In this document: piece by piece, positions 1-64,000 of the stretch
How positions within the stretch are numbered: the stretch's first letter is position 1
Layout of the letters: each line of letters begins with the position of its first letter
NCBI RefSeq assembly: GCF_020179755.1
Contig: NZ_JAIUCY010000004.1
Location: 124,001 to 188,000, forward strand
Length of the DNA stretch: 64,000 bases
DNA from: Herbaspirillum sp. alder98
GTDB taxonomy: Bacteria; Pseudomonadota; Gammaproteobacteria; Burkholderiales; Burkholderiaceae_D
Reading direction: 5' to 3'
Made by a program: the position numbers and the translations under genes
Notes under the pieces: generated by a model
Seen by the model: the letters and a program-made list of their open reading frames with translations, nothing else
Databases searched by the model: none
Told to the model about the DNA's origin: nothing

Positions 1-294
1 CGCTCGGGCGTGGGCGCCACGCTCCAGGTGGACGCCCTGCCCCCCGGCAATGTCCTGCAACAGCGCGAACTCGACCTGCGCCGTCGCTTTACGCTGACCG
101 GCGGCGACGACTACGAACTGTGCTTTACTGCACCGGTGCGTCAACGCGATGCCATCCAGAAGGCGGCCCACGCAGCTGGCGTCGAAGTGGCGCGGGTCGG
201 CAGCATCGAAGCCGCCGCCGGGCTGCGCATCGTTGACGCCAACGGCCAGGCGATGCCACTTGCGCAAGACTCATTCGATCATTTCCGTTCATGA
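1..294 (+). CDS. thiL: Thiamine-monophosphate kinase, C-terminal part (5' end outside window)
   Basis: The reading frame is open from the first base, so this is the last 97 residues of a longer protein. The segment GGDDYELCF near base 101 is the characteristic C-terminal motif of ThiL, which phosphorylates thiamine monophosphate to the pyrophosphate cofactor in the cytoplasm. The domain is the AIR synthase-like C-terminal half. The TGA stop overlaps the ATG of the next gene (ATGA), so the two are probably translationally coupled. The pairing thiL-pgpA is common in proteobacteria, which supports the call. Start, ATP-binding N-terminus and promoter are not visible. Confidence 0.9.
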   Translation, partial: RSGVGATLQVDALPPGNVLQQRELDLRRRFTLTGGDDYELCFTAPVRQRDAIQKAAHAAGVEVARVGSIEAAAGLRIVDANGQAMPLAQDSFDHFRS

Positions 295-830
295 CCCAAG
301 ATACTGTTCCCGGTACGGCCGGCCCGACCCTGCCGTGCCGTCGCGCCAACGCCCGCTTCATGCTGGCGCATCCCGCACACTGGATTGCGCAGGGCTTCGG
401 CAGCGGCCTGTCGCCGATCATGCCCGGCACCGCCGGCACCCTGTTCGGCTGGCTGTCGTATGCGGTGCTGACGACGCGCTGGCCGCAGGTATTCACTACG
501 GCCAACTGGCTGGCCATCGTGGTGGCGGGCTTCGTGATCGGCATCTGGGCCTGCCATCGCACCGGGCGCGCGCTCAACTCGCCCGATGACGGTAGCATGG
601 TGTGGGACGAGATCATCGCCATCTGGCTGGTGCTGTTGATGGTGTCGCCGGCCAGCCTGAAAGAGCAGTTCGCCGCCTTCGTCGTGTTCCGCTTCTTCGA
701 CATGGTCAAGCCGCCGCCGATCGCCTGGTTCGACCGCCATTTCAAAGGTGGCTTCGGCGTCATGTGGGACGACATCGTGGCCGCCTTCTATACCTTGCTG
801 GTGCTGGCGTTCTGGCGCGTCTACGGCTGA
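291..830 (+). CDS. pgpA: Phosphatidylglycerophosphatase A
   Basis: This 179-residue inner-membrane phosphatase removes the phosphate of phosphatidylglycerophosphate to give phosphatidylglycerol. Family hallmarks are visible: GSGLSPIMPGTAGT near residue 36, the acidic DDGSMVWDEII segment near residue 98, and FRFFDMVKPPPI near residue 133. Several hydrophobic segments agree with a small integral membrane protein, and the length is normal for the family. The start ATG overlaps the thiL stop by 4 nt. No Shine-Dalgarno is obvious in the thiL end, consistent with coupled translation. Confidence 0.95.
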   Translation: MTQDTVPGTAGPTLPCRRANARFMLAHPAHWIAQGFGSGLSPIMPGTAGTLFGWLSYAVLTTRWPQVFTTANWLAIVVAGFVIGIWACHRTGRALNSPDDGSMVWDEIIAIWLVLLMVSPASLKEQFAAFVVFRFFDMVKPPPIAWFDRHFKGGFGVMWDDIVAAFYTLLVLAFWRVYG

Positions 831-936
831 CGGTTCAACAATGGCCGCGACCGGAGTATGCTTCACCATGCATGTATCTGATCACTGCCACAGGTCACCA
901 CCTGAGTGCCCCAGGCCCTAACCGAGGATGACATTC

Positions 937-1419
937 ATGGACACCACGATCGACTTAGCCACCCGCGTAGGCCAGGCCCTGAAGGCCCGCGGTCTGCTGT
1001 TAGCCACTGCCGAATCATGCACCGGGGGCGGCGTGGCGCACGCCATCACCGAAATCGCCGGTTCTTCCGAATGGTTCGACTGCGGCTTCATCACTTATTC
1101 CAACGCATCCAAGAACGAATTGCTCGACATCGCCGAGTCGCTCATCGCCCAGCATGGCGCGGTCAGTGAGGAAATCGCCGGCGCCATGGCCGAGGGCGCC
1201 GTGGCCAACAGCAGTTCGCACGTGGCCGTCTCGACCACCGGCATCGCCGGGCCGGGCGGCGCAGTGCCCGGCAAGCCGGTCGGCACCGTCTGCTTCGGCT
1301 GGCGCGTGGGCGACAAGACTTATACCGAACGATTGGTGTTTGCGGGCGACCGCCGCGAAGTGCGCGAACAGACGGTCGTGCATTCGCTGAAGGGATTGTT
1401 GAAGTTGCTGTCGGACTAA
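937..1419 (+). CDS. pncC: Nicotinamide-nucleotide amidase (CinA C-terminal domain protein)
   Basis: The 160-residue protein is a stand-alone CinA C-terminal domain. It should deamidate nicotinamide mononucleotide to nicotinic acid mononucleotide in pyridine nucleotide salvage. The motif ATAESCTGGG contains the catalytic serine, and the TGIAGPGGAVPGKPVGTV segment is typical of the family. An ATG at 928 lies directly against the GAGG at 924-927. The ATG at 937 has that GAGG nine bases upstream and is preferred. It follows pgpA by about 100 bp. The name cinA is often used for such proteins, but the N-terminal molybdopterin-like domain is absent. Confidence 0.92.
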   Translation: MDTTIDLATRVGQALKARGLLLATAESCTGGGVAHAITEIAGSSEWFDCGFITYSNASKNELLDIAESLIAQHGAVSEEIAGAMAEGAVANSSSHVAVSTTGIAGPGGAVPGKPVGTVCFGWRVGDKTYTERLVFAGDRREVREQTVVHSLKGLLKLLSD

Positions 1420-1460
1420 CGTTATCCGCCGGCGCGACGGAATAACTTATCACTCCGATT

Positions 1461-1501
1461 CCGTCGCCCTGACGAAAGTCAGGGCCCAGCGTCTTTCGCT
1501 T
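1461..1501 (+). repeat. Partial dispersed repeat copy (same family as the 61.3-61.9 kb array)
   Basis: The segment starts CCGTCGCCCTGACGAAAGTC and continues into AGGGCCCAGCGTCTTTC. It matches the left half of the 114-bp unit tandemly repeated at 61339-61889, with a few substitutions. It contains a perfect hairpin, CCCTGAC-GAAA-GTCAGGG, with a GNRA-type tetraloop. It sits between the convergent genes pncC and pyrF, where it could act as a transcript end, but there is no T-run. Two substitutions in the stem (TCC to CCC, GGA to GGG) preserve pairing relative to the array copies. Confidence 0.75.
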
Positions 1502-1568
1502 CATCTCAAGAATATTTTCCTGATTCTCCGCCCGACGCATACGGTGTCGGCTGTCGAGCCGACCGCGA

Positions 1569-2387
1569 TCAACGGTACTTGTTGATCGCGTCCCGCGTCT
1601 CGAGCGCTACCCGGCGCGCAGCGGCGGTGTAGTCTTCACCCGGTTCACGCGCGGCATACAGGATGGCGCGTGACGAGTTGATCATCATGCCGGTGCCGGC
1701 TGCGGTGCGGCCAGCCTTGACGGTGGCCTCGACGTCGCCGCCCTGGGCGCCCACGCCGGGCACCAGCAGCGGCATGTCGCCGATGATGGCGCGCACCTGC
1801 GCCAGCTCCTGCGGGAAAGTCGCCCCTACCACCAGGCCGCACTGGCCATTGGTGTTCCACTTCTCGGCCACCAGGCGCGCCACGTGCTGGTACAGCGGCC
1901 GGCCCGCGACATCGAGGAACTGCAGATCGGAACCGCCCGCATTGGACGTGCGGCACAGCACGATCACGCCACGATCCTTGTATTCCAGATAAGGCGCCAC
2001 AGAATCCCAGCCCATGTAGGGACTGACCGTGACCACGTCGGCGTTGTAGCGCTCGAAGGCTTCGCGCGCGTATTGCTCGGCGGTGGCGCCGATGTCGCCG
2101 CGCTTGGCGTCGAGCACCAGCGGGATATCGGGGTAATGGCGGCGAATATAGGCGCAGATCTGCTCCAGCTGGTCTTCGGCGCCCAGCGCGGCAAAATAGG
2201 CAATCTGGGGCTTGAAGGCACAGGCCGCGTCAGCGGTGGCGTCGACGATGGCGCGGCAGAACTCAAAGATGGCATCGGACTTGCCGCGCAACTCCTCGGG
2301 AATCTTCTTGACGTCGGGGTCCAGCCCCACGCACAGCAGGGAGTTACGCGTTTTCCACGCGCCGTTGAGCTTGTCGATGAATGTCAC
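1569..2387 (-). CDS. pyrF: Orotidine 5'-phosphate decarboxylase (type 2)
   Basis: This 272-residue enzyme makes UMP from OMP in the last step of de novo pyrimidine synthesis. The catalytic segment DAKRGDIG is at residues 93-100 with the active lysine at about 95. The length and the ATAEQYA continuation mark the long, type 2 subfamily. The frame stays open 43 codons upstream, but family length and the sequence [11 protein letters not shown] point to a GTG start at 2387. A -10-like TACAAT lies 29 nt upstream, so the gene may be transcribed independently of dacB, which precedes it on the same strand. Confidence 0.95.
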
Positions 2388-2415
2388 GGGTGTGCCTTGA
2401 TGGTAAAGATCCGAT

Positions 2416-2421
2416 ATTGTA
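2416..2421 (-). promoter_or_regulatory. Possible -10 element for pyrF
   Basis: On the minus strand this hexamer reads TACAAT, 29 nt before the GTG of pyrF in the 61-bp gap after dacB. No convincing -35 hexamer is seen at 16-18 nt, so the assignment is tentative. Confidence 0.35.
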
Positions 2422-2448
2422 TCGCGCCGGCGGCCAGTGGCGGCGCTC

Positions 2449-3888
2449 TCAGCCGTTCTCGTACACCCATTGCAGCAATGCATCCTGGGCCTTCTGACCA
2501 CTGGGCGCTGCCGCATGATTGATCAGAAACACCACGACATAGCTCTTGCCGGAGGCCGCCTGCACATAGCCGGCAATCGAGCGCACGTCGTTGAGCGTGC
2601 CGGTCTTGATATGCGCCTGGCCAGCCACACCCTGGCTCTTCAGGCGGCGCCGCATGGTGCCGTCATAGCCGACCAGCGGCAACGACGAGACGAACTCGGG
2701 CATCAGCGGCGAGCGATAGGCCTGCACCAGCATGCGGCCCAGCAACAGCGGCGAGACCCGCTCGATGCGCGACAGGCCGGCGCCGTTCTCGATGGCCAGG
2801 GCGCTGGTGTCGATGCCTTTGTCGTTGAGCCACGAGCGCACCACCCGCGCGCCATTGACGGTGTCGCCCGGCTGGCCGCTCATCTCGGCGGCCACGGTCA
2901 GCAAAACCTGACGCGCCATCACGTTATTGCTGTACTTGTTGATATCGCGAATCACCTCGGGCAGCGTAGGCGATTGCCATTGCGCCAGCGGGCGCGCCGA
3001 CGGCGTCACCACGCCATTGACCACGCGCCCCGAAAAACTGCCGCCCAGATCGGCCCACATTTGCTGAAAGGCCTGCCCCACGTATTGCACGTGCGACATC
3101 CGATACGGATTGACGTACCAGCTGCGCGGACCGCAATCGGCGGCATAGCTGCCGGCAAACGAGGCGCCGCTGGCTTCATTGCCCAGCATCAGGCGGTTCT
3201 GCCAGTCAGCCGGGCACGGCTCTGATGTCAGGCGCGGCGGCGTCAGCGCATAACCGGCCAGCGGCGGATCGGTGGTGACCGTCACGGTGTTGGCGGCCGG
3301 ATCGGGGGTAAAGCGATAAGCGATCGTCTTGTAGTTCAGCAACAAGGCATCCGGGCCGACGTTATAGGGCTTTTGCGGATCGCCGTCGAACTGCGAAGGG
3401 TCGTAGAGATTGTCGGCAAAGTAACTACGATCCAGCACCAGGTTGCCGTTGATCTGGCGCAGGCCGGCGGCGCGCAACTGGCGCAGCAGCAGCCAGAAGT
3501 TTTCCATTACCAGCTTGGGATCGCCGCCGCCCTTGATGATCAAATCCCCCTGCAGCACGCCCTGGCTCAACACGCCATCGACATAGGCCTGGGTCTTCCA
3601 CGAAAAGGTCGGCCCCAGCAACTCGAGGGCGGCGTTGGTGGTGACCAGCTTCATGACCGAGGCCGGATTGAAGGGCTGGTTGACGTTGTTCGACACCAGC
3701 GCCCGCGTGCCGCTGTCGGCATCGAGCACCAGCACCCCCACATTCTGTTGCGGGATATGCGCGACCCGCAGTGCGCCCACCACCGGCGGCGGCAGGCTTT
3801 GCGCCGCCAGCGGCGCGTTGCCGGCAAGCAATGACAGGGTAACGATCAGGAACCGGGAAACACCAGAGATACGAAACAGACGTGACAT
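2449..3888 (-). CDS. dacB: D-alanyl-D-alanine carboxypeptidase/endopeptidase (PBP4)
   Basis: The 479-residue protein is a class C low-molecular-weight penicillin-binding protein that trims and hydrolyses peptidoglycan cross-links in the periplasm. A signal peptide is visible (hydrophobic stretch about residues 10-25, ending near ALAAQS). All three active-site motifs are present: SVMK (Ser77, Lys80), the SNN triad (Ser320) and KTG (Lys428). Between the first two motifs lies the long insertion typical of PBP4. It is divergent from the diguanylate cyclase gene, with 157 bp between them. Confidence 0.95.
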
Positions 3889-4045
3889 GATTCAACCAAA
3901 GAGACGGGTCACGCATTATAGGAGAGATGCGCCGCTCCATCTGCCGTGACACGCCATCACGCCCGGCATTGGGGCCATGCGATAATTCGCGTCCCGCAAT
4001 CCGCCAGCCTGAGGGGGCTGACGGCGGCGGCAGTAAATCAAGAAT

Positions 4046-5251
4046 ATGCCAACAGACACCAGCAAAGCGCGCGACCCATCACGCCGACGGCGGCCCGACC
4101 TGCCGTCGCTGCTGGCGCTGCTCAATCCGCTGACCTTGTTTGCGCAACGACCGACCCGTGCCGACGATCCGCCACCGGAAGAACTGATCGGCCGCGGCGT
4201 ACGGTTTGTCGAACGCATCTACCGCATGCGCATGGTGGGCGTGGCCACCGGTTTCGTGTGTGTCGGCGCCGGACTGCACGAACATGCCGCCGGCTGGCTA
4301 GCCTGGACCCTGCTCCTGATGCACGCACTGGTGTGGCCGCAAGTGGCGCGGATGTGGGCGCTGCGCTGCCACATCCCCTACCGTGCCGAACGTCGCAACC
4401 TGGTGATCGACTCGGTCTACGCCGGCTTCTGGGTCGCCGCCATGCAGGGCAGCCTGGTGCCGGCGGCGGTGATCATCACCATGGTCTCGATGGATAACAT
4501 CGCCGCCGGCGGCATTCGCCTGTTCATGCGTGGCCTTTATGCCAACCTGACCGGTTTTGCATTGGGCTGGCTGGTGCTGGGCTTCAGCTTTGCGCCGCAC
4601 GCCAATATCACCACCATCCTCGCCAGCCTGCCGATGCTGGCGCTGTATCCGTTGGCATTGGGCAAGACTACTTACGACATGTCGCGCAAGCTGGCCGAAC
4701 GCTCGCGCGCCTTCGAGCTCGTCAGCCAGACCGACGGCCTGACCGGACTGTTCAACCGCCGTTACTGGGAAAACCTGCTGATCTGGGAATTCGAGCGCTG
4801 CGGCAACCGGGTGCGCCCACGCCAAGCCTGCCTGTTGCTGCTGGACCTGGACCATTTCAAATCGATCAACGACACCCACGGCCACTTGGTGGGCGACGAG
4901 GTGCTGCGCAGATTTGCCGCCCTGCTGCGCAGCAATCTGCGCGAGCAGGATGCGATCGGTCGCTACGGCGGTGAAGAATTCGTGGTGATCCTGCGCGACA
5001 CCGGCTTCAACGAAGCGCTGCAGCTGACCCAGCGCCTGGTCGATGAAGTACGCCGGCACCAGATGATCCCGGAAGGCTTGCGCGGATGCACGGTGAGCGC
5101 CGGCCTGGTCCCGTTCGAGCGTGAAATGGAAGCCCACTACGTGTGGCTGCAGCGGGCCGACCATGCGATGTATCGCGCCAAGAAGAACGGCCGCGACTGC
5201 GTCGTGGCCTGGGATGAAGCCAGCGTTGGCTCGCCGCAGCCAGCGTACTGA
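4046..5251 (+). CDS. Membrane diguanylate cyclase, MASE2-GGDEF
   Basis: The 401-residue protein should make cyclic di-GMP. The N-terminal half (about residues 20-200) is strongly hydrophobic and resembles the MASE2 membrane sensor domain of AdrA/DgcC-type cyclases. It begins after a basic, proline-containing stretch (ARDPSRRRRPDLPSLLALLNP). The GGDEF domain follows from about residue 225. Its active-site signature is GGEEF at 308-312, preceded by an intact RxxD inhibitory site (REQD, 299-302), so both activity and product inhibition are expected. No phosphodiesterase domain or partner gene is adjacent. The signal it senses is unknown. Confidence 0.9.
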   Translation: MPTDTSKARDPSRRRRPDLPSLLALLNPLTLFAQRPTRADDPPPEELIGRGVRFVERIYRMRMVGVATGFVCVGAGLHEHAAGWLAWTLLLMHALVWPQVARMWALRCHIPYRAERRNLVIDSVYAGFWVAAMQGSLVPAAVIITMVSMDNIAAGGIRLFMRGLYANLTGFALGWLVLGFSFAPHANITTILASLPMLALYPLALGKTTYDMSRKLAERSRAFELVSQTDGLTGLFNRRYWENLLIWEFERCGNRVRPRQACLLLLDLDHFKSINDTHGHLVGDEVLRRFAALLRSNLREQDAIGRYGGEEFVVILRDTGFNEALQLTQRLVDEVRRHQMIPEGLRGCTVSAGLVPFEREMEAHYVWLQRADHAMYRAKKNGRDCVVAWDEASVGSPQPAY

Positions 5252-5431
5252 ATGCGTGGACGCAAAAAAGGCCGACATCTTCGGGGCCGCCACGAGGCCA
5301 CTGTGAAGATATCGACCTAGGGAAATCAAGGCGGGACAATCGGCTTGTTCAATCAGACCATCGAATATCCCAGGTCTGTAGCCAATGCCCCGCCGGCCGC
5401 GGCTAGCGGCAAGACGAGCCCATCAAGCCCG

Positions 5432-5614
5432 TCAGATCAGTACCGGCAGAGCCTCCAGTACCAATAGCGCCATCAGCGCGCCACCTACCGCGCCGACCGT
5501 ACGCAGTGTCATGCGGATGGCACGCGAGGCCACCGGCACTTCACCGCAGAGTAACAAACCCGCCAACGTCATCGGGACAAAAAACACCAGGTTGTTCATG
5601 ATGATATTAGGCAT
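5432..5614 (-). CDS. Small hydrophobic protein, unknown function
   Basis: This 60-residue ORF starts at an ATG preceded by GAGGAG with 7-nt spacing. That strong ribosome-binding site argues that it is a real gene and selects this start over an upstream in-frame ATG. The protein has two predicted membrane segments (about residues 5-22 and 38-58) joined by a short basic loop. No family is recognised. It is isolated: convergent with the cyclase gene upstream and followed by a long non-coding stretch. A small inner-membrane protein is the only safe statement. Confidence 0.6.
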   Translation of the reverse strand: MPNIIMNNLVFFVPMTLAGLLLCGEVPVASRAIRMTLRTVGAVGGALMALLVLEALPVLI

Positions 5615-5904
5615 GATGCGTCTCCTCATTGGCCTGTCTCATTCTCGAATTATTCTAAGCATCGATCAGCATGACGATTCGCGTAACTAACAATGCGTCA
5701 TCAAACTTGATTGACAAAACCTGACAGGAGCCTGAAACCGGCTCTGGACTTGGCTTTTACGATGCTCTTGTTGATTCGAGTATAGGCCGCATGCTCAATA
5801 ACACAAGCATCCCGTACAACTTTCGTTGCTGCATAGCAGCGAGGGTGATGCGAGCCGAATGATGTTGCGATCGCACAAAAGTTAGTTTTAAAGGCTAAAT
5901 TGCC

Positions 5905-5934
5905 TTGACCCATTTTTGAGCACGAGCGTAGAAT
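5905..5934 (+). promoter_or_regulatory. Sigma-70-like promoter for the mgtA leader transcript
   Basis: TTGACC at 5905-5910 and TAGAAT at 5929-5934 are separated by 18 bp. Both hexamers are close to consensus, and the region is locally AT-rich. Transcription would start near 5941 and give mgtA a leader of about 560 nt. Confidence 0.6.
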
Positions 5935-5965
5935 TCGTCCGTTCTCATTAAATGGAGTCCCTCTC

Positions 5966-6013
5966 ATGGGTACTTGTTCGGGTGACAGTTGTTGCCGGTT
6001 AATTTCCGGTTAA
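5966..6013 (+). CDS. Candidate upstream ORF, 15 residues
   Basis: The ORF encodes MGTCSGDSCCRLISG. It has a GGAG nine bases before its ATG and begins about 25 nt after the proposed transcription start. Its three cysteines are unusual for so short a peptide. It could be a leader peptide or chance. Nothing beyond position and ribosome-binding site supports it. Confidence 0.3.
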   Translation: MGTCSGDSCCRLISG

Positions 6014-6365
6014 GCCAGGCAAGATTTCCGCAGGACTCCCTCCTGTCGTCATTTTGCCCAAGGCAGATGACGGCATAACGATGCAGGCCGCGCACGACAA
6101 TGCGCAGCGCCCCACCCGCATCGTCATTCCCCACAACGACAGATCAACGATCGACCGCTACGCAAACAGCGTCACGGCTTCGCTTGCCCTTTGCTGCCTC
6201 GCGGCAGCCTCATGCCTTCCCCGCCAACCCGGCGCCGGGAAACGCATCCGCTTGGGTACGAATATGCTGACGATTAGCTGACAGATCCGCCGTGCTGGCG
6301 GCTCCTTGCGTCGCGTCACAGGTACCGACGACAGGCACTCCTCCCAATCCTAAGCGGAGGCTGTG

Positions 6366-6386
6366 ATGCAACAGGAACCACCATGA
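6366..6386 (+). CDS. Candidate mgtA leader peptide MQQEPP
   Basis: A six-codon ORF with a strong Shine-Dalgarno (GCGGAGG, 5-nt spacing) lies 118 nt before mgtA. Its product, MQQEPP, combines an acidic residue with consecutive prolines right after initiation. In Salmonella and E. coli the MgtL leader peptide is similarly rich in Pro and acidic residues. There, translation of such codons responds to Mg2+ and controls mgtA transcription. The stop overlaps the next ATG (ATGA). Function here is inference by analogy. Confidence 0.45.
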   Translation: MQQEPP

Positions 6387-6433
6387 ACCACCCCACCGGC
6401 AAGGCCAGCCCCGGCCGACACGACGAGCGTTGA
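6383..6433 (+). CDS. Candidate second leader ORF, 16 residues
   Basis: The ORF MNHPTGKASPGRHDER overlaps the stop of the MQQEPP ORF by 4 nt and would be translated by coupling. It contains two prolines and ends 71 nt before the mgtA start. It has no ribosome-binding site of its own. If real, it extends the leader-peptide region; otherwise it is a chance frame. Confidence 0.3.
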   Translation: MNHPTGKASPGRHDER

Positions 6434-6504
6434 ATCGAACGCTCCATCGCAAGCCCTGCGCACCATTGACTAGCGTGCGCAAACAACAAGAAAAGAAGTG
6501 CATC

Positions 6505-9267
6505 ATGAATCTGAACCTGTTGAAAGAAACCTTCGTCACCTTCATCCGCGCCCGCGGCATGGACCGCCATTTCCGGCGCCTGGGCATGGACATGTTCCGT
6601 AGCGCCCCGCTGACCCGCGAGGTCCCGCAAACGCTGGCCGAGCAACTGAACCAGGCTGCTCACTGCGACAGCGCCGAGCTGCTGCAACGCCTGGGTTCGC
6701 GCCCGGATGGCCTGACTGAAAACGAAGCTGCCGCGATCCGGGCCGAGGTCGGCCCCAACGAAGTCGAGCACGAAAAGCCGCTGTCCTGGCCGGTGCACCT
6801 GTGGCACTGCTACAAGAACCCCTTCAACCTGCTGCTGACGCTGCTGGCGGCGGTCTCGTTCTATACCGAAGACATGAAGGCGGCGATTGTCATCGGCACC
6901 ATGGTGGTGGTGTCGACCCTGATGCGCTTCGTGCAGGAGGCGCGCTCCAACACGGCCGCCGACAAGCTCAAGGAAATGGTGAGCAACACCGCCACCGTGA
7001 TGCGCCATGACCTGCGCGAAGAGATCGCCGAAGAAGCGCGCCGTTATTTCGACGTGCAACTGCAGTCGCGCGGCGCACGCCGGGTCGAAGTGCCGATCCG
7101 GCAACTGGTGCCGGGCGACATCGTGCTGCTGTCGGCGGGCGACATGATGCCGGCCGACCTGCGCCTGCTGGCCGCCAAGGACCTGTTCGTCAGCCAGGCT
7201 GCGATGACCGGCGAATCGCTGCCGGTCGAGAAATTCGCCAGCCCCAGCAACCTCAACACGGCCAGCCCGCTGGAGCTGGACAACCTGTGCTTCATGGGCA
7301 CCAACGTGGTCAGCGGCTCGGCCACTGCAGTGGTCGTCACCACCGGCAAGCGCACCTACTTCGGCGCACTGGCCGAGCGCGTCACCGCCACCGACCGCAG
7401 CCCCACGGCGTTCCAGTCGGGCGTCAACAAGGTCAGCTGGCTGCTGATCCGTTTCATGCTGGTGATGACGCCGGTGGTGTTCTTCCTCAACGGCTTCACC
7501 AAGGGCGATTGGGTCGAAGCCTTCCTGTTCGGCCTGTCGGTGGCGGTGGGCCTGACCCCCGAGATGCTGCCCATGATCGTCACCTCGACCCTGGCCAAGG
7601 GGGCAGTGGCGCTGTCGCGCAAGAAGGTGATCGTCAAGCGGCTCGATGCGATCCAGAACTTCGGCGCCATGGACGTGCTGTGCACCGACAAGACCGGCAC
7701 CCTGACGCAGGACAAGATCTTCCTCGAGCGTCATACCGACATCCGTGGCGAGCGCGACGATGAAGTGCTGCAATACGCCTACCTGAACAGCTACTACCAG
7801 ACCGGCCTGAAGAACCTGCTGGACGTGGCCGTGCTGGAGCACGCGGAGCTGCAGCGCGAAATGTCGGTGGCCTCGGCCTACCGCAAGGTGGACGAGATTC
7901 CATTCGACTTCCAGCGCCGCCGCATGTCGGTCGTCGTCAGCGAACGCGAAGACCATCACGAGCTGATCTGCAAGGGCGCGGTCGAAGAGATCGTCTCGGT
8001 CTGTACCCATGCCCGCCATGACGGCCGCGTGGTGCCGCTGACCCCCGCGTTGCTGGAAGAAATCCACGCCACCACCGCACGCCTGAATGCCGAAGGCCTG
8101 CGCGTGGTCGGCGTCGCCGCCAAGGACCTGCCGCCCACCAAGGAAACCTACGGCCTGGCCGACGAATCGGACCTGGTGCTGGTCGGTTACATCGCCTTCC
8201 TCGATCCGCCGAAGGAGTCGACCGCGCCGGCGCTGGCAGCATTGCGCGCGCACGGCGTGGCAGTCAAGATCCTGACCGGCGACAACCAGTTGGTCACCGC
8301 CAAGATCTGCCGCGAGGTGGGACTCGAAGTCGACGGCATGCTGCTGGGCGGCGATGTGGAAAAGATGAATGACCAGGAACTCGCCGTGGCCGCCGAGAAA
8401 GTCACGGTGTTCGCCAAGCTGAGCCCGGCCCACAAGGAACGCATTGTGCGCGTGCTGCACGACCAGGGCCACGTGGTCGGCTTCATGGGCGACGGCATCA
8501 ACGACGCCCCGGCCTTGCGCGCGGCCGACATCGGCATCTCGGTCGATACCGCCGTCGATATCGCCAAGGAAGCGGCCGACCTGATCCTGCTCGAGAAGAG
8601 CCTGATGGTGCTGGAAGAAGGCGTGCTGGAGGGCCGCAAGACCTTCGCCAACATGCTCAAGTACATCAAGATGACCGCCAGCTCGAACTTCGGCAATGTG
8701 TTCTCGGTCCTGATCGCCAGCGCCTTCCTGCCCTTCCTGCCGATGCTGCCCTTGCATCTGCTGGTGCAGAACCTGCTGTATGACGTGTCGCAGATCGCCA
8801 TCCCGTTCGACAACGTCGACCGCGAATTCCTGGACAAGCCGCAGCGCTGGGACCCGGCCGACATCGGTCGCTTCATGGTGTTCTTCGGCCCGATCAGCTC
8901 GATCTTCGACGTCTCCACCTTTGCCCTGATGTGGTTCGTGTTCGGCGCCAACTCGCCCGACCACCAGACCCTGTTCCAATCCGGCTGGTTCATCGAAGGC
9001 CTGCTGTCGCAAACGCTGATCGTGCACATGATCCGCACCCGCCGCGTGCCGTTCTTCCAGAGCCGCGCAGCCTGGCCGTTGATGGGCATGACGCTCATCA
9101 TCATGGCCGCCGGCGTGTTCCTGCCGATGTCGCCGCTGGCGCACTACTTCAAGCTGGAAGCGCTGCCGCTGTCGTACTTCGCCTGGCTGGCCGCCATCCT
9201 GGTGGCGTATGCAGTGCTGATCCAGGTCATGAAGAATTGGTATGCGCGGCGTTACGGGTGGCAGTAA
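6505..9267 (+). CDS. mgtA: Magnesium-translocating P-type ATPase
   Basis: The 920-residue P3B-type ATPase imports Mg2+ across the inner membrane. Signature motifs are complete: TGES at 235-238 (dephosphorylation loop), DKTGTLTQ with the phosphorylated Asp395, and GDGINDAPAL from 662. Ten membrane segments of the P-type fold can be placed, including the MgtA-like N-terminal cation ATPase domain. The frame stays open upstream to a TTG at 6430, but the ATG at 6505 begins the conserved MNLNLL region after a purine-rich stretch. Regulation is probably through the long leader described separately. A strong terminator follows. Confidence 0.96.
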   Translation: MNLNLLKETFVTFIRARGMDRHFRRLGMDMFRSAPLTREVPQTLAEQLNQAAHCDSAELLQRLGSRPDGLTENEAAAIRAEVGPNEVEHEKPLSWPVHLWHCYKNPFNLLLTLLAAVSFYTEDMKAAIVIGTMVVVSTLMRFVQEARSNTAADKLKEMVSNTATVMRHDLREEIAEEARRYFDVQLQSRGARRVEVPIRQLVPGDIVLLSAGDMMPADLRLLAAKDLFVSQAAMTGESLPVEKFASPSNLNTASPLELDNLCFMGTNVVSGSATAVVVTTGKRTYFGALAERVTATDRSPTAFQSGVNKVSWLLIRFMLVMTPVVFFLNGFTKGDWVEAFLFGLSVAVGLTPEMLPMIVTSTLAKGAVALSRKKVIVKRLDAIQNFGAMDVLCTDKTGTLTQDKIFLERHTDIRGERDDEVLQYAYLNSYYQTGLKNLLDVAVLEHAELQREMSVASAYRKVDEIPFDFQRRRMSVVVSEREDHHELICKGAVEEIVSVCTHARHDGRVVPLTPALLEEIHATTARLNAEGLRVVGVAAKDLPPTKETYGLADESDLVLVGYIAFLDPPKESTAPALAALRAHGVAVKILTGDNQLVTAKICREVGLEVDGMLLGGDVEKMNDQELAVAAEKVTVFAKLSPAHKERIVRVLHDQGHVVGFMGDGINDAPALRAADIGISVDTAVDIAKEAADLILLEKSLMVLEEGVLEGRKTFANMLKYIKMTASSNFGNVFSVLIASAFLPFLPMLPLHLLVQNLLYDVSQIAIPFDNVDREFLDKPQRWDPADIGRFMVFFGPISSIFDVSTFALMWFVFGANSPDHQTLFQSGWFIEGLLSQTLIVHMIRTRRVPFFQSRAAWPLMGMTLIIMAAGVFLPMSPLAHYFKLEALPLSYFAWLAAILVAYAVLIQVMKNWYARRYGWQ

Positions 9268-9347
9268 GGTCGCTGAAACAGGCACCGCCCCCCTGCAATA
9301 ACGCGACGATGACCTAGAACAAGTCGCATGAAAGACAAAAAGAAGAC

Positions 9348-9383
9348 AAAAAGCTTACCCCTCGGCAAGGGGTAAGCTTTTTT
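9348..9383 (+). terminator. Rho-independent terminator after mgtA
   Basis: A perfect 15-bp stem (AAAAAGCTTACCCCT and its complement) encloses the loop CGGCA and runs into a T-tract. It ends the mgtA transcript. Confidence 0.9.
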
Positions 9384-9493
9384 ACCTTGAATTTCAGGGT
9401 TTTCCCGATGGTGCCTACACCGTGTGATCGTTAATCTCACGACATCAAACAAAAACTCACCAAAAGACATACCAGCGGAACCGGGGAAATTCA

Positions 9494-9751
9494 ATGGACG
9501 CAATTCAGCACGAAGGTATCTGCGAAGGCAGTTACAAGAGCATCAGCGACGGCAAGATCTACCAGTATCACGCCGACTATCGCGGTGGCGAATCGATCGC
9601 GTGGAGCGCCAGCGTCAGCTGGGGTGCGCGGGAAGCGCTGTCGCGCGTGGGCTCGATCTCGCACAACATCCTTTCCGGCCACTCATTGCAGGAACTGGTG
9701 CGCGCCCACGTGGTGGCATCGATCCAGACCGCCCTGGGCGAGCAGGTCTGA
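9494..9751 (+). CDS. Conserved-looking small soluble protein, unknown function
   Basis: This 85-residue protein has no membrane segment or signal peptide and no domain I recognise. It has a purine-rich ribosome-binding region (GGAACCGGGGAAA) before the ATG and codon use like its neighbours, which suggests a real gene. Composition is mixed, with tyrosine-rich SDGKIYQYHADY near residues 18-29 and a helical C-terminus. It is convergent with the signalling operon downstream and separated from mgtA by a terminator, so it probably has its own promoter. Confidence 0.6.
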   Translation: MDAIQHEGICEGSYKSISDGKIYQYHADYRGGESIAWSASVSWGAREALSRVGSISHNILSGHSLQELVRAHVVASIQTALGEQV

Positions 9752-9789
9752 GCTTTCCGATCTCTTCTGCGCCGCGTCGGCGATCTGCT

Positions 9790-10908
9790 TCAATGGCGCG
9801 GCAAGTGGACGGTCACCACCGTCTGCGTCTCTTCACTGGACACCACGTCGACCCGACCGCCATGCGCGGTCACGATCTGCTGGGCAATATAGAGCCCCAG
9901 GCCCAGGCCATTACGGGCGCCTGAAGTTCTTTCGCCGCCCCGGAACGGGTCGAAGATCGAAGGCAGCACGTCGGCCGGAATGACGCCCCGGTTGGACACC
10001 TGCAACAGCACTTCATGCTCAGCGGTGCCATCGATGTGCACGCGCACCGGTTGCCCCGCCACACCATGCTGCAAGGCATTGCCGAGCAGGTTGGCCACCA
10101 CTTGGGCCAGACGCTCAGGATCCCAATGACCGGCGTCGTCGCCGATGCGACCGCAGTCGATGATGCAGTCGGGATAAGTCGCCCGATATTCCTGCGCCAC
10201 CCGGCCCGTCACCTCACCCAGCGCCATCTGCTCGCGCGCCAGCGCAATGCCGCCGCCCAGGCGGGCGCGGGCAAGATCGAGCATGTTCTCGATCAGCTTG
10301 GCCATGCGCTTGCCGCTGTTGAGGATCTGCTGCGACGCCTTTTGCGCGACCTCTTCGTTATAGGTTCGCTGCACCAGCGTGGCCGCCATCATCACCGCGC
10401 TCAGCGGGTTGCGCAGATCGTGGCCGAGGATGGCCACGAACATTTCGTTGGTGCGCAAGGTTTCGGTGCGCTCGCGCAATTCGAGCGCCAGTTGTTGCTT
10501 CTGACGGTACAGCTGGAAGAACACCTCGGCCTTGTTGCGCAGGATGTGCGGTTCGATCGGCTTATACAGAAAATCAACCGCACCGCTCTCGTAGCCCTTG
10601 AACATGCGATGCTCGTCGCGCGTGCCGGCGGTCACGAAGATCAGCGGAATATTGCGGGTGCGCTCGCTGCCGCGGATCAGCTCGGCCAGCTCGAAGCCGT
10701 CCATCATCGGCATCTGGACGTCGATCAACGCCAGCGCCACGTCATGCACCAGCAGCAACTCCAGCGCTTCGAATCCGGAGCGCGCCTGCAGCAGCTCGAC
10801 GTCGTCGCGCTGCAGCAGCGCAGACAACGCCAGCAAGTTCTCGGCCAGGTCATCGACCAGCAAGAACTTCACGCGCGGCAAAGGCTGTCCCTTGTTATTG
10901 TCAGTCAC
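9790..10908 (-). CDS. REC-histidine kinase (receiver at N-terminus)
   Basis: The 372-residue cytoplasmic protein has a receiver domain (residues 12-130, phospho-acceptor Asp63 in LIDVQMPMMDG), a short coiled segment, HisKA with the phospho-accepting His163 (GHDLRNPLS), and a HATPase domain with GLGLGLYIAQQIV near the end. It is the last gene of the four-gene operon. Its GTG start overlaps the cheB stop by 4 nt (GTGA). The receiver-first order suggests it is switched by phosphotransfer from the large hybrid kinase encoded first in the operon; that link is inference. Confidence 0.92.
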   Translation of the reverse strand: MTDNNKGQPLPRVKFLLVDDLAENLLALSALLQRDDVELLQARSGFEALELLLVHDVALALIDVQMPMMDGFELAELIRGSERTRNIPLIFVTAGTRDEHRMFKGYESGAVDFLYKPIEPHILRNKAEVFFQLYRQKQQLALELRERTETLRTNEMFVAILGHDLRNPLSAVMMAATLVQRTYNEEVAQKASQQILNSGKRMAKLIENMLDLARARLGGGIALAREQMALGEVTGRVAQEYRATYPDCIIDCGRIGDDAGHWDPERLAQVVANLLGNALQHGVAGQPVRVHIDGTAEHEVLLQVSNRGVIPADVLPSIFDPFRGGERTSGARNGLGLGLYIAQQIVTAHGGRVDVVSSEETQTVVTVHLPRH

Positions 10909-11519
10909 CTGCTTTTCCTTTCACCCTTGACGCTCAGCGACGCCAGCACATCGGCAATCTGCGCCAGCGTCAACACATAATCTATCGGTCCGGCGGCCAA
11001 TGCCTGCTCGGGCATGTACGGTGCCTGCGCGTGCTCCGGGTCCTGCACCATCGTCATGCCGCCGGCGGCACGAATGGCCTGCAGGCCCGCCGCGCCGTCC
11101 TGGTTGCCACCGGTCAGCACGATGCCCAGCAAGCGCGGGCCAAAATGGTCTGCGGCCGATTCGAACAGCACATCGATCGCCGGCCGCGAATAATTCACTG
11201 CCTCATCATTGGACATCGCCAGCAGCGGCGCTGCCTGGCTGCCATCGACCAGCAAGTGGTAGTCCGGTGCTGCGAAATAGATCGTCGCTGCCTGCAGCGG
11301 GTCCTTGTCCTGCGCCTCCAGCACCGGCAATGCGCAACGGGCATCGAATATCTGCGCCAGCAGGCTGGGCCGCTCGCGCGGAATATGCAGCACCACCATG
11401 GTCGGCGGCGCCGCCTCGGCGCGCAGCGCCGGCAATATCTCGAGCAGCGCCTCGACGCCACCGGCAGAGGCGCCGATGACGACTGCCTCGACCGCTGAAC
11501 AATCGATGGCGGCGCTCAC
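10905..11519 (-). CDS. CheB-type methylesterase domain protein (no receiver)
   Basis: The 204-residue protein is a free-standing CheB catalytic domain that would demethylate or deamidate glutamyl residues. The catalytic triad is visible: Ser18 in GASAGG, His45, and Asp141 in TGGNQDGAAG. The usual N-terminal receiver domain is missing, so control must come from elsewhere. It starts at a GTG overlapping the cheR stop by 4 nt. No chemoreceptor, CheA or CheW is nearby. The targets may be non-classical, for example the hybrid kinase of the same operon. Confidence 0.92.
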   Translation of the reverse strand: MSAAIDCSAVEAVVIGASAGGVEALLEILPALRAEAAPPTMVVLHIPRERPSLLAQIFDARCALPVLEAQDKDPLQAATIYFAAPDYHLLVDGSQAAPLLAMSNDEAVNYSRPAIDVLFESAADHFGPRLLGIVLTGGNQDGAAGLQAIRAAGGMTMVQDPEHAQAPYMPEQALAAGPIDYVLTLAQIADVLASLSVKGERKSR

Positions 11520-12343
11520 AGCTCGCCCTTCTTCTGGAAGATACGGTCTTCGCGCACCACTTCGTCAAAGGCGCTGTTGTGGGCCGAGAAGCGCAACGAT
11601 TCCTTCGAACCCAGTCCCAGGAAACCCTTGCGGCAGAGCGACTCGCGAAACAATCCCAATGCCCGTTCCTGTAACTGGCGATTGAAGTAGATCAGCACAT
11701 TGCGGCACGACACCAGCTGCATTTCGGCAAATACGCTATCGGTGGCCAGGCTGTGATCCGAGAACACCACATTGCGGCGCAGCGACTTGTCGAACACCAC
11801 CGCGCCATAGGCTGCCGTATAGTAATCCGAAAGCGAGGTGGTGCCGCCCGACTTCTGGTGATTGCTGGTGAATCCTGGGATGCGTTCCAGGTCGTAGACG
11901 CCAGCCTCGGCCTTCTTCAGCGCGGCCTGGTTGATGTCGGTGGCGTAGATCAGGGTACGCTCCAGCAGACCTTCCTCGCGCAGCAGGATCGCCAGCGAAT
12001 AGACCTCTTCGCCGGTGCTGCAGCCAGCCACCCAGATCTTCAGCGAAGGATAGGTGCGCAGCAACGGCACCACCTTCTCGCGCAACGACAAAAAATAAGT
12101 CGGGTCGCGAAACATCTCGCTGACCTGCACCGTGAGGTAATCCATCAGCGCCGGGAACACCGCCGGGTCATGCAGCACCCGGTCCTGCAGCTGCGACAGC
12201 GTGGCGCACTCGAAGCGGCCCAGCGCCGTGGTCAGCCGCCGCTTGAGCGACGAGCCAGCATAACCACGAAAATCGCAGTGGTACTTGAGGTAGATCGCAT
12301 CGAGCAGCAATTGCATCTCGATGTCGAAGTGTTTATCAGTCAT
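11516..12343 (-). CDS. CheR-type methyltransferase
   Basis: The 275-residue S-adenosylmethionine-dependent glutamate methyltransferase has the CheR all-alpha N-terminal domain (arginine-rich FRGYAGSSLKRRL near residue 27) followed by the catalytic domain with the SAM-binding motif AGCSTGEE. There is no TPR extension. The ATG at 12343 is preferred; a TTG four codons upstream is possible. It lies between the hybrid kinase and the CheB domain gene in one transcription unit, so methylation and demethylation are both encoded together with kinases. Confidence 0.92.
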   Translation of the reverse strand: MTDKHFDIEMQLLLDAIYLKYHCDFRGYAGSSLKRRLTTALGRFECATLSQLQDRVLHDPAVFPALMDYLTVQVSEMFRDPTYFLSLREKVVPLLRTYPSLKIWVAGCSTGEEVYSLAILLREEGLLERTLIYATDINQAALKKAEAGVYDLERIPGFTSNHQKSGGTTSLSDYYTAAYGAVVFDKSLRRNVVFSDHSLATDSVFAEMQLVSCRNVLIYFNRQLQERALGLFRESLCRKGFLGLGSKESLRFSAHNSAFDEVVREDRIFQKKGEL

Positions 12344-12358
12344 GTCCGTATCCAATAA

Positions 12359-15300
12359 TTACTTTGGCATCCAGACCCGCACCAGCGATAGCAGCTTTTC
12401 CACATCCAGTGGTTTGGCGATGTAATCATTGGCGCCGGCGACCAGGCATTTTTCCTGGTCGTCCTTCATGGCCTTGGCGGTCAGCGCGATGATCGCCAGC
12501 TTCTTCCATTCGGGTTTCTTGCGGATCTCGCGCATGGCGGTCAGGCCATCCATCTCGGGCATCATGATGTCCATCAGTACCAGGTCGATCGCCGCCTCGT
12601 CGGTAGCGCGGCTGCGCTCCAGCGCCGCCAGCGCCTCGAGGCCATTGCGGGCGATCTCGATCTTCATGCCCTTCGGCTCCAGCACCGACGACAGGGCAAA
12701 GATATTGCGCACGTCGTCTTCCACCACCAGCACCCGGCGTCCTTCGAACACGGTCTCACGGTCGCGCGCCACCTTCAGCATGCGCTGGCTTTCGGCCGGC
12801 AGCTTGGTCTCGACCTGGTGCAGGAACAGCGTGACTTCGTCCAGCAGGCGCTCGGGCGAACGCGCATCCTTGATGATGATGGAGCGCGAGAAGCGGCGCA
12901 GGCGCTGTTCTTCCTCGGCTTTCAGCGAGCGCCCGGTATAGACGATCACCGGCGGGAACGCGACCTGATCCTGCTCGGCCATCTTCTCCAGCAACTGGTA
13001 ACCGGACAGGTCGGGCAGGTTCAAGTCCATCACCATGCAGTCGAAGGTGGCCTGCTGCAAGTGGCGCAGCGCGTCACCGGCGGTATTGACGCCGACGATG
13101 TTGATGTTCTCGCCCGCCAGCAACTGGCGGATGCTGTCGAGCTGGCGGGCATCATCCTCGACCACCAGCACATGACGCAGGTCCTGCAGGAACTTGGCCT
13201 CCAGCTTGCGCACCGCGCTCACCAGTTCCTCGCGCTGCACCGGCTTGAGGGCGTAGCCGATCGCGCCGCGCTCCATCGCTTCCTGGGCATAGTCGGCCAC
13301 CGACACCACATGCACCGGAATATGCCGGGTGCGCGGATTGCGCTTGATCTGGTCGAGCACGCCCAGGCCGGAAAAATCGGGCAGGTTCATGTCGAGCAGG
13401 ATGGCGCTGGGGCGGTACATCTCGGCCGCGGCCACGCCGTCGTTGGCCGAGTGGGTAATCACGCACTGGAAGCCCATCTCATGCACCAGGTCGCGCAGGA
13501 TCAGGGCGAACGCCGTGTCGTCCTCGCACACCAGGATCAGGCGCGCATTGGGTTCGATGCGATGACGGTCGTCTTCGATGGCGATCTCGGTCAGGGCCCG
13601 TCCCGGATGCGTCTGGTTCGACCGCACATCGGGGGCAGCGGCCACCGCGCCGGCCGAGGTGGGCGACAAGGTCGATGTGGACGCCGGCCATTGCAGTCCC
13701 GACGCCTGTGTCGGGGTAGCCGAACCGGACATGCCCGACGGCGCATCGCCGTCGCCGGCATACACACGCGGCAGCGTCAGGGTGAAGATGCTGCCCTCGC
13801 CCTCCCGGCTCTGGACCTGGATATCGCCGCCCAGCAGGCGCGCGAGATCGCGCGAGATCGACAATCCCAGCCCGGTGCCGCCGTACTTGCGGTGAGTGCT
13901 GCCATCGGCCTGGCGGAAGGCCTCGAAGATGAACTGGTGCTGCTCGGCGCCGATGCCGATGCCGGTATCGCGCACCACGAAGGCCACATGACCGGCCCCG
14001 GCATCCCGCACGGTCATGGTCACTTCGCCCTTCTCGGTGAACTTGATGGCGTTGGACAGCAGATTCTTGAGGATCTGGCTCAGGCGCTGGATATCGGTTT
14101 CGATCTGTGGCGGCGCAGCCGGATCGACGCTCACGCGCAGCGCCAGGCCCTTCTGCTGGGCGGTCACGGCAAACACCGCGCGCAATTCGTCGGCCAGCTT
14201 GGCCACCGCGAACGGCTCGGGCAGGATATCGAGCTTGCCGGCCTCCATCTTCGACAGGTCGAGGATATCGTTGATCAGCGCCAGCAGGTCGTTGCCGGCC
14301 GACGAGATGGTCTGGGCAAAACGCACCTGCTCTTCGCTCAGGTTGCCGTGCTTGTTGTCGGCCAGCAGCTTGGCCAGGATCAGGGTCGAGTTGAGCGGGG
14401 TACGCAGTTCGTGGCTCATGTTGGCCAGGAACTCGCTCTTGTACTGGTTGGCGCGCTCCAGCTCGGTGGCCTTGTCCACCAGCACCACCTGGGTCTTGGC
14501 CAGATCGTCCTTCTGGGTTTCCAGCAGTTGCGCCTGCTCTTCCAGCTGGGCGTTGGTTTCTTCCAGTTCGGCCTGTTGCGTTTCGAGTCGCAGTTGCGAA
14601 GCCTTCAGCGCCTGGCCCTGCTCTTCCAGCTCTTCGTTGTTGACCCGCAGTTCTTCCTGTTGCGCCTGCAGCTCCTCGGCCTGGCGCTGGGTTTCTTCCA
14701 GCAGTTCTTCCAGGCGGCTGCGATCCTTGGACGAACGCACGGCAATCGCGATCTGGTCCGACAGGCGCGCCAGCAATTCTTCTTCTTCAGGCCGGATGCG
14801 ACGCAGGAAGCCGAGTTCGAACACCGCCTGCACCTGGCCTTCAGCGGCTGCCGGCACGATCAGCAATTCCTTCGGCGCAAGTTGCCCCGTGGCCGACGAC
14901 ACCGCGAAATAGTCTTGCGGCACATCGCGCACATGCATCGCCTGGTTCTGCTTGACCGCCTGGCCCAGCAAGCCCTCGCCGTCGTGCAACGCCAGCGCAC
15001 CTGCGCCGGCGGGCATGGCATAGCCGCCGAAGCGCTCGAACTGGCCGCTGCTCTTGCGCAGGTAGATCGCGCCGATCTGGGCATTGAGGTAATTGGCCAG
15101 GAAATTGAGCGTGTTCTCACCCAGCAGCTCCAGGCGCTGGTCGCCCTGCAGGCGCTGCGCCAGGCCCATCTGCCCGGAACGGATCCAGGTCTGCTTTTCG
15201 CGGCTGCGATAGTCACGCGAGGTCATCACGGCCGACGCCAGGATCAACAGCAGCAACAGCGATGAACCACCCCAGGTGACGATGCTGGAAAACAGCACCG

Positions 15301-15901
15301 CGTCCTGCCAGTCGCCCTGGCGCGTGGCCAGCAAATTGCGTTCGGTGTTTTCCATCTCGCGCACGACCGCCCGCACGCGATCCATGGCCATCTTGCCGCG
15401 GTCCGACTGCACCACCGCCAGCGCGCCGGCGGCGTCGCCATTGCGACGCAGGGTGATGGTTTCACCCAGTTCGTCCATCTTTTCACGGGTGATGGATTCG
15501 ACCTGCGACAGCCGCTGCAACTGCTCGGCGCTATCCGACACCAGCTTGCGCAGCTTGTCGAATTCGCCGGGCAATGCCGCCTTGGCCTGGTTGTACGGCG
15601 CCAGGTAACTTTCAGCGCCGGTCAGCAAAAAACCTCGCTGGCTGGTTTCGGCATCCTTCATCGCCGAGATCAGCACCTGCAGCTGTTCGCGCACGTCGAT
15701 GGTGTGCGAGACGGCATCGGCCGCTTCGGTACGGGTGATCGAGGCTTGCAGCGTGAAGATCGAGATCAGGATCACCGCCAGGATGGCGATGCCGAACCCC
15801 ACCAGTGGCCCGGGCGGCAGCGGTGGCCCCGAGAATGCGCCCTTGCTCTGGCGCTTGAATGTGGCAATGCGTTCTTCGGCTTGGCTGGAAAAAACCGGCA
15901 C
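12359..15901 (-). CDS. CHASE3-GAF hybrid histidine kinase with three receiver domains
   Basis: The 1180-residue inner-membrane sensor kinase heads the operon. Order of parts: TM1 (about 33-53), periplasmic CHASE3 domain (about 55-200), TM2 (about 203-227), GAF (about 255-390), long Glu/Gln-rich coiled coil (393-485), HisKA with His497 in SHELRTPLN, HATPase (about 605-730), a Ser/Ala/Pro-rich linker, then receivers at about 805-915, 928-1040 and 1067-1178. The GTG start has GGAG 7 nt upstream. Three tandem receivers suggest multi-input or sequestered phosphotransfer. The ligand is unknown, and no HPt domain is present. Confidence 0.93.
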   Translation of the reverse strand: MPVFSSQAEERIATFKRQSKGAFSGPPLPPGPLVGFGIAILAVILISIFTLQASITRTEAADAVSHTIDVREQLQVLISAMKDAETSQRGFLLTGAESYLAPYNQAKAALPGEFDKLRKLVSDSAEQLQRLSQVESITREKMDELGETITLRRNGDAAGALAVVQSDRGKMAMDRVRAVVREMENTERNLLATRQGDWQDAVLFSSIVTWGGSSLLLLLILASAVMTSRDYRSREKQTWIRSGQMGLAQRLQGDQRLELLGENTLNFLANYLNAQIGAIYLRKSSGQFERFGGYAMPAGAGALALHDGEGLLGQAVKQNQAMHVRDVPQDYFAVSSATGQLAPKELLIVPAAAEGQVQAVFELGFLRRIRPEEEELLARLSDQIAIAVRSSKDRSRLEELLEETQRQAEELQAQQEELRVNNEELEEQGQALKASQLRLETQQAELEETNAQLEEQAQLLETQKDDLAKTQVVLVDKATELERANQYKSEFLANMSHELRTPLNSTLILAKLLADNKHGNLSEEQVRFAQTISSAGNDLLALINDILDLSKMEAGKLDILPEPFAVAKLADELRAVFAVTAQQKGLALRVSVDPAAPPQIETDIQRLSQILKNLLSNAIKFTEKGEVTMTVRDAGAGHVAFVVRDTGIGIGAEQHQFIFEAFRQADGSTHRKYGGTGLGLSISRDLARLLGGDIQVQSREGEGSIFTLTLPRVYAGDGDAPSGMSGSATPTQASGLQWPASTSTLSPTSAGAVAAAPDVRSNQTHPGRALTEIAIEDDRHRIEPNARLILVCEDDTAFALILRDLVHEMGFQCVITHSANDGVAAAEMYRPSAILLDMNLPDFSGLGVLDQIKRNPRTRHIPVHVVSVADYAQEAMERGAIGYALKPVQREELVSAVRKLEAKFLQDLRHVLVVEDDARQLDSIRQLLAGENINIVGVNTAGDALRHLQQATFDCMVMDLNLPDLSGYQLLEKMAEQDQVAFPPVIVYTGRSLKAEEEQRLRRFSRSIIIKDARSPERLLDEVTLFLHQVETKLPAESQRMLKVARDRETVFEGRRVLVVEDDVRNIFALSSVLEPKGMKIEIARNGLEALAALERSRATDEAAIDLVLMDIMMPEMDGLTAMREIRKKPEWKKLAIIALTAKAMKDDQEKCLVAGANDYIAKPLDVEKLLSLVRVWMPK

Positions 15902-15973
15902 GGTGCGCTCCGTTCTAATAGATTCTAATGAGCCGACGAGGGACCGTGATCCCCCTCCCTACGCATTTCTGCG

Positions 15974-15997
15974 TGGCAAAAAGTGCCAAAAATTATA
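15974..15997 (-). promoter_or_regulatory. Promoter -10 and leader hairpin of the hybrid-kinase operon
   Basis: On the minus strand TATAAT lies at 15992-15997, about 90 nt before the GTG start. The -35 region is weak. Just downstream in the leader is an inverted repeat TGGCA-AAAAG-TGCCA (15974-15988). Either feature could be regulatory. Confidence 0.45.
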
Positions 15998-16103
15998 CTT
16001 GTTTATTAGCAGTACGGCCTGCCATCATGCAGTGCGGCAATGGCCCGAACCCGGCTAGGACAGGGCTTGCGACGTTCGGTTCAATCCGGCGCCCAGTCCC
16101 CAC

Positions 16104-16757
16104 TCAGCCCCCGGCCAGGCTGGCGGCGATATTGATCGACAAGCCGATGATGGCGGCATTGAAAATAAAACAGATCAGCGAATGCGCCAGCACCGTCTTT
16201 CTCAGCGCACGGGTGGCCACGCCCACATCGGAGGTTTGCACGGCCACGCTGATGGTGAATGAAAAATAAAGAAAATCCCAGTAGTCGGGACGCGCCACGC
16301 CATCGGCAAAGCGCAACGGCAAGGCCGATGGGTCATCGTCGTCGGCATAGAACTGGCGTGCATAGTGCACCGTGAAGATGGTGCCGATCATCAGCCACGA
16401 GCCCAATACCGTGGCGCCCGTGAACACATAGCGCCCCAGCCTGCCCTGCTCGCCCTGGCCGCCGGCCAGCTCCAGCAGGATCGCGACCAGGCTGGCGACG
16501 GCCGCCACGCACACCATCGCCAGCACCAGTTGCGCACTTTCGTCTTCCTGCTCGGCGCGGCGCTTGGTGGCTTGCGCATCGGCCCGCAGCATCATCGACC
16601 ACAGAAAGAACAGGTAAAGCCAGACCCCGACATTCCACCCGATGAGGCAATGAGAGACCACCGAGCCGGATGGCCAGCATGCTCCGGCCACAAGGCCAGC
16701 GGCAGCGGCCACTAACAACCGGGGATGAACCTGGACAATATGGCGGGCAACGGACAT
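16104..16757 (-). CDS. DUF1345 family membrane protein
   Basis: The 217-residue polytopic membrane protein has about five hydrophobic segments and the conserved DUF1345 C-terminal part, where [20 protein letters not shown] is followed by [12 protein letters not shown]. The function of this family is not established. Start: the frame is open to 16820, but an ATG there would sit inside a perfect inverted repeat. The ATG at 16757 (MSVARHIV) gives a protein of usual length. It lies downstream of a mobile-looking inverted-repeat element on the same strand. Confidence 0.8.
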
Positions 16758-16801
16758 AGGGGCGGCGGCAGGAAAGCGAAGATGGGGGGCGCACAAGGCG
16801 A

Positions 16802-16832
16802 AACGGCTGAAACATAACATGTTTCAGCCGTT
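16802..16832. repeat. Perfect 12-bp inverted repeat before the DUF1345 gene
   Basis: AACGGCTGAAAC and its exact complement flank the 7-nt loop ATAACAT. There is no T-run on either side, so it is not a typical terminator. It lies 45 bp before the chosen DUF1345 start and 23 bp from the larger element at 16855, so it could be an operator or an RNA hairpin in the leader. Confidence 0.7.
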
Positions 16833-16854
16833 CTCAAGCTGCCCTCGGTGTACC

Positions 16855-17038
16855 AGGGCCTGTTCACATTAAATCTGCGAGTGCGAGAGGTCGGCAAGCG
16901 TTGTCTGGCTAGGCGTAGCGACGCGCCGTAGTGGTGCTACGGCAAGGAGCTGCAACAACGGCAGGCGATGCTTGCCGGCCTCTCCCGAAGGGTTGCCCCC
17001 AGGCAGCGCATCTCGCAGATTTAATGTGAACAGGCCCT
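16855..17038. mobile_element. 184-bp MITE-like element with 27-bp terminal inverted repeats
   Basis: The ends are perfect 27-bp inverted repeats (16855-16881 and 17012-17038, outer sequence AGGGCCTGTTCACATTAA). Inside are further nested arms: GAGAGGTCGGCAAGC (16885-16899) pairs with 16970-16984 with one mismatch, and CCGTAG/CTACGG form a central hairpin (16926-16942). No ORF is encoded. This architecture fits a non-autonomous miniature transposable element that can form a cruciform. No clear target-site duplication is seen at the borders. The right border touches the stop codon of the lipoprotein gene. Confidence 0.7.
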
Positions 17039-17528
17039 AACGACGCGCCGAGATGGCATGCGCCACCCGGGTGGCGTCGTCAAAGCTGGCAAACCCGGTC
17101 AGCGCCATGGTGTTAATGGTCATCGGCTCGGTCACCTTGGCGATGTTGGTCACCCGGCCTTCGACCACGGCGGCCAACTGGCGTCCGACCAGTTCACGGG
17201 TGCCGGCCGTCAGCCGTGCGGTGCCGGCGGGCGTGAATTGCAGCAGCAACACCGAGCGGCCAGCGGCATCCTTCTGCACGGTCGCGCGTTCGACATCGGC
17301 CGCGCCCAGGATGGCGCGCGGCGCCAGATAGACCACCGTGCCGGGAACATCACTGCTGCCGGCCTTGATCCAGCCCTCGGTCGCAGCCGTGGTGGCCCCG
17401 CGCAATTCGAACGGCTGCGTCGCCGACAGCTTGTCGCCGCTGCTGGCACAGCCGGCCACCACGGCCAGCACCGCCACGGCGGCCAGGGCGCGACGCCAGC
17501 CAGCCCGGGTGAGGATGGCGGCGCTCAA
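17037..17528 (-). CDS. Small lipoprotein with SecD periplasmic-head-like sequence
   Basis: The 163-residue precursor has a signal peptide with lipobox VVAGC (lipidated Cys near 27). The mature part (LLLQFTPAGTARLTAGTREL, then a GRVTNIAKV segment) resembles the P1 head of SecDF-type proteins, as found in small secretion-associated lipoproteins; that resemblance is my inference. The TTG start overlaps the upstream stop by 4 nt (TTGA), indicating coupling. The TAG stop uses two bases of the adjacent inverted-repeat element, so the native C-terminus may have been changed by that insertion. Confidence 0.65.
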   Translation of the reverse strand: MSAAILTRAGWRRALAAVAVLAVVAGCASSGDKLSATQPFELRGATTAATEGWIKAGSSDVPGTVVYLAPRAILGAADVERATVQKDAAGRSVLLLQFTPAGTARLTAGTRELVGRQLAAVVEGRVTNIAKVTEPMTINTMALTGFASFDDATRVAHAISARR

Positions 17529-17743
17529 AACTCATGCTCCTTCAAGGCGCGCTCGGCGCGTTCGCGAGCGCCGGCGAGCGCTTCGGCTTCAGTGGGAAAG
17601 ATGCCGACGGGAATATAAGTCTCGGCCAGCTCTGGCTCGCGGGACAACCGCACGAAGACTTGCGCCTCGAAGGTGTCGTCGGGATTCTTCTGTGCGTCGT
17701 AACGGGCAATATGGGTGCCGCTCTGCAATACCTTGTCGCTCAT
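17525..17743 (-). CDS. Small cytoplasmic protein, unknown function
   Basis: This 72-residue ORF starts at an ATG with GGAGG five bases upstream, which selects it over an in-frame start 8 codons earlier. The protein is acidic and rich in Glu and Ala. The pattern of IARYDAQKNPDDTFEAQVFV resembles small uncharacterised proteobacterial proteins, but I cannot name a family. It overlaps the lipoprotein gene by 4 nt, so the two probably form a two-gene operon. Confidence 0.7.
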   Translation of the reverse strand: MSDKVLQSGTHIARYDAQKNPDDTFEAQVFVRLSREPELAETYIPVGIFPTEAEALAGARERAERALKEHEF

Positions 17744-17861
17744 GCTGCCTCCGATCGGATGGGTCAAAGTGGCAGTTAGACATAAGTGTGCTGCGGTGGT
17801 TCGACGCCCTCGTTGCGCATTATTCCCAAGAAGAAATAATTAACAAAAATGCAATACGGTC

Positions 17862-19232
17862 TCAGGCCGCCTGCGCAAACCGCACCGTAATCACCGTACC
17901 CTGCCCCTGCTCGCCGCAGGCCAGGGTGATGGTGGCGCCATGATCGTGGGCGATCTCGCGCACGATGGCCAGGCCCAGGCCGCTACCGGCGACCTTGTCG
18001 TTGGCGCGGTAGAAACGGTCGAAGATGCGTTCGCGGTGTTCAGGGGCGATGCCCGGCCCGCTGTCTTCGATGGTCAGCAGCGTGGCGTCGTCCTGTTCCA
18101 GGCAGCGTACCGTGACGCTGCCACCGGCCGGCGAATAGCGGATCGCATTGTCGATCAGGTTGTCGATCAGGTCGCGCAACAGGAAACGGTCGCCCGCCAG
18201 GCGCGCCGGGACCAGGTCGAATCCCAGATCGATGTTCTTCTTGTCGGCTTCCTCGATGAAGTGCTGGATCGATTCTTCCACCAGCTTGTCCAGCGACAGC
18301 ATCTCGAGCTTGCGCTGCTCGAACAGGCCCGGCTCGGAACGCGCCAGGGCCAGCAATTGCCGACTCTGGCGGATCATGCGTTCGACCGACGAATTCATCA
18401 TCGTCACCGAGCGGGTGGTATCGGCTTCGTCGGCATGCTTGGCGTGCAGCAGTTCCAGTTGCAGCTTGAGCCCGGTCAGGGGCGTGCGCAACTGATGCGC
18501 CACGTCCGCCAGAAAATTCTGCTGCGCCTCCTCGCCCTTGGCGATACGCGCCAGCAACTCGTTCATGGCGCCGATCAGCGGCACCAGTTCGATCGGCGCG
18601 CCGCCGCTATCGATGGCGCCCAGCTTGCCGTGGCCGCGTTGTTCGAGATTGCGCTGCAGGCTGCGCAACGGCCGCAACCCGCGCCGCACCGCCAGCATCA
18701 CCACGGTGACCGAGATGAAGGTCAGCACGCCTTCGGTAATGAGCAGCGACAACAGGATGGTGTAGTGGGCCCGGTTGCGCTTGCGCACCGTTTCGGCCAC
18801 GGCCATCGAGATCACGCCATTCTTGACCCGCACCTGCAACGCGGCGATGCGCACCGGTTCGCCGCGCATCTCGGCGTCGTAGCTGATCGGGCGGTCGAAG
18901 ACGTCGCTCTCGACCATGGCCGGAAAGCCGCGGTCGCCGACCACGATCTGGCCATCGGTGTCGCGCACGGCGAAGAAGGTGGTGTCGGAATGGTTGCTGC
19001 GCAGGATCTGTTCGGCCTGCTGGGTGAGTTCGGCGGTGGTGTGCTCCTGGCGGTGCCGCACCTGGGCGTACAAGGCCCAGGTCGAGTCCATCAGGTTCTG
19101 GTCGAATGCATGCTGGGCCGGCAGCCACGCCAGCCAATAGGTCACGCCGCCGCCAACCAGATTGATCAGCAGCAGCGGCGCGATCAACCATTTGAGCAGG
19201 TTGCGCCGGATACTGGCGTGCGGAACCGACAT
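17862..19232 (-). CDS. Sensor histidine kinase, TctE-like
   Basis: The 456-residue inner-membrane kinase has TM1 (about 14-35), a periplasmic sensor region of the 2CSK_N type (about 36-155), TM2 (about 158-181), a HAMP-like linker, HisKA with His246 (ADVAHQLRTPL), and HATPase with DNLIDNAIRYSP and GSGLGLAIVREI. It follows its response regulator by 12 bp on the same strand. TctE-type kinases often sense tricarboxylates or other organic acids, but no transporter of that kind is next to it, so the stimulus is open. Confidence 0.92.
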   Translation of the reverse strand: MSVPHASIRRNLLKWLIAPLLLINLVGGGVTYWLAWLPAQHAFDQNLMDSTWALYAQVRHRQEHTTAELTQQAEQILRSNHSDTTFFAVRDTDGQIVVGDRGFPAMVESDVFDRPISYDAEMRGEPVRIAALQVRVKNGVISMAVAETVRKRNRAHYTILLSLLITEGVLTFISVTVVMLAVRRGLRPLRSLQRNLEQRGHGKLGAIDSGGAPIELVPLIGAMNELLARIAKGEEAQQNFLADVAHQLRTPLTGLKLQLELLHAKHADEADTTRSVTMMNSSVERMIRQSRQLLALARSEPGLFEQRKLEMLSLDKLVEESIQHFIEEADKKNIDLGFDLVPARLAGDRFLLRDLIDNLIDNAIRYSPAGGSVTVRCLEQDDATLLTIEDSGPGIAPEHRERIFDRFYRANDKVAGSGLGLAIVREIAHDHGATITLACGEQGQGTVITVRFAQAA

Positions 19233-19244
19233 GCCGGCGGCGGC

Positions 19245-19907
19245 TTAACTGTCGCTCTTTTCGAGCATGTAGCCGAACCCGCGAATGGTGCGGATGGCGA
19301 CGCCCGAGTCGGCGATCTTGAGCCGGATGCGCGAGACATACACCTCGACCGCATTGATGGTGAAGTCTTCGCCCCAGGGCAGCACGGCGTCGATGATCTG
19401 CTGTTTCGACACCACGCGCGAGGCGTGCTGCATCAGGTATTCGAGCACGGTCCATTCGCGCAGCGACAGCTCGATGCGGCGGCCATTGATCTCGGCGCGC
19501 TTGGTGGCGTTATCGAGCGACAGCCCGCCCACCAGCAATTGCGCCGGCTGCGGCGCACTGCGTCGGATCAGCGCCTTGATGCGCGCCACCAGTTCGGGCG
19601 TGGCAAAGGGCTTGACCAGGTAATCGTCGGCCCCCAGCTCCAGCCCATGCACCCGGTCGGGAATCGTGTCGCGTGCCGTCAGCAGCAGCACCGGCGTGTT
19701 GTTGCCGGCCGAGCGCATCCGTCGCAATACCTCGAAGCCATCGATATCCGGCAGGCCGATATCGAGCACCAGCACCGACGCATTGAAACGCTGCGACAGG
19801 GCATCGGTGCCGTTGTTGACGGTATGCACGGTGAATCCGTGCGAATTGAGCACTCGCGACAGGCCGTCGGTGAGCACCGGATCGTCTTCGACCAACAATA
19901 CGTTCAT
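19245..19907 (-). CDS. Response regulator, OmpR family (TctD-like)
   Basis: The 220-residue protein has a receiver domain (residues 1-115, phospho-acceptor Asp49 in LVLDIGLPD, acidic pair ED at 7-8, Lys in LVKPF) and a winged-helix DNA-binding domain (about 125-218, ending IRTIRGFGYML). It is the first gene of a two-gene operon with the kinase downstream. Its DNA target and regulon are not evident from the neighbours; the divergent or adjacent efflux gene is a possibility only. Confidence 0.94.
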   Translation of the reverse strand: MNVLLVEDDPVLTDGLSRVLNSHGFTVHTVNNGTDALSQRFNASVLVLDIGLPDIDGFEVLRRMRSAGNNTPVLLLTARDTIPDRVHGLELGADDYLVKPFATPELVARIKALIRRSAPQPAQLLVGGLSLDNATKRAEINGRRIELSLREWTVLEYLMQHASRVVSKQQIIDAVLPWGEDFTINAVEVYVSRIRLKIADSGVAIRTIRGFGYMLEKSDS

Positions 19908-20070
19908 AGGGCTTCAAGGCTTAAAGGAAAACGCCAAATCCGGCGCCACGGTTCATCGTATTTCAAGCGCGGCGCCGATGCCAATCAGGGGATTCCTGGC
20001 ATGCGCCGCACGCCGGGAATTATGTTCCATTTTTATGGCAGTCAGCGTTTTGTCAGCGCTGCCCCGGGAC

Positions 20071-21477
20071 TCAGGTGAAATAGCGGGCATCCATACGGCG
20101 AAATACCCACGCCGACGCCAGCGTGATGAGCCCCACGATCACGAACGTGATCTGGAACGACAGGCTGGTGGCCGCACCCGAGGCATCCTTGAACTGGTTG
20201 ACCATTGCGCCGCCGATGGTCACACCCAGGCCGATGGCCAGCATCTGCACCATCGAAAACAGGCTGTTGCCGCTGCCGGCATCGGCCCGGCCAAGGCCTT
20301 TGAGGGTGACGCTGTTCATCGCCGCGAACTGCATCGAGTTGGCAGCGCCGAATATGGCCAGTTGGGCGATGCCCAGCGCCAGCGGCCAGCCCGGGGTGAT
20401 CAGCGCAAACGAGACGATCGCCAAGCCCACCACGGCTGTGTTGACCAGCAGAAAGTTATCGTAGCCATAGCGTTTGACCAGTGGCGCAATCCAGGGCTTG
20501 GCGATAGTGCCGGCAATGGCCGCCGGCAGCAGCACCAGACCCGACTGCAATGGCGTATAACCCAATCGCACCTGCAACAGCAACGGCAGCAGGAACGGCA
20601 CCGCCGAGGAACCGATGCGGCAGACCAGGTTGCCGACCAGCCCGATGCTGAAGTTGGGCTCGCCGAACAGGCCCAGCCTGAACAGGGGATTGGCGTCGCG
20701 GCGGGCATGCCGGACATAGCACCACACCGCCACGGTCGCGATCGTCATCAACGCTGCGCTCCAGGCCAGCCGGTGCTGATCGAACGGCACATCCAGCGCC
20801 AGCGAAAAAGCCACCATGCAGCCCGAGAGCAAGGCGCAGCCCCGGACATCGAAGCGCGGCGCGGCCGGCAACGAATCATCGGGCAGGTAGCGCAACACGG
20901 CGATCATGCCGAGGGTGCCGATCGGCACATTGATCAGGAAGATCCAGTGCCATGACAGGCTTTGCACCAGCCAGCCGCCCAGCACCGGGCCCACCACCGG
21001 CCCGAGCTGGCCGGCAATCGAGATCGACGCCAGCGCCGCGATGTATTGCGCACCGGGCACGCTGCGCAACACCGCCAGGCGTCCCACCGGCAACAGCATC
21101 GAGCCGCCGATGCCCTGCACCACGCGCGCGGCCAGCAATTGCGGCAAGGTGGTGGCGGTCGCGCACAGGATGGAGCCGATCACGAACACCAGGATGGTGG
21201 CGAAGTACATGCGGCGGGTGCCGAAACGATCGGCCAGCCAGCCCGAGGCGGGGGTCAGCGAAGCCATGGTCAGGGTATAGGCCACCACCACCGGGTGCAT
21301 CGCCAGCACCGGCTCGCCCAGGCTGCCCGCCATGGCCGGCAATGCCGTATTGACGATGGTGGTGTCGAGCGTCTGCATGAAGAAACCGGACGCCACGATC
21401 CACAACAGCGCGCGCTGCGAGAGTTGCCTGCGGTCGGGATCGGAGGATGTGACGGAGTCGGGCGATGGGGATGGCAT
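20071..21477 (-). CDS. MFS multidrug transporter, DHA2 family (MdtD-like)
   Basis: The 468-residue inner-membrane transporter has about 14 hydrophobic segments, the TLDTTIVNTALPAMA motif of the DHA2 drug:H+ antiporters in TM1, GWLADRFGTRR (motif A) and the GGWLVQ segment after GPVLGP (motif C). The length and sequence character are those of MdtD. There is no adjacent membrane-fusion partner, so it acts alone. No good ribosome-binding site precedes the ATG. A terminator for the upstream receptor gene ends 13 bp before it, leaving little room for its own promoter. Confidence 0.88.
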   Translation of the reverse strand: MPSPSPDSVTSSDPDRRQLSQRALLWIVASGFFMQTLDTTIVNTALPAMAGSLGEPVLAMHPVVVAYTLTMASLTPASGWLADRFGTRRMYFATILVFVIGSILCATATTLPQLLAARVVQGIGGSMLLPVGRLAVLRSVPGAQYIAALASISIAGQLGPVVGPVLGGWLVQSLSWHWIFLINVPIGTLGMIAVLRYLPDDSLPAAPRFDVRGCALLSGCMVAFSLALDVPFDQHRLAWSAALMTIATVAVWCYVRHARRDANPLFRLGLFGEPNFSIGLVGNLVCRIGSSAVPFLLPLLLQVRLGYTPLQSGLVLLPAAIAGTIAKPWIAPLVKRYGYDNFLLVNTAVVGLAIVSFALITPGWPLALGIAQLAIFGAANSMQFAAMNSVTLKGLGRADAGSGNSLFSMVQMLAIGLGVTIGGAMVNQFKDASGAATSLSFQITFVIVGLITLASAWVFRRMDARYFT

Positions 21478-21489
21478 GGAATTGGGCGC

Positions 21490-21531
21490 GAAAAAAATCA
21501 GGGGACACGGAAGCGCGCTTCCGTGTCCCCT
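21490..21531 (-). terminator. Rho-independent terminator after the TonB receptor gene
   Basis: A perfect 32-bp palindrome (half-site AGGGGACACGGAAGCG, 21500-21531) is followed on the minus strand by TGA and seven T. It would end the fecI-fecR-receptor transcript 86 nt after the receptor stop. Confidence 0.85.
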
Positions 21532-21617
21532 TGACGTTGTCTGCTTTCTGACGAAGCGATGCCCGCTATTCTAGATCGTTTGCCGCCATCGTTCAGGATG
21601 CAGCCTGCGGTCCCCGC

Positions 21618-24062
21618 TTAAAAGTCGATCGCGGCCGACAACGTCAGCGTGCGACCGGCGCCCGAATTCAACCAGGTACCGATCGAAGAAGCCCAGTACG
21701 CCTTGTCGAACAGATTACGAATGTCAGCACGCAAGGTCACGGCCTGGCCGGTCTTGAGCCTGAAGTTGTAACGCCCGCCGAGATCGACCGTGGTCCACGC
21801 CGGAATGCTCTGCAGGTTGGCGCTATCGACATACTGCATGGCGGCGTGATTGACGCGGGAAGTCAGCGTCAGGCCGGGCGCATCATTGATATCCCATTCG
21901 CCGCCGATGCGCATGTTATAGCGTGGTGCGCCCGTGGCGCGCTTGCCTTCGTTGAGACCGCCCTCGGTATGGGTCAGGCGCGCATCGAGCAGCATGGCGC
22001 CGCCCAGCAGGCGAACGCCTCGCACCACCTCACCCGACATGCCGATTTCCAGGCCACGGTTGCGTTGCTCGCCGTCAAGGCTGTACTCGAGCGTCTGCAG
22101 GTTGGTCTGGCCGTTGGGCCTGGCGATCTGGAACGCGCTTACGGTAGCCATCAGGCGCTGGCCCAGTTCGTACTTCACCCCCAACTCGTATTGGCGACTC
22201 TTGTATGGCGCAAAGATGGTGCCTTCATTGCTGGTGCCGGTGGGCGCCACCGGCCCCTGGTTCAGTGCCTCCATATAGCTGGCGTAGAGCGAGAGGTTGT
22301 CCATCGCCTTGAACAGCACGCCGGCGCCGGCCGTCACGGCGCTCTTGTCATAGGCCGAGAGCTGGCGACCACGGAAGAAATTCTTCACATCCACGCTCTG
22401 GTGGCGCACCCCGCCCATGACCAGCAGGCGGCCATCGAACAGCGAAATGTCGTCGGCCAGCGCCACGCTGTTCAAGTTGCTCTTCGACTGCAATGGCAGG
22501 TTGTTCAGGTATTGCGCGGTGGTTGGATTGGCAAAGAAGTCGGGCTGGGCCACATACACCGGGTTATTGAGATTGGAGTCCACCGTTCCCGAGAACACCC
22601 GGTCGCCATACACCTTCTGCTGCAAGGCGGTGGCCGACAGGCTCATCGTATGACGCACCGAACCGGTATCGAATTGCGTGCGCAGGCCGGCCTCGCCGGT
22701 GATCGACCGGCGCTGCTGGGCGCGATACTGGAAATATTCGGTAAAGTCGCCGGCCGCGCTGGTGATGATCGGCTCCGGCAAATGCGCCTTCAGCTTGTTG
22801 TTCTGGCCACCGGCGGCCACCCATACAGTGCTCTGCGGCGCCAGGTCGAACTCCGCCCGCCCCATGGCATAGGTGGTATCGGTGCGAACGCGGTTCCATT
22901 GCTGCGACGTGTTCCTGCGGGTGTCCGGCGCCGCCGGAATGGCGAAGCTGTTGGAGTCGAGAAAGTACCAGTACTCGCCCCGCTTCACATCCAGGGTGTC
23001 GAATCCGGCGTCGAACGACAGGCGTACCTTGTCGCCCCGGAAGTCGGTGCCGATGGCCAGCGTCCCCATTTCCTTGGCGCTGCCGCTGCGCACCGTATTG
23101 CCATCGCGGTAGACGGCATTGACGCGCAGGCCGAACTGGTTGCGCTCGCCGAAGCGACGCCCGAGGTCGAGGTGGGTGCCAATATTGGAGGTGGCGTCGT
23201 AGGTCGCCGTGAGGCGGGTCAATGGCGTATCGGCGGCACGCTTGGGAACCAGGTTGATGGCGCCGCCGATGCTGGCCATGGGCGTGATACCGCGCAGGAA
23301 CGCCGAGGTCCCGCGCACTATCTCGACCCGTTCGACGATTTCGACCGGCACCTTGCCGGGCGGTGACACGCCGAACAGGCCATCGTAAGTGAAGTCCTCG
23401 CCCAAGACGTTGAAGCCGCGCACATTGAACTGGTCCACATAGCTGTCACGCGGCCAGCCGATGACCACCGAGGGATCGTTCTGCAACACATCGACCACGC
23501 TGCGCGCCTGCTGGTTCTCGATCAGCTCGGCGGTATAGCCGGAGGTATTGAAGGGCGTATCCATCGCGTCCCTGTATCCCAGCACGCCCAGCCGACTGCC
23601 GCGCGTGACCTGGCCGCCCGCATAGGGGTCGGTGGCTGCTGTCTTCTCACCGGACACCGTGACGGCCGGCAAGTTGCCCTGGACGCCGCTGGCAGCCTCG
23701 CGCACCGACCAACTGCCGTCGGCCTGGCGCACCGCTTGCAAGCCGCTGCCGGCCAGCACTGCCTGAAACGCAGCCTCCAGCGTAAGCGCGCCTTGCACGC
23801 CCGGACTGGCTTTGCCACCGGTCAGCGCGCCGGGCGCGCCCAGCAACACATTGGCCTGGTCGGCCAGACGATTCAGCGCCCCGGCCAGCGGCCCTGCCGG
23901 CACATCGAAGCGATACATGGCGGGCGCGCTGGCCGCCACTTGTGCATAAGCGTCGGTGGACGGCATCACCGCGCCGAGCGTGACCAGGCTGCCCAATGCC
24001 AGATGGATGACGATCGCCAGATGCTTGCGCGACGGCGGACGGTTGAAATGGTGAGACGGCAT
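21618..24062 (-). CDS. TonB-dependent ferric-siderophore receptor with STN signalling domain
   Basis: The 814-residue outer-membrane receptor has a signal peptide (to about AYAQVAAS), an STN domain for surface signalling to FecR (about residues 50-105, VPAGPLAGALNRLADQ), a plug domain (VLQNDPSVV and VEIVRGTSAFLRG), and a 22-strand barrel ending in AAIDF with terminal Phe. The ATG at 24062 has AGGGGGA 10 nt upstream and is preferred over an in-frame ATG at 24107. The plug resembles FhuE/FpvA-type receptors (YDGLFGVSPPGKVPVEIVERVE). The ligand cannot be told from sequence. It is co-directional with fecR and fecI. Confidence 0.93.
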   Translation of the reverse strand: MPSHHFNRPPSRKHLAIVIHLALGSLVTLGAVMPSTDAYAQVAASAPAMYRFDVPAGPLAGALNRLADQANVLLGAPGALTGGKASPGVQGALTLEAAFQAVLAGSGLQAVRQADGSWSVREAASGVQGNLPAVTVSGEKTAATDPYAGGQVTRGSRLGVLGYRDAMDTPFNTSGYTAELIENQQARSVVDVLQNDPSVVIGWPRDSYVDQFNVRGFNVLGEDFTYDGLFGVSPPGKVPVEIVERVEIVRGTSAFLRGITPMASIGGAINLVPKRAADTPLTRLTATYDATSNIGTHLDLGRRFGERNQFGLRVNAVYRDGNTVRSGSAKEMGTLAIGTDFRGDKVRLSFDAGFDTLDVKRGEYWYFLDSNSFAIPAAPDTRRNTSQQWNRVRTDTTYAMGRAEFDLAPQSTVWVAAGGQNNKLKAHLPEPIITSAAGDFTEYFQYRAQQRRSITGEAGLRTQFDTGSVRHTMSLSATALQQKVYGDRVFSGTVDSNLNNPVYVAQPDFFANPTTAQYLNNLPLQSKSNLNSVALADDISLFDGRLLVMGGVRHQSVDVKNFFRGRQLSAYDKSAVTAGAGVLFKAMDNLSLYASYMEALNQGPVAPTGTSNEGTIFAPYKSRQYELGVKYELGQRLMATVSAFQIARPNGQTNLQTLEYSLDGEQRNRGLEIGMSGEVVRGVRLLGGAMLLDARLTHTEGGLNEGKRATGAPRYNMRIGGEWDINDAPGLTLTSRVNHAAMQYVDSANLQSIPAWTTVDLGGRYNFRLKTGQAVTLRADIRNLFDKAYWASSIGTWLNSGAGRTLTLSAAIDF

Positions 24063-24194
24063 GACTGGATTTCCCCCTTGGTTTGATTGACCCATGGAGG
24101 CCGGCATCGCAATGACGGCGCTCCTTTGATTGGGTAATCGAACGAGCCCGCCAAAGGCGAACCGATCCGGAGAATTTTTTTCAGGCGTGATGGC

Positions 24195-25187
24195 CTATCG
24201 TGGTTCGAGCGTAATCCACCATGGCAGGACACGCTGCACCCGGATCGGGAGATCGCGTTCCAGCATGGTCAGCGTCTGCTGCAGATCATTGGCCGGATAG
24301 CGCCCCACCACGCGCAGGTCGGCCACGCGTGGATCGACACCGAGGTGCCCGAGCTGATAGCGCCGGACTTCCGACAGCAACGCATCGAGGCGGATATCTT
24401 CGGCCAGAATGACACCCCTGGTCCAGGCTTCGCGGGCGCGCTCAGCCGGCTCTTCGGGGCCGACGGAATCGGCCGAGAAACGCCGCTGGCTGCCTGCAGG
24501 CACCACTTCCTCCTGCCCTGCCAGATTACGCACCAGCACCCGCCCATCGAACACCGCAAGCAGCACATGGTCCGTGTCCTGACGCACCGTAAAACGCGTC
24601 CCCAGTGCTTGCAGCCGTCCGAACCGGGTGTCGACATAGAAGGGCCGGGGTTGTGCCTCATGGCCGGTATCGACCAGGATTTCACCGCGCCTGAGCCTCA
24701 GCAGACGATGTTCCCGATCGAACGCCACATCGACGGCGCTACCGGTGTTGAGCCAGACCCGCGTGCCATCGGCCAGCGTGAAGTCGTGCAATTGCCCGGT
24801 GCCGGTGCGGTGATCTGCGTTCAGGGCCATGACCACGTCATGCAAGGGCGTGGTGCGCCAGGCCAGCCACCCGGCCAGGCCGCCTGCGCCGAGAACGGCC
24901 AGGCCGCGCAATGCCTGGCGGCGCCCGTGACGACGTTTGGCCGACACTTCGATGGCCACCGCTGCCGCATCACGCTCGCCCTCGGCGCGCAACGGAGCCA
25001 TGCGCAGGCTGACGGCCTCGATGTGGCTCCAGGCGCGGCGGTGTTCGGGTTTTTCGTGCAACCAGCGGGACCATGCTGCGCGTTGTTCGGGCGATTCATC
25101 ACCGCCATGGAGGGCAGCGTACCAGTGTGCGGCTTGCTCCAGGCTGTCGAAGTCCGCCTTGACCTCCCCGGGGTGCAGGTGCGCCAT
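24195..25187 (-). CDS. FecR-type anti-sigma factor/regulator
   Basis: The 330-residue inner-membrane protein relays receptor occupancy to the ECF sigma factor. It has the DUF4880-like N-terminal cytosolic region (QAAHWYAALHGGDESPEQRAAW split by WSRWL), one membrane segment (about residues 95-112), and the periplasmic FecR domain (TGTGQLHDFTLADGTRVWLN onward) with a C-terminal STN-like part. A TTG two codons upstream overlaps the sigma gene stop; the ATG at 25187 is chosen. Position between the sigma factor and the receptor is standard for cell-surface signalling systems. Confidence 0.93.
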   Translation of the reverse strand: MAHLHPGEVKADFDSLEQAAHWYAALHGGDESPEQRAAWSRWLHEKPEHRRAWSHIEAVSLRMAPLRAEGERDAAAVAIEVSAKRRHGRRQALRGLAVLGAGGLAGWLAWRTTPLHDVVMALNADHRTGTGQLHDFTLADGTRVWLNTGSAVDVAFDREHRLLRLRRGEILVDTGHEAQPRPFYVDTRFGRLQALGTRFTVRQDTDHVLLAVFDGRVLVRNLAGQEEVVPAGSQRRFSADSVGPEEPAERAREAWTRGVILAEDIRLDALLSEVRRYQLGHLGVDPRVADLRVVGRYPANDLQQTLTMLERDLPIRVQRVLPWWITLEPR

Positions 25188-25189
25188 GT

Positions 25190-25717
25190 TCAAGTGCTCA
25201 AGCCGGCGTCGATCAGCGCCAGCTGCAGCATCGCCTGCGCCAGATACTTTTGCACCATGCGCTGCGACACCCCGAGCGCGGTCGCGATCTCGGGGGTGGG
25301 CAAGCCCTGGATCTGCGCCATCACGAAGGCCTTGCGGGCTTTTTCAGGAAGGCGGTCGATCATGGCGCCCACTTGCATCAGGGTTTCGATGACGATGGCC
25401 TGGTGCTCCAGGGAGGGGGCGTGTGCTTCGGGCTGCATCGCGAGCGCGTCGAGCCAGGCCTGTTCGACCTCGCGCCGACGCCATAGATCGGTACACAGTC
25501 CCTGCGCCATCGTGCGCAGATAGGCACGCGCCTGCAGCGGCGAATTGAAGCGGGTCGGCTCAGGCTTGACGATCAGCCGCAGGAAGGCATCTTGCGCCAG
25601 GTCGGCGGCGTCGGCGGCATTGCCCAGGCGCCAGCGCAGCCATTTGAACAACCACCCATGATGATCGCTGTAGAGCGCGTGCAAGTCTTGGTGCAGGGGT
25701 GAGTCGGCGGCGGGCAT
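25190..25717 (-). CDS. ECF sigma factor, FecI-like
   Basis: The 175-residue sigma factor has region 2 (DLAQDAFLRLIV) and region 4 (LPEKARKAFVMAQIQGLPTP, then VSQRMVQKYLAQAM) of the iron-starvation ECF group. It should direct RNA polymerase to the receptor gene when the siderophore is bound. A near-consensus Fur box lies 34 bp upstream, so expression is expected only under iron limitation. It is the first gene of the fecI-fecR-receptor unit, with ends overlapping or adjacent to fecR. Confidence 0.94.
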   Translation of the reverse strand: MPAADSPLHQDLHALYSDHHGWLFKWLRWRLGNAADAADLAQDAFLRLIVKPEPTRFNSPLQARAYLRTMAQGLCTDLWRRREVEQAWLDALAMQPEAHAPSLEHQAIVIETLMQVGAMIDRLPEKARKAFVMAQIQGLPTPEIATALGVSQRMVQKYLAQAMLQLALIDAGLST

Positions 25718-25750
25718 GGCGGCGGTACGAAAGGATTCTCGGAGTTATAT

Positions 25751-25765
25751 TGATAATGCTTATCA
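25751..25765. promoter_or_regulatory. Fur box upstream of the ECF sigma gene
   Basis: TGATAATGCTTATCA matches the 7-1-7 Fur consensus TGATAATnATTATCA at all but one position and is a perfect inverted repeat around TGC. It lies 34 bp before the sigma gene start in an AT-rich stretch, where Fur-Fe2+ would block transcription. Confidence 0.85.
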
Positions 25766-25893
25766 TTTATATCCGATTTTGTGGGGTGTTGGCAAATCGT
25801 GCTAGCGCTCGGGCAGTATTGACTCGTTCGGATTACCCACCTGCATCGGCCCGATATACCAGTTCGCCAGCCATCAGTGCTTTTTTCAGGACG

Positions 25894-25923
25894 AAAAAAA
25901 GCCAGCGCAAGGCTGGCTTTTTT
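25894..25923 (-). terminator. Terminator of the tRNA-Val transcript
   Basis: The stem AAAAAAGCCAGC with loop GCAAG is followed by T-rich sequence on the minus strand, nine bases after the tRNA 3' end. The A-run on the other side makes it potentially bidirectional. Confidence 0.85.
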
Positions 25924-25932
25924 ATCGAATCC

Positions 25933-26007
25933 TGGTGGAAAGTGCAAGTTTCGAACTTGCGACCCCTGCAGTGTGAATGCAGTGCTCTACCCCTGAGCTA
26001 ACCTTCC
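25933..26007 (-). tRNA. tRNA-Val (anticodon CAC)
   Basis: The minus strand folds into a complete cloverleaf of 75 nt: acceptor GGAAGGT paired with ACTTTCC (one G-U pair), D arm GCTC/GAGC, anticodon stem CTGCA/TGCAG with loop TTCACAC (anticodon at 25973-25975), T arm GCAAG-TTCGAAA-CTTGC, and encoded CCA. It reads GTG valine codons. It lies downstream of dnaQ and has its own terminator. Confidence 0.97.
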
Positions 26008-26121
26008 ATTTTTGTTCTGCGTCGCTTACTGCTCATGCGTCGAGAGGCAAGATATTACATAATTTTTGCAGAGCGGGCAAGTCCTCTTCAAAAAATCCTC
26101 AAATAGTTCGCACGCAAAGCG

Positions 26122-26862
26122 TCAGGCAGGTGCCGCGCTTGTCGCCTCTTCCGGTGGCGGCGGTTCAAAACGCCACACGCAGGCGCCCCGCACTTCCTTG
26201 TCCAACTGGTTCAGTACGCCTTCGTGCAGGGCCAGTTCTTCGTCGCTGGCGGCCAGCACGATGATGTCGGCCAGCGGCGTGGCTTCGAGCGCCAGCGCGC
26301 CGGCGGCATCGTCTTCGCTGCCGCCGAGATCCATCGTCAGCGTGTTCTGGCCACGCGTCATGGCCAGGTACACCTCGGACAGCAGCGCCGCATCCAGCAA
26401 GCCGCCGTGCAGGGTACGGTGCGCGTTGGAGATGCCATAGCGGTCGCACAGCGCATCGAGCGAATTGCGGCGGCCGGGGTGCTGCTCCTTGGCCATTTGC
26501 AGCGAATCGATCACGCTGTCGACGTGCTCGCTGAACTTCGGCAGCCCCAGCAAGGCCAGTTCGGCATCGAGGAAGCCGACGTCGAACGGCGCGTTGTGGA
26601 TGATGATCTGCGCCCCGCGCACGTAGTCCAGGAACTCGGCGGCGATCTGCTTGAAGGTCGGCTTGTCGGACAGGAACTCGGTGGTCAGGCCGTGCACCGC
26701 CAGCGCACCCTCTTCCGAATCACGCTCGGGATTGATGTAGAAGTGCAGATTGCGACCGGACAGCTGGCGATTGAGCAGTTCGACGCAACCGATTTCGAGG
26801 ATGCGGTTACCGGCGCGTGGCGACAGGCCGGTGGTTTCGGTATCGAGGACGATCTGACGCAT
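26122..26862 (-). CDS. dnaQ: DNA polymerase III epsilon subunit (proofreading exonuclease)
   Basis: The 246-residue protein is the 3'-5' exonuclease of the replicative polymerase. Exo I is visible as VLDTETTG (Asp7, Glu9), Exo II as HNAPFDVGFLD, and Exo III as the HGGLLDAALL segment. The length equals that of E. coli DnaQ. The frame is open far upstream, but the conserved MRQIVLDTETTG fixes the start at 26862. The C-terminus ends in a Pro/Ala-rich tail. It follows rnhA by 50 bp on the same strand, an arrangement frequent in proteobacteria. Confidence 0.95.
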   Translation of the reverse strand: MRQIVLDTETTGLSPRAGNRILEIGCVELLNRQLSGRNLHFYINPERDSEEGALAVHGLTTEFLSDKPTFKQIAAEFLDYVRGAQIIIHNAPFDVGFLDAELALLGLPKFSEHVDSVIDSLQMAKEQHPGRRNSLDALCDRYGISNAHRTLHGGLLDAALLSEVYLAMTRGQNTLTMDLGGSEDDAAGALALEATPLADIIVLAASDEELALHEGVLNQLDKEVRGACVWRFEPPPPEEATSAAPA

Positions 26863-26912
26863 GGGGCTGTCTCTGGTGATGACTAACTGATTGACGGGAT
26901 GATGCGACCGGC

Positions 26913-27347
26913 TCAGCGCGCGGTCTCGACGCCGCGATTGGCCAACTGGTCGGCGCGCTCGTTGCCGGCGTGGCCGTTGTGACCGCGCACCCAGCGCCAT
27001 TCGACCTTGTGCTCGGCCTGGGCGGCGTCGAGCGCCTGCCACAGGTCGGCATTCTTGACCGGTTCGCGGGCAGCGGTCTTCCAGCCGCGCGCCTTCCAGC
27101 CATGGATCCATTCGCTGATGCCCTTTTGCACGTACTGGCTGTCGGTGTGCACCACCACGTCGCAGGGCCGCTTGAGCACGGTCAATGCCTGGATCACCGC
27201 CATCAGTTCCATGCGGTTGTTGGTGGTATTGCGCTCGCCGCCGAAGATTTCCTTCTCCTGGCCGTTGAACACCAGCAATGCGCCCCAGCCGCCCAGCCCC
27301 GGGTTGCCCTTGCAGGCGCCGTCCGAATAAATTTCTACCTTGTCCAT
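26913..27347 (-). CDS. rnhA: Ribonuclease HI
   Basis: The 144-residue enzyme cleaves the RNA strand of RNA-DNA hybrids. The four catalytic carboxylates are present: Asp9 ([12 protein letters not shown]), Glu47 (NRMELMA), Asp69 (VHTDSQYV) and Asp133 (NERADQLA), along with the basic handle ([18 protein letters not shown]). It lies between the methyltransferase gene (46-bp gap) and dnaQ on the same strand, probably as one operon. Confidence 0.97.
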
Positions 27348-27393
27348 ACTCTTGCCTGTTGATACATCAATGCGAGGCCGCGATCATACCCGA

Positions 27394-28173
27394 TCACCGG
27401 CCGTCGGACTTGTGAATGCGGTTGGTGGCCGGCACGCCGCGCGGCGCCTTGACCTTCTGCCGGCTCAGTGCCGGACCGACCAGGCGCATGCCGGGCACGC
27501 GCTTGATCGCCTGCACGATATACACGGCGCCGAAGTAAGGCCACCAGCGGTCGCCGGCCTTTTCCATGAAGCCGAAGCGTTCCAGCCATTTTTCGGTTTC
27601 GCAGGGCGGCGCATAGCAGCCGAAATGGCCGCGGTTGACTTCCATGTTGAGCAGCTTGAGCCAATCCTTGAGGCGGGGCAGGCGGATGAATTCGCCATCG
27701 CGCGGCAGGAAATGCGCGCCGGTCAAACGACCGCCGGCCTGGCGCAAGCCCCACAGGCTGCTGGGATTGAAGCCACAGATGATCAACTGCCCCTCGGGAA
27801 TCAACACCCGCTCGACCTCGCGCAATACCTGGTGCGGCTCGGCCGCAAATTCAAGCACATGGGGCAACACCACCAGGTCCAGGCTCTGCGACGCAAAGGG
27901 CAACTCGCAGAAATCGTGCACCAGCACCTGCGGTATTTCAAGTTGCGACTGGTTCTCGCCCGGCATCACGTTATCGGTCAGCCAGCGATAGGGCATGCGG
28001 TTGGCCTGCAACGCATGAATCTGGGGCGAGCCGATCTGCACCGCATTGAAACCGAAGATGTCAGCCGTGAGGGTATTGAGATGCTGCTGCTCCCACTGGC
28101 GCAGGTAAGTCCCGGTGGGAGTCTGCAACCAGGAGGCCAGGTCTATAATCTGCGCTTGCGCATTTTCAATCAT
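27394..28173 (-). CDS. Class I SAM-dependent methyltransferase, substrate unknown
   Basis: The 259-residue protein has a methyltransferase type 11 core ([20 protein letters not shown], then [16 protein letters not shown]). The glycine-rich SAM loop is degenerate: the family member here shows [13 protein letters not shown] at that place, as in other copies found beside gloB and rnhA. A basic C-terminal tail follows. Its ATG is only 12 bp from the divergent gloB ATG, so its promoter must overlap gloB sequence. The substrate is not known. Confidence 0.85.
28144..28149 (+). promoter_or_regulatory. -10 element for gloB inside the methyltransferase gene
   Basis: A perfect TATAAT lies 36 nt before the gloB ATG, within the 5' coding part of the divergent methyltransferase gene. 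The hexamer 17 bp upstream (GTCTGC) is a poor -35. Confidence 0.5.
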
Positions 28174-28185
28174 TCAATCACGCCT

Positions 28186-29007
28186 ATGACCGAGCAGCCA
28201 GCCACGCCAGCCACCCGGGATCCGAAATCTGCATTGGCCGTCCTGGCCGTACCGGCCTTCAACGACAACTATTTGTGGCTGATCCATGACGGGCAGCAAG
28301 CCGCCGTGGTCGACCCGGGCGACGCCACCCCGGTCCTGGCCGCGCTGGCGGCGAACCGCCTCACGCTGGGCGCTATTCTACTGACTCATCATCATGCTGA
28401 CCATGTCGGCGGTGTGCTGGCGCTGGCCGCCGCTTTCCCGGGCATTCCGGTCTATGGCCCGGCGCGCGAAGACATCGCCGGCCTGACCCACCCGCTGGCA
28501 GAAGGCGATCAGGTCACGCTGGCGCAGTTGCCGCTCACGCTGGAGGTGATCGATGTTCCAGGCCATACGCTGGGCCATATCGCCTATCACGCGCCAGCGG
28601 CCGAGCTGCTCTTTTGCGGCGACACCCTGTTTGCGGGCGGCTGCGGCCGCATCTTCGAAGGCACCCCGGCACAGATGCACCGGTCGCTTGCCAAACTGTC
28701 CAGCCTGCCGCCTGCTACCGCCGTCTATTGCGCGCACGAATATACGTTGTCCAACCTGCGCTTTGCCGCCGCAGTCGAGCCCGGCAATGCAGCGCTGCAC
28801 CAGCGGATTGCCGCCGACAGCGCCAAGCGCGAGCGCAACCTGCCGACGGTGCCGTCGACCATCGCCCTGGAACACGCCACCAATCCCTTCCTCCGCTGCG
28901 ACCAGGCCGAAATCGCAACATCGCTGCAAGAGAGCGGTCGTTCGACGAACATGGACGAAGTTAGCATCTTCGCCGCGCTGCGCGAATGGAAGAATGTCTA
29001 CAAGTAG
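28186..29007 (+). CDS. gloB: Hydroxyacylglutathione hydrolase (glyoxalase II)
   Basis: The 273-residue metallo-beta-lactamase-fold enzyme hydrolyses S-lactoylglutathione in methylglyoxal detoxification. The metal site THHHADH is at residues 67-73, followed by GHTLGHIAY and [13 protein letters not shown]; the C-terminal HxCF-type domain contains [14 protein letters not shown]. The frame is open for a long way upstream, but the family start and the -10 element support the ATG at 28186. No Shine-Dalgarno is seen. Confidence 0.95.
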
Positions 29008-29083
29008 ACCTCCGTTGCAACAAAAAAGCGGCATATTGCACGAAGATCCGACAGACTCCTTTGTAACAGGGGCATTTTTTTAC

Positions 29084-29113
29084 TTGACTGCGGAAAAGGG
29101 TCTTCCGTACACT
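29084..29113 (+). promoter_or_regulatory. Sigma-70-like promoter for mltD
   Basis: TTGACT (29084-29089) and TACACT (29108-29113) are 18 bp apart in the 337-bp gap between gloB and mltD. The predicted leader is about 225 nt long; no ORF or strong structure is seen in it. Confidence 0.55.
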
Positions 29114-29344
29114 CGCTCAATTCCTCATTTTGGCGCGCGTTTTTTTACTTATTCTTACGTGAGAATTCGCCTCTTGCTGACACTGTTTCGTGCAGCAGGA
29201 CCTCAGCAGTTTCGATGCCGCATCCTATGCGTCTGACCCGATGACATTGTTTCTCGGCAGTTTGCCGGCCCTCCGATGGAGCCAGGCTGCGACTGCATGG
29301 CAATTGTTGCAACTCTTTAGCCCCTGGCACAGGACATCGCCCAC

Positions 29345-30880
29345 ATGCAGCGAACACTGAAGACCCTCGCTATAGCCGTACTACTCTGCGCTGGCACCCC
29401 GCTGCTCTCCCACGCCAACGACATCTCGATCTACCCTGCTCCCTTCAATGCGATCAATCCCGAACTGGCTGGCAATGCGCTGCCGGGGATGAACGACATC
29501 GACATCTGGACCCGGATCCGCAAGGGCTTCGGCATTCCCGACCTGGACAACAACCTGGTCGAGAGCCAGACCCAGTGGTACAGCTCGCGCCCCGACTACA
29601 TCCAGCGCACCACCGTGCGCGCATCGCGTTACCTGTTTCACGTAGTGCAAGAGCTGGAAAAGCGCGGCATGCCGACCGAACTGGCCTTGCTGCCGTTCAT
29701 CGAATCGGCCTTCAATCCAGAGGCGCTGTCGACCGCCAAGGCGGCTGGCATGTGGCAGTTCATCCCCTCCACCGGTCGCGACTACAACCTCAAGCAGAAC
29801 ATGTTTACCGACGAGCGCCGCGATGTGCTGGCCTCGACCGATGCGGCATTGAACTACCTGCAGAAGCTGTACGGCATGTTCGGCGACTGGCAACTGGCGC
29901 TGGCTGCCTATAACTGGGGCGAAGGCTCGGTGCAGCGCGCGGTCAACCGCAACCTGGCCGCGGGCCTGCCGATCGACTTCAATACGCTGTCGGCGCAGAT
30001 GCCCAACGAGACCCGCAACTACGTGCCCAAGCTGCAGGCGGTCAAGAACATCATTGCCAATCCGGCCGCGTTCGAGATCGCCCTGCCCAAGGTCGACAAC
30101 CAGCCTTACTTCGTCACCATCGGCAAGACACGCAATATCGACGTCAAGGTAGCGGCGCAACTGGCCGAGCTGTCACTGGACGAGTTCAAGGCGCTCAACC
30201 CGCAGTTCAACCGTCCGGTAATCATCGGCGGCGAAGACACCAAGATCCTGCTGCCCGAGACCAATGCCGAGAAGTTCAAGTCGAACATGTCGAAGTGGAC
30301 CCAGGCCTTCACCAGCTGGACCGCGCACACCGTCTCCAGCGCCCGCGAGCGCATCGAAACCATCGCCAGCAAGTTCGGCACCACGCCGGAAGTGATCCGC
30401 AGCGTCAACCAGATTCCGCCACGCATGGTGTTGAAGGCCGGTTCGACCATCCTGGTGCCGAAGTCCGAAGAAACCACATCGCTCGATACCGACCTCACGC
30501 CCGAGATCGCCGACAATGCCCGCCTGGCGATCGCCCCGGATGTGCCGGAGACGCGCCGCATCTACGTCAAGGCCGGCAAGCGTGACACCCTGGCAGGCAT
30601 CGCCGGCCGTTATCGCGTCAGCGTGGCCCAGTTGCGCGAATGGAACGGCCTCAAACGCGACACGCTGGCCGCCGGCCAGAGCCTGCAGCTGAATGTACCG
30701 AACGTGGTGCACAGCGCCGCGCCCACCCGGGTGGCAACGCACCGCGCAGCACCGGCCCCGGCACGACGCCAGGTCGCTGCGGCCAAGGCCCCGGTGCGCA
30801 AGGTGGCCGCGCCGGCACGCAAGGTGGCAGCGGCCAAGCCGATCACCCTGGCAGCCGGCAACGGCGGCCGCAAGCAATAA
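29345..30880 (+). CDS. mltD: Membrane-bound lytic murein transglycosylase D-like, with LysM domains
   Basis: The 511-residue periplasmic enzyme cleaves peptidoglycan glycan strands. It has a signal peptide (about 1-24, SHA-N cleavage), the SLT domain with catalytic Glu120 in LPFIESAFNPEA and AAGMWQFIPSTGRDYNL, and two LysM modules (about 328-375 and 400-450). No lipobox is seen, unlike E. coli MltD. The C-terminal 50 residues are an Ala/Lys/Arg/Pro-rich tail with repeated KVAA/RKVAAPA units, likely flexible and cell-wall binding. Confidence 0.92.
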   Translation: MQRTLKTLAIAVLLCAGTPLLSHANDISIYPAPFNAINPELAGNALPGMNDIDIWTRIRKGFGIPDLDNNLVESQTQWYSSRPDYIQRTTVRASRYLFHVVQELEKRGMPTELALLPFIESAFNPEALSTAKAAGMWQFIPSTGRDYNLKQNMFTDERRDVLASTDAALNYLQKLYGMFGDWQLALAAYNWGEGSVQRAVNRNLAAGLPIDFNTLSAQMPNETRNYVPKLQAVKNIIANPAAFEIALPKVDNQPYFVTIGKTRNIDVKVAAQLAELSLDEFKALNPQFNRPVIIGGEDTKILLPETNAEKFKSNMSKWTQAFTSWTAHTVSSARERIETIASKFGTTPEVIRSVNQIPPRMVLKAGSTILVPKSEETTSLDTDLTPEIADNARLAIAPDVPETRRIYVKAGKRDTLAGIAGRYRVSVAQLREWNGLKRDTLAAGQSLQLNVPNVVHSAAPTRVATHRAAPAPARRQVAAAKAPVRKVAAPARKVAAAKPITLAAGNGGRKQ

Positions 30881-30986
30881 GTCATTACGAAGAAATCCGG
30901 GAGATACCGGAGGAGACTGCAGCCTGGCTGCATGCAACATCACACCAACGCTATCAGAACAATATTGTTGTGTACCGCTTCATGTC

Positions 30987-31018
30987 ATGCCGTCCGGTTT
31001 GCGCCGGACGGCATTTTT
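30987..31018 (+). terminator. Terminator after mltD
   Basis: The perfect 11-bp stem ATGCCGTCCGG/CCGGACGGCAT with a 6-nt loop ends in TTTTT. It separates mltD from the convergent yejF. Confidence 0.9.
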
Positions 31019-31031
31019 ATTGGCGGCGAGG

Positions 31032-32636
31032 CTATGCGCTCACATCGGCCGCATACGAAGCCGCCGCCAGCAAGCGCTGGGTATAAGGCTGGCGCGGCTG
31101 CGCCATCAAGGTTTCCGTCTCGCCGCTCTCGACCACCTTGCCATCCTTCATCACCAGCACCTGATGTGCCATGGCGCGCACCACCGCCAGGTCATGCGTG
31201 ATGAACAGATAGGCCAGGCCATGGCGGCGCTGCAATTCGGCCAGCAACTGCAGCACCTGCTGCTGGACGGTCACATCGAGCGCCGAGGTCGGCTCGTCCA
31301 GCAACAGCAGTTCGGGTTGCAGCACCAGCGCCCGCGCAATCGCAATGCGCTGACGCTGGCCGCCGGAGAACTCGTGCGGATAGCGCTCCAGCATATGCGC
31401 CGGCAGACCGACTTCGGCCAGCGCATCGACCACCCGCGTGCGCTGCTGCTCTGGCGACAGGTCCTGGTGGTGCAGGGCCAGGCCTTCGCCGACGATCTGC
31501 AACACGGTGCGCCGTGGCGACAGCGAGGCATAGGGATCCTGGAACACCACCTGCATGCGCGCCCGCAATGGCCGCAGCTCCGAGCTCCGGCTGTCGGCGA
31601 TGGAGGCGCCTTCGAAGCGGATCGCGCCGGCCACCCTGGCCCCCGACAGGCGCAGCAACGCCATGCCCAGGGTCGACTTGCCCGAGCCTGATTCGCCTAC
31701 GATGCCGAGGGTCTCGCCGCGCCGCAGTTGCAGGTCGACGCCATCGACTGCATGGAACAGGCGCTTGCTGAACCAGCCCTGCTTGATGGCATAGGTGCAG
31801 CGCAACTGCTCGGCCTGCAGCACCACCGGCGCATCGGCTGCGACTTCGGCCACGCTGCGTTGCGGACGGCTTTGCAGCAGCTTGCGGGTATAGGGCTGCT
31901 GCGGATTGGCAAACAGTTCGGCGGTGGCCGCGCTCTCGAGCAACTTGCCCTTCTCCATCACGCCGACCCGGTCGGCGAAATGGCGCACCAGGTTCAGGTC
32001 GTGCGAGATCATCAGCACCGCCATGTTGTCATCGCGTTGCAGTTGATTCAGCAATTCAAGGATCTGCACCTGGATGGTCACGTCCAGCGCCGTGGTCGGC
32101 TCGTCGGCGATCAGCAGGCGCGGCTTGCACGCCAGCGCCATGGCGATCATCGCCCGCTGCCGCTGTCCGCCCGAGAGCTCGTGCGGATAGGCGCGCGCCC
32201 GTCGTGCCGGCTCCGGGATGCCGGTCTTGTCCAGCAACTCGACGGTGCGCAACGCGGCCTGGCGGGCATTGATGCCTTCGTGGCGCATCAGCACCTCGGC
32301 GATCTGGTTACCGATGGTGAATAACGGATTCAAGGCCGTCATCGGCTCCTGGAAGATCATCGCCACATCCTTGCCGCGCACCTGCTGCATCTGGCGCTCG
32401 CTCTTCTGCAGGATATCCTGGCCATCGAGCAGGATGCGCCCGCCATACTGGGCGTCCTGGTTCAGCTTGAGCAGCGCCAGCGCACTGACCGATTTGCCCG
32501 AACCGGATTCGCCCACCAGCGCGAATTTCTCGCCGGGGGCAATGGAAAAGCTGATGTCGTCCACCACTGTGCTGCCGCCAAACCGCACCACCAGGTTGTC
32601 GACCTGAAGCAAATGTTGCGTCGCTTGCTGGCTCAT
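31032..32636 (-). CDS. yejF: Peptide ABC transporter, fused double ATP-binding subunit
   Basis: The 534-residue protein carries two ABC ATPase domains in one chain. Walker A motifs are GESGSGKS in both halves (about residues 43 and 320), signature motifs LSGGQRQR and FSGGQRQR, and Walker [13 protein letters not shown] and [11 protein letters not shown]. This tandem fusion is typical of YejF, the energy unit of the YejABEF importer, which takes up oligopeptides and, in enterobacteria, microcin C. It ends the yejABEF operon; its ATG overlaps the yejE stop. Confidence 0.94.
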
Positions 32637-33694
32637 GCCTTCCTCCGCACGTCGAGGGCGTTACGCAAGGCGTCGCCTATGTTGGTGAGCAGTAGCAGCA
32701 TCACCGTCAGCACCAGGAAAGTCGACAGCGCAATCCACCACGCGTCGAGGTTGTTCTTGCCCTGCGCCAGCAACTCGCCCAGGCTGGGGGTGGACGGCGG
32801 CACGCCCAGGCCCAGGAAGTCGAGGCTGGTCAGCGCCAGGATCGCGCCGCTCATGCGAAACGGCAGAAAGGTCACTACCGTGGTCAGGCTGTTGGGCAGG
32901 ATATGGCGCCAGATGATCAGCCGATTGGGCAAGCCCAAAGCCCGCGCGGCCTGCACGTATTCGAGATTGCGGTTGCGCAGGAAATCGGCCCGCACATAGT
33001 CCGACAGGCCCAGCCACCCGAACAGCGACAGCAGGATCAGCAGCAAACCCAGGCTGGGCTGGAAGATCGACGAGAAGATGATCAGCAGGTACAGCTCCGG
33101 CATCGAGCCCCAGATTTCAAGCAGGCGTTGCGCGAACAGGTCGGTGCGCCCGGCAAAGTAACCCTGCAGCGCGCCGAACCCGATGCCGAGCACGATGCCG
33201 ATGGCCGTCAGCGCCAGTCCGAACAGGACCGACACCCGGAACCCGTAGAGCAGCCGCGCCACCACGTCGCGCCCGCGATCGTCGGTGCCCAGCCAGTTCT
33301 CGGCCGACGGCGCGGCCGGGTTGGGATCCTTGGCGAAGTAATTGAGCGTGTCGTAGCTGTAGTGATTGAGTGGATAGATCGCCCAGTTGCCGTCCTTCTG
33401 GAATTGATGGCGAATGAAGGGATCGAGGTAATCGGCGGGCGAATCGAAGTCGCCGCCGAAGCTCTTGTCCGAATAATCGTGCACCAGCGGAAACATCAAC
33501 TGGCCGTTATAGCGCGCCACCAACGGCTTGTCGTTGGAGACCAGCTCGGCGCCCAGGCTGATGACGAACAGCACGCTGAAGATCACCAGGCTCCAGTAGC
33601 CGCGTCGGCTGGCGCGAAAGCGCAACCAGATGCGGCGACCGGGAGAGATCGATGGCGCCGAAGAAGAAGCGGGAGGAATCTGTGTTGCGCTCAT
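32633..33694 (-). CDS. yejE: Peptide ABC transporter permease
   Basis: The 353-residue inner-membrane permease has one N-terminal membrane segment, a long periplasmic region (about 60-145), then five segments with the EAA-type loop RNLEYVQAARALGLPNRLII. The long periplasmic insertion is typical of YejE. The frame extends upstream into yejB, but the ATG at 33694 overlaps the yejB stop by 4 nt and begins MSATQIPPASS, which fits family length. Both neighbours overlap by 4 nt, so the operon is tightly coupled. Confidence 0.93.
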   Translation of the reverse strand: MSATQIPPASSSAPSISPGRRIWLRFRASRRGYWSLVIFSVLFVISLGAELVSNDKPLVARYNGQLMFPLVHDYSDKSFGGDFDSPADYLDPFIRHQFQKDGNWAIYPLNHYSYDTLNYFAKDPNPAAPSAENWLGTDDRGRDVVARLLYGFRVSVLFGLALTAIGIVLGIGFGALQGYFAGRTDLFAQRLLEIWGSMPELYLLIIFSSIFQPSLGLLLILLSLFGWLGLSDYVRADFLRNRNLEYVQAARALGLPNRLIIWRHILPNSLTTVVTFLPFRMSGAILALTSLDFLGLGVPPSTPSLGELLAQGKNNLDAWWIALSTFLVLTVMLLLLTNIGDALRNALDVRRKA

Positions 33695-34761
33695 TTGTCC
33701 AGGCTTTCGAATTGCACGCGTGGATCGGCCCAGACGTAGCAGAGGTCGCCCAGCAGCTTGACCACCAGGCCGATCAATGTGAAGAGATAGAGCGTTCCCA
33801 TGACGACCGGATAGTCGCGCCGGATCACCGATTCGTAAGAGAGCAGCCCCAGGCCATCGAGCGAGAACAGCGTCTCGATCAGCAGGCTGCCGGCAAAGAA
33901 GGCGCCGATGAAGGCGGCCGGAAAGCCGGTCACCAGCGGAATGAGCGCATTGCGAAACACGTGCTTGTAAAGCACCCGGTGTTCGGACAAGCCCTTGGCG
34001 CGCGCCGTCAGCACATACTGCTTGCGGATCTCTTCGAGGAAGGTATTCTTGGTCAGCATGGTGGTGACGGCAAAGGCGCCGGCCACCGAGGCCGTCACCG
34101 GCAGCGTGATATGCCACAGGTAGTCGGTTACCTTGCCCACCAGCGACAGGCTCTGCCAGTCATCCGAGGTAAGCCCCCGCAGCGGGAACCACTGCAGGAA
34201 GCTGCCGCCGCCGAACACCACCAGCAGGAACACCCCCAACACGAATCCGGGGATCGAATACCCGACCAGCACCAGCGCGCTGGTGAAACCGTCGAAGCGG
34301 CTGCCCTCGCGCACCGCCTTGGCGATGCCCAGCGGGATCGAAATCAGATAGGTCAGGAAGAAGGTCCACAAGCCGATCGTGATCGACACCGGCAGCTTGG
34401 ACTTGACCAGCGACCAGACATCGCCGTGATGATAGAAGCTCTTGCCCAGGTCGAACGTCAGGAAACCCTTGAGCATGCTCCAGAAGCGTTCGGCCGGTGG
34501 CTTGTCGAAGCCATACAGCTTCTTGATCTCGGCCACGCGCACCTCGTCGATGCCCTGGCGACCGCGATAGCCGGCGGCGCCCGAGGCCACGCCGCCGCCC
34601 GAGGCCTCACCGGCGCCGCCGCGTCCCTTCATCTCGATCAGGGCCTGCTCGACCGGACCGCCCGGCACGAACTGGATGACCGCAAAGGTGATGGCGATCA
34701 CGCCGAACAGCGTGGGCACCATCAGCAGCACCCGCTTCAATATATAAGTCCAGATATTCAT
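33691..34761 (-). CDS. yejB: Peptide ABC transporter permease
   Basis: The 356-residue permease has the DppB/OppB-type N-terminus (MNIWTYILKRVLLMVPTLFG) and six membrane segments. After the first segment there is a periplasmic stretch with a glycine-rich part (GRGGAGEASGGGVASGAAGY), which is longer in Gly and Ala than expected and may be a flexible linker. The permease loop FLEEIRKQYVLTARAKGLSE is conserved. It follows yejA by 31 bp. Confidence 0.93.
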   Translation of the reverse strand: MNIWTYILKRVLLMVPTLFGVIAITFAVIQFVPGGPVEQALIEMKGRGGAGEASGGGVASGAAGYRGRQGIDEVRVAEIKKLYGFDKPPAERFWSMLKGFLTFDLGKSFYHHGDVWSLVKSKLPVSITIGLWTFFLTYLISIPLGIAKAVREGSRFDGFTSALVLVGYSIPGFVLGVFLLVVFGGGSFLQWFPLRGLTSDDWQSLSLVGKVTDYLWHITLPVTASVAGAFAVTTMLTKNTFLEEIRKQYVLTARAKGLSEHRVLYKHVFRNALIPLVTGFPAAFIGAFFAGSLLIETLFSLDGLGLLSYESVIRRDYPVVMGTLYLFTLIGLVVKLLGDLCYVWADPRVQFESLDK

Positions 34762-34792
34762 GTTCGTTCCAGGCTTGCCGCAGGGAGTGTTT

Positions 34793-36613
34793 TCATCGCG
34801 CCTTCTCTTCCCACCAGGTAGCGATCACGTAGGGATCGGCCTGGTAATACAGCGGCGCCTTGGCCGGAATGCCAAAGCGGTTCTGATAGGCGATGCGATG
34901 GGTCGACGAGTACCAGTGCGGCACCACGATGTATTTGTGCAGCAGCACCCGGTCCAGCGCGCGGGCGGCGGCCGTCAGCCGCGCCCGCGAATCGGCCGCC
35001 ACCAGCGACTGCACCAGCTGGTCGACCACCGGGTCCTTCAGGCCCCATGCATTGTTGGAGCCCTTCTCATCGGCCGCCTTGGAACCGAACATGTCGAACA
35101 TCTCGTTGCCGGGGCTGCTCACATCGGGAAAACGGATGCTGGTCATGTCGAAGTCGAACTCTTCCATGCGCTTGGCCACCAGCGCGTAGTCGGCGGTGCG
35201 CTGCGAGACGTCGATGCCGAGCGTGCGCAGGTTGCGGGCGAACACGCTGACCACGCGCGACATCGCGCCCTGGTCATCGAGGATCTCGAACGACAGCGGC
35301 TGGCCCTGGACATTGCGTACCGCGCCATCCTTGTAGACCCAGCCAGCCTCGGCCAGCAGCGCACGAGCTTTACGCAGGTTCTCGCGCAGCGAGCCTGGTG
35401 GATTGGTGTTGGGCGGCACCGGCGCCGGCCCGAATACCGCCGGATCGATCTTGCCGCCACGGGCCTGGATCGACTTGAGCAGCGCCAGCTCATCGCCTTC
35501 CGGCACGCCCGTGGCGGCCAGCTGGCTGTTGTTGAAGAACGAATAGATGCGGGTGTACTGGCTGTAGAACAGCTGCCGGTTCATCCATTCGTAGTCCAGC
35601 GCCAGCCCGATGGCCTGGCGCACCCGCACATCCTTGAATTGGTCGCGCCGCAGGTTCATCACGAAGCCCTGCATGCCGGCGCCGTTGGAGTGCTTGAACT
35701 CCTTCTTGATGATGCGGCCATCGCGAAACTGCGGGCCGGTATAACTGCGGGCCCAGTTCTTGGCGCTGTATTCCACCACCACGTCGAATTCGCCAGCCTT
35801 GAACGCCTGCAGGCGCGCCACGTCATCGGCATAGAAGCGATAGACGATGCGCTCGAAGTTGTACATGCCACGCCGGCTCGGCACTTGCCGGCCCCAATAG
35901 TCGGGATTGCGGCGATAGGTGATGGCGCGTCCGAGATCGTAGCTATCGATCAGGTAAGGGCCGCTCGAAATCGGTGCGGTCAGCTGGATCTGGTCGAACG
36001 GCGTGCCTTGCGCCCATTTCTTCGAGAACACCGGCACGCTACCGACGATGAGCGGCAGCTCGTGGTTCTGGCTGGCGAACTCGAAGCGCACCGTGGCCGC
36101 ATCGACCACCACGCAGCGCTTCACATCGGCAAATATCGACTTGAACCCGGGCGCGCCCTTGGCCATCAGGGTATCGAACGAATACTTGACGTCGTCCGCG
36201 GTGACCTTGTCGCCATTATTGAAGCGGGCCTGGGCATTGAGATGGAAGTCGATCGACATGCGGTCCGGCGCCAGCCGGATATCGTCGGCCAGCAGGCCAT
36301 AGACGGTAGCGACTTCATCCGAGGATTGCACCGTCAGCGTCTCGAACATCAGTTCGGCCACGCCGGCGGCGGAGACGCCCTTGAGCGAGAACGGATTGAA
36401 CTTGTCGAAACTGGTGCGGCGGTCCGGATTGGCCAGGTACAGCGTGCCGCGCCGGGGCGCATCGGGATTGACGTAGTCGAAATGGGTAAAGCCGGGGCCG
36501 TACCTGGGCGTGTCGTACAACGAAAAGGCGTGCTCGGCATGCGCGGCCAGGCTGGCCACAAGCAGGCTGGCGCAGCACAGGGCGCGGCGTAGGAGGGGAA
36601 ACGGTTTGACCAT
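34793..36613 (-). CDS. yejA: Peptide ABC transporter substrate-binding protein
   Basis: The 606-residue periplasmic protein is of the SBP_bac_5 (DppA/OppA) class and the first gene of yejABEF. A signal peptide ends at about ASLAAHA. The family pattern FDYVNPDAPRRGTLYLAN, the FNPFSLKGVSAAGVAELMFE segment and RVRQAIGLALDYEWMN are seen. It would bind extended peptides and deliver them to YejBE. A -10-like TACAAT at 36717-36722 may be its promoter. It is divergent from fabI. Confidence 0.93.
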   Translation of the reverse strand: MVKPFPLLRRALCCASLLVASLAAHAEHAFSLYDTPRYGPGFTHFDYVNPDAPRRGTLYLANPDRRTSFDKFNPFSLKGVSAAGVAELMFETLTVQSSDEVATVYGLLADDIRLAPDRMSIDFHLNAQARFNNGDKVTADDVKYSFDTLMAKGAPGFKSIFADVKRCVVVDAATVRFEFASQNHELPLIVGSVPVFSKKWAQGTPFDQIQLTAPISSGPYLIDSYDLGRAITYRRNPDYWGRQVPSRRGMYNFERIVYRFYADDVARLQAFKAGEFDVVVEYSAKNWARSYTGPQFRDGRIIKKEFKHSNGAGMQGFVMNLRRDQFKDVRVRQAIGLALDYEWMNRQLFYSQYTRIYSFFNNSQLAATGVPEGDELALLKSIQARGGKIDPAVFGPAPVPPNTNPPGSLRENLRKARALLAEAGWVYKDGAVRNVQGQPLSFEILDDQGAMSRVVSVFARNLRTLGIDVSQRTADYALVAKRMEEFDFDMTSIRFPDVSSPGNEMFDMFGSKAADEKGSNNAWGLKDPVVDQLVQSLVAADSRARLTAAARALDRVLLHKYIVVPHWYSSTHRIAYQNRFGIPAKAPLYYQADPYVIATWWEEKAR

Positions 36614-36962
36614 GCGGGCGATTGTTGGCGGCTCTTGTGGGCGGTGATGTCAGTGTCGGGCTGGCGGCACGCAAGTCTCGTGCCGGCAGCGGGTTGCATG
36701 GCAAGTATCGGAAGGCATTGTACCCAAGGCCCGCGCCCGGCTTCATGCGATTTTCAATGATCGAGATGCGTGCGCCGCGCATCGGTTCCCGGCCTCGCTT
36801 GCCGGCGGTGACTGCGCCAGAGGTTGCCGCCTGCTGCGCAAGCCCCTACAATCCGGGTCTGTTCCAGCGTGCGCCGGCGAAAGCAGCATGGCGCCGCACC
36901 CATCAACGTCGGCAAGCGCGCGCAGCAGTTGCGGCCTTCGCGACGGACCCAACGGAGTCATC
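36614..36962. promoter_or_regulatory. Divergent intergenic region yejA/fabI
   Basis: No gene is supported in these 349 bp. On the minus strand TACAAT at 36717-36722 with a weak TGAAGC 17 bp upstream (36740-36745) could drive yejA. On the plus strand the fabI ATG has GGAG 4 nt upstream; its promoter is not clear. Confidence 0.4.
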
Positions 36963-37745
36963 ATGGCATTTCTGCAAGGCAAAAAAATTCTGATCACCGG
37001 TCTGCTGTCGAACCGCTCGATTGCCTATGGCATCGCGACCGCATGCAAGCGCGAAGGCGCCGAACTGGCATTTACCTATGTCGGCGAACGCTTCAAGGAC
37101 CGCATCACCAAGTTCGCCGAAGAATTCGACAGCAAACTCATCTTCGACTGCGACGTCGGCAGCGATGAGCAGATCAATGCCCTGTTCGCCGATCTCGGCA
37201 AGTCCTGGACCCAGCTCGACGGCCTGGTGCACGCCATCGGCTTCGCCCCCAGCGAAGCTATCGCCGGCGACTTCCTCGAAGGTTTCTCGCGCGAAGGCTT
37301 CAAGATCGCCCACGATATCTCGGCCTACAGCTTCCCGGCCATGGCCAAGGCGGCCGCTCCGATGCTGAGCGCCAACGCTGCCCTGCTGACCCTGACCTAT
37401 CTCGGTTCGGAACGCGTTGTGCCGAACTACAACACCATGGGCCTGGCCAAGGCCTCGCTGGAAGCGTCGGTACGCTACCTGGCCGAAGCCCTGGGCCCGC
37501 GCGGCGTACGCGTCAACGGCGTCTCGGCCGGCCCGATCAAGACCCTGGCCGCCAGCGGCATCAAGGGCTTCGGCAAGATCCTCGGCGCCGTCGCCGACAC
37601 CGCGCCCCTGCGCCGCAACGTGACCATTGACGATGTCGGCAATGCGTCGGCCTTCCTGCTGTCGGACCTGGCATCGGGCATTACTGGCGAAATCACCTAC
37701 GTCGATGGCGGTTTTTCTCGCGTGGTGGGTGGCATCGCAGAATAA
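36963..37745 (+). CDS. fabI: Enoyl-[acyl-carrier-protein] reductase (NADH)
   Basis: The 260-residue enzyme reduces enoyl-ACP in fatty acid elongation and is the target of triclosan. The divergent SDR active site is at E. coli numbering: Tyr146, Tyr156 and Lys163 ([11 protein letters not shown]). The cofactor motif [15 protein letters not shown] is near the N-terminus. The ATG at 36963 with GGAG upstream is chosen over an open upstream frame. The gene appears monocistronic, with an inverted repeat CTTTGGCAT/ATGCCAAAG (37761-37779) just after it. Confidence 0.97.
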
Positions 37746-38119
37746 TGTGTAACATTAACGCTTTGGCATGATGCCAAAGTCGATGTTTTACTGTATGATT
37801 CGACTTGTGCGTTGCAATATGCAGCACACAGGCGAATCAGCCGGGTTTCTCGTCCATGACGATGGTGCTCGGTAGATTGCCCCAGCAGCTTCGCAAGCCT
37901 TACCTGTCATCCAGACAAGTTCTTAGTAAAAGCCCTCCCGCCCCTGGTGTCGCTCATTGACACCGTCCCGGCGCAAAGCTTTTGTGCCGAAATTTCTTTG
38001 TATTTTCATAGTCATTTCGTCGGTTGGCGTTGCTTTTTTCGTTCAGGCCATATCAGCCAGGCGCGTTTTTGCTCGCCCGTAGCGATTGGGTCTGACGTTT
38101 CACATTCACGAAAGAGATT
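37746..38119. other. Intergenic region fabI-rhlE with two hairpins
   Basis: These 374 bp contain no supported gene. CTTTGGCATGATGCCAAAG (37761-37779) may end fabI transcription, although the T-run is short and comes late. GGTGTC/GACACC (37947-37965) is a second hairpin. A TTGACA at 37958-37963 lacks a good -10 partner. Part of this region is probably a long 5' leader for rhlE, as is common for cold-responsive DEAD-box helicase genes. Confidence 0.4.
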
Positions 38120-39658
38120 ATGACTTTTGAAGCACTTGGCCTTAACCCTTCGATCATCAAAGCACTGACCGAAGCCGGCTACACCGTCCCGACCCCTGTT
38201 CAGGAAAAAGCCATCCCTGCCGCCATCGCTGGCCAGGATCTGCTGGTTTCCTCGCAGACCGGTTCGGGCAAGACCGCAGCGTTCATGCTGCCTTCGCTGC
38301 ACAAGCTGGCTGAATTGCCGCAAGTTGCCGAAGGCGCCGGCGCTGCCCGCACACCTAATCAGGAACGCCAGGCCAGCCGTTCGCGCGGCGAGCGCCCACG
38401 TTTCACCCCTGCCCAACCGAAGATGCTGGTGCTGACCCCGACACGCGAACTGGCGTTGCAGGTCACCACTGCCACCGACAAGTACGGTTCGTACATGCGC
38501 CGTGTGCGCGTGGTGTCGATCCTGGGCGGCATGCCTTACCCCAAGCAGATGCAACTGCTGTCGAAGAATCCTGAAATCCTGGTGGCAACCCCAGGTCGCC
38601 TGATCGACCACATGGAATCGGGCAAGATCGATTTCTCGCAGCTGCAGATCCTGGTGCTGGACGAAGCCGACCGCATGCTGGACATGGGTTTCATCGACGA
38701 CATCGAGAAGATCGTTGCCGCCACCCCTGACACCCGCCAGACCATGCTGTTCTCGGCCACGCTGGATGGCGTGGTTGGCAACATGGCCAAGCGCATCACC
38801 AACAACCCGGCCACGATCCAGATCGCCGGTTCGGCCACCCGCCATGAAAACATCATGCAGCGCGTCCACTTCGTGGATGACCTGTCGCACAAGAATCGCC
38901 TGCTGGACCACCTGCTGCGCGACGTGACGATGGATCAGGCCGTGGTGTTTACCGCCACCAAGCGTGACGCCGACACCATCGCCGACCGCCTCAACATCGG
39001 TGGTTTCGCTGCCGCCGCGCTGCATGGCGACATGCACCAGGGCGCACGTAACCGCACCCTGAATAGCCTGCGCCGCGGTCAGGTGCGCGTGCTGGTGGCT
39101 ACCGACGTCGCCGCTCGCGGTATCGACGTGCCAGGCATCACCCACGTGTTCAACTACGATCTGCCCAAGTTCGCCGAAGACTACGTGCACCGTATCGGCC
39201 GTACCGGCCGTGCCGGTCGCAAGGGCGTCGCGATCTCGCTGGTGAATCACGCAGAAGGCATGCACGTCAAGCGCATCGAGCGCTTCACCAAGCAATCGAT
39301 CCCGGTCGACGTGGTCGAAGGTCACGAACCAAAGAAGACTGCATCCGCATCGCGCAGCCCACGCAAGCCAGGCAACTGGCGTCCAGGCGATGGCCGTAGC
39401 AACAACGCCGGCGGCGGCGGTGCCCGCTTCGGCAGCGGCAGCCGCGAAGGCGGCGGTCATCAACGTGAAGGCGGCTTCGGCGGCAATCGCGAAGGTGGTT
39501 TCGGCGGCAACCGTGACGGTCGCAGCTTCGGCGGCGGCAAGCCAGCCGGTGCTGGCGGCGGCGCTGGTGGCCCACGTCGCGAAGGCGGCGGCGGTGGCGG
39601 TTACAAGGGTGCTGGCGCCCGTACCGACGGCCCACGTCGTTCTTATGGCGATCGTTAA
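38120..39658 (+). CDS. rhlE: DEAD-box ATP-dependent RNA helicase, RhlE type
   Basis: The 512-residue helicase unwinds structured RNA in ribosome assembly or mRNA turnover. Core motifs: Q motif (FEALGLNPSI, PTPVQEKAIP), motif I QTGSGKT at 46-52, PTRELALQ, DEAD at 181-184, SAT, and HRIGRTGRAGRKG. An insertion of about 35 basic residues lies between motifs I and Ia. The last 120 residues are Gly/Arg-rich with GGFGGNREGG-type repeats, an RNA-binding tail. Its codon use is less GC-biased than that of its neighbours, as in highly expressed genes. Confidence 0.94.
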   Translation: MTFEALGLNPSIIKALTEAGYTVPTPVQEKAIPAAIAGQDLLVSSQTGSGKTAAFMLPSLHKLAELPQVAEGAGAARTPNQERQASRSRGERPRFTPAQPKMLVLTPTRELALQVTTATDKYGSYMRRVRVVSILGGMPYPKQMQLLSKNPEILVATPGRLIDHMESGKIDFSQLQILVLDEADRMLDMGFIDDIEKIVAATPDTRQTMLFSATLDGVVGNMAKRITNNPATIQIAGSATRHENIMQRVHFVDDLSHKNRLLDHLLRDVTMDQAVVFTATKRDADTIADRLNIGGFAAAALHGDMHQGARNRTLNSLRRGQVRVLVATDVAARGIDVPGITHVFNYDLPKFAEDYVHRIGRTGRAGRKGVAISLVNHAEGMHVKRIERFTKQSIPVDVVEGHEPKKTASASRSPRKPGNWRPGDGRSNNAGGGGARFGSGSREGGGHQREGGFGGNREGGFGGNRDGRSFGGGKPAGAGGGAGGPRREGGGGGGYKGAGARTDGPRRSYGDR

Positions 39659-39715
39659 TCGCTAACTAGTATTAGATATGCACTGGCAGGTTCACCTGCC
39701 GGCGGCTGCGACAAA

Positions 39716-39747
39716 AAAACGCCCGATGATTGCTCATCGGGCGTTTT
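39716..39747. terminator. Bidirectional terminator between rhlE and pqiC
   Basis: A perfect 14-bp stem (AAAACGCCCGATGA) with loop TTGC is flanked by A-run and T-run, so it can stop both rhlE (plus) and the pqi operon (minus). Confidence 0.9.
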
Positions 39748-39772
39748 CATATGGGGCGCCAGATCGCGCCTG

Positions 39773-40396
39773 TCACGGCACGCACTGTCCCTGCCCCGCC
39801 TGCAGGCCGCGCACGTTCGCCGCAATCACCTCGGCCGCGCGATCCGCCACCTTCTGCATCGCCGTCACCACATCAGCCACCGCCCCGCCACCGACAGCTT
39901 CGGCTACGCTCAGCCGGCACACGGCCGTCTTGCGATCATCCGAGCGGGTGATGGTCCAGCCGAATGCGGCCTGGACCTGGCCATTGCGCACCGCATCGAG
40001 GTCGCGCAGCTCGACGGCAATGCGATAGCTCACGCCATCGGCCGGGCGACCGCTGCGCGATACGTCGATGGCGCCCAGCCGGCGTGATACGCCATTGGCC
40101 AGCGCGTCACGCAATTCGTTATTGAATGGCGACGACCAGCGTTCGGTTTCCAGCACATCGACCCGCGTCGCATCATTGCGTACCACGATCTGTGGGCGCG
40201 CCAGGCGCTCCGGCACCGCTACCGGCAACACTTCGATAAACACCGGCTGTGTCGCATTGCCGGCCGTCGAGACGGCCGCCGCCGGCGACGTCGCCAGCGT
40301 ATAGAACTGCGTGGGCGGCGTGCTGCTGCAGGCCGACAATGCCATGGCGGCCAGCGCGGCGCTGATGATGGAGATCTTTTTATTGGCGGGCATCAT
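39773..40396 (-). CDS. pqiC: Outer-membrane lipoprotein of the Pqi intermembrane transport system
   Basis: The 207-residue lipoprotein has a signal peptide and lipobox ALSAC (Cys about 23), then a DUF330/ABC-type transport auxiliary lipoprotein domain beginning TPPTQFYTLAT. PqiC anchors the PqiB tunnel to the outer membrane. The ATG at 40396 overlaps the pqiB stop. It is last in the operon pqiA1-pqiA2-pqiB-pqiC. Confidence 0.9.
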   Translation of the reverse strand: MMPANKKISIISAALAAMALSACSSTPPTQFYTLATSPAAAVSTAGNATQPVFIEVLPVAVPERLARPQIVVRNDATRVDVLETERWSSPFNNELRDALANGVSRRLGAIDVSRSGRPADGVSYRIAVELRDLDAVRNGQVQAAFGWTITRSDDRKTAVCRLSVAEAVGGGAVADVVTAMQKVADRAAEVIAANVRGLQAGQGQCVP

Positions 40397-42015
40397 GGCT
40401 CCTGTTTGCCCCGGATCAGCGATTCGGGATGCTGTTGCAGGTAATCGGTAAGAACGCGGATCGACGCCGCCGCCCGTGACAGCTCCTGCATCGTCTGGCG
40501 GATATCCTGCTGTAGCGGCGCATCATCGGACAAGGTGCGCTCGGCGGCATTCAAGGTCTTGCGCGCGTCCTTCATGGCGGCCGACATCTCGGGCGCGATG
40601 TCGTTATTGATGCGCGACACCGTCTGCTCGGCCGAGGTCAGGGTCTTGTTCAGGTTCTTGATGGTGACCTGCAGATCCTTTCCGATCTCGTCGAACGGCA
40701 CCTTCGACAGCTTGCCGGCGATCTCGGACAACTGCGCCTGCAATTCGTCCAGGCTACCCGGCACCGTCGGCAATTCGATCGGGGTCTTGCTGGTATCGAT
40801 CTGAGCGCCCTTGGCCTTGGGGAAGAAGTCGATCGCCACATACAACTGCCCGGTCAGCAGGTTGCCATTGCGCAGTTGCGCCCGCAGGCCGCGCTTGACC
40901 AGGAACTTCAGGCGCTCCGTCGGCGAATAGCGGGGATCGGCATTTTCTTGCGCGAAGCGACGTCCCAGGCGATCGGGATACAGCGTCACCAGCACCGGCA
41001 TGCGGAAGGCGCCCTTCTCGCGGTCGTATTCGATGCCGATGTTCTTGACCTCGCCCAGCACCACGCCCCGGAAGTCGACCGTCGCGCCCGGCTGCAGGCC
41101 GCGCAAGGACTGGTCGAAATACAGCAGCACGGTGGCCGGCGCGCCGTCCGGGTCCTTCATGGCTGCCCCTTCGTCGGCGGCCAGCGCGTATTCGGCGCCT
41201 TCCTTGGCCGGCGTGTCGTGCGCGTCTTCGTCACGCTCGCGAAAGGCGATGCCGCCCAGGATCACCGTCGACAACGCCTGGGTATGCAGCTTGAAGCCAC
41301 TGGCATTGAGTTCGGCGTCGAAACCGCTGGCATGCCAGAAACGCGTGCCCTGGGTCACGAACTTGTCGTAAGGCGCATTGACGAAAATACGCATCGTCAC
41401 GCCACGACCATCGCTGTCGAGATCAAACGCCATCACCTGGCCGACCTTGATGCGGCGGTAGTACACAGGGGTGCCGATATCGAGCGAACCAAGATCGTCG
41501 GCGTGCAGCACGAACTGGCGTCCCGACGCATCGCGGGTGACGATCGGCGGCTGCTCAAGTCCTTCGAACTGCTTCTTGGTCTCGTCGGAGGTGCCGGCGT
41601 CAACACCGATGTAGGCGCCCGACAGCAAGGTGCCCAGGCCCGAGATGCCCGAGGCCGCGATGCGTGGGCGCACCACCCAGTAGCGGGTGTCGTCGGCATT
41701 GAAGCCCGAGGCTTCCTTGGTCAGCTGGATCGATACCAACACATGCGAACGGTCTTCGGCCAGCTTGATGCTTTGTACCTGGCCGATGTCGACATCCTTG
41801 TACTTGACCTTGGTCTTGCCCGCCTCCAGCCCTTCGGCGGAGCGGAAGCTGACCGTCACCACCGGACCGCGATCGACCAGGATCTTGGCCACCAGCGTCA
41901 GGCCGACGATGGCGGCGATGATGGGAATGAGCCACACCAGCGATGGCAGCCAGTTGCGCCGGTGCTCGCGCTTGGGCTGCAGCAGTGCCGGTTTTTCGTC
42001 ATGCGGATCAGTCAT
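40393..42015 (-). CDS. pqiB: Intermembrane lipid transport protein with three MlaD/MCE domains
   Basis: The 540-residue protein has one N-terminal membrane anchor (about 23-45), three MCE domains (about 48-140, 160-265 and 285-410) and a long C-terminal helix region (about 420-530). In E. coli PqiB forms stacked hexameric rings and a needle spanning the periplasm to shuttle lipids. Start and stop overlap the flanking pqi genes by 4 nt. The length is close to E. coli PqiB. Confidence 0.94.
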   Translation of the reverse strand: MTDPHDEKPALLQPKREHRRNWLPSLVWLIPIIAAIVGLTLVAKILVDRGPVVTVSFRSAEGLEAGKTKVKYKDVDIGQVQSIKLAEDRSHVLVSIQLTKEASGFNADDTRYWVVRPRIAASGISGLGTLLSGAYIGVDAGTSDETKKQFEGLEQPPIVTRDASGRQFVLHADDLGSLDIGTPVYYRRIKVGQVMAFDLDSDGRGVTMRIFVNAPYDKFVTQGTRFWHASGFDAELNASGFKLHTQALSTVILGGIAFRERDEDAHDTPAKEGAEYALAADEGAAMKDPDGAPATVLLYFDQSLRGLQPGATVDFRGVVLGEVKNIGIEYDREKGAFRMPVLVTLYPDRLGRRFAQENADPRYSPTERLKFLVKRGLRAQLRNGNLLTGQLYVAIDFFPKAKGAQIDTSKTPIELPTVPGSLDELQAQLSEIAGKLSKVPFDEIGKDLQVTIKNLNKTLTSAEQTVSRINNDIAPEMSAAMKDARKTLNAAERTLSDDAPLQQDIRQTMQELSRAAASIRVLTDYLQQHPESLIRGKQEP

Positions 42016-42722
42016 GCAGTTCCTTCGTTCTTTTTGGATGGTGCAACCTGGGTAGCGGAAAGCGGGCGCCGGTGGTCGGGATTGACATCGTCCCAGATCA
42101 GGCGCGGGTCGAATGCCAGCGACGCCAGCATCGTCAGCACCACCACCGCGCCGAAGGCGGCGATGCCGATACCGGCGTGGACATCGGCAAAACCATGGAT
42201 CTTGACCAGCCCGGTCAAAACCGAGACCACGAATACGTCGAGCATCGACCAGCGACCGATGGTCTCGATCACCCGGTATAACTTGGCGCGCTGCAAGCGC
42301 TGCCAGCTGCTGCGGCTACGCGCCGAGATCACCAGCACGATCAGCGACACCAGCTTGAACAGCGGCACCAGGAAGCTGGCCACGAAGACCACCACCGCCA
42401 GGCCCCATTCACCGGAGGTCCAGAAATAGATGACCCCGCTCATGATGGTGTCGCGCTGCTCGTCGAACAGGGTGCGGGTAATCATCACCGGCATCAGGTT
42501 GGCCGGGATATACATGATGCAGGCGGCGATCAGCAACGCCCAGGTACGATTGAGGCTGTCGCGCTTGCGCCGGTGCAGCAGCGCATCGCATACGCCGCAG
42601 CGGTCTTCGGCGCGCGCGCCCTGCCACACGGTGCCGCAGTGATGACAACCGGTCACGCCCAGGTCTGCCGCATCCTGGATCACCGGGCCGGTTTCTTCAC
42701 CGGCACTGTGATAACGCTTCAC
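42012..42722 (-). CDS. PqiA-like integral membrane protein, second half-size copy
   Basis: The 236-residue protein has an N-terminal zinc ribbon (CHHC near 26-29 and CGVC near 42-45) and four membrane segments of the PqiA domain. It corresponds to the C-terminal half of the single 417-residue E. coli PqiA. The GTG start overlaps the stop of the first copy by 4 nt (GTGA), so the two half-proteins are made together. It should sit in the inner membrane and feed lipids to PqiB. Confidence 0.9.
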   Translation of the reverse strand: MKRYHSAGEETGPVIQDAADLGVTGCHHCGTVWQGARAEDRCGVCDALLHRRKRDSLNRTWALLIAACIMYIPANLMPVMITRTLFDEQRDTIMSGVIYFWTSGEWGLAVVVFVASFLVPLFKLVSLIVLVISARSRSSWQRLQRAKLYRVIETIGRWSMLDVFVVSVLTGLVKIHGFADVHAGIGIAAFGAVVVLTMLASLAFDPRLIWDDVNPDHRRPLSATQVAPSKKNEGTA

Positions 42723-43366
42723 GGCGCCGGCTCCCTGGCCTGCAGTTGCTCAGCCATGGCCTGCTTCTGTTCGCAGATATGCCAGATGTAGCGTGGATTG
42801 AACGACACCACCACCGTCAACAGCACCGTCAGTGCCCCGAATGACCAGAGCGCCGGGCCGGGAATCACCTCGGCCATGTTGGATAACTTGATCAGCGCCA
42901 CCAGGATGCCCAGCATGAACACCTCGACCATCCCCCACGGCCGGGCCGCCTGCATCAGCCGCAGCAAGAGCACGAAACCGGGCGGGCGCTCCAGGCGCGA
43001 CGACGGCAGCAACAGGTAAAACAGCACCAGCATCTGGATCAGCGGAAAGAGCAGCGTCGTGGCCAGCACCAGCAGGGCCACCTCCGACATGCCATCGTGC
43101 GCCAGCGCCATCACCGCGCCCAGCAGCGTGGTATCGCTGGACAACCCCTGCAACTCGATGGTGACGATCGGAAATGCGTTGGCGATGACAAACAGGATCA
43201 GCGCGCCGACGGTCATCGGCAACAGGCGCTCGAGACGGCGACCGGTGTCGCGCTCAAGCTCGGCGTCGCAGCGCAGGCAGCGCGCTATCTCACCTGCCCG
43301 CAACTGGGGACGGTGATAGACGGCATCGCATTCTTCGCAAACGATCAGGTCCGGGCGCTTGTGCAT
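42719..43366 (-). CDS. PqiA-like integral membrane protein, first half-size copy
   Basis: The 215-residue protein has a zinc ribbon (CEEC near 10-13 and CLRC near 30-33), then four membrane segments with the PqiA features LFVIANAFPIVTIELQG and GMVEVFMLGILVALIKL. It corresponds to the N-terminal half of E. coli PqiA. The frame continues 49 codons upstream, but MHKRPDLIVCEEC is the plausible start. No clear ribosome-binding site is visible. It is the first gene of the pqi operon. Confidence 0.88.
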   Translation of the reverse strand: MHKRPDLIVCEECDAVYHRPQLRAGEIARCLRCDAELERDTGRRLERLLPMTVGALILFVIANAFPIVTIELQGLSSDTTLLGAVMALAHDGMSEVALLVLATTLLFPLIQMLVLFYLLLPSSRLERPPGFVLLLRLMQAARPWGMVEVFMLGILVALIKLSNMAEVIPGPALWSFGALTVLLTVVVSFNPRYIWHICEQKQAMAEQLQAREPAP

Positions 43367-43579
43367 GGATGAAGTTGAGTCGGCTTTCTGGCAGTTGTTA
43401 TTGATCGGCGCAGCACACTGCCCCGCTTTGAGCCTAAACCGCCGGCCGCGTTCAATACCGCCGGAAGTTATCAAATCGACATGACTGATAATTAATGACC
43501 GGCCGGTTATCAAAAACCGATTCTAACAACATCGGCATGTCGGGGCGGCACGTATTTACGCATGTCAAGAAGATAGCGC

Positions 43580-43609
43580 TTGACAAGCCGAAGGGCAATC
43601 TTCTACAGT
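43580..43609 (+). promoter_or_regulatory. Promoter of leuL-leuA
   Basis: A consensus TTGACA at 43580-43585 is followed after 18 bp by TACAGT (43604-43609). Transcription would begin near 43616, which is the A of the leuL ATG, so leuL may be translated leaderless. That would explain the lack of a Shine-Dalgarno. Confidence 0.55.
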
Positions 43610-43615
43610 CTTCCA

Positions 43616-43708
43616 ATGACTTCCGCAGCAAAAATCTCTCTGCTACCGACCAGCGCCAGCGCCCTGCTAGTGCCGCTATCGGCTTCGCTACTACTAGCCT
43701 CGCGCTAA
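43616..43708 (+). CDS. leuL: Leucine leader peptide (attenuator)
   Basis: The ORF has 30 codons, eight of them leucine, and six of those are CTA, a codon rare in this GC-rich window. Three CTA codons are consecutive at 43688-43696 (peptide SASLLLASR at the end), and CTG-CTA pairs occur at 43640 and 43664. This is the classic design of a leu operon leader: ribosomes stall on leucine codons when charged leucyl-tRNA is scarce. The coding segment itself can fold (CTAGT 43666-43670 with ACTAG 43693-43697). leuA follows 324 bp downstream. Confidence 0.8.
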   Translation: MTSAAKISLLPTSASALLVPLSASLLLASR

Positions 43709-44032
43709 TCCCCTGGCCAATGCGGCCACCGTCGACACCGCTGAACCATCGCGGCACGACAAGCAAAAACAGATCCGCAGTACCTGGACCCAATCAAGCA
43801 GCAACGATAACTTTCTCGTTGCAGCACGACCGAAGCGACGCGATCATGCATTTCAAGTCACCACAATTCACCGCAGCCAACGTCATTGACTGCCTGCGCC
43901 GGGAGCCGCCCCCTCTGGCTCTATGACGGGCTGCCTGGCCACGTGCAAGTGGCAGCCAGGCAGCCCGATGGCCACATCAGACTGTGCAGATGCATTTACC
44001 GCCATACTCATACAAGACTAACGAGGTTCATC
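43709..44032 (+). promoter_or_regulatory. leuA leader region with attenuation hairpins
   Basis: After the leuL stop come TGGCC-AATGC-GGCCA (43714-43728), GCAACGA/TCGTTGC (43801-43822), and a very strong stem GGGCTGCCTGGC/GCCAGGCAGCCC (43928-43966) with an inner CAC/GTG extension. The last hairpin follows at once on a 26-codon ORF (43846-43926) that ends PPPLAL. No U-tract follows it, so whether it terminates is uncertain. The 43367-43579 part upstream holds no gene I can support. Confidence 0.5.
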
Positions 44033-45736
44033 ATGATGTTAAGCAATCCCGCCGCCAAATACCGCGCCTTCCCTGCCATCGACCTGCCTGACCGCACCTG
44101 GCCGTCCAAGGTCATCGACACGCCGCCGATCTGGATGAGCACCGACTTGCGCGATGGCAACCAGGCCCTGATCGAGCCGATGAACGCCGAGCGCAAGCTG
44201 CGCTTTTTCGAATTGCTGCTCAAGACCGGCCTGAAGGAAATCGAAGTGGGTTTCCCGTCGGCATCGCAGACCGACTTCGATTTCGTGCGCAAGCTGATCG
44301 AAGAAAACCGCATTCCGGATGACGTCACCATCATCGTGCTGACGCAGTCGCGCGAAGAATTGATCCGGCGCACCGTCGAATCGCTGGCCGGCGCCAAGCA
44401 GGCCATCGTCCACCTGTACAACTCGGTGGCGCCGGCGTTCCGCAAGATCGTCTTCAACATGTCGCGCGACGAGATCAAGAACATCGCCGTCACCGGCACC
44501 CGCCTGGTCAAGGAACTGACCGACGCCCGCCCCGAGACGCAATGGCGCTTCGAATATTCGCCGGAGTCCTTCAGCACCACCGAACTCGACTTCTCCAAGG
44601 ATATCTGCGACGCCGTCTGTGAAACCTGGGGCGCCACACCCGAACGCAAGATCATCCTCAACCTGCCGTCGACGGTCGAATGCGCCACGCCCAACGTCTA
44701 CGCCGACCAGATCGAATGGATGTGCCGCAACCTGAAGCACCGCGCCAGCAGCATCATCTCCGTGCACCCGCACAACGACCGCGGCACCGCCGTCGCCTCG
44801 GCCGAACTGGCCGTGATGGCGGGCGCCGATCGCGTCGAAGGCTGCCTGTTCGGCAATGGCGAACGCACCGGCAACGTCGACCTGGTCACGCTGGCATTGA
44901 ACCTGTACACCCAGGGCGTCAACCCGGGCCTCGATTTCTCCGACATCGACGTCGTGCGCCAGGTGGTCGAAGAATGCAACCAGATCCCGGTGCATCCGCG
45001 TCACCCCTACGTGGGCGACCTGGTCTTCACCGCCTTCTCCGGCTCGCACCAGGACGCGATCAAGAAGGGCTTCGCCAAGCAACAGCCCGACGCCTTGTGG
45101 GAAGTACCTTACCTGCCGATCGACCCGGCCGACCTGGGCCGCAGCTATGACGCCGTCATTCGCGTCAACAGCCAGTCCGGCAAGGGCGGCATGGCCTACC
45201 TGCTGGAACAGGAATACGGCCTGGCCTTGCCGCGCCGCCTGCAGATCGAGTTCTCGCGCGCCATCCAGCGCCAGGCCGACGCCACCGGCAAGGAAATCAA
45301 CGCCAGCGACATCTATGGCGTGTTCAAGAGCGAATACCTGGAGCGCGAAACGCCCTACGTCTACCGCGCCCACCGCATGTCGGAAGACACGGCCCGCGCC
45401 GAGTCGATCAACATCGAAGTCGATATCGTGCGCGACGGCAAGCAGGTCACCGTGCGCGGCACCGGCAATGGCCCCATCGATGCCTTCGTGCATGCGCTGG
45501 GCCTCGATATCAAGCTGATGGACTTCCATGAGCACGCCATCGGCGCCGGCGCCGATGCGCGCGCGGCCAGCTATATCGAACTGCGCCTCAATGAAGCCCC
45601 TACCGGTTTCGGCGTGGGCATCGACGCCAACATCGTGACCGCTTCGTTCAAGGCCGTGCTGAGCGCCATCAACCGCCAGATCGCCATCGACCAGAGCGCC
45701 AACCAGGCCCAATCGGCGACCGAACGCGCCGCCTGA
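44033..45736 (+). CDS. leuA: 2-isopropylmalate synthase (long form)
   Basis: The 567-residue enzyme condenses acetyl-CoA with 2-oxoisovalerate, the first committed step of leucine synthesis. The HMGL-like barrel shows [15 protein letters not shown] (metal Asp about 41) and HPHNDRG. The C-terminal LeuA dimer domain ([16 protein letters not shown], then SYIELRLNE) provides leucine feedback. The frame is open far upstream; the ATG pair at 44033/44036 has GAGG 6-9 nt upstream. A stand-alone leuA preceded by a leucine leader peptide suggests both attenuation and allosteric control. Confidence 0.95.
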
Positions 45737-45774
45737 AAAAGGAATGCTGCCGGCGATCCCGGCATGTAAGCCTC

Positions 45775-45806
45775 AAAAAAATGCCGACCTACAGGTCGGC
45801 ATTTTT
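45775..45806 (+). terminator. Terminator after leuA
   Basis: The stem ATGCCGACC/GGTCGGCAT with loop TACA is flanked by six A and five T. It probably works in both directions between leuA and the convergent egtB. Confidence 0.9.
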
Positions 45807-45829
45807 CTTGGCGCGCCCAATCGAAAAAC

Positions 45830-47125
45830 CTATTCGGATCGCGCCAGCCGCACGCCCGCGCATTGCCAGCGCGCCGTCGCCGGAAAGAAATTGCGATAGC
45901 TCAAGCGGGCATGATTGAGCGGCGTAGCCATCGACGATCCGCGCAAGACATACTGGTTCACCATGAACTTGCCGTTGTATTCGCCGACCGCCCCGGGGGC
46001 CGCCGCAAACCCGGGATACGGCGCGTAACTGCTGGAAGTCCACTGCCAGGCCACGCCGAAGAATTCACGCGCAGGACCTCGCACCCTGGGTGCGGCATGC
46101 TCCCATTCGGCTTCGGTCGGCAGGCGCGCACCGGCCCAGCGGGCATAGGCGTCGGCTTCGTAATACGACAGGTGCAAGACGGCGCGCTGCGGATCCAGAC
46201 GTTGCAGGCCGTATTCGCTGAATTCATGCCAGTGGCCCTGGCCGTCGGACTGCCAGTACAGCGGGTGTTCGATTGCTTCACGGCAGCGCCAGTCCCAGCC
46301 CTCCGACAGCCACAGCGCCACATCCCGATAACCGCCCGCTTCGACGAAGGCCAGGTACTCGCCATTGCTGACCAATCGCGATGCACACGAATACGCTTCG
46401 ACGAACTGCCGATGGCGCGGCAATTCGTTATCGAAACAGAAGCCGTCACCGGCATGACCGATCTCGACCACGCCGGCGTCGAACCGATGCCACGCCAGCG
46501 GCAACGCGCCCGACTCGCCATTCAGGTTGTCGGGCAGCGGTTGATAGGCCGGCTTGAGGGGATTGACGAACAGCAGGTGCAGGATATCAGTCAGCATCAG
46601 CTCCTGATGCTGTTGCTCGTGCTGCAGGCCCAGTTCCAGCAATTGCAGGAATTCGCTTGAAGGCGCCGCACCCATGGCCTCGATCAGCCGCAGCATGCGC
46701 TGATCCACATCGGCGCGGTAGGCCTGAACCTCGTCCAGCGAAGGCCGTGTCAGCAAACCCCGTTGCGGGCGCGGAAACCGCTCGCCGACGCCTTCGTAGT
46801 ACGAATTGAACAGCACCCTGAACTGGGGATGGAAGGCGCAGAAGCCGCGCTCGAAACGCTCCAGCAGGAAGGTTTCGAAGAACCAGGTGGTGTGCGCCAG
46901 GTGCCACTTGACGGGACTGGCATCGGGCATCGACTGCGCGCAGCAATCCTCGGCCGACAGCGGTTCGGCGATCACCTGCGACTGCCGCCGCACGCGCCGG
47001 TAGCGGTCACTCGACTGATCGCGCGGACGGTGATCGTGCTCATGGTTGAGCTCATGCATGGCGGCGTCGATGACCGCATCGATGGTGGCGTCCAGCGCCT
47101 GTTCCTTGAAGATGACTTGAGGCAT
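45830..47125 (-). CDS. egtB: Ergothioneine biosynthesis sulfoxide synthase EgtB
   Basis: The 431-residue iron enzyme joins hercynine with a thiol donor and oxygen. It has a DinB-like N-terminal domain with iron-ligand histidines (HLAHTTWFFE near 75 and HEQQHQELMLTD near 169) and a C-terminal FGE-sulfatase domain (LPTEAEWEHAA, GVAWQWTSSSY, YVLRGSSMATP). It follows egtD by 15 bp on the same strand. EgtA, EgtC and EgtE are not nearby. Confidence 0.94.
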   Translation of the reverse strand: MPQVIFKEQALDATIDAVIDAAMHELNHEHDHRPRDQSSDRYRRVRRQSQVIAEPLSAEDCCAQSMPDASPVKWHLAHTTWFFETFLLERFERGFCAFHPQFRVLFNSYYEGVGERFPRPQRGLLTRPSLDEVQAYRADVDQRMLRLIEAMGAAPSSEFLQLLELGLQHEQQHQELMLTDILHLLFVNPLKPAYQPLPDNLNGESGALPLAWHRFDAGVVEIGHAGDGFCFDNELPRHRQFVEAYSCASRLVSNGEYLAFVEAGGYRDVALWLSEGWDWRCREAIEHPLYWQSDGQGHWHEFSEYGLQRLDPQRAVLHLSYYEADAYARWAGARLPTEAEWEHAAPRVRGPAREFFGVAWQWTSSSYAPYPGFAAAPGAVGEYNGKFMVNQYVLRGSSMATPLNHARLSYRNFFPATARWQCAGVRLARSE

Positions 47126-47140
47126 ATCAGGGCCGTTCGC

Positions 47141-48115
47141 TCAACGTGCTCGTGCGTGACAGACCGCAAACCAGCGCTGCGGATCGAACCACATGCGGCA
47201 GTCGCCGAAGCCGGCGCGTTGCAGCAGATCGACGATGCCGTCCGGCGTGAACTTATGGCTGTTCTCGGTATGGATGCGTTCGCCCTGGCCGAAGGTGCGG
47301 CGTCCGCCCTCCCAGCGCACGATCACGTCGCGGCGCGCTTCCAGATGCATCTCGACCCGCTGCTGCGCGGCATTGTAGAACCCCAGGTGCTGCCAGTGGC
47401 GGGCATTGAAATCGGCCCCCAGCAAGCGGTTCACATGATTGAGCAGGTTCAGGTTGAAGGCCGCCGTCACGCCCAGGGCATCGTCATAGGCGGCATCGAG
47501 CACCGCTGCCGGCTTGACCAGGTCGATACCCAGCAACACCCCACCGGCCTCACCCAGTTGCAGCGCCTGGCGCAGGCGGCGCAGGAATTGCAGTGCCTGG
47601 TCGGGATCGAAATTACCCAGCGACGAGCCGGGGTAAAAGAACAGCCGGCGTTCCCGCGAAACCGTGGCCGGTAAATTGAGCGAACTCGAAAAATCCTGGG
47701 CAATGGCGTCGATGGCAATCCCGGGAAACTTCTGCCGCAGGCTGGCCACCGCTTCGTGCAGGAAATCGGCCGAAATATCGACCGGCACGTATTGCCGCGG
47801 TTGCAACAACGGAAACAGCCGCGCCGCCTTGGCGCAATTGCCCGCCCCCAGGTCGATCAGCGTGACGCCCTGGCCGACGGTGGCGGCAATGCTGGACGCA
47901 TGGGCCTCGAAAATACTGGCCTCGGTACGCGTCGGATAATATTCGGGCAGTTCACAGATCGCCTCGAACAGCTTGCTGCCAAGCGCATCGTAGAGATATT
48001 TGGGAGAGACCACCGCCTGCGGTGCCAGCAGGCCGGCTTCGAGTTCAGCGCGGATGGTCGGTTCGGGCGCTGCCTGCGACAGTGGCGGCAGCGCGTGAGC
48101 GAGTTGAGGGGCCAA
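47141..48115 (-). CDS. egtD: L-histidine N-alpha-methyltransferase EgtD
   Basis: The 324-residue SAM-dependent enzyme trimethylates histidine to hercynine. Family motifs are seen: SPKYLYDALGSKLFEAICEL, YYPTRTE, the SAM site LIDLGAGNCAKA, FFYPGSSLGNF, and C-terminal RIHTENSHKF. The TTG start is well supported by AAGGAG 7 nt upstream. It is the first gene of the egtDB pair and is divergent from the ABC exporter gene. Confidence 0.94.
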   Translation of the reverse strand: MAPQLAHALPPLSQAAPEPTIRAELEAGLLAPQAVVSPKYLYDALGSKLFEAICELPEYYPTRTEASIFEAHASSIAATVGQGVTLIDLGAGNCAKAARLFPLLQPRQYVPVDISADFLHEAVASLRQKFPGIAIDAIAQDFSSSLNLPATVSRERRLFFYPGSSLGNFDPDQALQFLRRLRQALQLGEAGGVLLGIDLVKPAAVLDAAYDDALGVTAAFNLNLLNHVNRLLGADFNARHWQHLGFYNAAQQRVEMHLEARRDVIVRWEGGRRTFGQGERIHTENSHKFTPDGIVDLLQRAGFGDCRMWFDPQRWFAVCHARAR

Positions 48116-48210
48116 GCGGGTCTCCTTGCCTTGATTGCAACCTGAGCGTTGTCGAATTGACAGCTATTGCAGAGCGGGTGCCGGACTGCGCTACACTCTG
48201 CGCCAACCCG

Positions 48211-48233
48211 GTTGCGCGTAGCATATACGCAAC
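48211..48233. promoter_or_regulatory. Near-palindrome in the egtD/ABC intergenic region
   Basis: GTTGCG (48211-48216) and CGCAAC (48228-48233) are inverted around an AT-rich centre. GCATATAC is directly repeated at 48221 and 48236. Position in a 229-bp divergent region suggests an operator. No regulator is known for it. Confidence 0.35.
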
Positions 48234-48344
48234 TTGCATATACTTATCCTGTTATCGACTTTGGCGCACCGCGGTGGTTCAACGCGACGCCGGGTTTTTT
48301 AGGTCCAGCTCATCCTTGAGCCGACTCCATCCGCCCCAGACAAC

Positions 48345-50174
48345 ATGTCCTCCACGCCAAGCTCATCCACCGCCAGCCCAAGCCCGTCCCCATCCTCCCC
48401 GGCCCGCCAGAGCACTCTGGCCGCATTGCGCGGCCTGTGGCCGTTCCTGCTCCCTTACGGCCGCCAGTTCGCGCTGGCCGCGCTGGCCTTGCTGGTGGCC
48501 GCCGGCGCCACGCTGGCCGTGCCGTATGCCTTCAAGCAGATGATCGACCTCGGCTTTGGCGCCGCCGGCAGCGGCAACGCTGGCAGCAGCAGCCATATCA
48601 ACCTGTATTTCCTGGCCCTGTTCGGCGTGGCCTGCGTGCTAGGCGTGGCCACCGCGCTGCGCTTCTACATGGTGTCGTGGCTGGGCGAACGGGTCACCGC
48701 CGATTTGCGCCGCGCCGTCTATGCGCACGTGGTCACGCAAAGCCCGGCCTTCTTCGAGACCACCCGCACCGGCGAAGTGCTGTCGCGCCTGACCACCGAC
48801 ACCACCCTGATCCAGACCCTGGTCGGCACCAGCATCTCGATGGCCTTGCGCAATGCCTTGCTGTTCCTGGGCGCGCTGTGCATGCTGTTCGTCACCAGCG
48901 TCAAGCTGACCTCGATCATCATCGTGCTGCTGGCGGCAGTGGTGTTGCCCATCGTGGTCTATGGCCGTCGCGTGCGTCGCCTGTCGCGCGACTCGCAGGA
49001 CCGGGTGGCCGACGCCTCGGCCATGGCCGGCGAGATCCTCAATGCCATGCCCACCGTACAAGCCTTCACTCACGAAGAGATCGAGGCACAGCGCTTCGGC
49101 AGTTCGGTCGAACGCGCCTTCGAGACCGCCATGCAACGCATCCGCGCGCGCTCGGTGCTGACGGTGGTGGCGATCCTGCTGGTGTTCGGTTCCATCGTGT
49201 TCGTGCTGTGGCTGGGCGCGCATGCGGTCATGCAGGGCAGCATGAGCGGTGGCGAGCTGGGGCAGTTCATCCTCTACGCATCGCTGGCGGCGGGTTCGCT
49301 GGGTGCCTTGTCGGAAGTGATGGGTGACACCCAGCGCGCCGCCGGCGCCGCCGAGCGCCTGCTGGAGTTACTGTCGGCGCAGTCGCCGGTGCAATCGGTG
49401 CTGCTGCCCGAAACCCTGCCGCCGCGCACGGCCAATGGCGCCGCGCTCGACATCGATGGGGCCAGCTTTCATTACCCGTCGCGCATCGGCAGCAACTCGC
49501 TCACCGATTTCTCGTTGCAGGTACGCCCCGGCGAGACCGTGGCGGTGGTCGGCCCCTCGGGCGCCGGCAAGACCACATTGTTCCAGTTGCTGTTGCGCTT
49601 CTACGATCCGCAGCACGGCGCCATCCGGCTCGATGGCGTGGATATCCGTTACCTGACGCTACAAGACTTGCGCCATGCCATCGGCATCGTGCCGCAGGAC
49701 ACCGTGATCTTCTCGGCCAACGCCATGGAAAACATCCGCTTCGGGCGCCCTGACGCCAGCGACGCCGACGTGATCGCAGCGGCGCGCATGGCGGCCGCCC
49801 ATGAATTCATCGAGCGCCTGCCGGGAAGCTACGACTGCTTCCTCGGCGAGCGTGGAGTGCGCCTGTCGGGCGGCCAGCGACAACGCATCTCGATTGCCCG
49901 GGCACTGCTCAAGAATCCGCCCCTGTTGCTGCTGGACGAAGCCACCAGCGCGCTCGACGCCGAGTCCGAGCGATTGGTGCAGGCGGCGCTGGAAGCGGCC
50001 ATGGTGGGACGCACCACGCTGGTCATCGCGCACCGCCTGGCAACCGTGCAACGGGCCGATCGCATCATCGTGCTGGAGCATGGCCAGATCGTCGAGAGCG
50101 GCACCCATGCCGAGCTGGTGGCGCGCGACGGGCTGTATGCCAGCCTGGCGGCGCTGCAATTCAATGTCCCCTGA
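48345..50174 (+). CDS. ABC exporter, fused permease-ATPase (MsbA/multidrug type)
   Basis: The 609-residue half-transporter has a Ser/Pro-rich N-terminus (residues 1-22), six membrane segments (about 35-320), and an ATPase domain with Walker A GPSGAGKT from 403, signature LSGGQ at 507 and Walker B LLLLDEATSALD. It should work as a homodimer exporting lipids or drugs. The spacing from the previous gene and lack of partners suggest a monocistronic unit. Substrate cannot be assigned. Confidence 0.9.
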   Translation: MSSTPSSSTASPSPSPSSPARQSTLAALRGLWPFLLPYGRQFALAALALLVAAGATLAVPYAFKQMIDLGFGAAGSGNAGSSSHINLYFLALFGVACVLGVATALRFYMVSWLGERVTADLRRAVYAHVVTQSPAFFETTRTGEVLSRLTTDTTLIQTLVGTSISMALRNALLFLGALCMLFVTSVKLTSIIIVLLAAVVLPIVVYGRRVRRLSRDSQDRVADASAMAGEILNAMPTVQAFTHEEIEAQRFGSSVERAFETAMQRIRARSVLTVVAILLVFGSIVFVLWLGAHAVMQGSMSGGELGQFILYASLAAGSLGALSEVMGDTQRAAGAAERLLELLSAQSPVQSVLLPETLPPRTANGAALDIDGASFHYPSRIGSNSLTDFSLQVRPGETVAVVGPSGAGKTTLFQLLLRFYDPQHGAIRLDGVDIRYLTLQDLRHAIGIVPQDTVIFSANAMENIRFGRPDASDADVIAAARMAAAHEFIERLPGSYDCFLGERGVRLSGGQRQRISIARALLKNPPLLLLDEATSALDAESERLVQAALEAAMVGRTTLVIAHRLATVQRADRIIVLEHGQIVESGTHAELVARDGLYASLAALQFNVP

Positions 50175-50250
50175 ACGATTGAGCGCAAGACTCGCTCGGC
50201 TTCGATGAGCGGGTGCGCCTGCGCTATTCAATCGATGCCCGGCGTTTCGG

Positions 50251-51321
50251 TTATTGATATGACATGGCAATCGTCACCCGACTGTGAGCTGTGCCGGCGG
50301 TCACATCCTGCTCGCTCTGGATGTAGCGCGCCTCGAATCTCTGCACGTGCGTTGGATAGCTCTCGCTGGCATCAAACAGCTTGAACTGGTTGATGGTGCC
50401 TGGTGAAGTCGAATCCGGCCCCAGCCCGACGGGCTGCCCATCGCGCAGTATCTGCACTTTGATACCCGCCGCCGTGGAATCGTTTGTCAGCGACAGCTGG
50501 TCACTGGTATTGCCCACACTGACAGGATCGCTCATGGTCATGTAGACCTTGCTCGCCACGCCTTCGCAGAAGACGCTCATATCAAACGAAGTGGCGCGCG
50601 AAGTGCTTCCCACCCGATTGAATGTGCTTAGCCGATGCTCACCGAGTCGGACCGCAGACGGGACGGATATCTGGCAGGTCTGGGCGAGGATCGTCGTTCT
50701 GTTTGACGATCTCAGCGTAGCAATCGTGAACGGCCTGCGATCTCCGCTGAAGGCGGTCACCTTTACCAGAAATTTCTCTCCCGCAGAGAAGACGGTACCG
50801 GCCCTGATCGGGTGTCCTGTCTTTACCAGGACCAGTTGACTAAAATTCTCCCTGGCGATGTGCGTGGCAAACCCCCAGTAGATTCCCTCCGATGGAGCGT
50901 GGAAAATATTGGAATCGGTCAGGATCACGCCATCACCGCCGCGCTTCAACAGGCGATATGCCACTCCGTTACGAATACCGTTGGTCAATAGATAACCATA
51001 GCTTCGATCAACATCGGCATCGCTGGCGCCACTTCCGGTGCTGACGACGCTGCTGCCGCCATCGCAAAGCATGCTCTGCCCCGTTCGCCTGATCATGGAG
51101 ATCGGCGCGCGCGCTATCACGCCGCCGACCTGCACGTTCCTGGGCACGACGATCTGGGCTGGAAACACATAATCAATATGCACTGCCTGTTCTTTTCCAT
51201 CCGGGGAATTGACCACCCTGCATGCGCCAACAGCAACTTCGGCCACGCCAGAGGCCAGAACGAAAACAAATCCAGCGAGCAGTAATCTTTTATTTCCAGG
51301 TCGATCCAGGAATGATTTCAT
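50251..51321 (-). CDS. Orphan fimbrial adhesin-like protein (two-domain, pilin C-terminus)
   Basis: The 356-residue secreted protein has a signal peptide (to about VAVGA before Cys). The C-terminal 150 residues look like a type 1 pilin domain: QTCQISVPSAVRLG opening, a second Cys in MSVFCEG, and the pilus-type end VTIAMSYQ with the penultimate Tyr. The N-terminal domain carries two Cys and would be the lectin or adhesin part, as in FimH-type tip proteins. No chaperone, usher or major pilin lies nearby, so assembly would need a remote system. The ATG at 51321 has GGAG 5 nt upstream. Confidence 0.7.
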   Translation of the reverse strand: MKSFLDRPGNKRLLLAGFVFVLASGVAEVAVGACRVVNSPDGKEQAVHIDYVFPAQIVVPRNVQVGGVIARAPISMIRRTGQSMLCDGGSSVVSTGSGASDADVDRSYGYLLTNGIRNGVAYRLLKRGGDGVILTDSNIFHAPSEGIYWGFATHIARENFSQLVLVKTGHPIRAGTVFSAGEKFLVKVTAFSGDRRPFTIATLRSSNRTTILAQTCQISVPSAVRLGEHRLSTFNRVGSTSRATSFDMSVFCEGVASKVYMTMSDPVSVGNTSDQLSLTNDSTAAGIKVQILRDGQPVGLGPDSTSPGTINQFKLFDASESYPTHVQRFEARYIQSEQDVTAGTAHSRVTIAMSYQ

Positions 51322-51569
51322 CACTTCTCCACTATGTCTAAAGTTGTCATTATTAAAACTTTACCTGACGACAACCACAGGAAAAATCTTGAATGCGAAA
51401 TCGATAGACGGCAAGCAAGGATGAGCCTGGAATGAGCGTTTTATCGTTTGTGGCTCCACCAAAAAATCAAGACAGGGTCACATCAAGACCTTTCCTATTC
51501 TCATGTCGACCGCGTGTTCTTAATATTCAGTCTCGTTTTTTGAATTAATTTTTTATATGGATCAACATA
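51322..51569. other. AT-rich divergent region between adhesin and GG-peptide genes
   Basis: These 248 bp are clearly more AT-rich than the window average, especially 51520-51570. No gene is supported. The promoter of the peptide gene is expected here; TTGAAT near 51538 is a possible -35, but no firm -10 can be assigned. Confidence 0.35.
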
Positions 51570-51758
51570 ATGAAACAAGTTGAACGTTCCCATTTAGACA
51601 ACATCAGCGGCGGCTGCAAACACAGGCGTCCCTACTACCATTTTGTTCAGCGCCCCCCCGTTTCACCCCCACCGCCACCCGAGCCGGGAACCGGGACGCC
51701 GTATCGAGCCGGCGCTAACAACAATAGCAACCTGGACATCCATATCTACGGGCAATAA
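51570..51758 (+). CDS. Double-glycine leader peptide precursor (candidate microcin or peptide signal)
   Basis: The 62-residue product begins MKQVERSHLDNISGG, a textbook double-glycine leader (hydrophobic Leu, Ile spaced before GG). Cleavage after GG would release a 47-residue peptide starting with Cys. The core is basic at its N-terminus (KHRRPYYHFVQR), has ten prolines including five in a row, then a Gly/Asn-rich segment and an end DIHIYGQ. Only one Cys is present, so no intramolecular disulfide. Its own terminator follows, and an exporter with a C39 leader peptidase is encoded 314 bp downstream. No Shine-Dalgarno of standard form is seen. Confidence 0.75.
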   Translation: MKQVERSHLDNISGGCKHRRPYYHFVQRPPVSPPPPPEPGTGTPYRAGANNNSNLDIHIYGQ

Positions 51759-51797
51759 GCGAAACGCAACTTCGCTGCCGACACTGACTGAAGGATG

Positions 51798-51831
51798 AAA
51801 ACCAGGGCAGAAAAAACACTGCCCTGGTTTT
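51798..51831 (+). terminator. Terminator after the GG-peptide gene
   Basis: AAAACCAGGGCAG and its exact complement (13 bp) enclose an 8-nt loop and end in TTTT. The peptide gene is thus transcribed separately from the exporter genes that begin at 52072. Confidence 0.9.
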
Positions 51832-52071
51832 CCGCATGGAGACATCTTTTCGATTAAGAAACTCGCGACGCTGCCAGCAGATGATTGCTTCACTCACACA
51901 GTCCCGGTGTCGCACTGGATTATTCATCCGGAAAGCAACGTGCCATTTTTAAAATACAAATGACAACAACAGGCATCACCTGACGCCGAAAGGGGAACCC
52001 CACCGCACTATTCGTCGAAACGGGATCGGCGGGCTCGGCAGGCGTCGGCGCGGCGCAATAACTTCACAAGT

Positions 52072-53268
52072 ATGAACACCAATAATTTCCCCGAATTCAA
52101 GGACATATCGATACGCAAGCTTGCCTACGCCGCGTCGCTGGCGGTGATCTTCTTCATTGCCTTCGCGTTCCTGCGCGAAATCGAACTCAAGAAAGACGTT
52201 CCGGCTGTCGTGGTCTCGCAAGGCGAGGTCAAGATCAGGGGCGTGAAAGGCCTGGTGGTCGATGTCCAGGCAACGCCCGACATGCCGGTGCAGGTCGGGC
52301 AGAACCTGTTCCGGCTCAAACGCGACCTGTCGCTGGCGGAAAACGGAATGACGCGGGAGCGCTACGCCGAACATCACAAAGATGGTCGAGTGCGCATGAT
52401 CGGCGAACAGGCTGCGCTGAAAGAACGCGATCTGCGCGCGCGCATCGATGCCCTGAGAGCCAACCTGGACAATCGCCAGCAGGAACTGCAGTTCCTCGGC
52501 CAGGAAATGGGCGAGATACGTCGCCAGATCGACGATGGGCAGAAAACTGCACTGCGTTTGCAGGCGCTGTCCGAGTACGTGATCATCGACCGTATCGAGC
52601 AAGCGCGATCGGAAGTGGCGCAACGAAAGATCGTTCTCACGCAGCGACTTGCCCGGCAACGTGAACTGCGCTCCGACATGAACCTCATGCGCGCCAACCA
52701 GAAAGAAGCCCAGGCCGCACTGGATACGGTAAGCATTCAGGTGCAACGCGATGTGCAGGATGCGCGCATGGACTATGAACGAAATCGCTCCAACGTCGTC
52801 ATCTCGGCGCCGGTGGCCGGCGTCGTATCGTTTTCCCAGGTCGCCGCCGGCACCATGTTGCGCGAAGACGAAGTTGCCATGGTGATCGCCACCGGCGCCG
52901 AGCACGGCTTGAAGGTCGCGTTGCACATTCCGTCCAGGCAGCGTGGTTTCATCAAGGAGGGGCAACGCGTACGCTTGAAATTCGATGCCTTCCCCTATGC
53001 CATCTTCGGCACGCACGAAGCCCGCATCGATGCCATATCGCGCGACACCATCGTGGCCGCACAAAGCGCTTCTTCCCTGTCTTCCCCGCCCACCAACGGT
53101 GATAGCGACTACGTGGCATATGCCCGCCTCACCAGTCCCGAGTTCACGGCGCGCGGCGAGCGCCATCACCTGTTGCCCGGCATGCGCGCCACCGCCAGCG
53201 TGGCGATCGAAAAACGCAGCATTGCCGAATGGGTGCTGGCCCCGGTATTCGAGGCATTCAGGGGCTGA
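52072..53268 (+). CDS. HlyD-family membrane fusion protein (CvaA-like)
   Basis: The 398-residue periplasmic adaptor has one N-terminal membrane segment (about 16-36), a biotinyl-lipoyl-like half, a long coiled-coil hairpin (about 115-235, rich in Glu, Gln and Arg), a second lipoyl half (VVISAPVAGVVSFSQVAAG) and a beta-barrel part. It links the ABC transporter in the inner membrane to the TolC-like channel. The size is close to that of CvaA of the microcin V system. The stop is 1 nt before the ATG of the transporter gene. The start has only a weak ribosome-binding site. Confidence 0.88.
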   Translation: MNTNNFPEFKDISIRKLAYAASLAVIFFIAFAFLREIELKKDVPAVVVSQGEVKIRGVKGLVVDVQATPDMPVQVGQNLFRLKRDLSLAENGMTRERYAEHHKDGRVRMIGEQAALKERDLRARIDALRANLDNRQQELQFLGQEMGEIRRQIDDGQKTALRLQALSEYVIIDRIEQARSEVAQRKIVLTQRLARQRELRSDMNLMRANQKEAQAALDTVSIQVQRDVQDARMDYERNRSNVVISAPVAGVVSFSQVAAGTMLREDEVAMVIATGAEHGLKVALHIPSRQRGFIKEGQRVRLKFDAFPYAIFGTHEARIDAISRDTIVAAQSASSLSSPPTNGDSDYVAYARLTSPEFTARGERHHLLPGMRATASVAIEKRSIAEWVLAPVFEAFRG

Positions 53269-53269
53269 G

Positions 53270-55345
53270 ATGCGGGTCATCTACCAGAATGAAGTCGCCA
53301 ACTGTGGCTATGCCTGCCTGGCGATGGCCCTGACCCTTTTCGGACGCACGACGGAGGTGCGCGAACTCAATGAGTTGCGGCCTGTGTCGGCCAACGGCTC
53401 GCGTCTTTCCGACCTGTATGACATGGCTGTCGAGTTCGGTCTGTCGGTGAGCGCCCTGCAGTTCGAGGCCGCCGACATCGGCGACATTCCCAAAGGGTCG
53501 ATCGTGCATTTCGACGGGTCGCACTTCGTGACCTTTGAATCCGCCGGACGACGCCACGTCAACATTATCGACCCTGCCATGGGACGCCGCCGGCTGTCCT
53601 TCGATGCCTTTCTCAAGAATACCTCGGGCTATCTGCTGGCATTTCGCCCCATGCCAACGCTGCAGCAGATCAAGGAAAAGTCCGCTGAATGGGCGGCGAT
53701 CAAGAGTATCTTCTTGCTCAATCCCGAGCTCAAGTCGCAACTGTTCAAGATCATGTTCGTCTCCATCGGCCTGCAATTCGCCGTGTTGACGTCGCCCTAC
53801 CTTGGTAGCCTGGTGCTGGACAACGTGGTGGCGGAAGATAATCTGCCGCTGATGAGTGTGCTGGTATTTACGTTCGGCAGTATCTTCGCTGTCGCGACAT
53901 TGAGCAACTTCGTGCAAACCTACCTTACCGAAGCAGTGCACCAGCGGGTACACAACAACAGTACCGAGGCCTTGCTGCGCAAGCTGTTGCAAAACCGCTT
54001 TTCCTACTTCGAAAAGCGCCACGTCGGCGATCTGTTCGCCCGCTTCCAGGCGCAGATCGCACTGATCGATTTCGTCACGCGCAGCACGGTAGGGTTTTGC
54101 ATCAACCTGTTCGTCGGCAGCCTGACGCTGATTCTGATGGTGTTTCAAAATCCGTTGATGACGGCCATTGCGCTGGCCATCTTCTCGCTCTACGTCGCTG
54201 TTTCGGCGGCGCTGCATCCGAGGATGATGGAGAGCGGACGCCAGGAAATGGAAGCCTCTGCGCGCTGCGACGACGCGCTCATCGAGACAATTCGCGCCGC
54301 CGCCCTGGTCAAGCTGGCGCAGAAGGAGCATCAACGGGTCAACCATCACATGGGTCTATTCCAGAAGTTGATGAATGACAGCTTTCGCGTGCGCAATCTG
54401 AACAACATCAACGACGTCCTGCTGAAGATGATCAGCTACGCGGATTCGCTCATCATCATGAGTATCTCCGTGCTGTTGATGGTCAACGGAAAATTGACCA
54501 TTGGTGGCTTCTATTCATTCCTGATGCTGCAAGCGCTGATGTCATCGCATCTTTCAGGCGTGCTGAGAGCCTTCCGGGAATTCAAGTTGCTGCGTGTCCC
54601 TGTGTCGCGGATCAACGATATCCTCGACCAGCAGGAAGAAGTCTATGCCGCTGCCGGCGTCATGGGCCACGTCGATGAAACCCTGCGCTTCGACTGCATC
54701 ACGCTCGACAATGTGGGCTTCCAATACGGCGTGTCGGATCAGCCTGTGCTGCGCGAGGTCGACCTGGTCATCCGGCGCGGCGACAAGATCGCCATCGTGG
54801 GCCCTTCGGGTGCGGGGAAATCGACCTTGTTCAAGCTGATCAGCGCCATCGAGCCTTGCACGCAGGGGTCGGTCAGTCTCAATGGCATCAGCTATGCCAA
54901 CCTCGCCGTCGACGAAATCCGCCAGCACATGGCGCACATGCGCCAGGGCGACATCATCCTCAATGGCACGATTACCGACAACGTCTCGATGTTTGCCGCC
55001 GGCGCCGATAGTCGCTTAGTCAACGACCTGCTCAAGAAGGTCGGACTGTACGAGCATGTCATGCGACTACCGATGCGCACCGCCACGCCAGTGAGCGACT
55101 CGATCGCCAACATCTCCGCCGGCCAGAAGCAGCGCCTGCTGCTGGCGCGCGCCTTGTACCAGGACCGCGAGCTGATGCTGTTCGACGAGCCGACCTCCAA
55201 TCTCGACCGCGACTCGGCCGAGATGATAGGTCGCCTGCTACGCGAGAGCGGCAAGACCATCGTCGTCATTACCCACGACCAGGAACTGGCCGGCAATTTT
55301 TCCCGGCGTTATCGTATCGATGGCGGCCGGCTGGCGTCGTTATGA
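53270..55345 (+). CDS. Peptidase C39-containing ABC transporter (bacteriocin/microcin exporter)
   Basis: The 691-residue protein combines an N-terminal C39 peptidase (residues 1-130), a six-segment ABC membrane domain (about 160-450) and an ATPase domain. The protease triad is intact: Cys12 in NEVANCGYACLAM with Gln6, His85 in GSHFVTF, and Asp101 in IIDPAMG. It should cleave double-glycine leaders during export. Walker A is GPSGAGKST at 511-519, the signature reads ISAGQ, and Walker B is LMLFDEPTSNLD. The ATG overlaps nothing but is 1 nt after the HlyD stop; the frame is open upstream inside the HlyD gene, which is a shadow. Confidence 0.93.
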   Translation: MRVIYQNEVANCGYACLAMALTLFGRTTEVRELNELRPVSANGSRLSDLYDMAVEFGLSVSALQFEAADIGDIPKGSIVHFDGSHFVTFESAGRRHVNIIDPAMGRRRLSFDAFLKNTSGYLLAFRPMPTLQQIKEKSAEWAAIKSIFLLNPELKSQLFKIMFVSIGLQFAVLTSPYLGSLVLDNVVAEDNLPLMSVLVFTFGSIFAVATLSNFVQTYLTEAVHQRVHNNSTEALLRKLLQNRFSYFEKRHVGDLFARFQAQIALIDFVTRSTVGFCINLFVGSLTLILMVFQNPLMTAIALAIFSLYVAVSAALHPRMMESGRQEMEASARCDDALIETIRAAALVKLAQKEHQRVNHHMGLFQKLMNDSFRVRNLNNINDVLLKMISYADSLIIMSISVLLMVNGKLTIGGFYSFLMLQALMSSHLSGVLRAFREFKLLRVPVSRINDILDQQEEVYAAAGVMGHVDETLRFDCITLDNVGFQYGVSDQPVLREVDLVIRRGDKIAIVGPSGAGKSTLFKLISAIEPCTQGSVSLNGISYANLAVDEIRQHMAHMRQGDIILNGTITDNVSMFAAGADSRLVNDLLKKVGLYEHVMRLPMRTATPVSDSIANISAGQKQRLLLARALYQDRELMLFDEPTSNLDRDSAEMIGRLLRESGKTIVVITHDQELAGNFSRRYRIDGGRLASL

Positions 55346-56703
55346 GCCACGCCAAAGCCCGTCGTCGCGCTTGCTCGCGGGCGCACCTGCTGGCGTGCGG
55401 ACTGGCATTACTCCTTTGCGGCCATGTACTGGCAGCCGACGCGGCGCATCACGATGCGCCGCTGCCGGACCTGCTGTCCATGTTGCAGTGGGCGGAACAG
55501 GACGATCCCGGGCTGGCTGGCGCACGACTGGCCTATCAGGCAGACCAGGCCGGTACGTCACGCGCGCAAGCCGCTTTTTTGCCACAGGTCACCGGTAGTT
55601 GGAGCCGCGAGCGCAACATCGTCAAGACCCAGGCCCTGCCATCGCAACACCATACCCAGCGCCGCTGGCAGATATCGCTGTCGCAAACCCTCTTCAACTG
55701 GGATAGCTGGACCGCCCATCAGCAATCCGAGCTGGAACAGGCAAAGTCGGCGATTCGTCTGACCCAGGCTCACCAGGCCCTTTTCCTGAAGGTGGCCATC
55801 GCTTATTTTGGCGTCCTGTCCGCGCAGGAAGACATGACGCACATCAACGCCCATCAGGCCTCCCTGAAGCAGCAACTGGAGCGCACCAAGGCACGCTTTG
55901 CGCGTGGGGACGCGACCCTGATCGACATGCGTGACATCGAGTCAGCCATCGACCGGCAGGCTGTGCAAGCGACCCTGACCGATGGAGAATTGCTGGCAAA
56001 GCGCCTGACATTGGAAGAATTTTCCGGCCGCAGGCTTGCCCGTATCGCTCCCCTGCGCGCGGACATGGAAGCCCCCATGGTGGTGCCGGACGATATGCAG
56101 AGGTGGATCGCGCGGGCCCGCAATAGCAACTTCGATGTCCAGCTGCAATTGCTCGATAAGAAGAAAGCGCTCCTGGAGACCTCCAGGGCCAAGGGCGCGT
56201 ACCTGCCCACCCTGGGCTTGACCGCAAGCCATACGCCGGCGAGCGGTTCGGCACACATTGCGCGCACGACCACCAACGCCATCGGGATCCAGTTGAACAT
56301 TCCGATCTTCTCCGGCTTTGACACCGTGCATCGCGTTCGACAAACGCTGGCGCTGGAAGAGAAAGCCGGCACCGACCTGGAGAGCGCCGAGCGCAGCAGC
56401 GCCGCGGCGGTGCGCGACACCTTCGTCCAGCTGCAGACCAGCCGCCGGCGCCTGCAAGGATTGAGCGACGCCATGCAATCGTCACGCACGGCGCTTGAGG
56501 CCAATGAAATCGGCTACCGTATCGGCGGGCGCTCCGAAGCCGATATCCTTCAGGCAAAAAATGCCTTCTTCACCGTTCACCGTGACCTGACCATGGCACG
56601 CTACGACATCATCCTGCAAGGCTTGCGGCTCAAGTTGCTGACCGCATCGCTGGAGTTCCAGGACGTCATCGCCGTCAATGGCCTGCTCGCCGATGCCCCA
56701 TGA
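55342..56703 (+). CDS. TolC-like outer membrane efflux channel protein
   Basis: The 453-residue protein has a signal peptide (hydrophobic about 17-31, cleaved near VLAADA) and two OEP repeats: QAAFLPQVTGSWSRER with SLSQTLFNWD, and GAYLPTLGLTASHT with NIPIFSGFDT. It provides the outer-membrane exit of the export machine. Its ATG overlaps the transporter stop by 4 nt, so all three exporter genes form one operon. Having a dedicated TolC-like gene rather than using a housekeeping one is notable. Confidence 0.9.
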   Translation: MSHAKARRRACSRAHLLACGLALLLCGHVLAADAAHHDAPLPDLLSMLQWAEQDDPGLAGARLAYQADQAGTSRAQAAFLPQVTGSWSRERNIVKTQALPSQHHTQRRWQISLSQTLFNWDSWTAHQQSELEQAKSAIRLTQAHQALFLKVAIAYFGVLSAQEDMTHINAHQASLKQQLERTKARFARGDATLIDMRDIESAIDRQAVQATLTDGELLAKRLTLEEFSGRRLARIAPLRADMEAPMVVPDDMQRWIARARNSNFDVQLQLLDKKKALLETSRAKGAYLPTLGLTASHTPASGSAHIARTTTNAIGIQLNIPIFSGFDTVHRVRQTLALEEKAGTDLESAERSSAAAVRDTFVQLQTSRRRLQGLSDAMQSSRTALEANEIGYRIGGRSEADILQAKNAFFTVHRDLTMARYDIILQGLRLKLLTASLEFQDVIAVNGLLADAP

Positions 56704-56810
56704 CCCTGCGATGCAACGACGAGGCCGCAGACAGCTTTCTTCAAATTCCAATAGACTGCGGGTTTCAATCCGACGCACATGATCGTCGAGCCACCAACAG
56801 GAGTCGTCCG

Positions 56811-57929
56811 ATGAGCAGCAAACTGTTTTCGCCATTGTCCCAGCGGGGCGTCACCCTGCCTAACCGCATCGTGGTGTCACCGATGTGCCAGTACTCGGCA
56901 CAGGACGGCTTCGTCAATGACTGGCATCTGGTGCACCTGGGCAGCCGCGCCGTCGGCGGCGCCGGCACCGTGATCATGGAAGCCGCAGCCGTGGTGGCCG
57001 AGGGCCGCATCACTGCCGCCGATGTGGGGATCTGGAAGGACGAACATATCGCCCCGTTGCAACGCATCACCCACTTCATCAAGCAGCAGGGCGCGGTCCC
57101 GGCGATCCAGCTGGCGCATGCCGGCCGCAAGGCCAGCGCGCTACGGCCCTGGGATGGCACGCCGGGCAGCGTCCCGCTGGCCGAAGGCGGCTGGCTGCCC
57201 GCCGCGCCCTCGGCCATCGCGTTCGATACCACTTATACCCAGCCGCATGCGCTCGGCGTGGATGAGATCAAGGATCTGGTCCAGGCCTTCGCCGACGCCG
57301 CCACCCGCGCGCACAAGGCCGGCTTCAAGGTGATTGAAGTACATGGCGCCCACGGCTATCTGGCCCATGAGTTCCTGTCGCCGCTGAGCAACCGGCGCAC
57401 CGACCAGTATGGCGGCACGTTCGACAATCGCATCCGTTTTCTGCTGGAAGTCACCACCGCGGTGCGCCAGGCATTGCCGCAGGAGACGCCGTTGTGGGTG
57501 CGCCTGTCGGCCACCGACTGGGCCGAAGGCGGCTGGAGCGCCGACGAGACCGTGGCGCTGTCGGCGCGGCTGCGTGAAGTGGGCGTCGATCTGATCGATG
57601 TATCGAGTGGCGGCAACCTGCCCACCGCACCGATTCCCGTCGGTCCCGGCTACCAGACCGGCTTTGCCGCGCGGGTGAAGGCCGAGGCCGGCATCGCCAG
57701 CGGCGCGGTGGGCATGATCACCGACGCCATCCAGGCCGAACACGTGTTGCGCACCGAGCAGGCCGATCTGGTGCTGCTGGCCCGCGAACTGTTGCGCGAT
57801 CCTTACTGGCCGCTGCACGCGGCCCAGGAGTTGCGCGAGGACGTGGCATGGCCGCCGCAGTATGTGCGTGCGGCGTCCAGCAAGACGCCGCTGCGGCCGG
57901 ACGTCGACTACGGCAATAACGCCCGCTGA
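56811..57929 (+). CDS. NADH:flavin oxidoreductase, Old Yellow Enzyme family (YqjM-like)
   Basis: The 372-residue FMN enzyme reduces activated alkenes. The YqjM-type signature is present: RIVVSPMCQYSAQDG with the class-typical Cys, EAAAVVAEGRI, QLAHAGRKAS, the His pair in VIEVHGAHGYL, and SPLSNRRTDQYGG. AGGAG 7 nt before the ATG at 56811 fixes the start. It is probably not functionally tied to the peptide exporter before it. A terminator follows. Confidence 0.93.
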   Translation: MSSKLFSPLSQRGVTLPNRIVVSPMCQYSAQDGFVNDWHLVHLGSRAVGGAGTVIMEAAAVVAEGRITAADVGIWKDEHIAPLQRITHFIKQQGAVPAIQLAHAGRKASALRPWDGTPGSVPLAEGGWLPAAPSAIAFDTTYTQPHALGVDEIKDLVQAFADAATRAHKAGFKVIEVHGAHGYLAHEFLSPLSNRRTDQYGGTFDNRIRFLLEVTTAVRQALPQETPLWVRLSATDWAEGGWSADETVALSARLREVGVDLIDVSSGGNLPTAPIPVGPGYQTGFAARVKAEAGIASGAVGMITDAIQAEHVLRTEQADLVLLARELLRDPYWPLHAAQELREDVAWPPQYVRAASSKTPLRPDVDYGNNAR

Positions 57930-57950
57930 AGCAAGCCTTTGCGCCCAACA

Positions 57951-57983
57951 AAAATGGCCGCCCTTTGCAGGGGCGGCCATTTT
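57951..57983. terminator. Bidirectional terminator between OYE and dedA genes
   Basis: AAAATGGCCGCCC and its complement form a 13-bp stem around a 7-nt loop and end in TTTT; the opposite strand also ends in T-rich sequence, serving the convergent dedA. Confidence 0.9.
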
Positions 57984-57999
57984 CTTATGCAGACGACGT

Positions 58000-58641
58000 T
58001 CAGCCAGCGCGGCGACGCGCGCGGAAATACTCGATGATGCCCGGCAGGATCGACAGGATCACGATCGCCACGATCAGCAGGCTCAGGTTCTTCTTGACGA
58101 TGGGCAGGTTGCCGAAGAAATAACCGGCATACGAAAAGCTGGCCACCCAGACGATGCCGCCGACCACGTTGTACATGAAGAACTTGGGGTAGGTCATCGC
58201 GCCCACGCCCGCCACGAACGGCGCGAAGGTGCGCACGATGGGGGCGAAACGGGCAATGATGATGGTCTTGCCGCCATGCTTTTCATAGAACGCGTGGGTC
58301 TTGTCCAGATACTCCTTCTTGAAGATGCGCGAATTCGGGTTCTCGAACACCTTCGCCCCCAGCATCTTGCCGATCTGATAATTGGTGCTATCCCCCAGGA
58401 TCGCCGCGACGATCAGCGTCAGCACCATCAGGTTGATGTCATAGGCGCCGGTGGCGGCAATGGCGCCGGTCACGAACAACAGCGAGTCGCCCGGCAGGAT
58501 CGGCATCACCACCAGGCCGGTCTCGCAGAAGATGATCAGGAACAGGATCAGGAACAGCCAGGGGCCGTAGGCCACCGCAAGCTCCGACAGATGGCGGTCG
58601 ATGTGGAGGATGAAATCGACCAGAAAGAGAATGATGTCCAT
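58000..58641 (-). CDS. DedA family membrane protein
   Basis: The 213-residue inner-membrane protein has five or six hydrophobic segments and the DedA/SNARE-associated signature: [19 protein letters not shown], the [10 protein letters not shown] motif, and [21 protein letters not shown] with its conserved arginines. DedA proteins support membrane homeostasis and act as lipid flippases or scramblases in some species. It appears monocistronic and ends against a shared terminator. Confidence 0.92.
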
Positions 58642-58825
58642 GGTGCTCGCGTGGTTGATAAAAATGGCATTGTATCAACTGCCGGGCCATAACCCCGCAC
58701 TGCGACATCGAACGCCCCGCGCTGACCCAAACTTACTCGTCTTTACCAGCTGCGCACTGCATGTTGCGCCGCCATGTCCGATACCTCAATCATGCGGGCG
58801 CCCGCCCGTCTGACCGGAGATGATC

Positions 58826-59101
58826 ATGATGAAGATCCTAGAAAAATTGCTCGATACCCTGCCGCTGGCCGCAGCCGGCAGCGCCATGGTGGCGCTGGTG
58901 TGCGTGTTCTCCGGCAGCCTGCGCGAACTGCTGCAGCGGGCCGATCTCGACCTGCTGGCCGGCGCGGTGGCGTTGCTGCCGCTGGCGGCAGTGCTGATGG
59001 CATTTTCGTCGGGATTGGGTGGCCGTCGCGCGCGGCAACGCGATGCCATGCATCGCAGCGCGCGACTGCACGCGACCTACGATACCGATCCGCGCGCCTA
59101 G
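58826..59101 (+). CDS. Small membrane protein, unknown function
   Basis: The 91-residue ORF has two hydrophobic segments (about 12-30 and 40-62) and a basic, soluble C-terminus (GGRRARQRDAMHRSARLHAT). GGAG lies 6 nt before the ATG at 58826; an ATG at 58820 directly abuts the GGAG and is unlikely. No family is recognised. Its stop overlaps that of the convergent GntR gene by 4 nt through a CTAG shared by both strands. Confidence 0.6.
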   Translation: MMKILEKLLDTLPLAAAGSAMVALVCVFSGSLRELLQRADLDLLAGAVALLPLAAVLMAFSSGLGGRRARQRDAMHRSARLHATYDTDPRA

Positions 59102-59808
59102 TCGGGCAGGCCGTCGCCGGCCAGGATCATGTCGGCAGCGCTGAGCAGATCGCCGCTCAGCCCTTCGCGCGCCAGCCCGGCCGATTTCTGCTGCAGGCCC
59201 TTGAGCAGCACGCCGTGGTGCAGCAGGGCCGGCGCTTCCGACAGGCGGCGCGAACCGGCGCGCAGATCAAGATTGATCACCGGGCCGACCTGCAGCCACA
59301 GGCCCTCGATCAGCGTCACCAGGGTGGGCATGCCCGAGCCCTGGTAGGCGGCGAAATGCAGTTCCTTGTTTTGGCGGATGATCACGTCCACGTTGGGCGT
59401 CTTGCGATGCATCTCGACGCACAGGCTGTCGTGCAGCGAAGCCACCGTCGCCAGGCCTGCGGCGTCGATGTTGAGCGCGGCATGTTCGACCGCCAGGCCT
59501 TCGAGCGCCAGCCGTATCTTCAGCAGCTCACGAAATTTACCCTTGGTCATCAACGGCACCCGCATGGCGCGGTTGGGCAGGATCTCGAGCGCGCCCTCCG
59601 CCGCCAATTGCCGCACCGCCTCGCGCACCGGCATGGGACTGGTGCCCAGCGCGTCGGCCAGGCCCTTCAGGGTGAGCTTCTGGCCGGGCCGCACCTGGCC
59701 GGCCTGGATCAGTTCGCACAGATCCTGATACACACGCTCGGATAAAGTGGCGTGCTCGATCTTGCGCATGTGAGACAGGTCGGCGAGCAGGGTCTGGTCC
59801 ATGGACAT
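59098..59808 (-). CDS. GntR-family transcriptional regulator, FCD (FadR) subgroup
   Basis: The 236-residue regulator has an N-terminal winged helix (LSERVYQDLCELIQAGQVRP, then SPMPVREAVRQLAAEGALEI) and an all-helical FCD effector domain (from about 100; EGLAVEHAAL). The start at 59808 fits family length although the frame extends upstream; a second ATG lies at 59802. It is divergent from a branched-chain-type ABC operon, which it probably controls. The effector is unknown, perhaps the transported compound. Confidence 0.92.
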   Translation of the reverse strand: MSMDQTLLADLSHMRKIEHATLSERVYQDLCELIQAGQVRPGQKLTLKGLADALGTSPMPVREAVRQLAAEGALEILPNRAMRVPLMTKGKFRELLKIRLALEGLAVEHAALNIDAAGLATVASLHDSLCVEMHRKTPNVDVIIRQNKELHFAAYQGSGMPTLVTLIEGLWLQVGPVINLDLRAGSRRLSEAPALLHHGVLLKGLQQKSAGLAREGLSGDLLSAADMILAGDGLPD

Positions 59809-59884
59809 AGATGAAAATTTTCTCGAATTATATTCGCCGGCGAATGCGGCATCGCCGCTTGACGCCCTAGATTCTATCCAATAC

Positions 59885-59911
59885 ATTTGATCACATGTCA
59901 AATAAATGACA
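59885..59911. promoter_or_regulatory. Candidate GntR operator in the divergent region
   Basis: ATTTGA-N7-TCAAAT (59885-59903) and TGTCA-N6-TGACA (59896-59911) overlap in the 252-bp region between the GntR gene and the ABC operon. Overlapping inverted repeats of this size suit a dimeric FadR-type regulator. Binding is not shown by sequence alone. Confidence 0.5.
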
Positions 59912-60060
59912 TCCGCGAAACAAAAACTACCATTCGCGCGCACAAGATCGAGACATTCCGGGCACCGCCCACCCCGCACGGCCGCACTTCAGCAACACCC
60001 ACAAAAACAGCAGTTTCCACGAGACACCGGCGCACGCCGGACAATTAGGAGGATTGCATC

Positions 60061-61323
60061 ATGGAGCATGACAACGGCAAGCCCGATTCATCGCAGCGTC
60101 GCACCATCCTGAAGGCCGGCGTGGCCGCCGCCGGAGCATCGGTCCTCGGCTTTCCCGCCATCGTGCGGGCGCAATCGGACAAGATCATCATCGGCCACCT
60201 GACCCCGCGCACCGGTTTCCTGGGGCCCATGGGCGAATACGCGGTGATGAGCATCAACCTGGCCGTGGAAGAACAGAACAAGGCCGGTGGGCTGCTGGGG
60301 CGTCAACTGACGCTGATCTCGGAAGACTCGGTCAACCCGCCCACCGCCTCCAGCAAGGCGCAGCGCCTGCTGGAGCGCGACGGCGCGGCAGTGCTGATCG
60401 GCGAAATCTCGTCGGCCTCGGCGTTGGGCATTGCGCAGGTGGCGCAGCGCAACAAGAAGCTGTTCATGAACACCGGCTGCAACTCGGACGAACTGCGCGG
60501 CAAGAGCTGCAACCGCTTCGCCTTCCACATCGAAGCCGCCAACTCGACCTACGTGAAAGCCTGTGGCCGGGTACTGCTGCAGGACGGCCTGATCAAGGGC
60601 AAGAAGCTCTACGCACTGACCGCCGACTACGCCTTCGGCCATGATCTGCTGCGCACGGCCAAGGTGTTCGTGTCGGCCAACGGCGGCACCATCGCCAACG
60701 ACGAACTGGTGCCCACCGACGCCACCGACTTCAGTCCTTACCTGCTGAAGATCCGCCAGGCCAAGCCCGACCTGGTGATTTCGAACCTGGCCGGCAACCA
60801 GATCACCAACTTCATCAAGCAGTACTCCGAGTTCGGGTTGCCGTTTCCGATGTCGGGCTTCGGCTTCGATACCGTCGCCGCCTGGGGCGCCGGCGCCGAT
60901 AACTTCGCCGGCACCTGGCCCACCACCTGGCATCACGACGTCAATTCGCCGTCGGCCAAGGCGTTCGTCGCGGCCTTCATCAAGAAGTACGGCAAGCCGC
61001 CGGAAAACCAGGCCTGGGGCGAATACGTCGCCTTCCGTTCGGTGGTGCAGGCGATCACCGAAACCAAGTCGCTCGACACCATGAAGCTGATCGAATATTT
61101 CGAGAAGGGCGCCGAGATCGACGTGCTCAAGAGCCGCCGCGGGAGCTACCGCGCCTGGGACCATCAACTGCTGCAGGAGATGTACACCATCTCGCCCAAG
61201 GCCAAGGGCAAATCCAAAGACCAGTGGGACTTCCTGCAACTGGGCGCATCGGTGCCGGGCGCCAGCGAATCGCTGGAAGTGCTGGCGCCGACGATGCAAG
61301 AGAACGCCTGCAAATTCACCTGA
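60061..61323 (+). CDS. ABC transporter substrate-binding protein, branched-chain amino-acid type (Tat-exported)
   Basis: The 420-residue periplasmic receptor of the Peripla_BP_6 class starts with a twin-arginine signal (SQRRTILKAG, hydrophobic stretch, PAIVRAQ cleavage). Core features are IIIGHLTPRTGFLGPMG and the ISSASALGIAQVAQ segment. Members of this group bind amino acids, amides, urea or aromatic acids; the ligand here is unknown. AGGAGG precedes the ATG by 8 nt. It is the first gene of the ABC operon and is separated from the permease gene by a 609-bp gap filled with repeats. Confidence 0.9.
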   Translation: MEHDNGKPDSSQRRTILKAGVAAAGASVLGFPAIVRAQSDKIIIGHLTPRTGFLGPMGEYAVMSINLAVEEQNKAGGLLGRQLTLISEDSVNPPTASSKAQRLLERDGAAVLIGEISSASALGIAQVAQRNKKLFMNTGCNSDELRGKSCNRFAFHIEAANSTYVKACGRVLLQDGLIKGKKLYALTADYAFGHDLLRTAKVFVSANGGTIANDELVPTDATDFSPYLLKIRQAKPDLVISNLAGNQITNFIKQYSEFGLPFPMSGFGFDTVAAWGAGADNFAGTWPTTWHHDVNSPSAKAFVAAFIKKYGKPPENQAWGEYVAFRSVVQAITETKSLDTMKLIEYFEKGAEIDVLKSRRGSYRAWDHQLLQEMYTISPKAKGKSKDQWDFLQLGASVPGASESLEVLAPTMQENACKFT

Positions 61324-61338
61324 GCAGATTCTTTTTCT

Positions 61339-61889
61339 CCGTCGTCCTGACGAACCTCAGGCCCCAGCGTCTTTTCACCGGCCATCATGGCGCTGAACGA
61401 CACTGGATCCCGGCCTGCGCCGGGACGACGGAGCGTTGGAAATAGTTAATCCCCGTCGTCCTGACGAAAGTCAGGACCCAGTGTCTTTTCATCGACCATC
61501 ATGGCCCTGAACGACGCTGGATTCCGGCCTGCGCCGGGACGACGGAGCGTTGTAAATAGTTAATCTCCGTCGTCCTGACGAAAGTCATGACCCAGCGTCT
61601 TTTCACCGGCCATCTTGGCGCTGAACGACGCTGGATCCCGGCCTGCGCCGGGACGACGGAGCGTTGGAAATAGTTAATCCCCGTCGTCCTGACGAAAGTC
61701 AGGACCCAGTGTCTTTTCACCGGCCATCATGGCGCTGAACGACACTGGATCCCGGCCTGCGCCGGGACGACGGAGCGTTGGAAATAGTTAATCCCCGTCG
61801 TCCTGACGAAAGTCAGGACCCAGCGTCTTTTCATCGACCATCATGGCCCTGAACGACGCTGGATCCCGGCCTGCGCCAGGACGACGGGT
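61339..61889. repeat. Tandem array of five 114-bp units (last one partial)
   Basis: Units begin at 61339, 61453, 61567, 61681 and 61795, an exact 114-bp period. Each is an imperfect inverted repeat: CCGTCGTCC at the left pairs with GGGACGACGG at the right, with inner hairpins CCTGAC-GAAA-GTCAGG and CCCGGC-CTGC-GCCGGG. The pair CCAGYGTC/GACRCTGG varies together in units 3 to 5. The middle alternates between two types (TCGACCATCATGGCCC and CCGGCCATCATGGCGC). The short ORFs predicted here on the minus strand (with VVPAQAGIQRR) are repeat artefacts. The array lies between the binding-protein and permease genes of one operon. Confidence 0.92.
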
Positions 61890-61932
61890 AATTTCCATGG
61901 TCCTGTGTCGTATCACGCCTGGCGGAGTTTCA

Positions 61933-62808
61933 ATGCAACTTGTCTTCCTGCTGGAACAAATACTCAATGGCCTGCTGGTCGGCGGCTATTACCTGCTGAT
62001 TGCCCTCGGCCTGTCGCTCATCTTCAGCCTGGGCGGCATCGTCAACCTGGCGCACGGCGCTTTCTATGCCATAGGCGCCTATCTCGCCGTCGAGATCACC
62101 AAGCACCTCGGTTTCACCGGGGCGCTGCTGCTGTCGCCGATCCTGGTGGCGCTGCTGGGCATCCTGTTCGAACGGTTCCTGCTGCGCCGCTTCTACTCGG
62201 CCGACCCGATCCTGGGCCTGCTGCTGACCTTCGGGCTGGCCATGGTGGCCGAGCAGGTGATCCGTATCGTGTGGGGCGCTTCGCCCCTGCCGGCGTCCAT
62301 CCCGCCAGCCTTCAAGGGCCAGATCATCCTGGGCGACTTCATGTACTCGAAGTACCGCCTGCTGATGCTGGCCACGGTCATGGTGGCGCTGACCCTGATC
62401 TGGATGCTGCTCAACAAGACCTCGTTCGGCCGCGTGGTGCGAGCCGGCGTGCAAAAGCCGGACATGGTGGCAGTGCTGGGTATCAAGCTGCAGCCCTACA
62501 TGACTGCCATCGTGATGCTGGGCGTGGGCCTGGCGGCGCTGGCCGGGGTGCTGTTTGCACCGATCTCCGGGGTGCATCCGGCGATGGGCGCCGAAATCAT
62601 GACGGCAGCCTTCGTGGTGGTGGTCATCGGCGGGCTGGGCAGCTTCTGGGGCGTGGTGCTGGCGGCGGTGCTGGTGGGGGTGGTGCGCGGCGTGACCATC
62701 CAGTTCTACGCGCCGGCCGGTGAAGCCTCCATGTACCTGCTGATGCTGCTGGTGTTGATCTTCCGTCCGCGCGGCCTGCTGGGCGAGCGCATCGAACGCT
62801 TTGAATGA
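61933..62808 (+). CDS. Branched-chain amino-acid-type ABC permease, LivH family
   Basis: The 291-residue inner-membrane permease has about eight hydrophobic segments and the LivH pattern (LNGLLVGGYYLLIALGLSLI, GIVNLAHGAFYAIGAYL). GGAG 7 nt before the ATG at 61933 fixes the start; the open frame upstream runs into the repeat array. It is followed after 8 nt by the fused permease-ATPase. With the repeats before it, it may need its own promoter or depend on read-through. Confidence 0.93.
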   Translation: MQLVFLLEQILNGLLVGGYYLLIALGLSLIFSLGGIVNLAHGAFYAIGAYLAVEITKHLGFTGALLLSPILVALLGILFERFLLRRFYSADPILGLLLTFGLAMVAEQVIRIVWGASPLPASIPPAFKGQIILGDFMYSKYRLLMLATVMVALTLIWMLLNKTSFGRVVRAGVQKPDMVAVLGIKLQPYMTAIVMLGVGLAALAGVLFAPISGVHPAMGAEIMTAAFVVVVIGGLGSFWGVVLAAVLVGVVRGVTIQFYAPAGEASMYLLMLLVLIFRPRGLLGERIERFE

Positions 62809-62816
62809 GGCATCGC

Positions 62817-64000
62817 ATGAATCGCAAACATCAACCCCTGTGGATCGCCGCGCTCGGCCTGGCGATCACCCCCTTCGTGCTGCAACTGCTGGGACTGACG
62901 CTGACCTCGGCCACCGACGTGGTGATCTATGCCGTCGCCGCCCTCGGCCTGAACCTGCTGGTCGGCTACACCGGCCTGACCTCGTTCGGTCACGGCGCCT
63001 GGTTCGGCGTGGGCGCCTATGCCGCAGCGCTGTCGCAGAAATACTGGTTCCCGGGACAGATCGTCCTGCCGCTGCTGTTCACCATCGCCTTCATCGCGGT
63101 GGCAGCGCTGATCGTGGGCTTCCTGATCCTGCGCCGGCGCGGCGTGTATTTTTCGCTGTTGACGCTGGCGCTGTCGGCGCTGACCTTCGCCATCGCCTAT
63201 CGCTGGACCGACTTCACCGGCGGTGAATCGGGCCTGGGCGGCGTGGTGCGCGGCCCGGTCGCCGGCATCGATCTGGACGGCGCCCTGCCCTATCTGGTGT
63301 TTGTCAGCGTCATCGCCTGGCTGGTGGTGTTCGTACTGCACCGGGTGATCCGCTCGCCCTTCGGCCACACCATCGTGGCCATCCGCGAGAACGAACAGCG
63401 GGCGCGCTTCCAGGGTTACAGCACCATCGTCTACAAGCTGCAGATGTTCTGCATCTCGGCCACCGTCACCGGGCTGGCCGGCGCCTTGCTGGCGTTTCAT
63501 CATCGCTTCGCCTCGGCCGAGCCGACTTCGGTGGCGTTCTCGGGCGAATTGCTGGCCATGGTGGTGATCGGCGGCATGCGCAGCTTCATGGGACCGGCAT
63601 TGGGCGCGCTGTTCTACATCCTGTTTCGCGAGTGCCTGTCGATCTGGACCGAGAACTGGCTGCTGTGGTTCGGCCTCGCCTTCGTCGGCTTCATCCTGTT
63701 CTCGCCCACCGGCCTGGTCGGCATCTGGCAACAGATCGTGCGCCGCCTGCGCCCGCCGGCAGAAACGGGAGCGGCGATGAGCGCGCGCGAGATCGTCGAC
63801 GGCCTGCCGCTACCGGCCTTCCTGCAACCGCCGGCCCGGCAGGGTCTGGTGCTGGAGGCACGGGATATCGAAATCCGGTTCGGCGGTATCCAGGCCGTCA
63901 AGAACGCGCAGATCGCCCTGCACGCCGGCGAGATCCACGCCCTGATCGGGCCCAACGGCGCCGGCAAGACCACCACCTTCAACTTGATCTCGGGCATGTT
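62817..64000 (+). CDS. Fused ABC permease-ATPase (LivM-LivG type), 3' end outside window
   Basis: One uninterrupted frame of 394 codons is visible. Residues 1-310 are a LivM permease (LGLNLLVGYTGLTSFGHGAW, GGESGLGG, then LVVIGG-like AMVVIGGMRSF). A linker with an internal Met at 321 follows, and from about 345 an ABC ATPase starts (LVLEARDIEIRFGGIQAVK) with Walker A GPNGAGKTT at 378-386. Fusion of the two subunits is known in betaproteobacteria. I checked that 63777, where a separate ATPase would start, is in frame and without stop. The rest of the ATPase lies beyond the window. Confidence 0.9.
   Translation, partial: MNRKHQPLWIAALGLAITPFVLQLLGLTLTSATDVVIYAVAALGLNLLVGYTGLTSFGHGAWFGVGAYAAALSQKYWFPGQIVLPLLFTIAFIAVAALIVGFLILRRRGVYFSLLTLALSALTFAIAYRWTDFTGGESGLGGVVRGPVAGIDLDGALPYLVFVSVIAWLVVFVLHRVIRSPFGHTIVAIRENEQRARFQGYSTIVYKLQMFCISATVTGLAGALLAFHHRFASAEPTSVAFSGELLAMVVIGGMRSFMGPALGALFYILFRECLSIWTENWLLWFGLAFVGFILFSPTGLVGIWQQIVRRLRPPAETGAAMSAREIVDGLPLPAFLQPPARQGLVLEARDIEIRFGGIQAVKNAQIALHAGEIHALIGPNGAGKTTTFNLISGM

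Follow-up and report, generated by a model that had tools for sequence, protein, structure and literature searches.

What a bacterium gains from a very small peptide that comes with its own export machinery is the question raised by a locus of Herbaspirillum sp. alder98. In the 64,000-nucleotide stretch of DNA analysed here (the window), a precursor gene with a double-glycine (GG) leader stands just ahead of genes for an HlyD-type adaptor, a C39-peptidase ABC exporter and a TolC-type channel (Table 1). Plain in the sequence are the genes themselves, an intact peptidase triad, a leader that has been conserved, and the repeated linkage of such genes in relatives. Export of the precursor core is also well supported by the sequence; for the function of the peptide, a surface or adhesion role fits better than that of a microcin. 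Literature searches found no report of this gene cluster.

Table 1. Features of the peptide export locus, with positions in the window
Feature	Position	Strand	Length	Characteristics and basis
Divergent fimbrial (tip-type) adhesin	50251..51324	-	357 aa	PF00419
GG-leader micropeptide precursor	51570..51758	+	62 aa	Sequence; leader homologous to those of CF444 and other precursors
Double-glycine leader	51570..51614	+	15 residues	MKQVERSHLDNISGG; sequence; leader codons kept in four pairs of relatives
Core	51615..51755	+	47 residues	Sequence; starts with Cys; Pro-rich middle; C-terminal alternating stretch NLDIHIYG
Perfect hairpin	51797..51832	+	14 bp	Between precursor and exporter genes; -25.4 kcal/mol, z -5.63
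HlyD-type periplasmic adaptor	52072..53268	+	398 aa	PF13437 (E 2.9e-15); PF16576
C39-peptidase ABC exporter	53270..55345	+	691 aa	C12/H85/D101; PF03412 (E 7.5e-23), PF00664, PF00005
TolC-type outer-membrane channel	55342..56703	+	453 aa	PF02321 (E 8.7e-42)

Precursor and exporter in the window

All four genes lie where the preliminary description had placed them, and its claim of an intact peptidase triad is borne out both by the PF03412 match and by the invariance of Cys12, His85 and Asp101 among the four closest exporters. A Cys/His/Asp peptidase domain joined to ABC membrane and ATPase parts, with HlyD and TolC-type neighbours, is the make-up of a C39-peptidase-containing ABC exporter (PCAT). 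The model for NHLP-leader bacteriocin export (TIGR03796) gave 335 bits against a curated cut-off of 853.3, and the channel reached 202 bits with TIGR01844, under the cut-off of 225.15. When a defence library was searched, matches of the exporter fell mostly on its ATPase part, and neither the precursor nor the acyltransferase-fold protein of relatives described below was matched. The same genome has a second exporter, at a contig edge, with no precursor alongside.

A scan of the 64-kb window for the leader pattern gave the precursor gene as its single match. Used as a query against 61 genomes, the window precursor returned mostly noise, and a match in CF444 (E 0.0029) adjoins a related exporter. 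With the leader profile (36 genomes, CF444's G031 left out) the window's own genome had no second strong leader, the next match being at E 0.2. No NCBIfam model matched the window precursor; TIGR03973 and the listeriolysin S model each had one match among 20 precursors (E 0.0006 and 0.0016), the window precursor not being among those matched, and these are read as chance resemblance in composition.

The hairpin ahead of the exporter genes is possibly a terminator or an attenuator, and a terminator scan did not call it. Two palindromes were considered as promoter motifs and set aside, neither being family-wide. The first, upstream of the CF444 and YR522 peptide genes, occurs with at most two mismatches at 4 of 8 Herbaspirillum genes, two of them sharing one site; at the window gene it is three mismatches off, a distance matched or bettered by random shuffles in 30 of 1600. 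The second occurs with at most one mismatch at 4 of 68 genes.

The exporter clade and its neighbouring genes

Related exporters were sampled at 51 distinct places in Herbaspirillum, Paraburkholderia, Caballeronia, Burkholderia, Rhodanobacter and Dyella, and a homologous GG microgene is near the exporter at 47 of them (in 856,053 bases, eight matches of the survey were taken as false after inspection of their position and sequence by eye). With the C39 exporter intact, the precursor genuine and homologous precursors adjoining related exporters, the check that the preliminary description had named beforehand, the presence of such precursors beside related exporters, came out in its favour. Herbaspirillum YR522 has five GG genes, and at L039 and L043, the loci from Rhodanobacter and Dyella, no TolC-type gene was found nearby. 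Codon changes in four close pairs number 15 synonymous and no nonsynonymous in the leaders, and 5 synonymous and 12 nonsynonymous in the cores, which marks these peptides as real and fast-evolving. Most distinct cores (85 of 104) have 30 residues or fewer.

Surface-adhesin genes stand beside the exporter at 30 of the 51 places, 21 with chaperone-usher fimbrial genes (a fimbrial subunit or adhesin at 18, usher or chaperone remnants at 3) and nine with divergent YadA-type genes, Pfam confirming the latter on two. In the exporter tree, fimbrial neighbours turn up on several branches that lie apart, and three of the 19 genomes searched (G872, G791, G775) have no usher match other than the one adjoining the exporter. 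At the other 21 places neither type of adhesin was found within the stretch read; fimbrial genes are likewise absent from the stretches read in the branches of L031 and L032 and of many CCK-type Paraburkholderia-like loci. The window adhesin has homologues by GG genes at four other loci (L136, L114, L145 and L138; E 2e-32 to 5e-30), similar to it along most of its length, and matches the adhesin of the sister locus in CF444 (L030) in the pilin half only (E 3e-4). Its AlphaFold model was poor (pLDDT 60) and was dropped. Since relatives often keep the peptide/exporter pair beside surface adhesins, the peptide probably has a part in how the cell manages its surface, and an antibiotic role is less likely.

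That a strand-like peptide C-terminus fills a pilin groove by donor-strand pairing was considered and put aside. The association between strand-like cores and fimbrial neighbours is weak (12 of 19 loci versus 8 of 27, p 0.036, L043 lying outside this tabulation), and such cores also occur at L108, L109, L121 and L128, which have no fimbrial genes in the stretch read.

A further neighbour, present at 45 of the 51 exporter places, encodes an undescribed protein with a PatA/LpxM-type (LPLAT) fold. Its AlphaFold model (pLDDT 81.6) gave PatA or LpxM at every one of Foldseek ranks 1 to 14 (E 3.8e-7 to 2.4e-5, TM 0.44-0.59), and the PatA-type NCBIfam model matched 11 of 11 members weakly. The catalytic motif of such acyltransferases is H-x4-D/E; H141 is invariant, and because Tyr replaces the acid in each of the 11 members aligned, acyltransferase activity is uncertain, although a different acid might serve instead. 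Of 104 distinct cores, 90 have Lys at +3; the residue is found in 56 of 63 cores where the gene is present versus none of six where it is absent, an association confounded by ancestry as all Herbaspirillum cores are without Lys+3, including that of CF444, which carries the gene. The family was not found in the window's own genome, nor in YR522. The system had earlier been called complete, which holds for its four genes but not for this fifth gene of most relatives.

What the peptide may do

On balance we lean towards a secreted micropeptide with a dedicated type I export line, a peptide that acts at the producer's surface with the adhesin and not as a bacteriocin. The ABC exporter's C39 domain would receive the precursor by its leader and is predicted to cut after the Gly-Gly ending at position 15; the exporter would then drive the 47-residue core through the HlyD adaptor and TolC-type channel to the outside. 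There the peptide most likely works on the surface of the cell that made it, in concert with a surface adhesin, as a coat, matrix or adhesion modulator. In most relatives the peptide is perhaps acylated by the PatA/LpxM-fold protein close to the N-terminus that cleavage leaves, at Cys+1 or Lys+3; as the gene is missing from the window's genome, the window product would be unacylated.

The preliminary description had left the product as a microcin, pheromone or surface-acting peptide, and it is to the last of these that the adhesin neighbours lean. Class II microcins share a GG leader and C39 type I export (compare PMC9746304), and both are present here; fast-changing cores behind fixed leaders also fit an antibacterial arms race. 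Nevertheless, a class II microcin-like bacteriocin that kills related bacteria is unlikely, as the neighbours recurring across branches are adhesin genes, most cores are short, the window precursor is matched by no NCBIfam model and, among the clustered ORFs of at least 70 aa at the 51 places, no candidate immunity gene spanning branches was found. In that scan several branch-local families stayed unnamed; it recovered 35 of the 45 acyltransferase-fold genes and may thus have missed a small immunity gene. The gap between precursor and HlyD genes has a single plus-strand ORF of 40 aa or more, which overlaps the precursor, as do two antisense ORFs (70 and 76 aa). A pheromone or host-directed signal, sensed by kin or a plant host, follows RaxX-like logic and has in its favour that C39 exporters elsewhere in bacteria serve signal peptides, that ComA structures count among the relatives of this exporter and that several of the genera are plant- or host-associated. 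It is distinctly improbable, however: even close species have very different cores, no sulfotransferase was seen among the window neighbours scanned, and the same incomplete clustering found no receptor, kinase, response regulator or sensor spanning branches at the 51 places, TetR-type and LysR/ModE-type regulators (six places each) being confined to single branches. Least probable of all is a decayed remnant, in which loss of the acyltransferase-fold gene left the peptide line out of work. The absence of that family from the genome and the second exporter without a precursor would suit such decay, but exporter reading frames, triad and leader are intact, and YR522, with the same absence, keeps its five GG genes.

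Comparison with known systems

The C39 Cys-His-Asp peptidase, ABC transporter, HlyD-type adaptor, TolC-type channel and GG leader are common to PCAT type I exporters, of which CvaB/CvaA/TolC serves colicin V. The window clade is separate from the others, the more distant C39 exporters listed being at most 29% identical, and differs in its ties to adhesin and acyltransferase-fold genes and in having no immunity gene seen. RaxX-RaxSTAB of the plant-associated Xanthomonas also pairs a GG peptide with C39/HlyD export; as a difference, the window neighbours scanned include no sulfotransferase.

In EbfG1-4/PteB of Synechococcus elongatus, a handful of small GG proteins go with a C39 transporter that needs its Cys, and the role is in biofilms (PMC4997328). 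Small GG proteins, C39 export and surface life make this one of two working analogues. The system is not known to include an acyltransferase or fimbrial operon. The other analogue, the Aat system, exports CexE/dispersin, a small secreted surface protein, with a TolC-type channel, a dedicated acyltransferase and a link to fimbriae (PMC7943197, PMC7344145, PMC7478709); its client is a Sec substrate taken up from the periplasm, and AatD acylates an N-terminal Gly (PMC7943197, PMC7344145). In contrast, the window clade uses a C39 exporter and GG leader, and the window precursor is by eye without a Sec-type signal and has Cys after the GG. AatD is Lnt-like, whereas the partner in relatives has a PatA/LpxM-type fold. 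Small proteins are also kept on the surface in Caulobacter, those of the CdzC/CdzD bacteriocin. This contact-dependent two-protein bacteriocin has type I export and glycine zippers (PMC5380434); the clade peptides show no glycine-zipper repeats by eye.

A bolder extension of the surface reading, tentative and rather doubtful, is a new surface-display system in which the cargo of C39 type I exporters would be lipidated micropeptides of 14-57 residues, given their acyl group at Cys+1 or Lys+3 by a PatA-like enzyme dedicated to the task. As a coat on the cell, the peptides would tune or anchor the adhesins of that same cell. Such a system would be an independent counterpart of Aat/dispersin, assembled from different components, with the window strain a variant lacking the acyltransferase. 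The partners would be chaperone-usher fimbriae in some lineages and YadA-type adhesins in another.

What emerges is a family of exported micropeptides that lends itself to testing. It occurs in Burkholderiales and some Xanthomonadales and is often tied to surface-adhesin genes and an acyltransferase-fold partner. If the surface reading is true, Gram-negative C39 exporters do more than export microcins, and lipidated peptides would have a second way to the cell surface.

Coordinates of the features in the window and of side loci in it and its relatives
Feature	Sequence	Coordinates	Strand	Details
FGE-sulfatase/DinB_2 and Methyltransf_33 gene pair	window	45830-48115		
Divergent fimbrial adhesin	window	50251-51324		
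GG precursor ORF	window	51570-51758	+	62 residues; leader MKQVERSHLDNISGG and 47-residue core (N-terminus CKH, C-terminus NLDIHIYGQ)
Hairpin	window	51797-51832		perfect, 14 bp; z -5.63; precursor-HlyD gap
HlyD	window	52072-53268		
C39-ABC exporter	window	53270-55345		
TolC-type channel	window	55342-56703		
Second same-clade exporter (L032)	same strain, contig C3	161-3496		C39-ABC 56% identical, with HlyD; at contig edge
Five diverse GG genes	YR522 (L031)	12049-12801, 14302-14636		
GG/GA-leader peptide	CF444 (L033)	6114-6329		

The export locus and its relatives

The preliminary description proposed C12, H85 and D101 as the intact catalytic triad of the window's C39 exporter, and all three residues are indeed invariant among the four closest exporters. 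As C39 biology is established and the parts are intact, the exporter is predicted to cleave the precursor after its double glycine (GG) and to export the remaining core. Precursor and HlyD genes are 313 bases apart and, while a terminator scan gave no call for the hairpin between them, a terminator or attenuator there would give peptide and exporter separate levels. The domains of the gene pair elsewhere in the window are as in ergothioneine-type biosynthesis (EgtB/EgtD).

Close relatives of the exporter (55-67% identity) are present in 3 of 61 genomes, those of the same strain and of Herbaspirillum sp. CF444 and YR522, and this patchy distribution within Herbaspirillum suggests transfer. With the best two or three candidates scored per genome, the clade was found at E 1e-150 or better in 3 of 294 genomes of the strain's own family, in 2 of 399 sampled from the order (one being its own) and in 43 of 349 of the family of another genome, G548; further genera with clade loci are Caballeronia, Paraburkholderia, Burkholderia, Rhodanobacter and Dyella. 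The comparison covers 51 distinct places (the window, L030, L031, L032, L037, L039, L043, L044, L046, L047, L048 and L106-L145), with duplicates (L036, L038, L040, L041, L042, L050, L035 and L045) counted once and with L049 (25% identity) and four truncated places from the G548-family search set outside. Window apart, the stretches read were 8 to 20 kb, and with such unequal lengths neighbours may be missed. HlyD is present at 49 places and a TolC-type gene at 48, the latter not being found in the stretch read at L039 and L043.

Upstream of the strain's second same-clade exporter lies an lldD-like gene, an arrangement shared with YR522, and no GG gene was found beside this exporter. Two more C39-like ABC exporters of the strain (L156 and L157), one of which comes after a 2066-residue ORF, seem by eye to lack the catalytic Cys, as in RTX-type exporters.

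Leaders and cores of the GG microgenes

A leader-pattern search of the 51 places, with 8 matches over 856,053 bases dismissed as false on inspection by eye (~0.06 per 6-kb stretch), gave 69 GG microgenes near the exporter at 47 places and none at L032, L044, L048 or L115. In YR522 the five GG genes flank the lldD-like gene near one exporter. Run against a large protein set, a profile built from 20 precursors brought out 42 proteins besides the window's own, 6 of them already in the 51 places; the names shown for them are hypothetical or uncharacterized, and no precomputed Pfam domain is recorded for any of them.

Codon changes were counted in four close pairs whose lengths agree (L143 being in two of them, and two further pairs of unequal length being left out): the leader has 15 synonymous and no nonsynonymous changes, whereas the core has 5 and 12, a split with a chance of 2.7e-5 as calculated by hand. 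Between single-precursor loci with 80-90% identical exporters (51 pairs), mean identity is 80% for the leader but 37% for the core. Judged by these contrasts at the sequence level, the GG microgenes are translated genes with a fixed leader and a fast-changing predicted product. Among 104 distinct cores from the 51 places and the protein set, length is 14 to 57 residues (median 23; at most 30 in 85), the first residue is Cys in 75 and Lys is at +3 in 90, and there are two styles, one starting CCK and Thr/Pro-rich, the other strand-like with NTTVVIYV.

The acyltransferase-fold partner

A protein of ~300-320 residues is encoded beside the exporter at 45 of the 51 places, its gene being absent at the window, L031 (YR522), L032, L044, L048 and L115. 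A Pfam scan of three members at E 0.001 gave no domain, and no PDB entry matches the family in sequence; the first 14 Foldseek matches of an AlphaFold model (pLDDT 81.6) are PatA or LpxM. The PatA-type model NF005919 is hit by each of the 11 aligned members, though weakly (best E 1.3e-6, well short of the cut-off), and all 11 have Tyr at the acid position of the H-x4-D/E motif. The family member of CF444 is the only one among 61 genomes, so the family is missing from the window's genome. Where the gene is present, 56 of 63 cores have Lys at +3, and where it is absent, 0 of 6 (Fisher p 1.6e-5 in a count with 55 of 62 for the former), though ancestry confounds this association.

Adhesin neighbours and the role of the product

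Of the 51 places, 21 have genes of the fimbrial, usher or chaperone kind within ~11 kb; 18 of these have a fimbrial subunit or adhesin and three (L044, L115 and L132) only usher/chaperone stretches. At L115 and L044 the usher stretches continue directly into HlyD or C39, the arrangement that a deletion of the peptide and acyltransferase-fold genes would leave. At 9 places, all of one branch, a divergent YadA-type trimeric autotransporter (Pfam on two) adjoins the GG gene. In an exporter tree with several poorly supported deep nodes, the fimbrial kind is found in separate branches (the window with L030; L145; L136 with L138; L039; L114; L125; a Caballeronia-type group) and not in the L031/L032 branch or the YadA group; the adhesin link may be ancestral, with losses. 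Usher matches number 1-9 per genome in 19 genomes, and in G872, G791 and G775 the usher beside the exporter gives the sole match.

The window adhesin is similar to those adjacent to GG genes at L136, L114, L145 and L138 (E 2e-32 to 5e-30), and to that of the sister locus L030 in the pilin half only (E 3e-4). The strain has three ushers outside the window locus. One of its usher loci, L153, on the same contig as the window, has a chaperone and two pilin-like ORFs; no two-domain adhesin was seen there, so the window adhesin could serve its usher.

Among the families identified by clustering ORFs of at least 70 aa, an incomplete scan that recovered 35 of the 45 acyltransferase-fold genes, none that crosses branches is a candidate for immunity, a kinase or a response regulator. 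A TetR-type and a LysR/ModE-type regulator each recur within one branch, at 6 places, and several other families are branch-local. The GG/GA-leader peptide of CF444, with a different C39 exporter (26% identical) and a Gly/Ala-rich, glycine-zipper-like core, is a better bacteriocin candidate than the window peptide.

The literature searches brought up no account of this exporter-peptide cluster; EbfG/PteB (PMC4997328) and Aat/CexE-dispersin (PMC7943197, PMC7344145) are published analogues of a peptide acting at the surface. As the cluster keeps company with adhesin genes and an acyltransferase fold, and as no immunity gene was visible in the scan, its product is more probably such a peptide, with a role at the surface or in adhesion, than a microcin.
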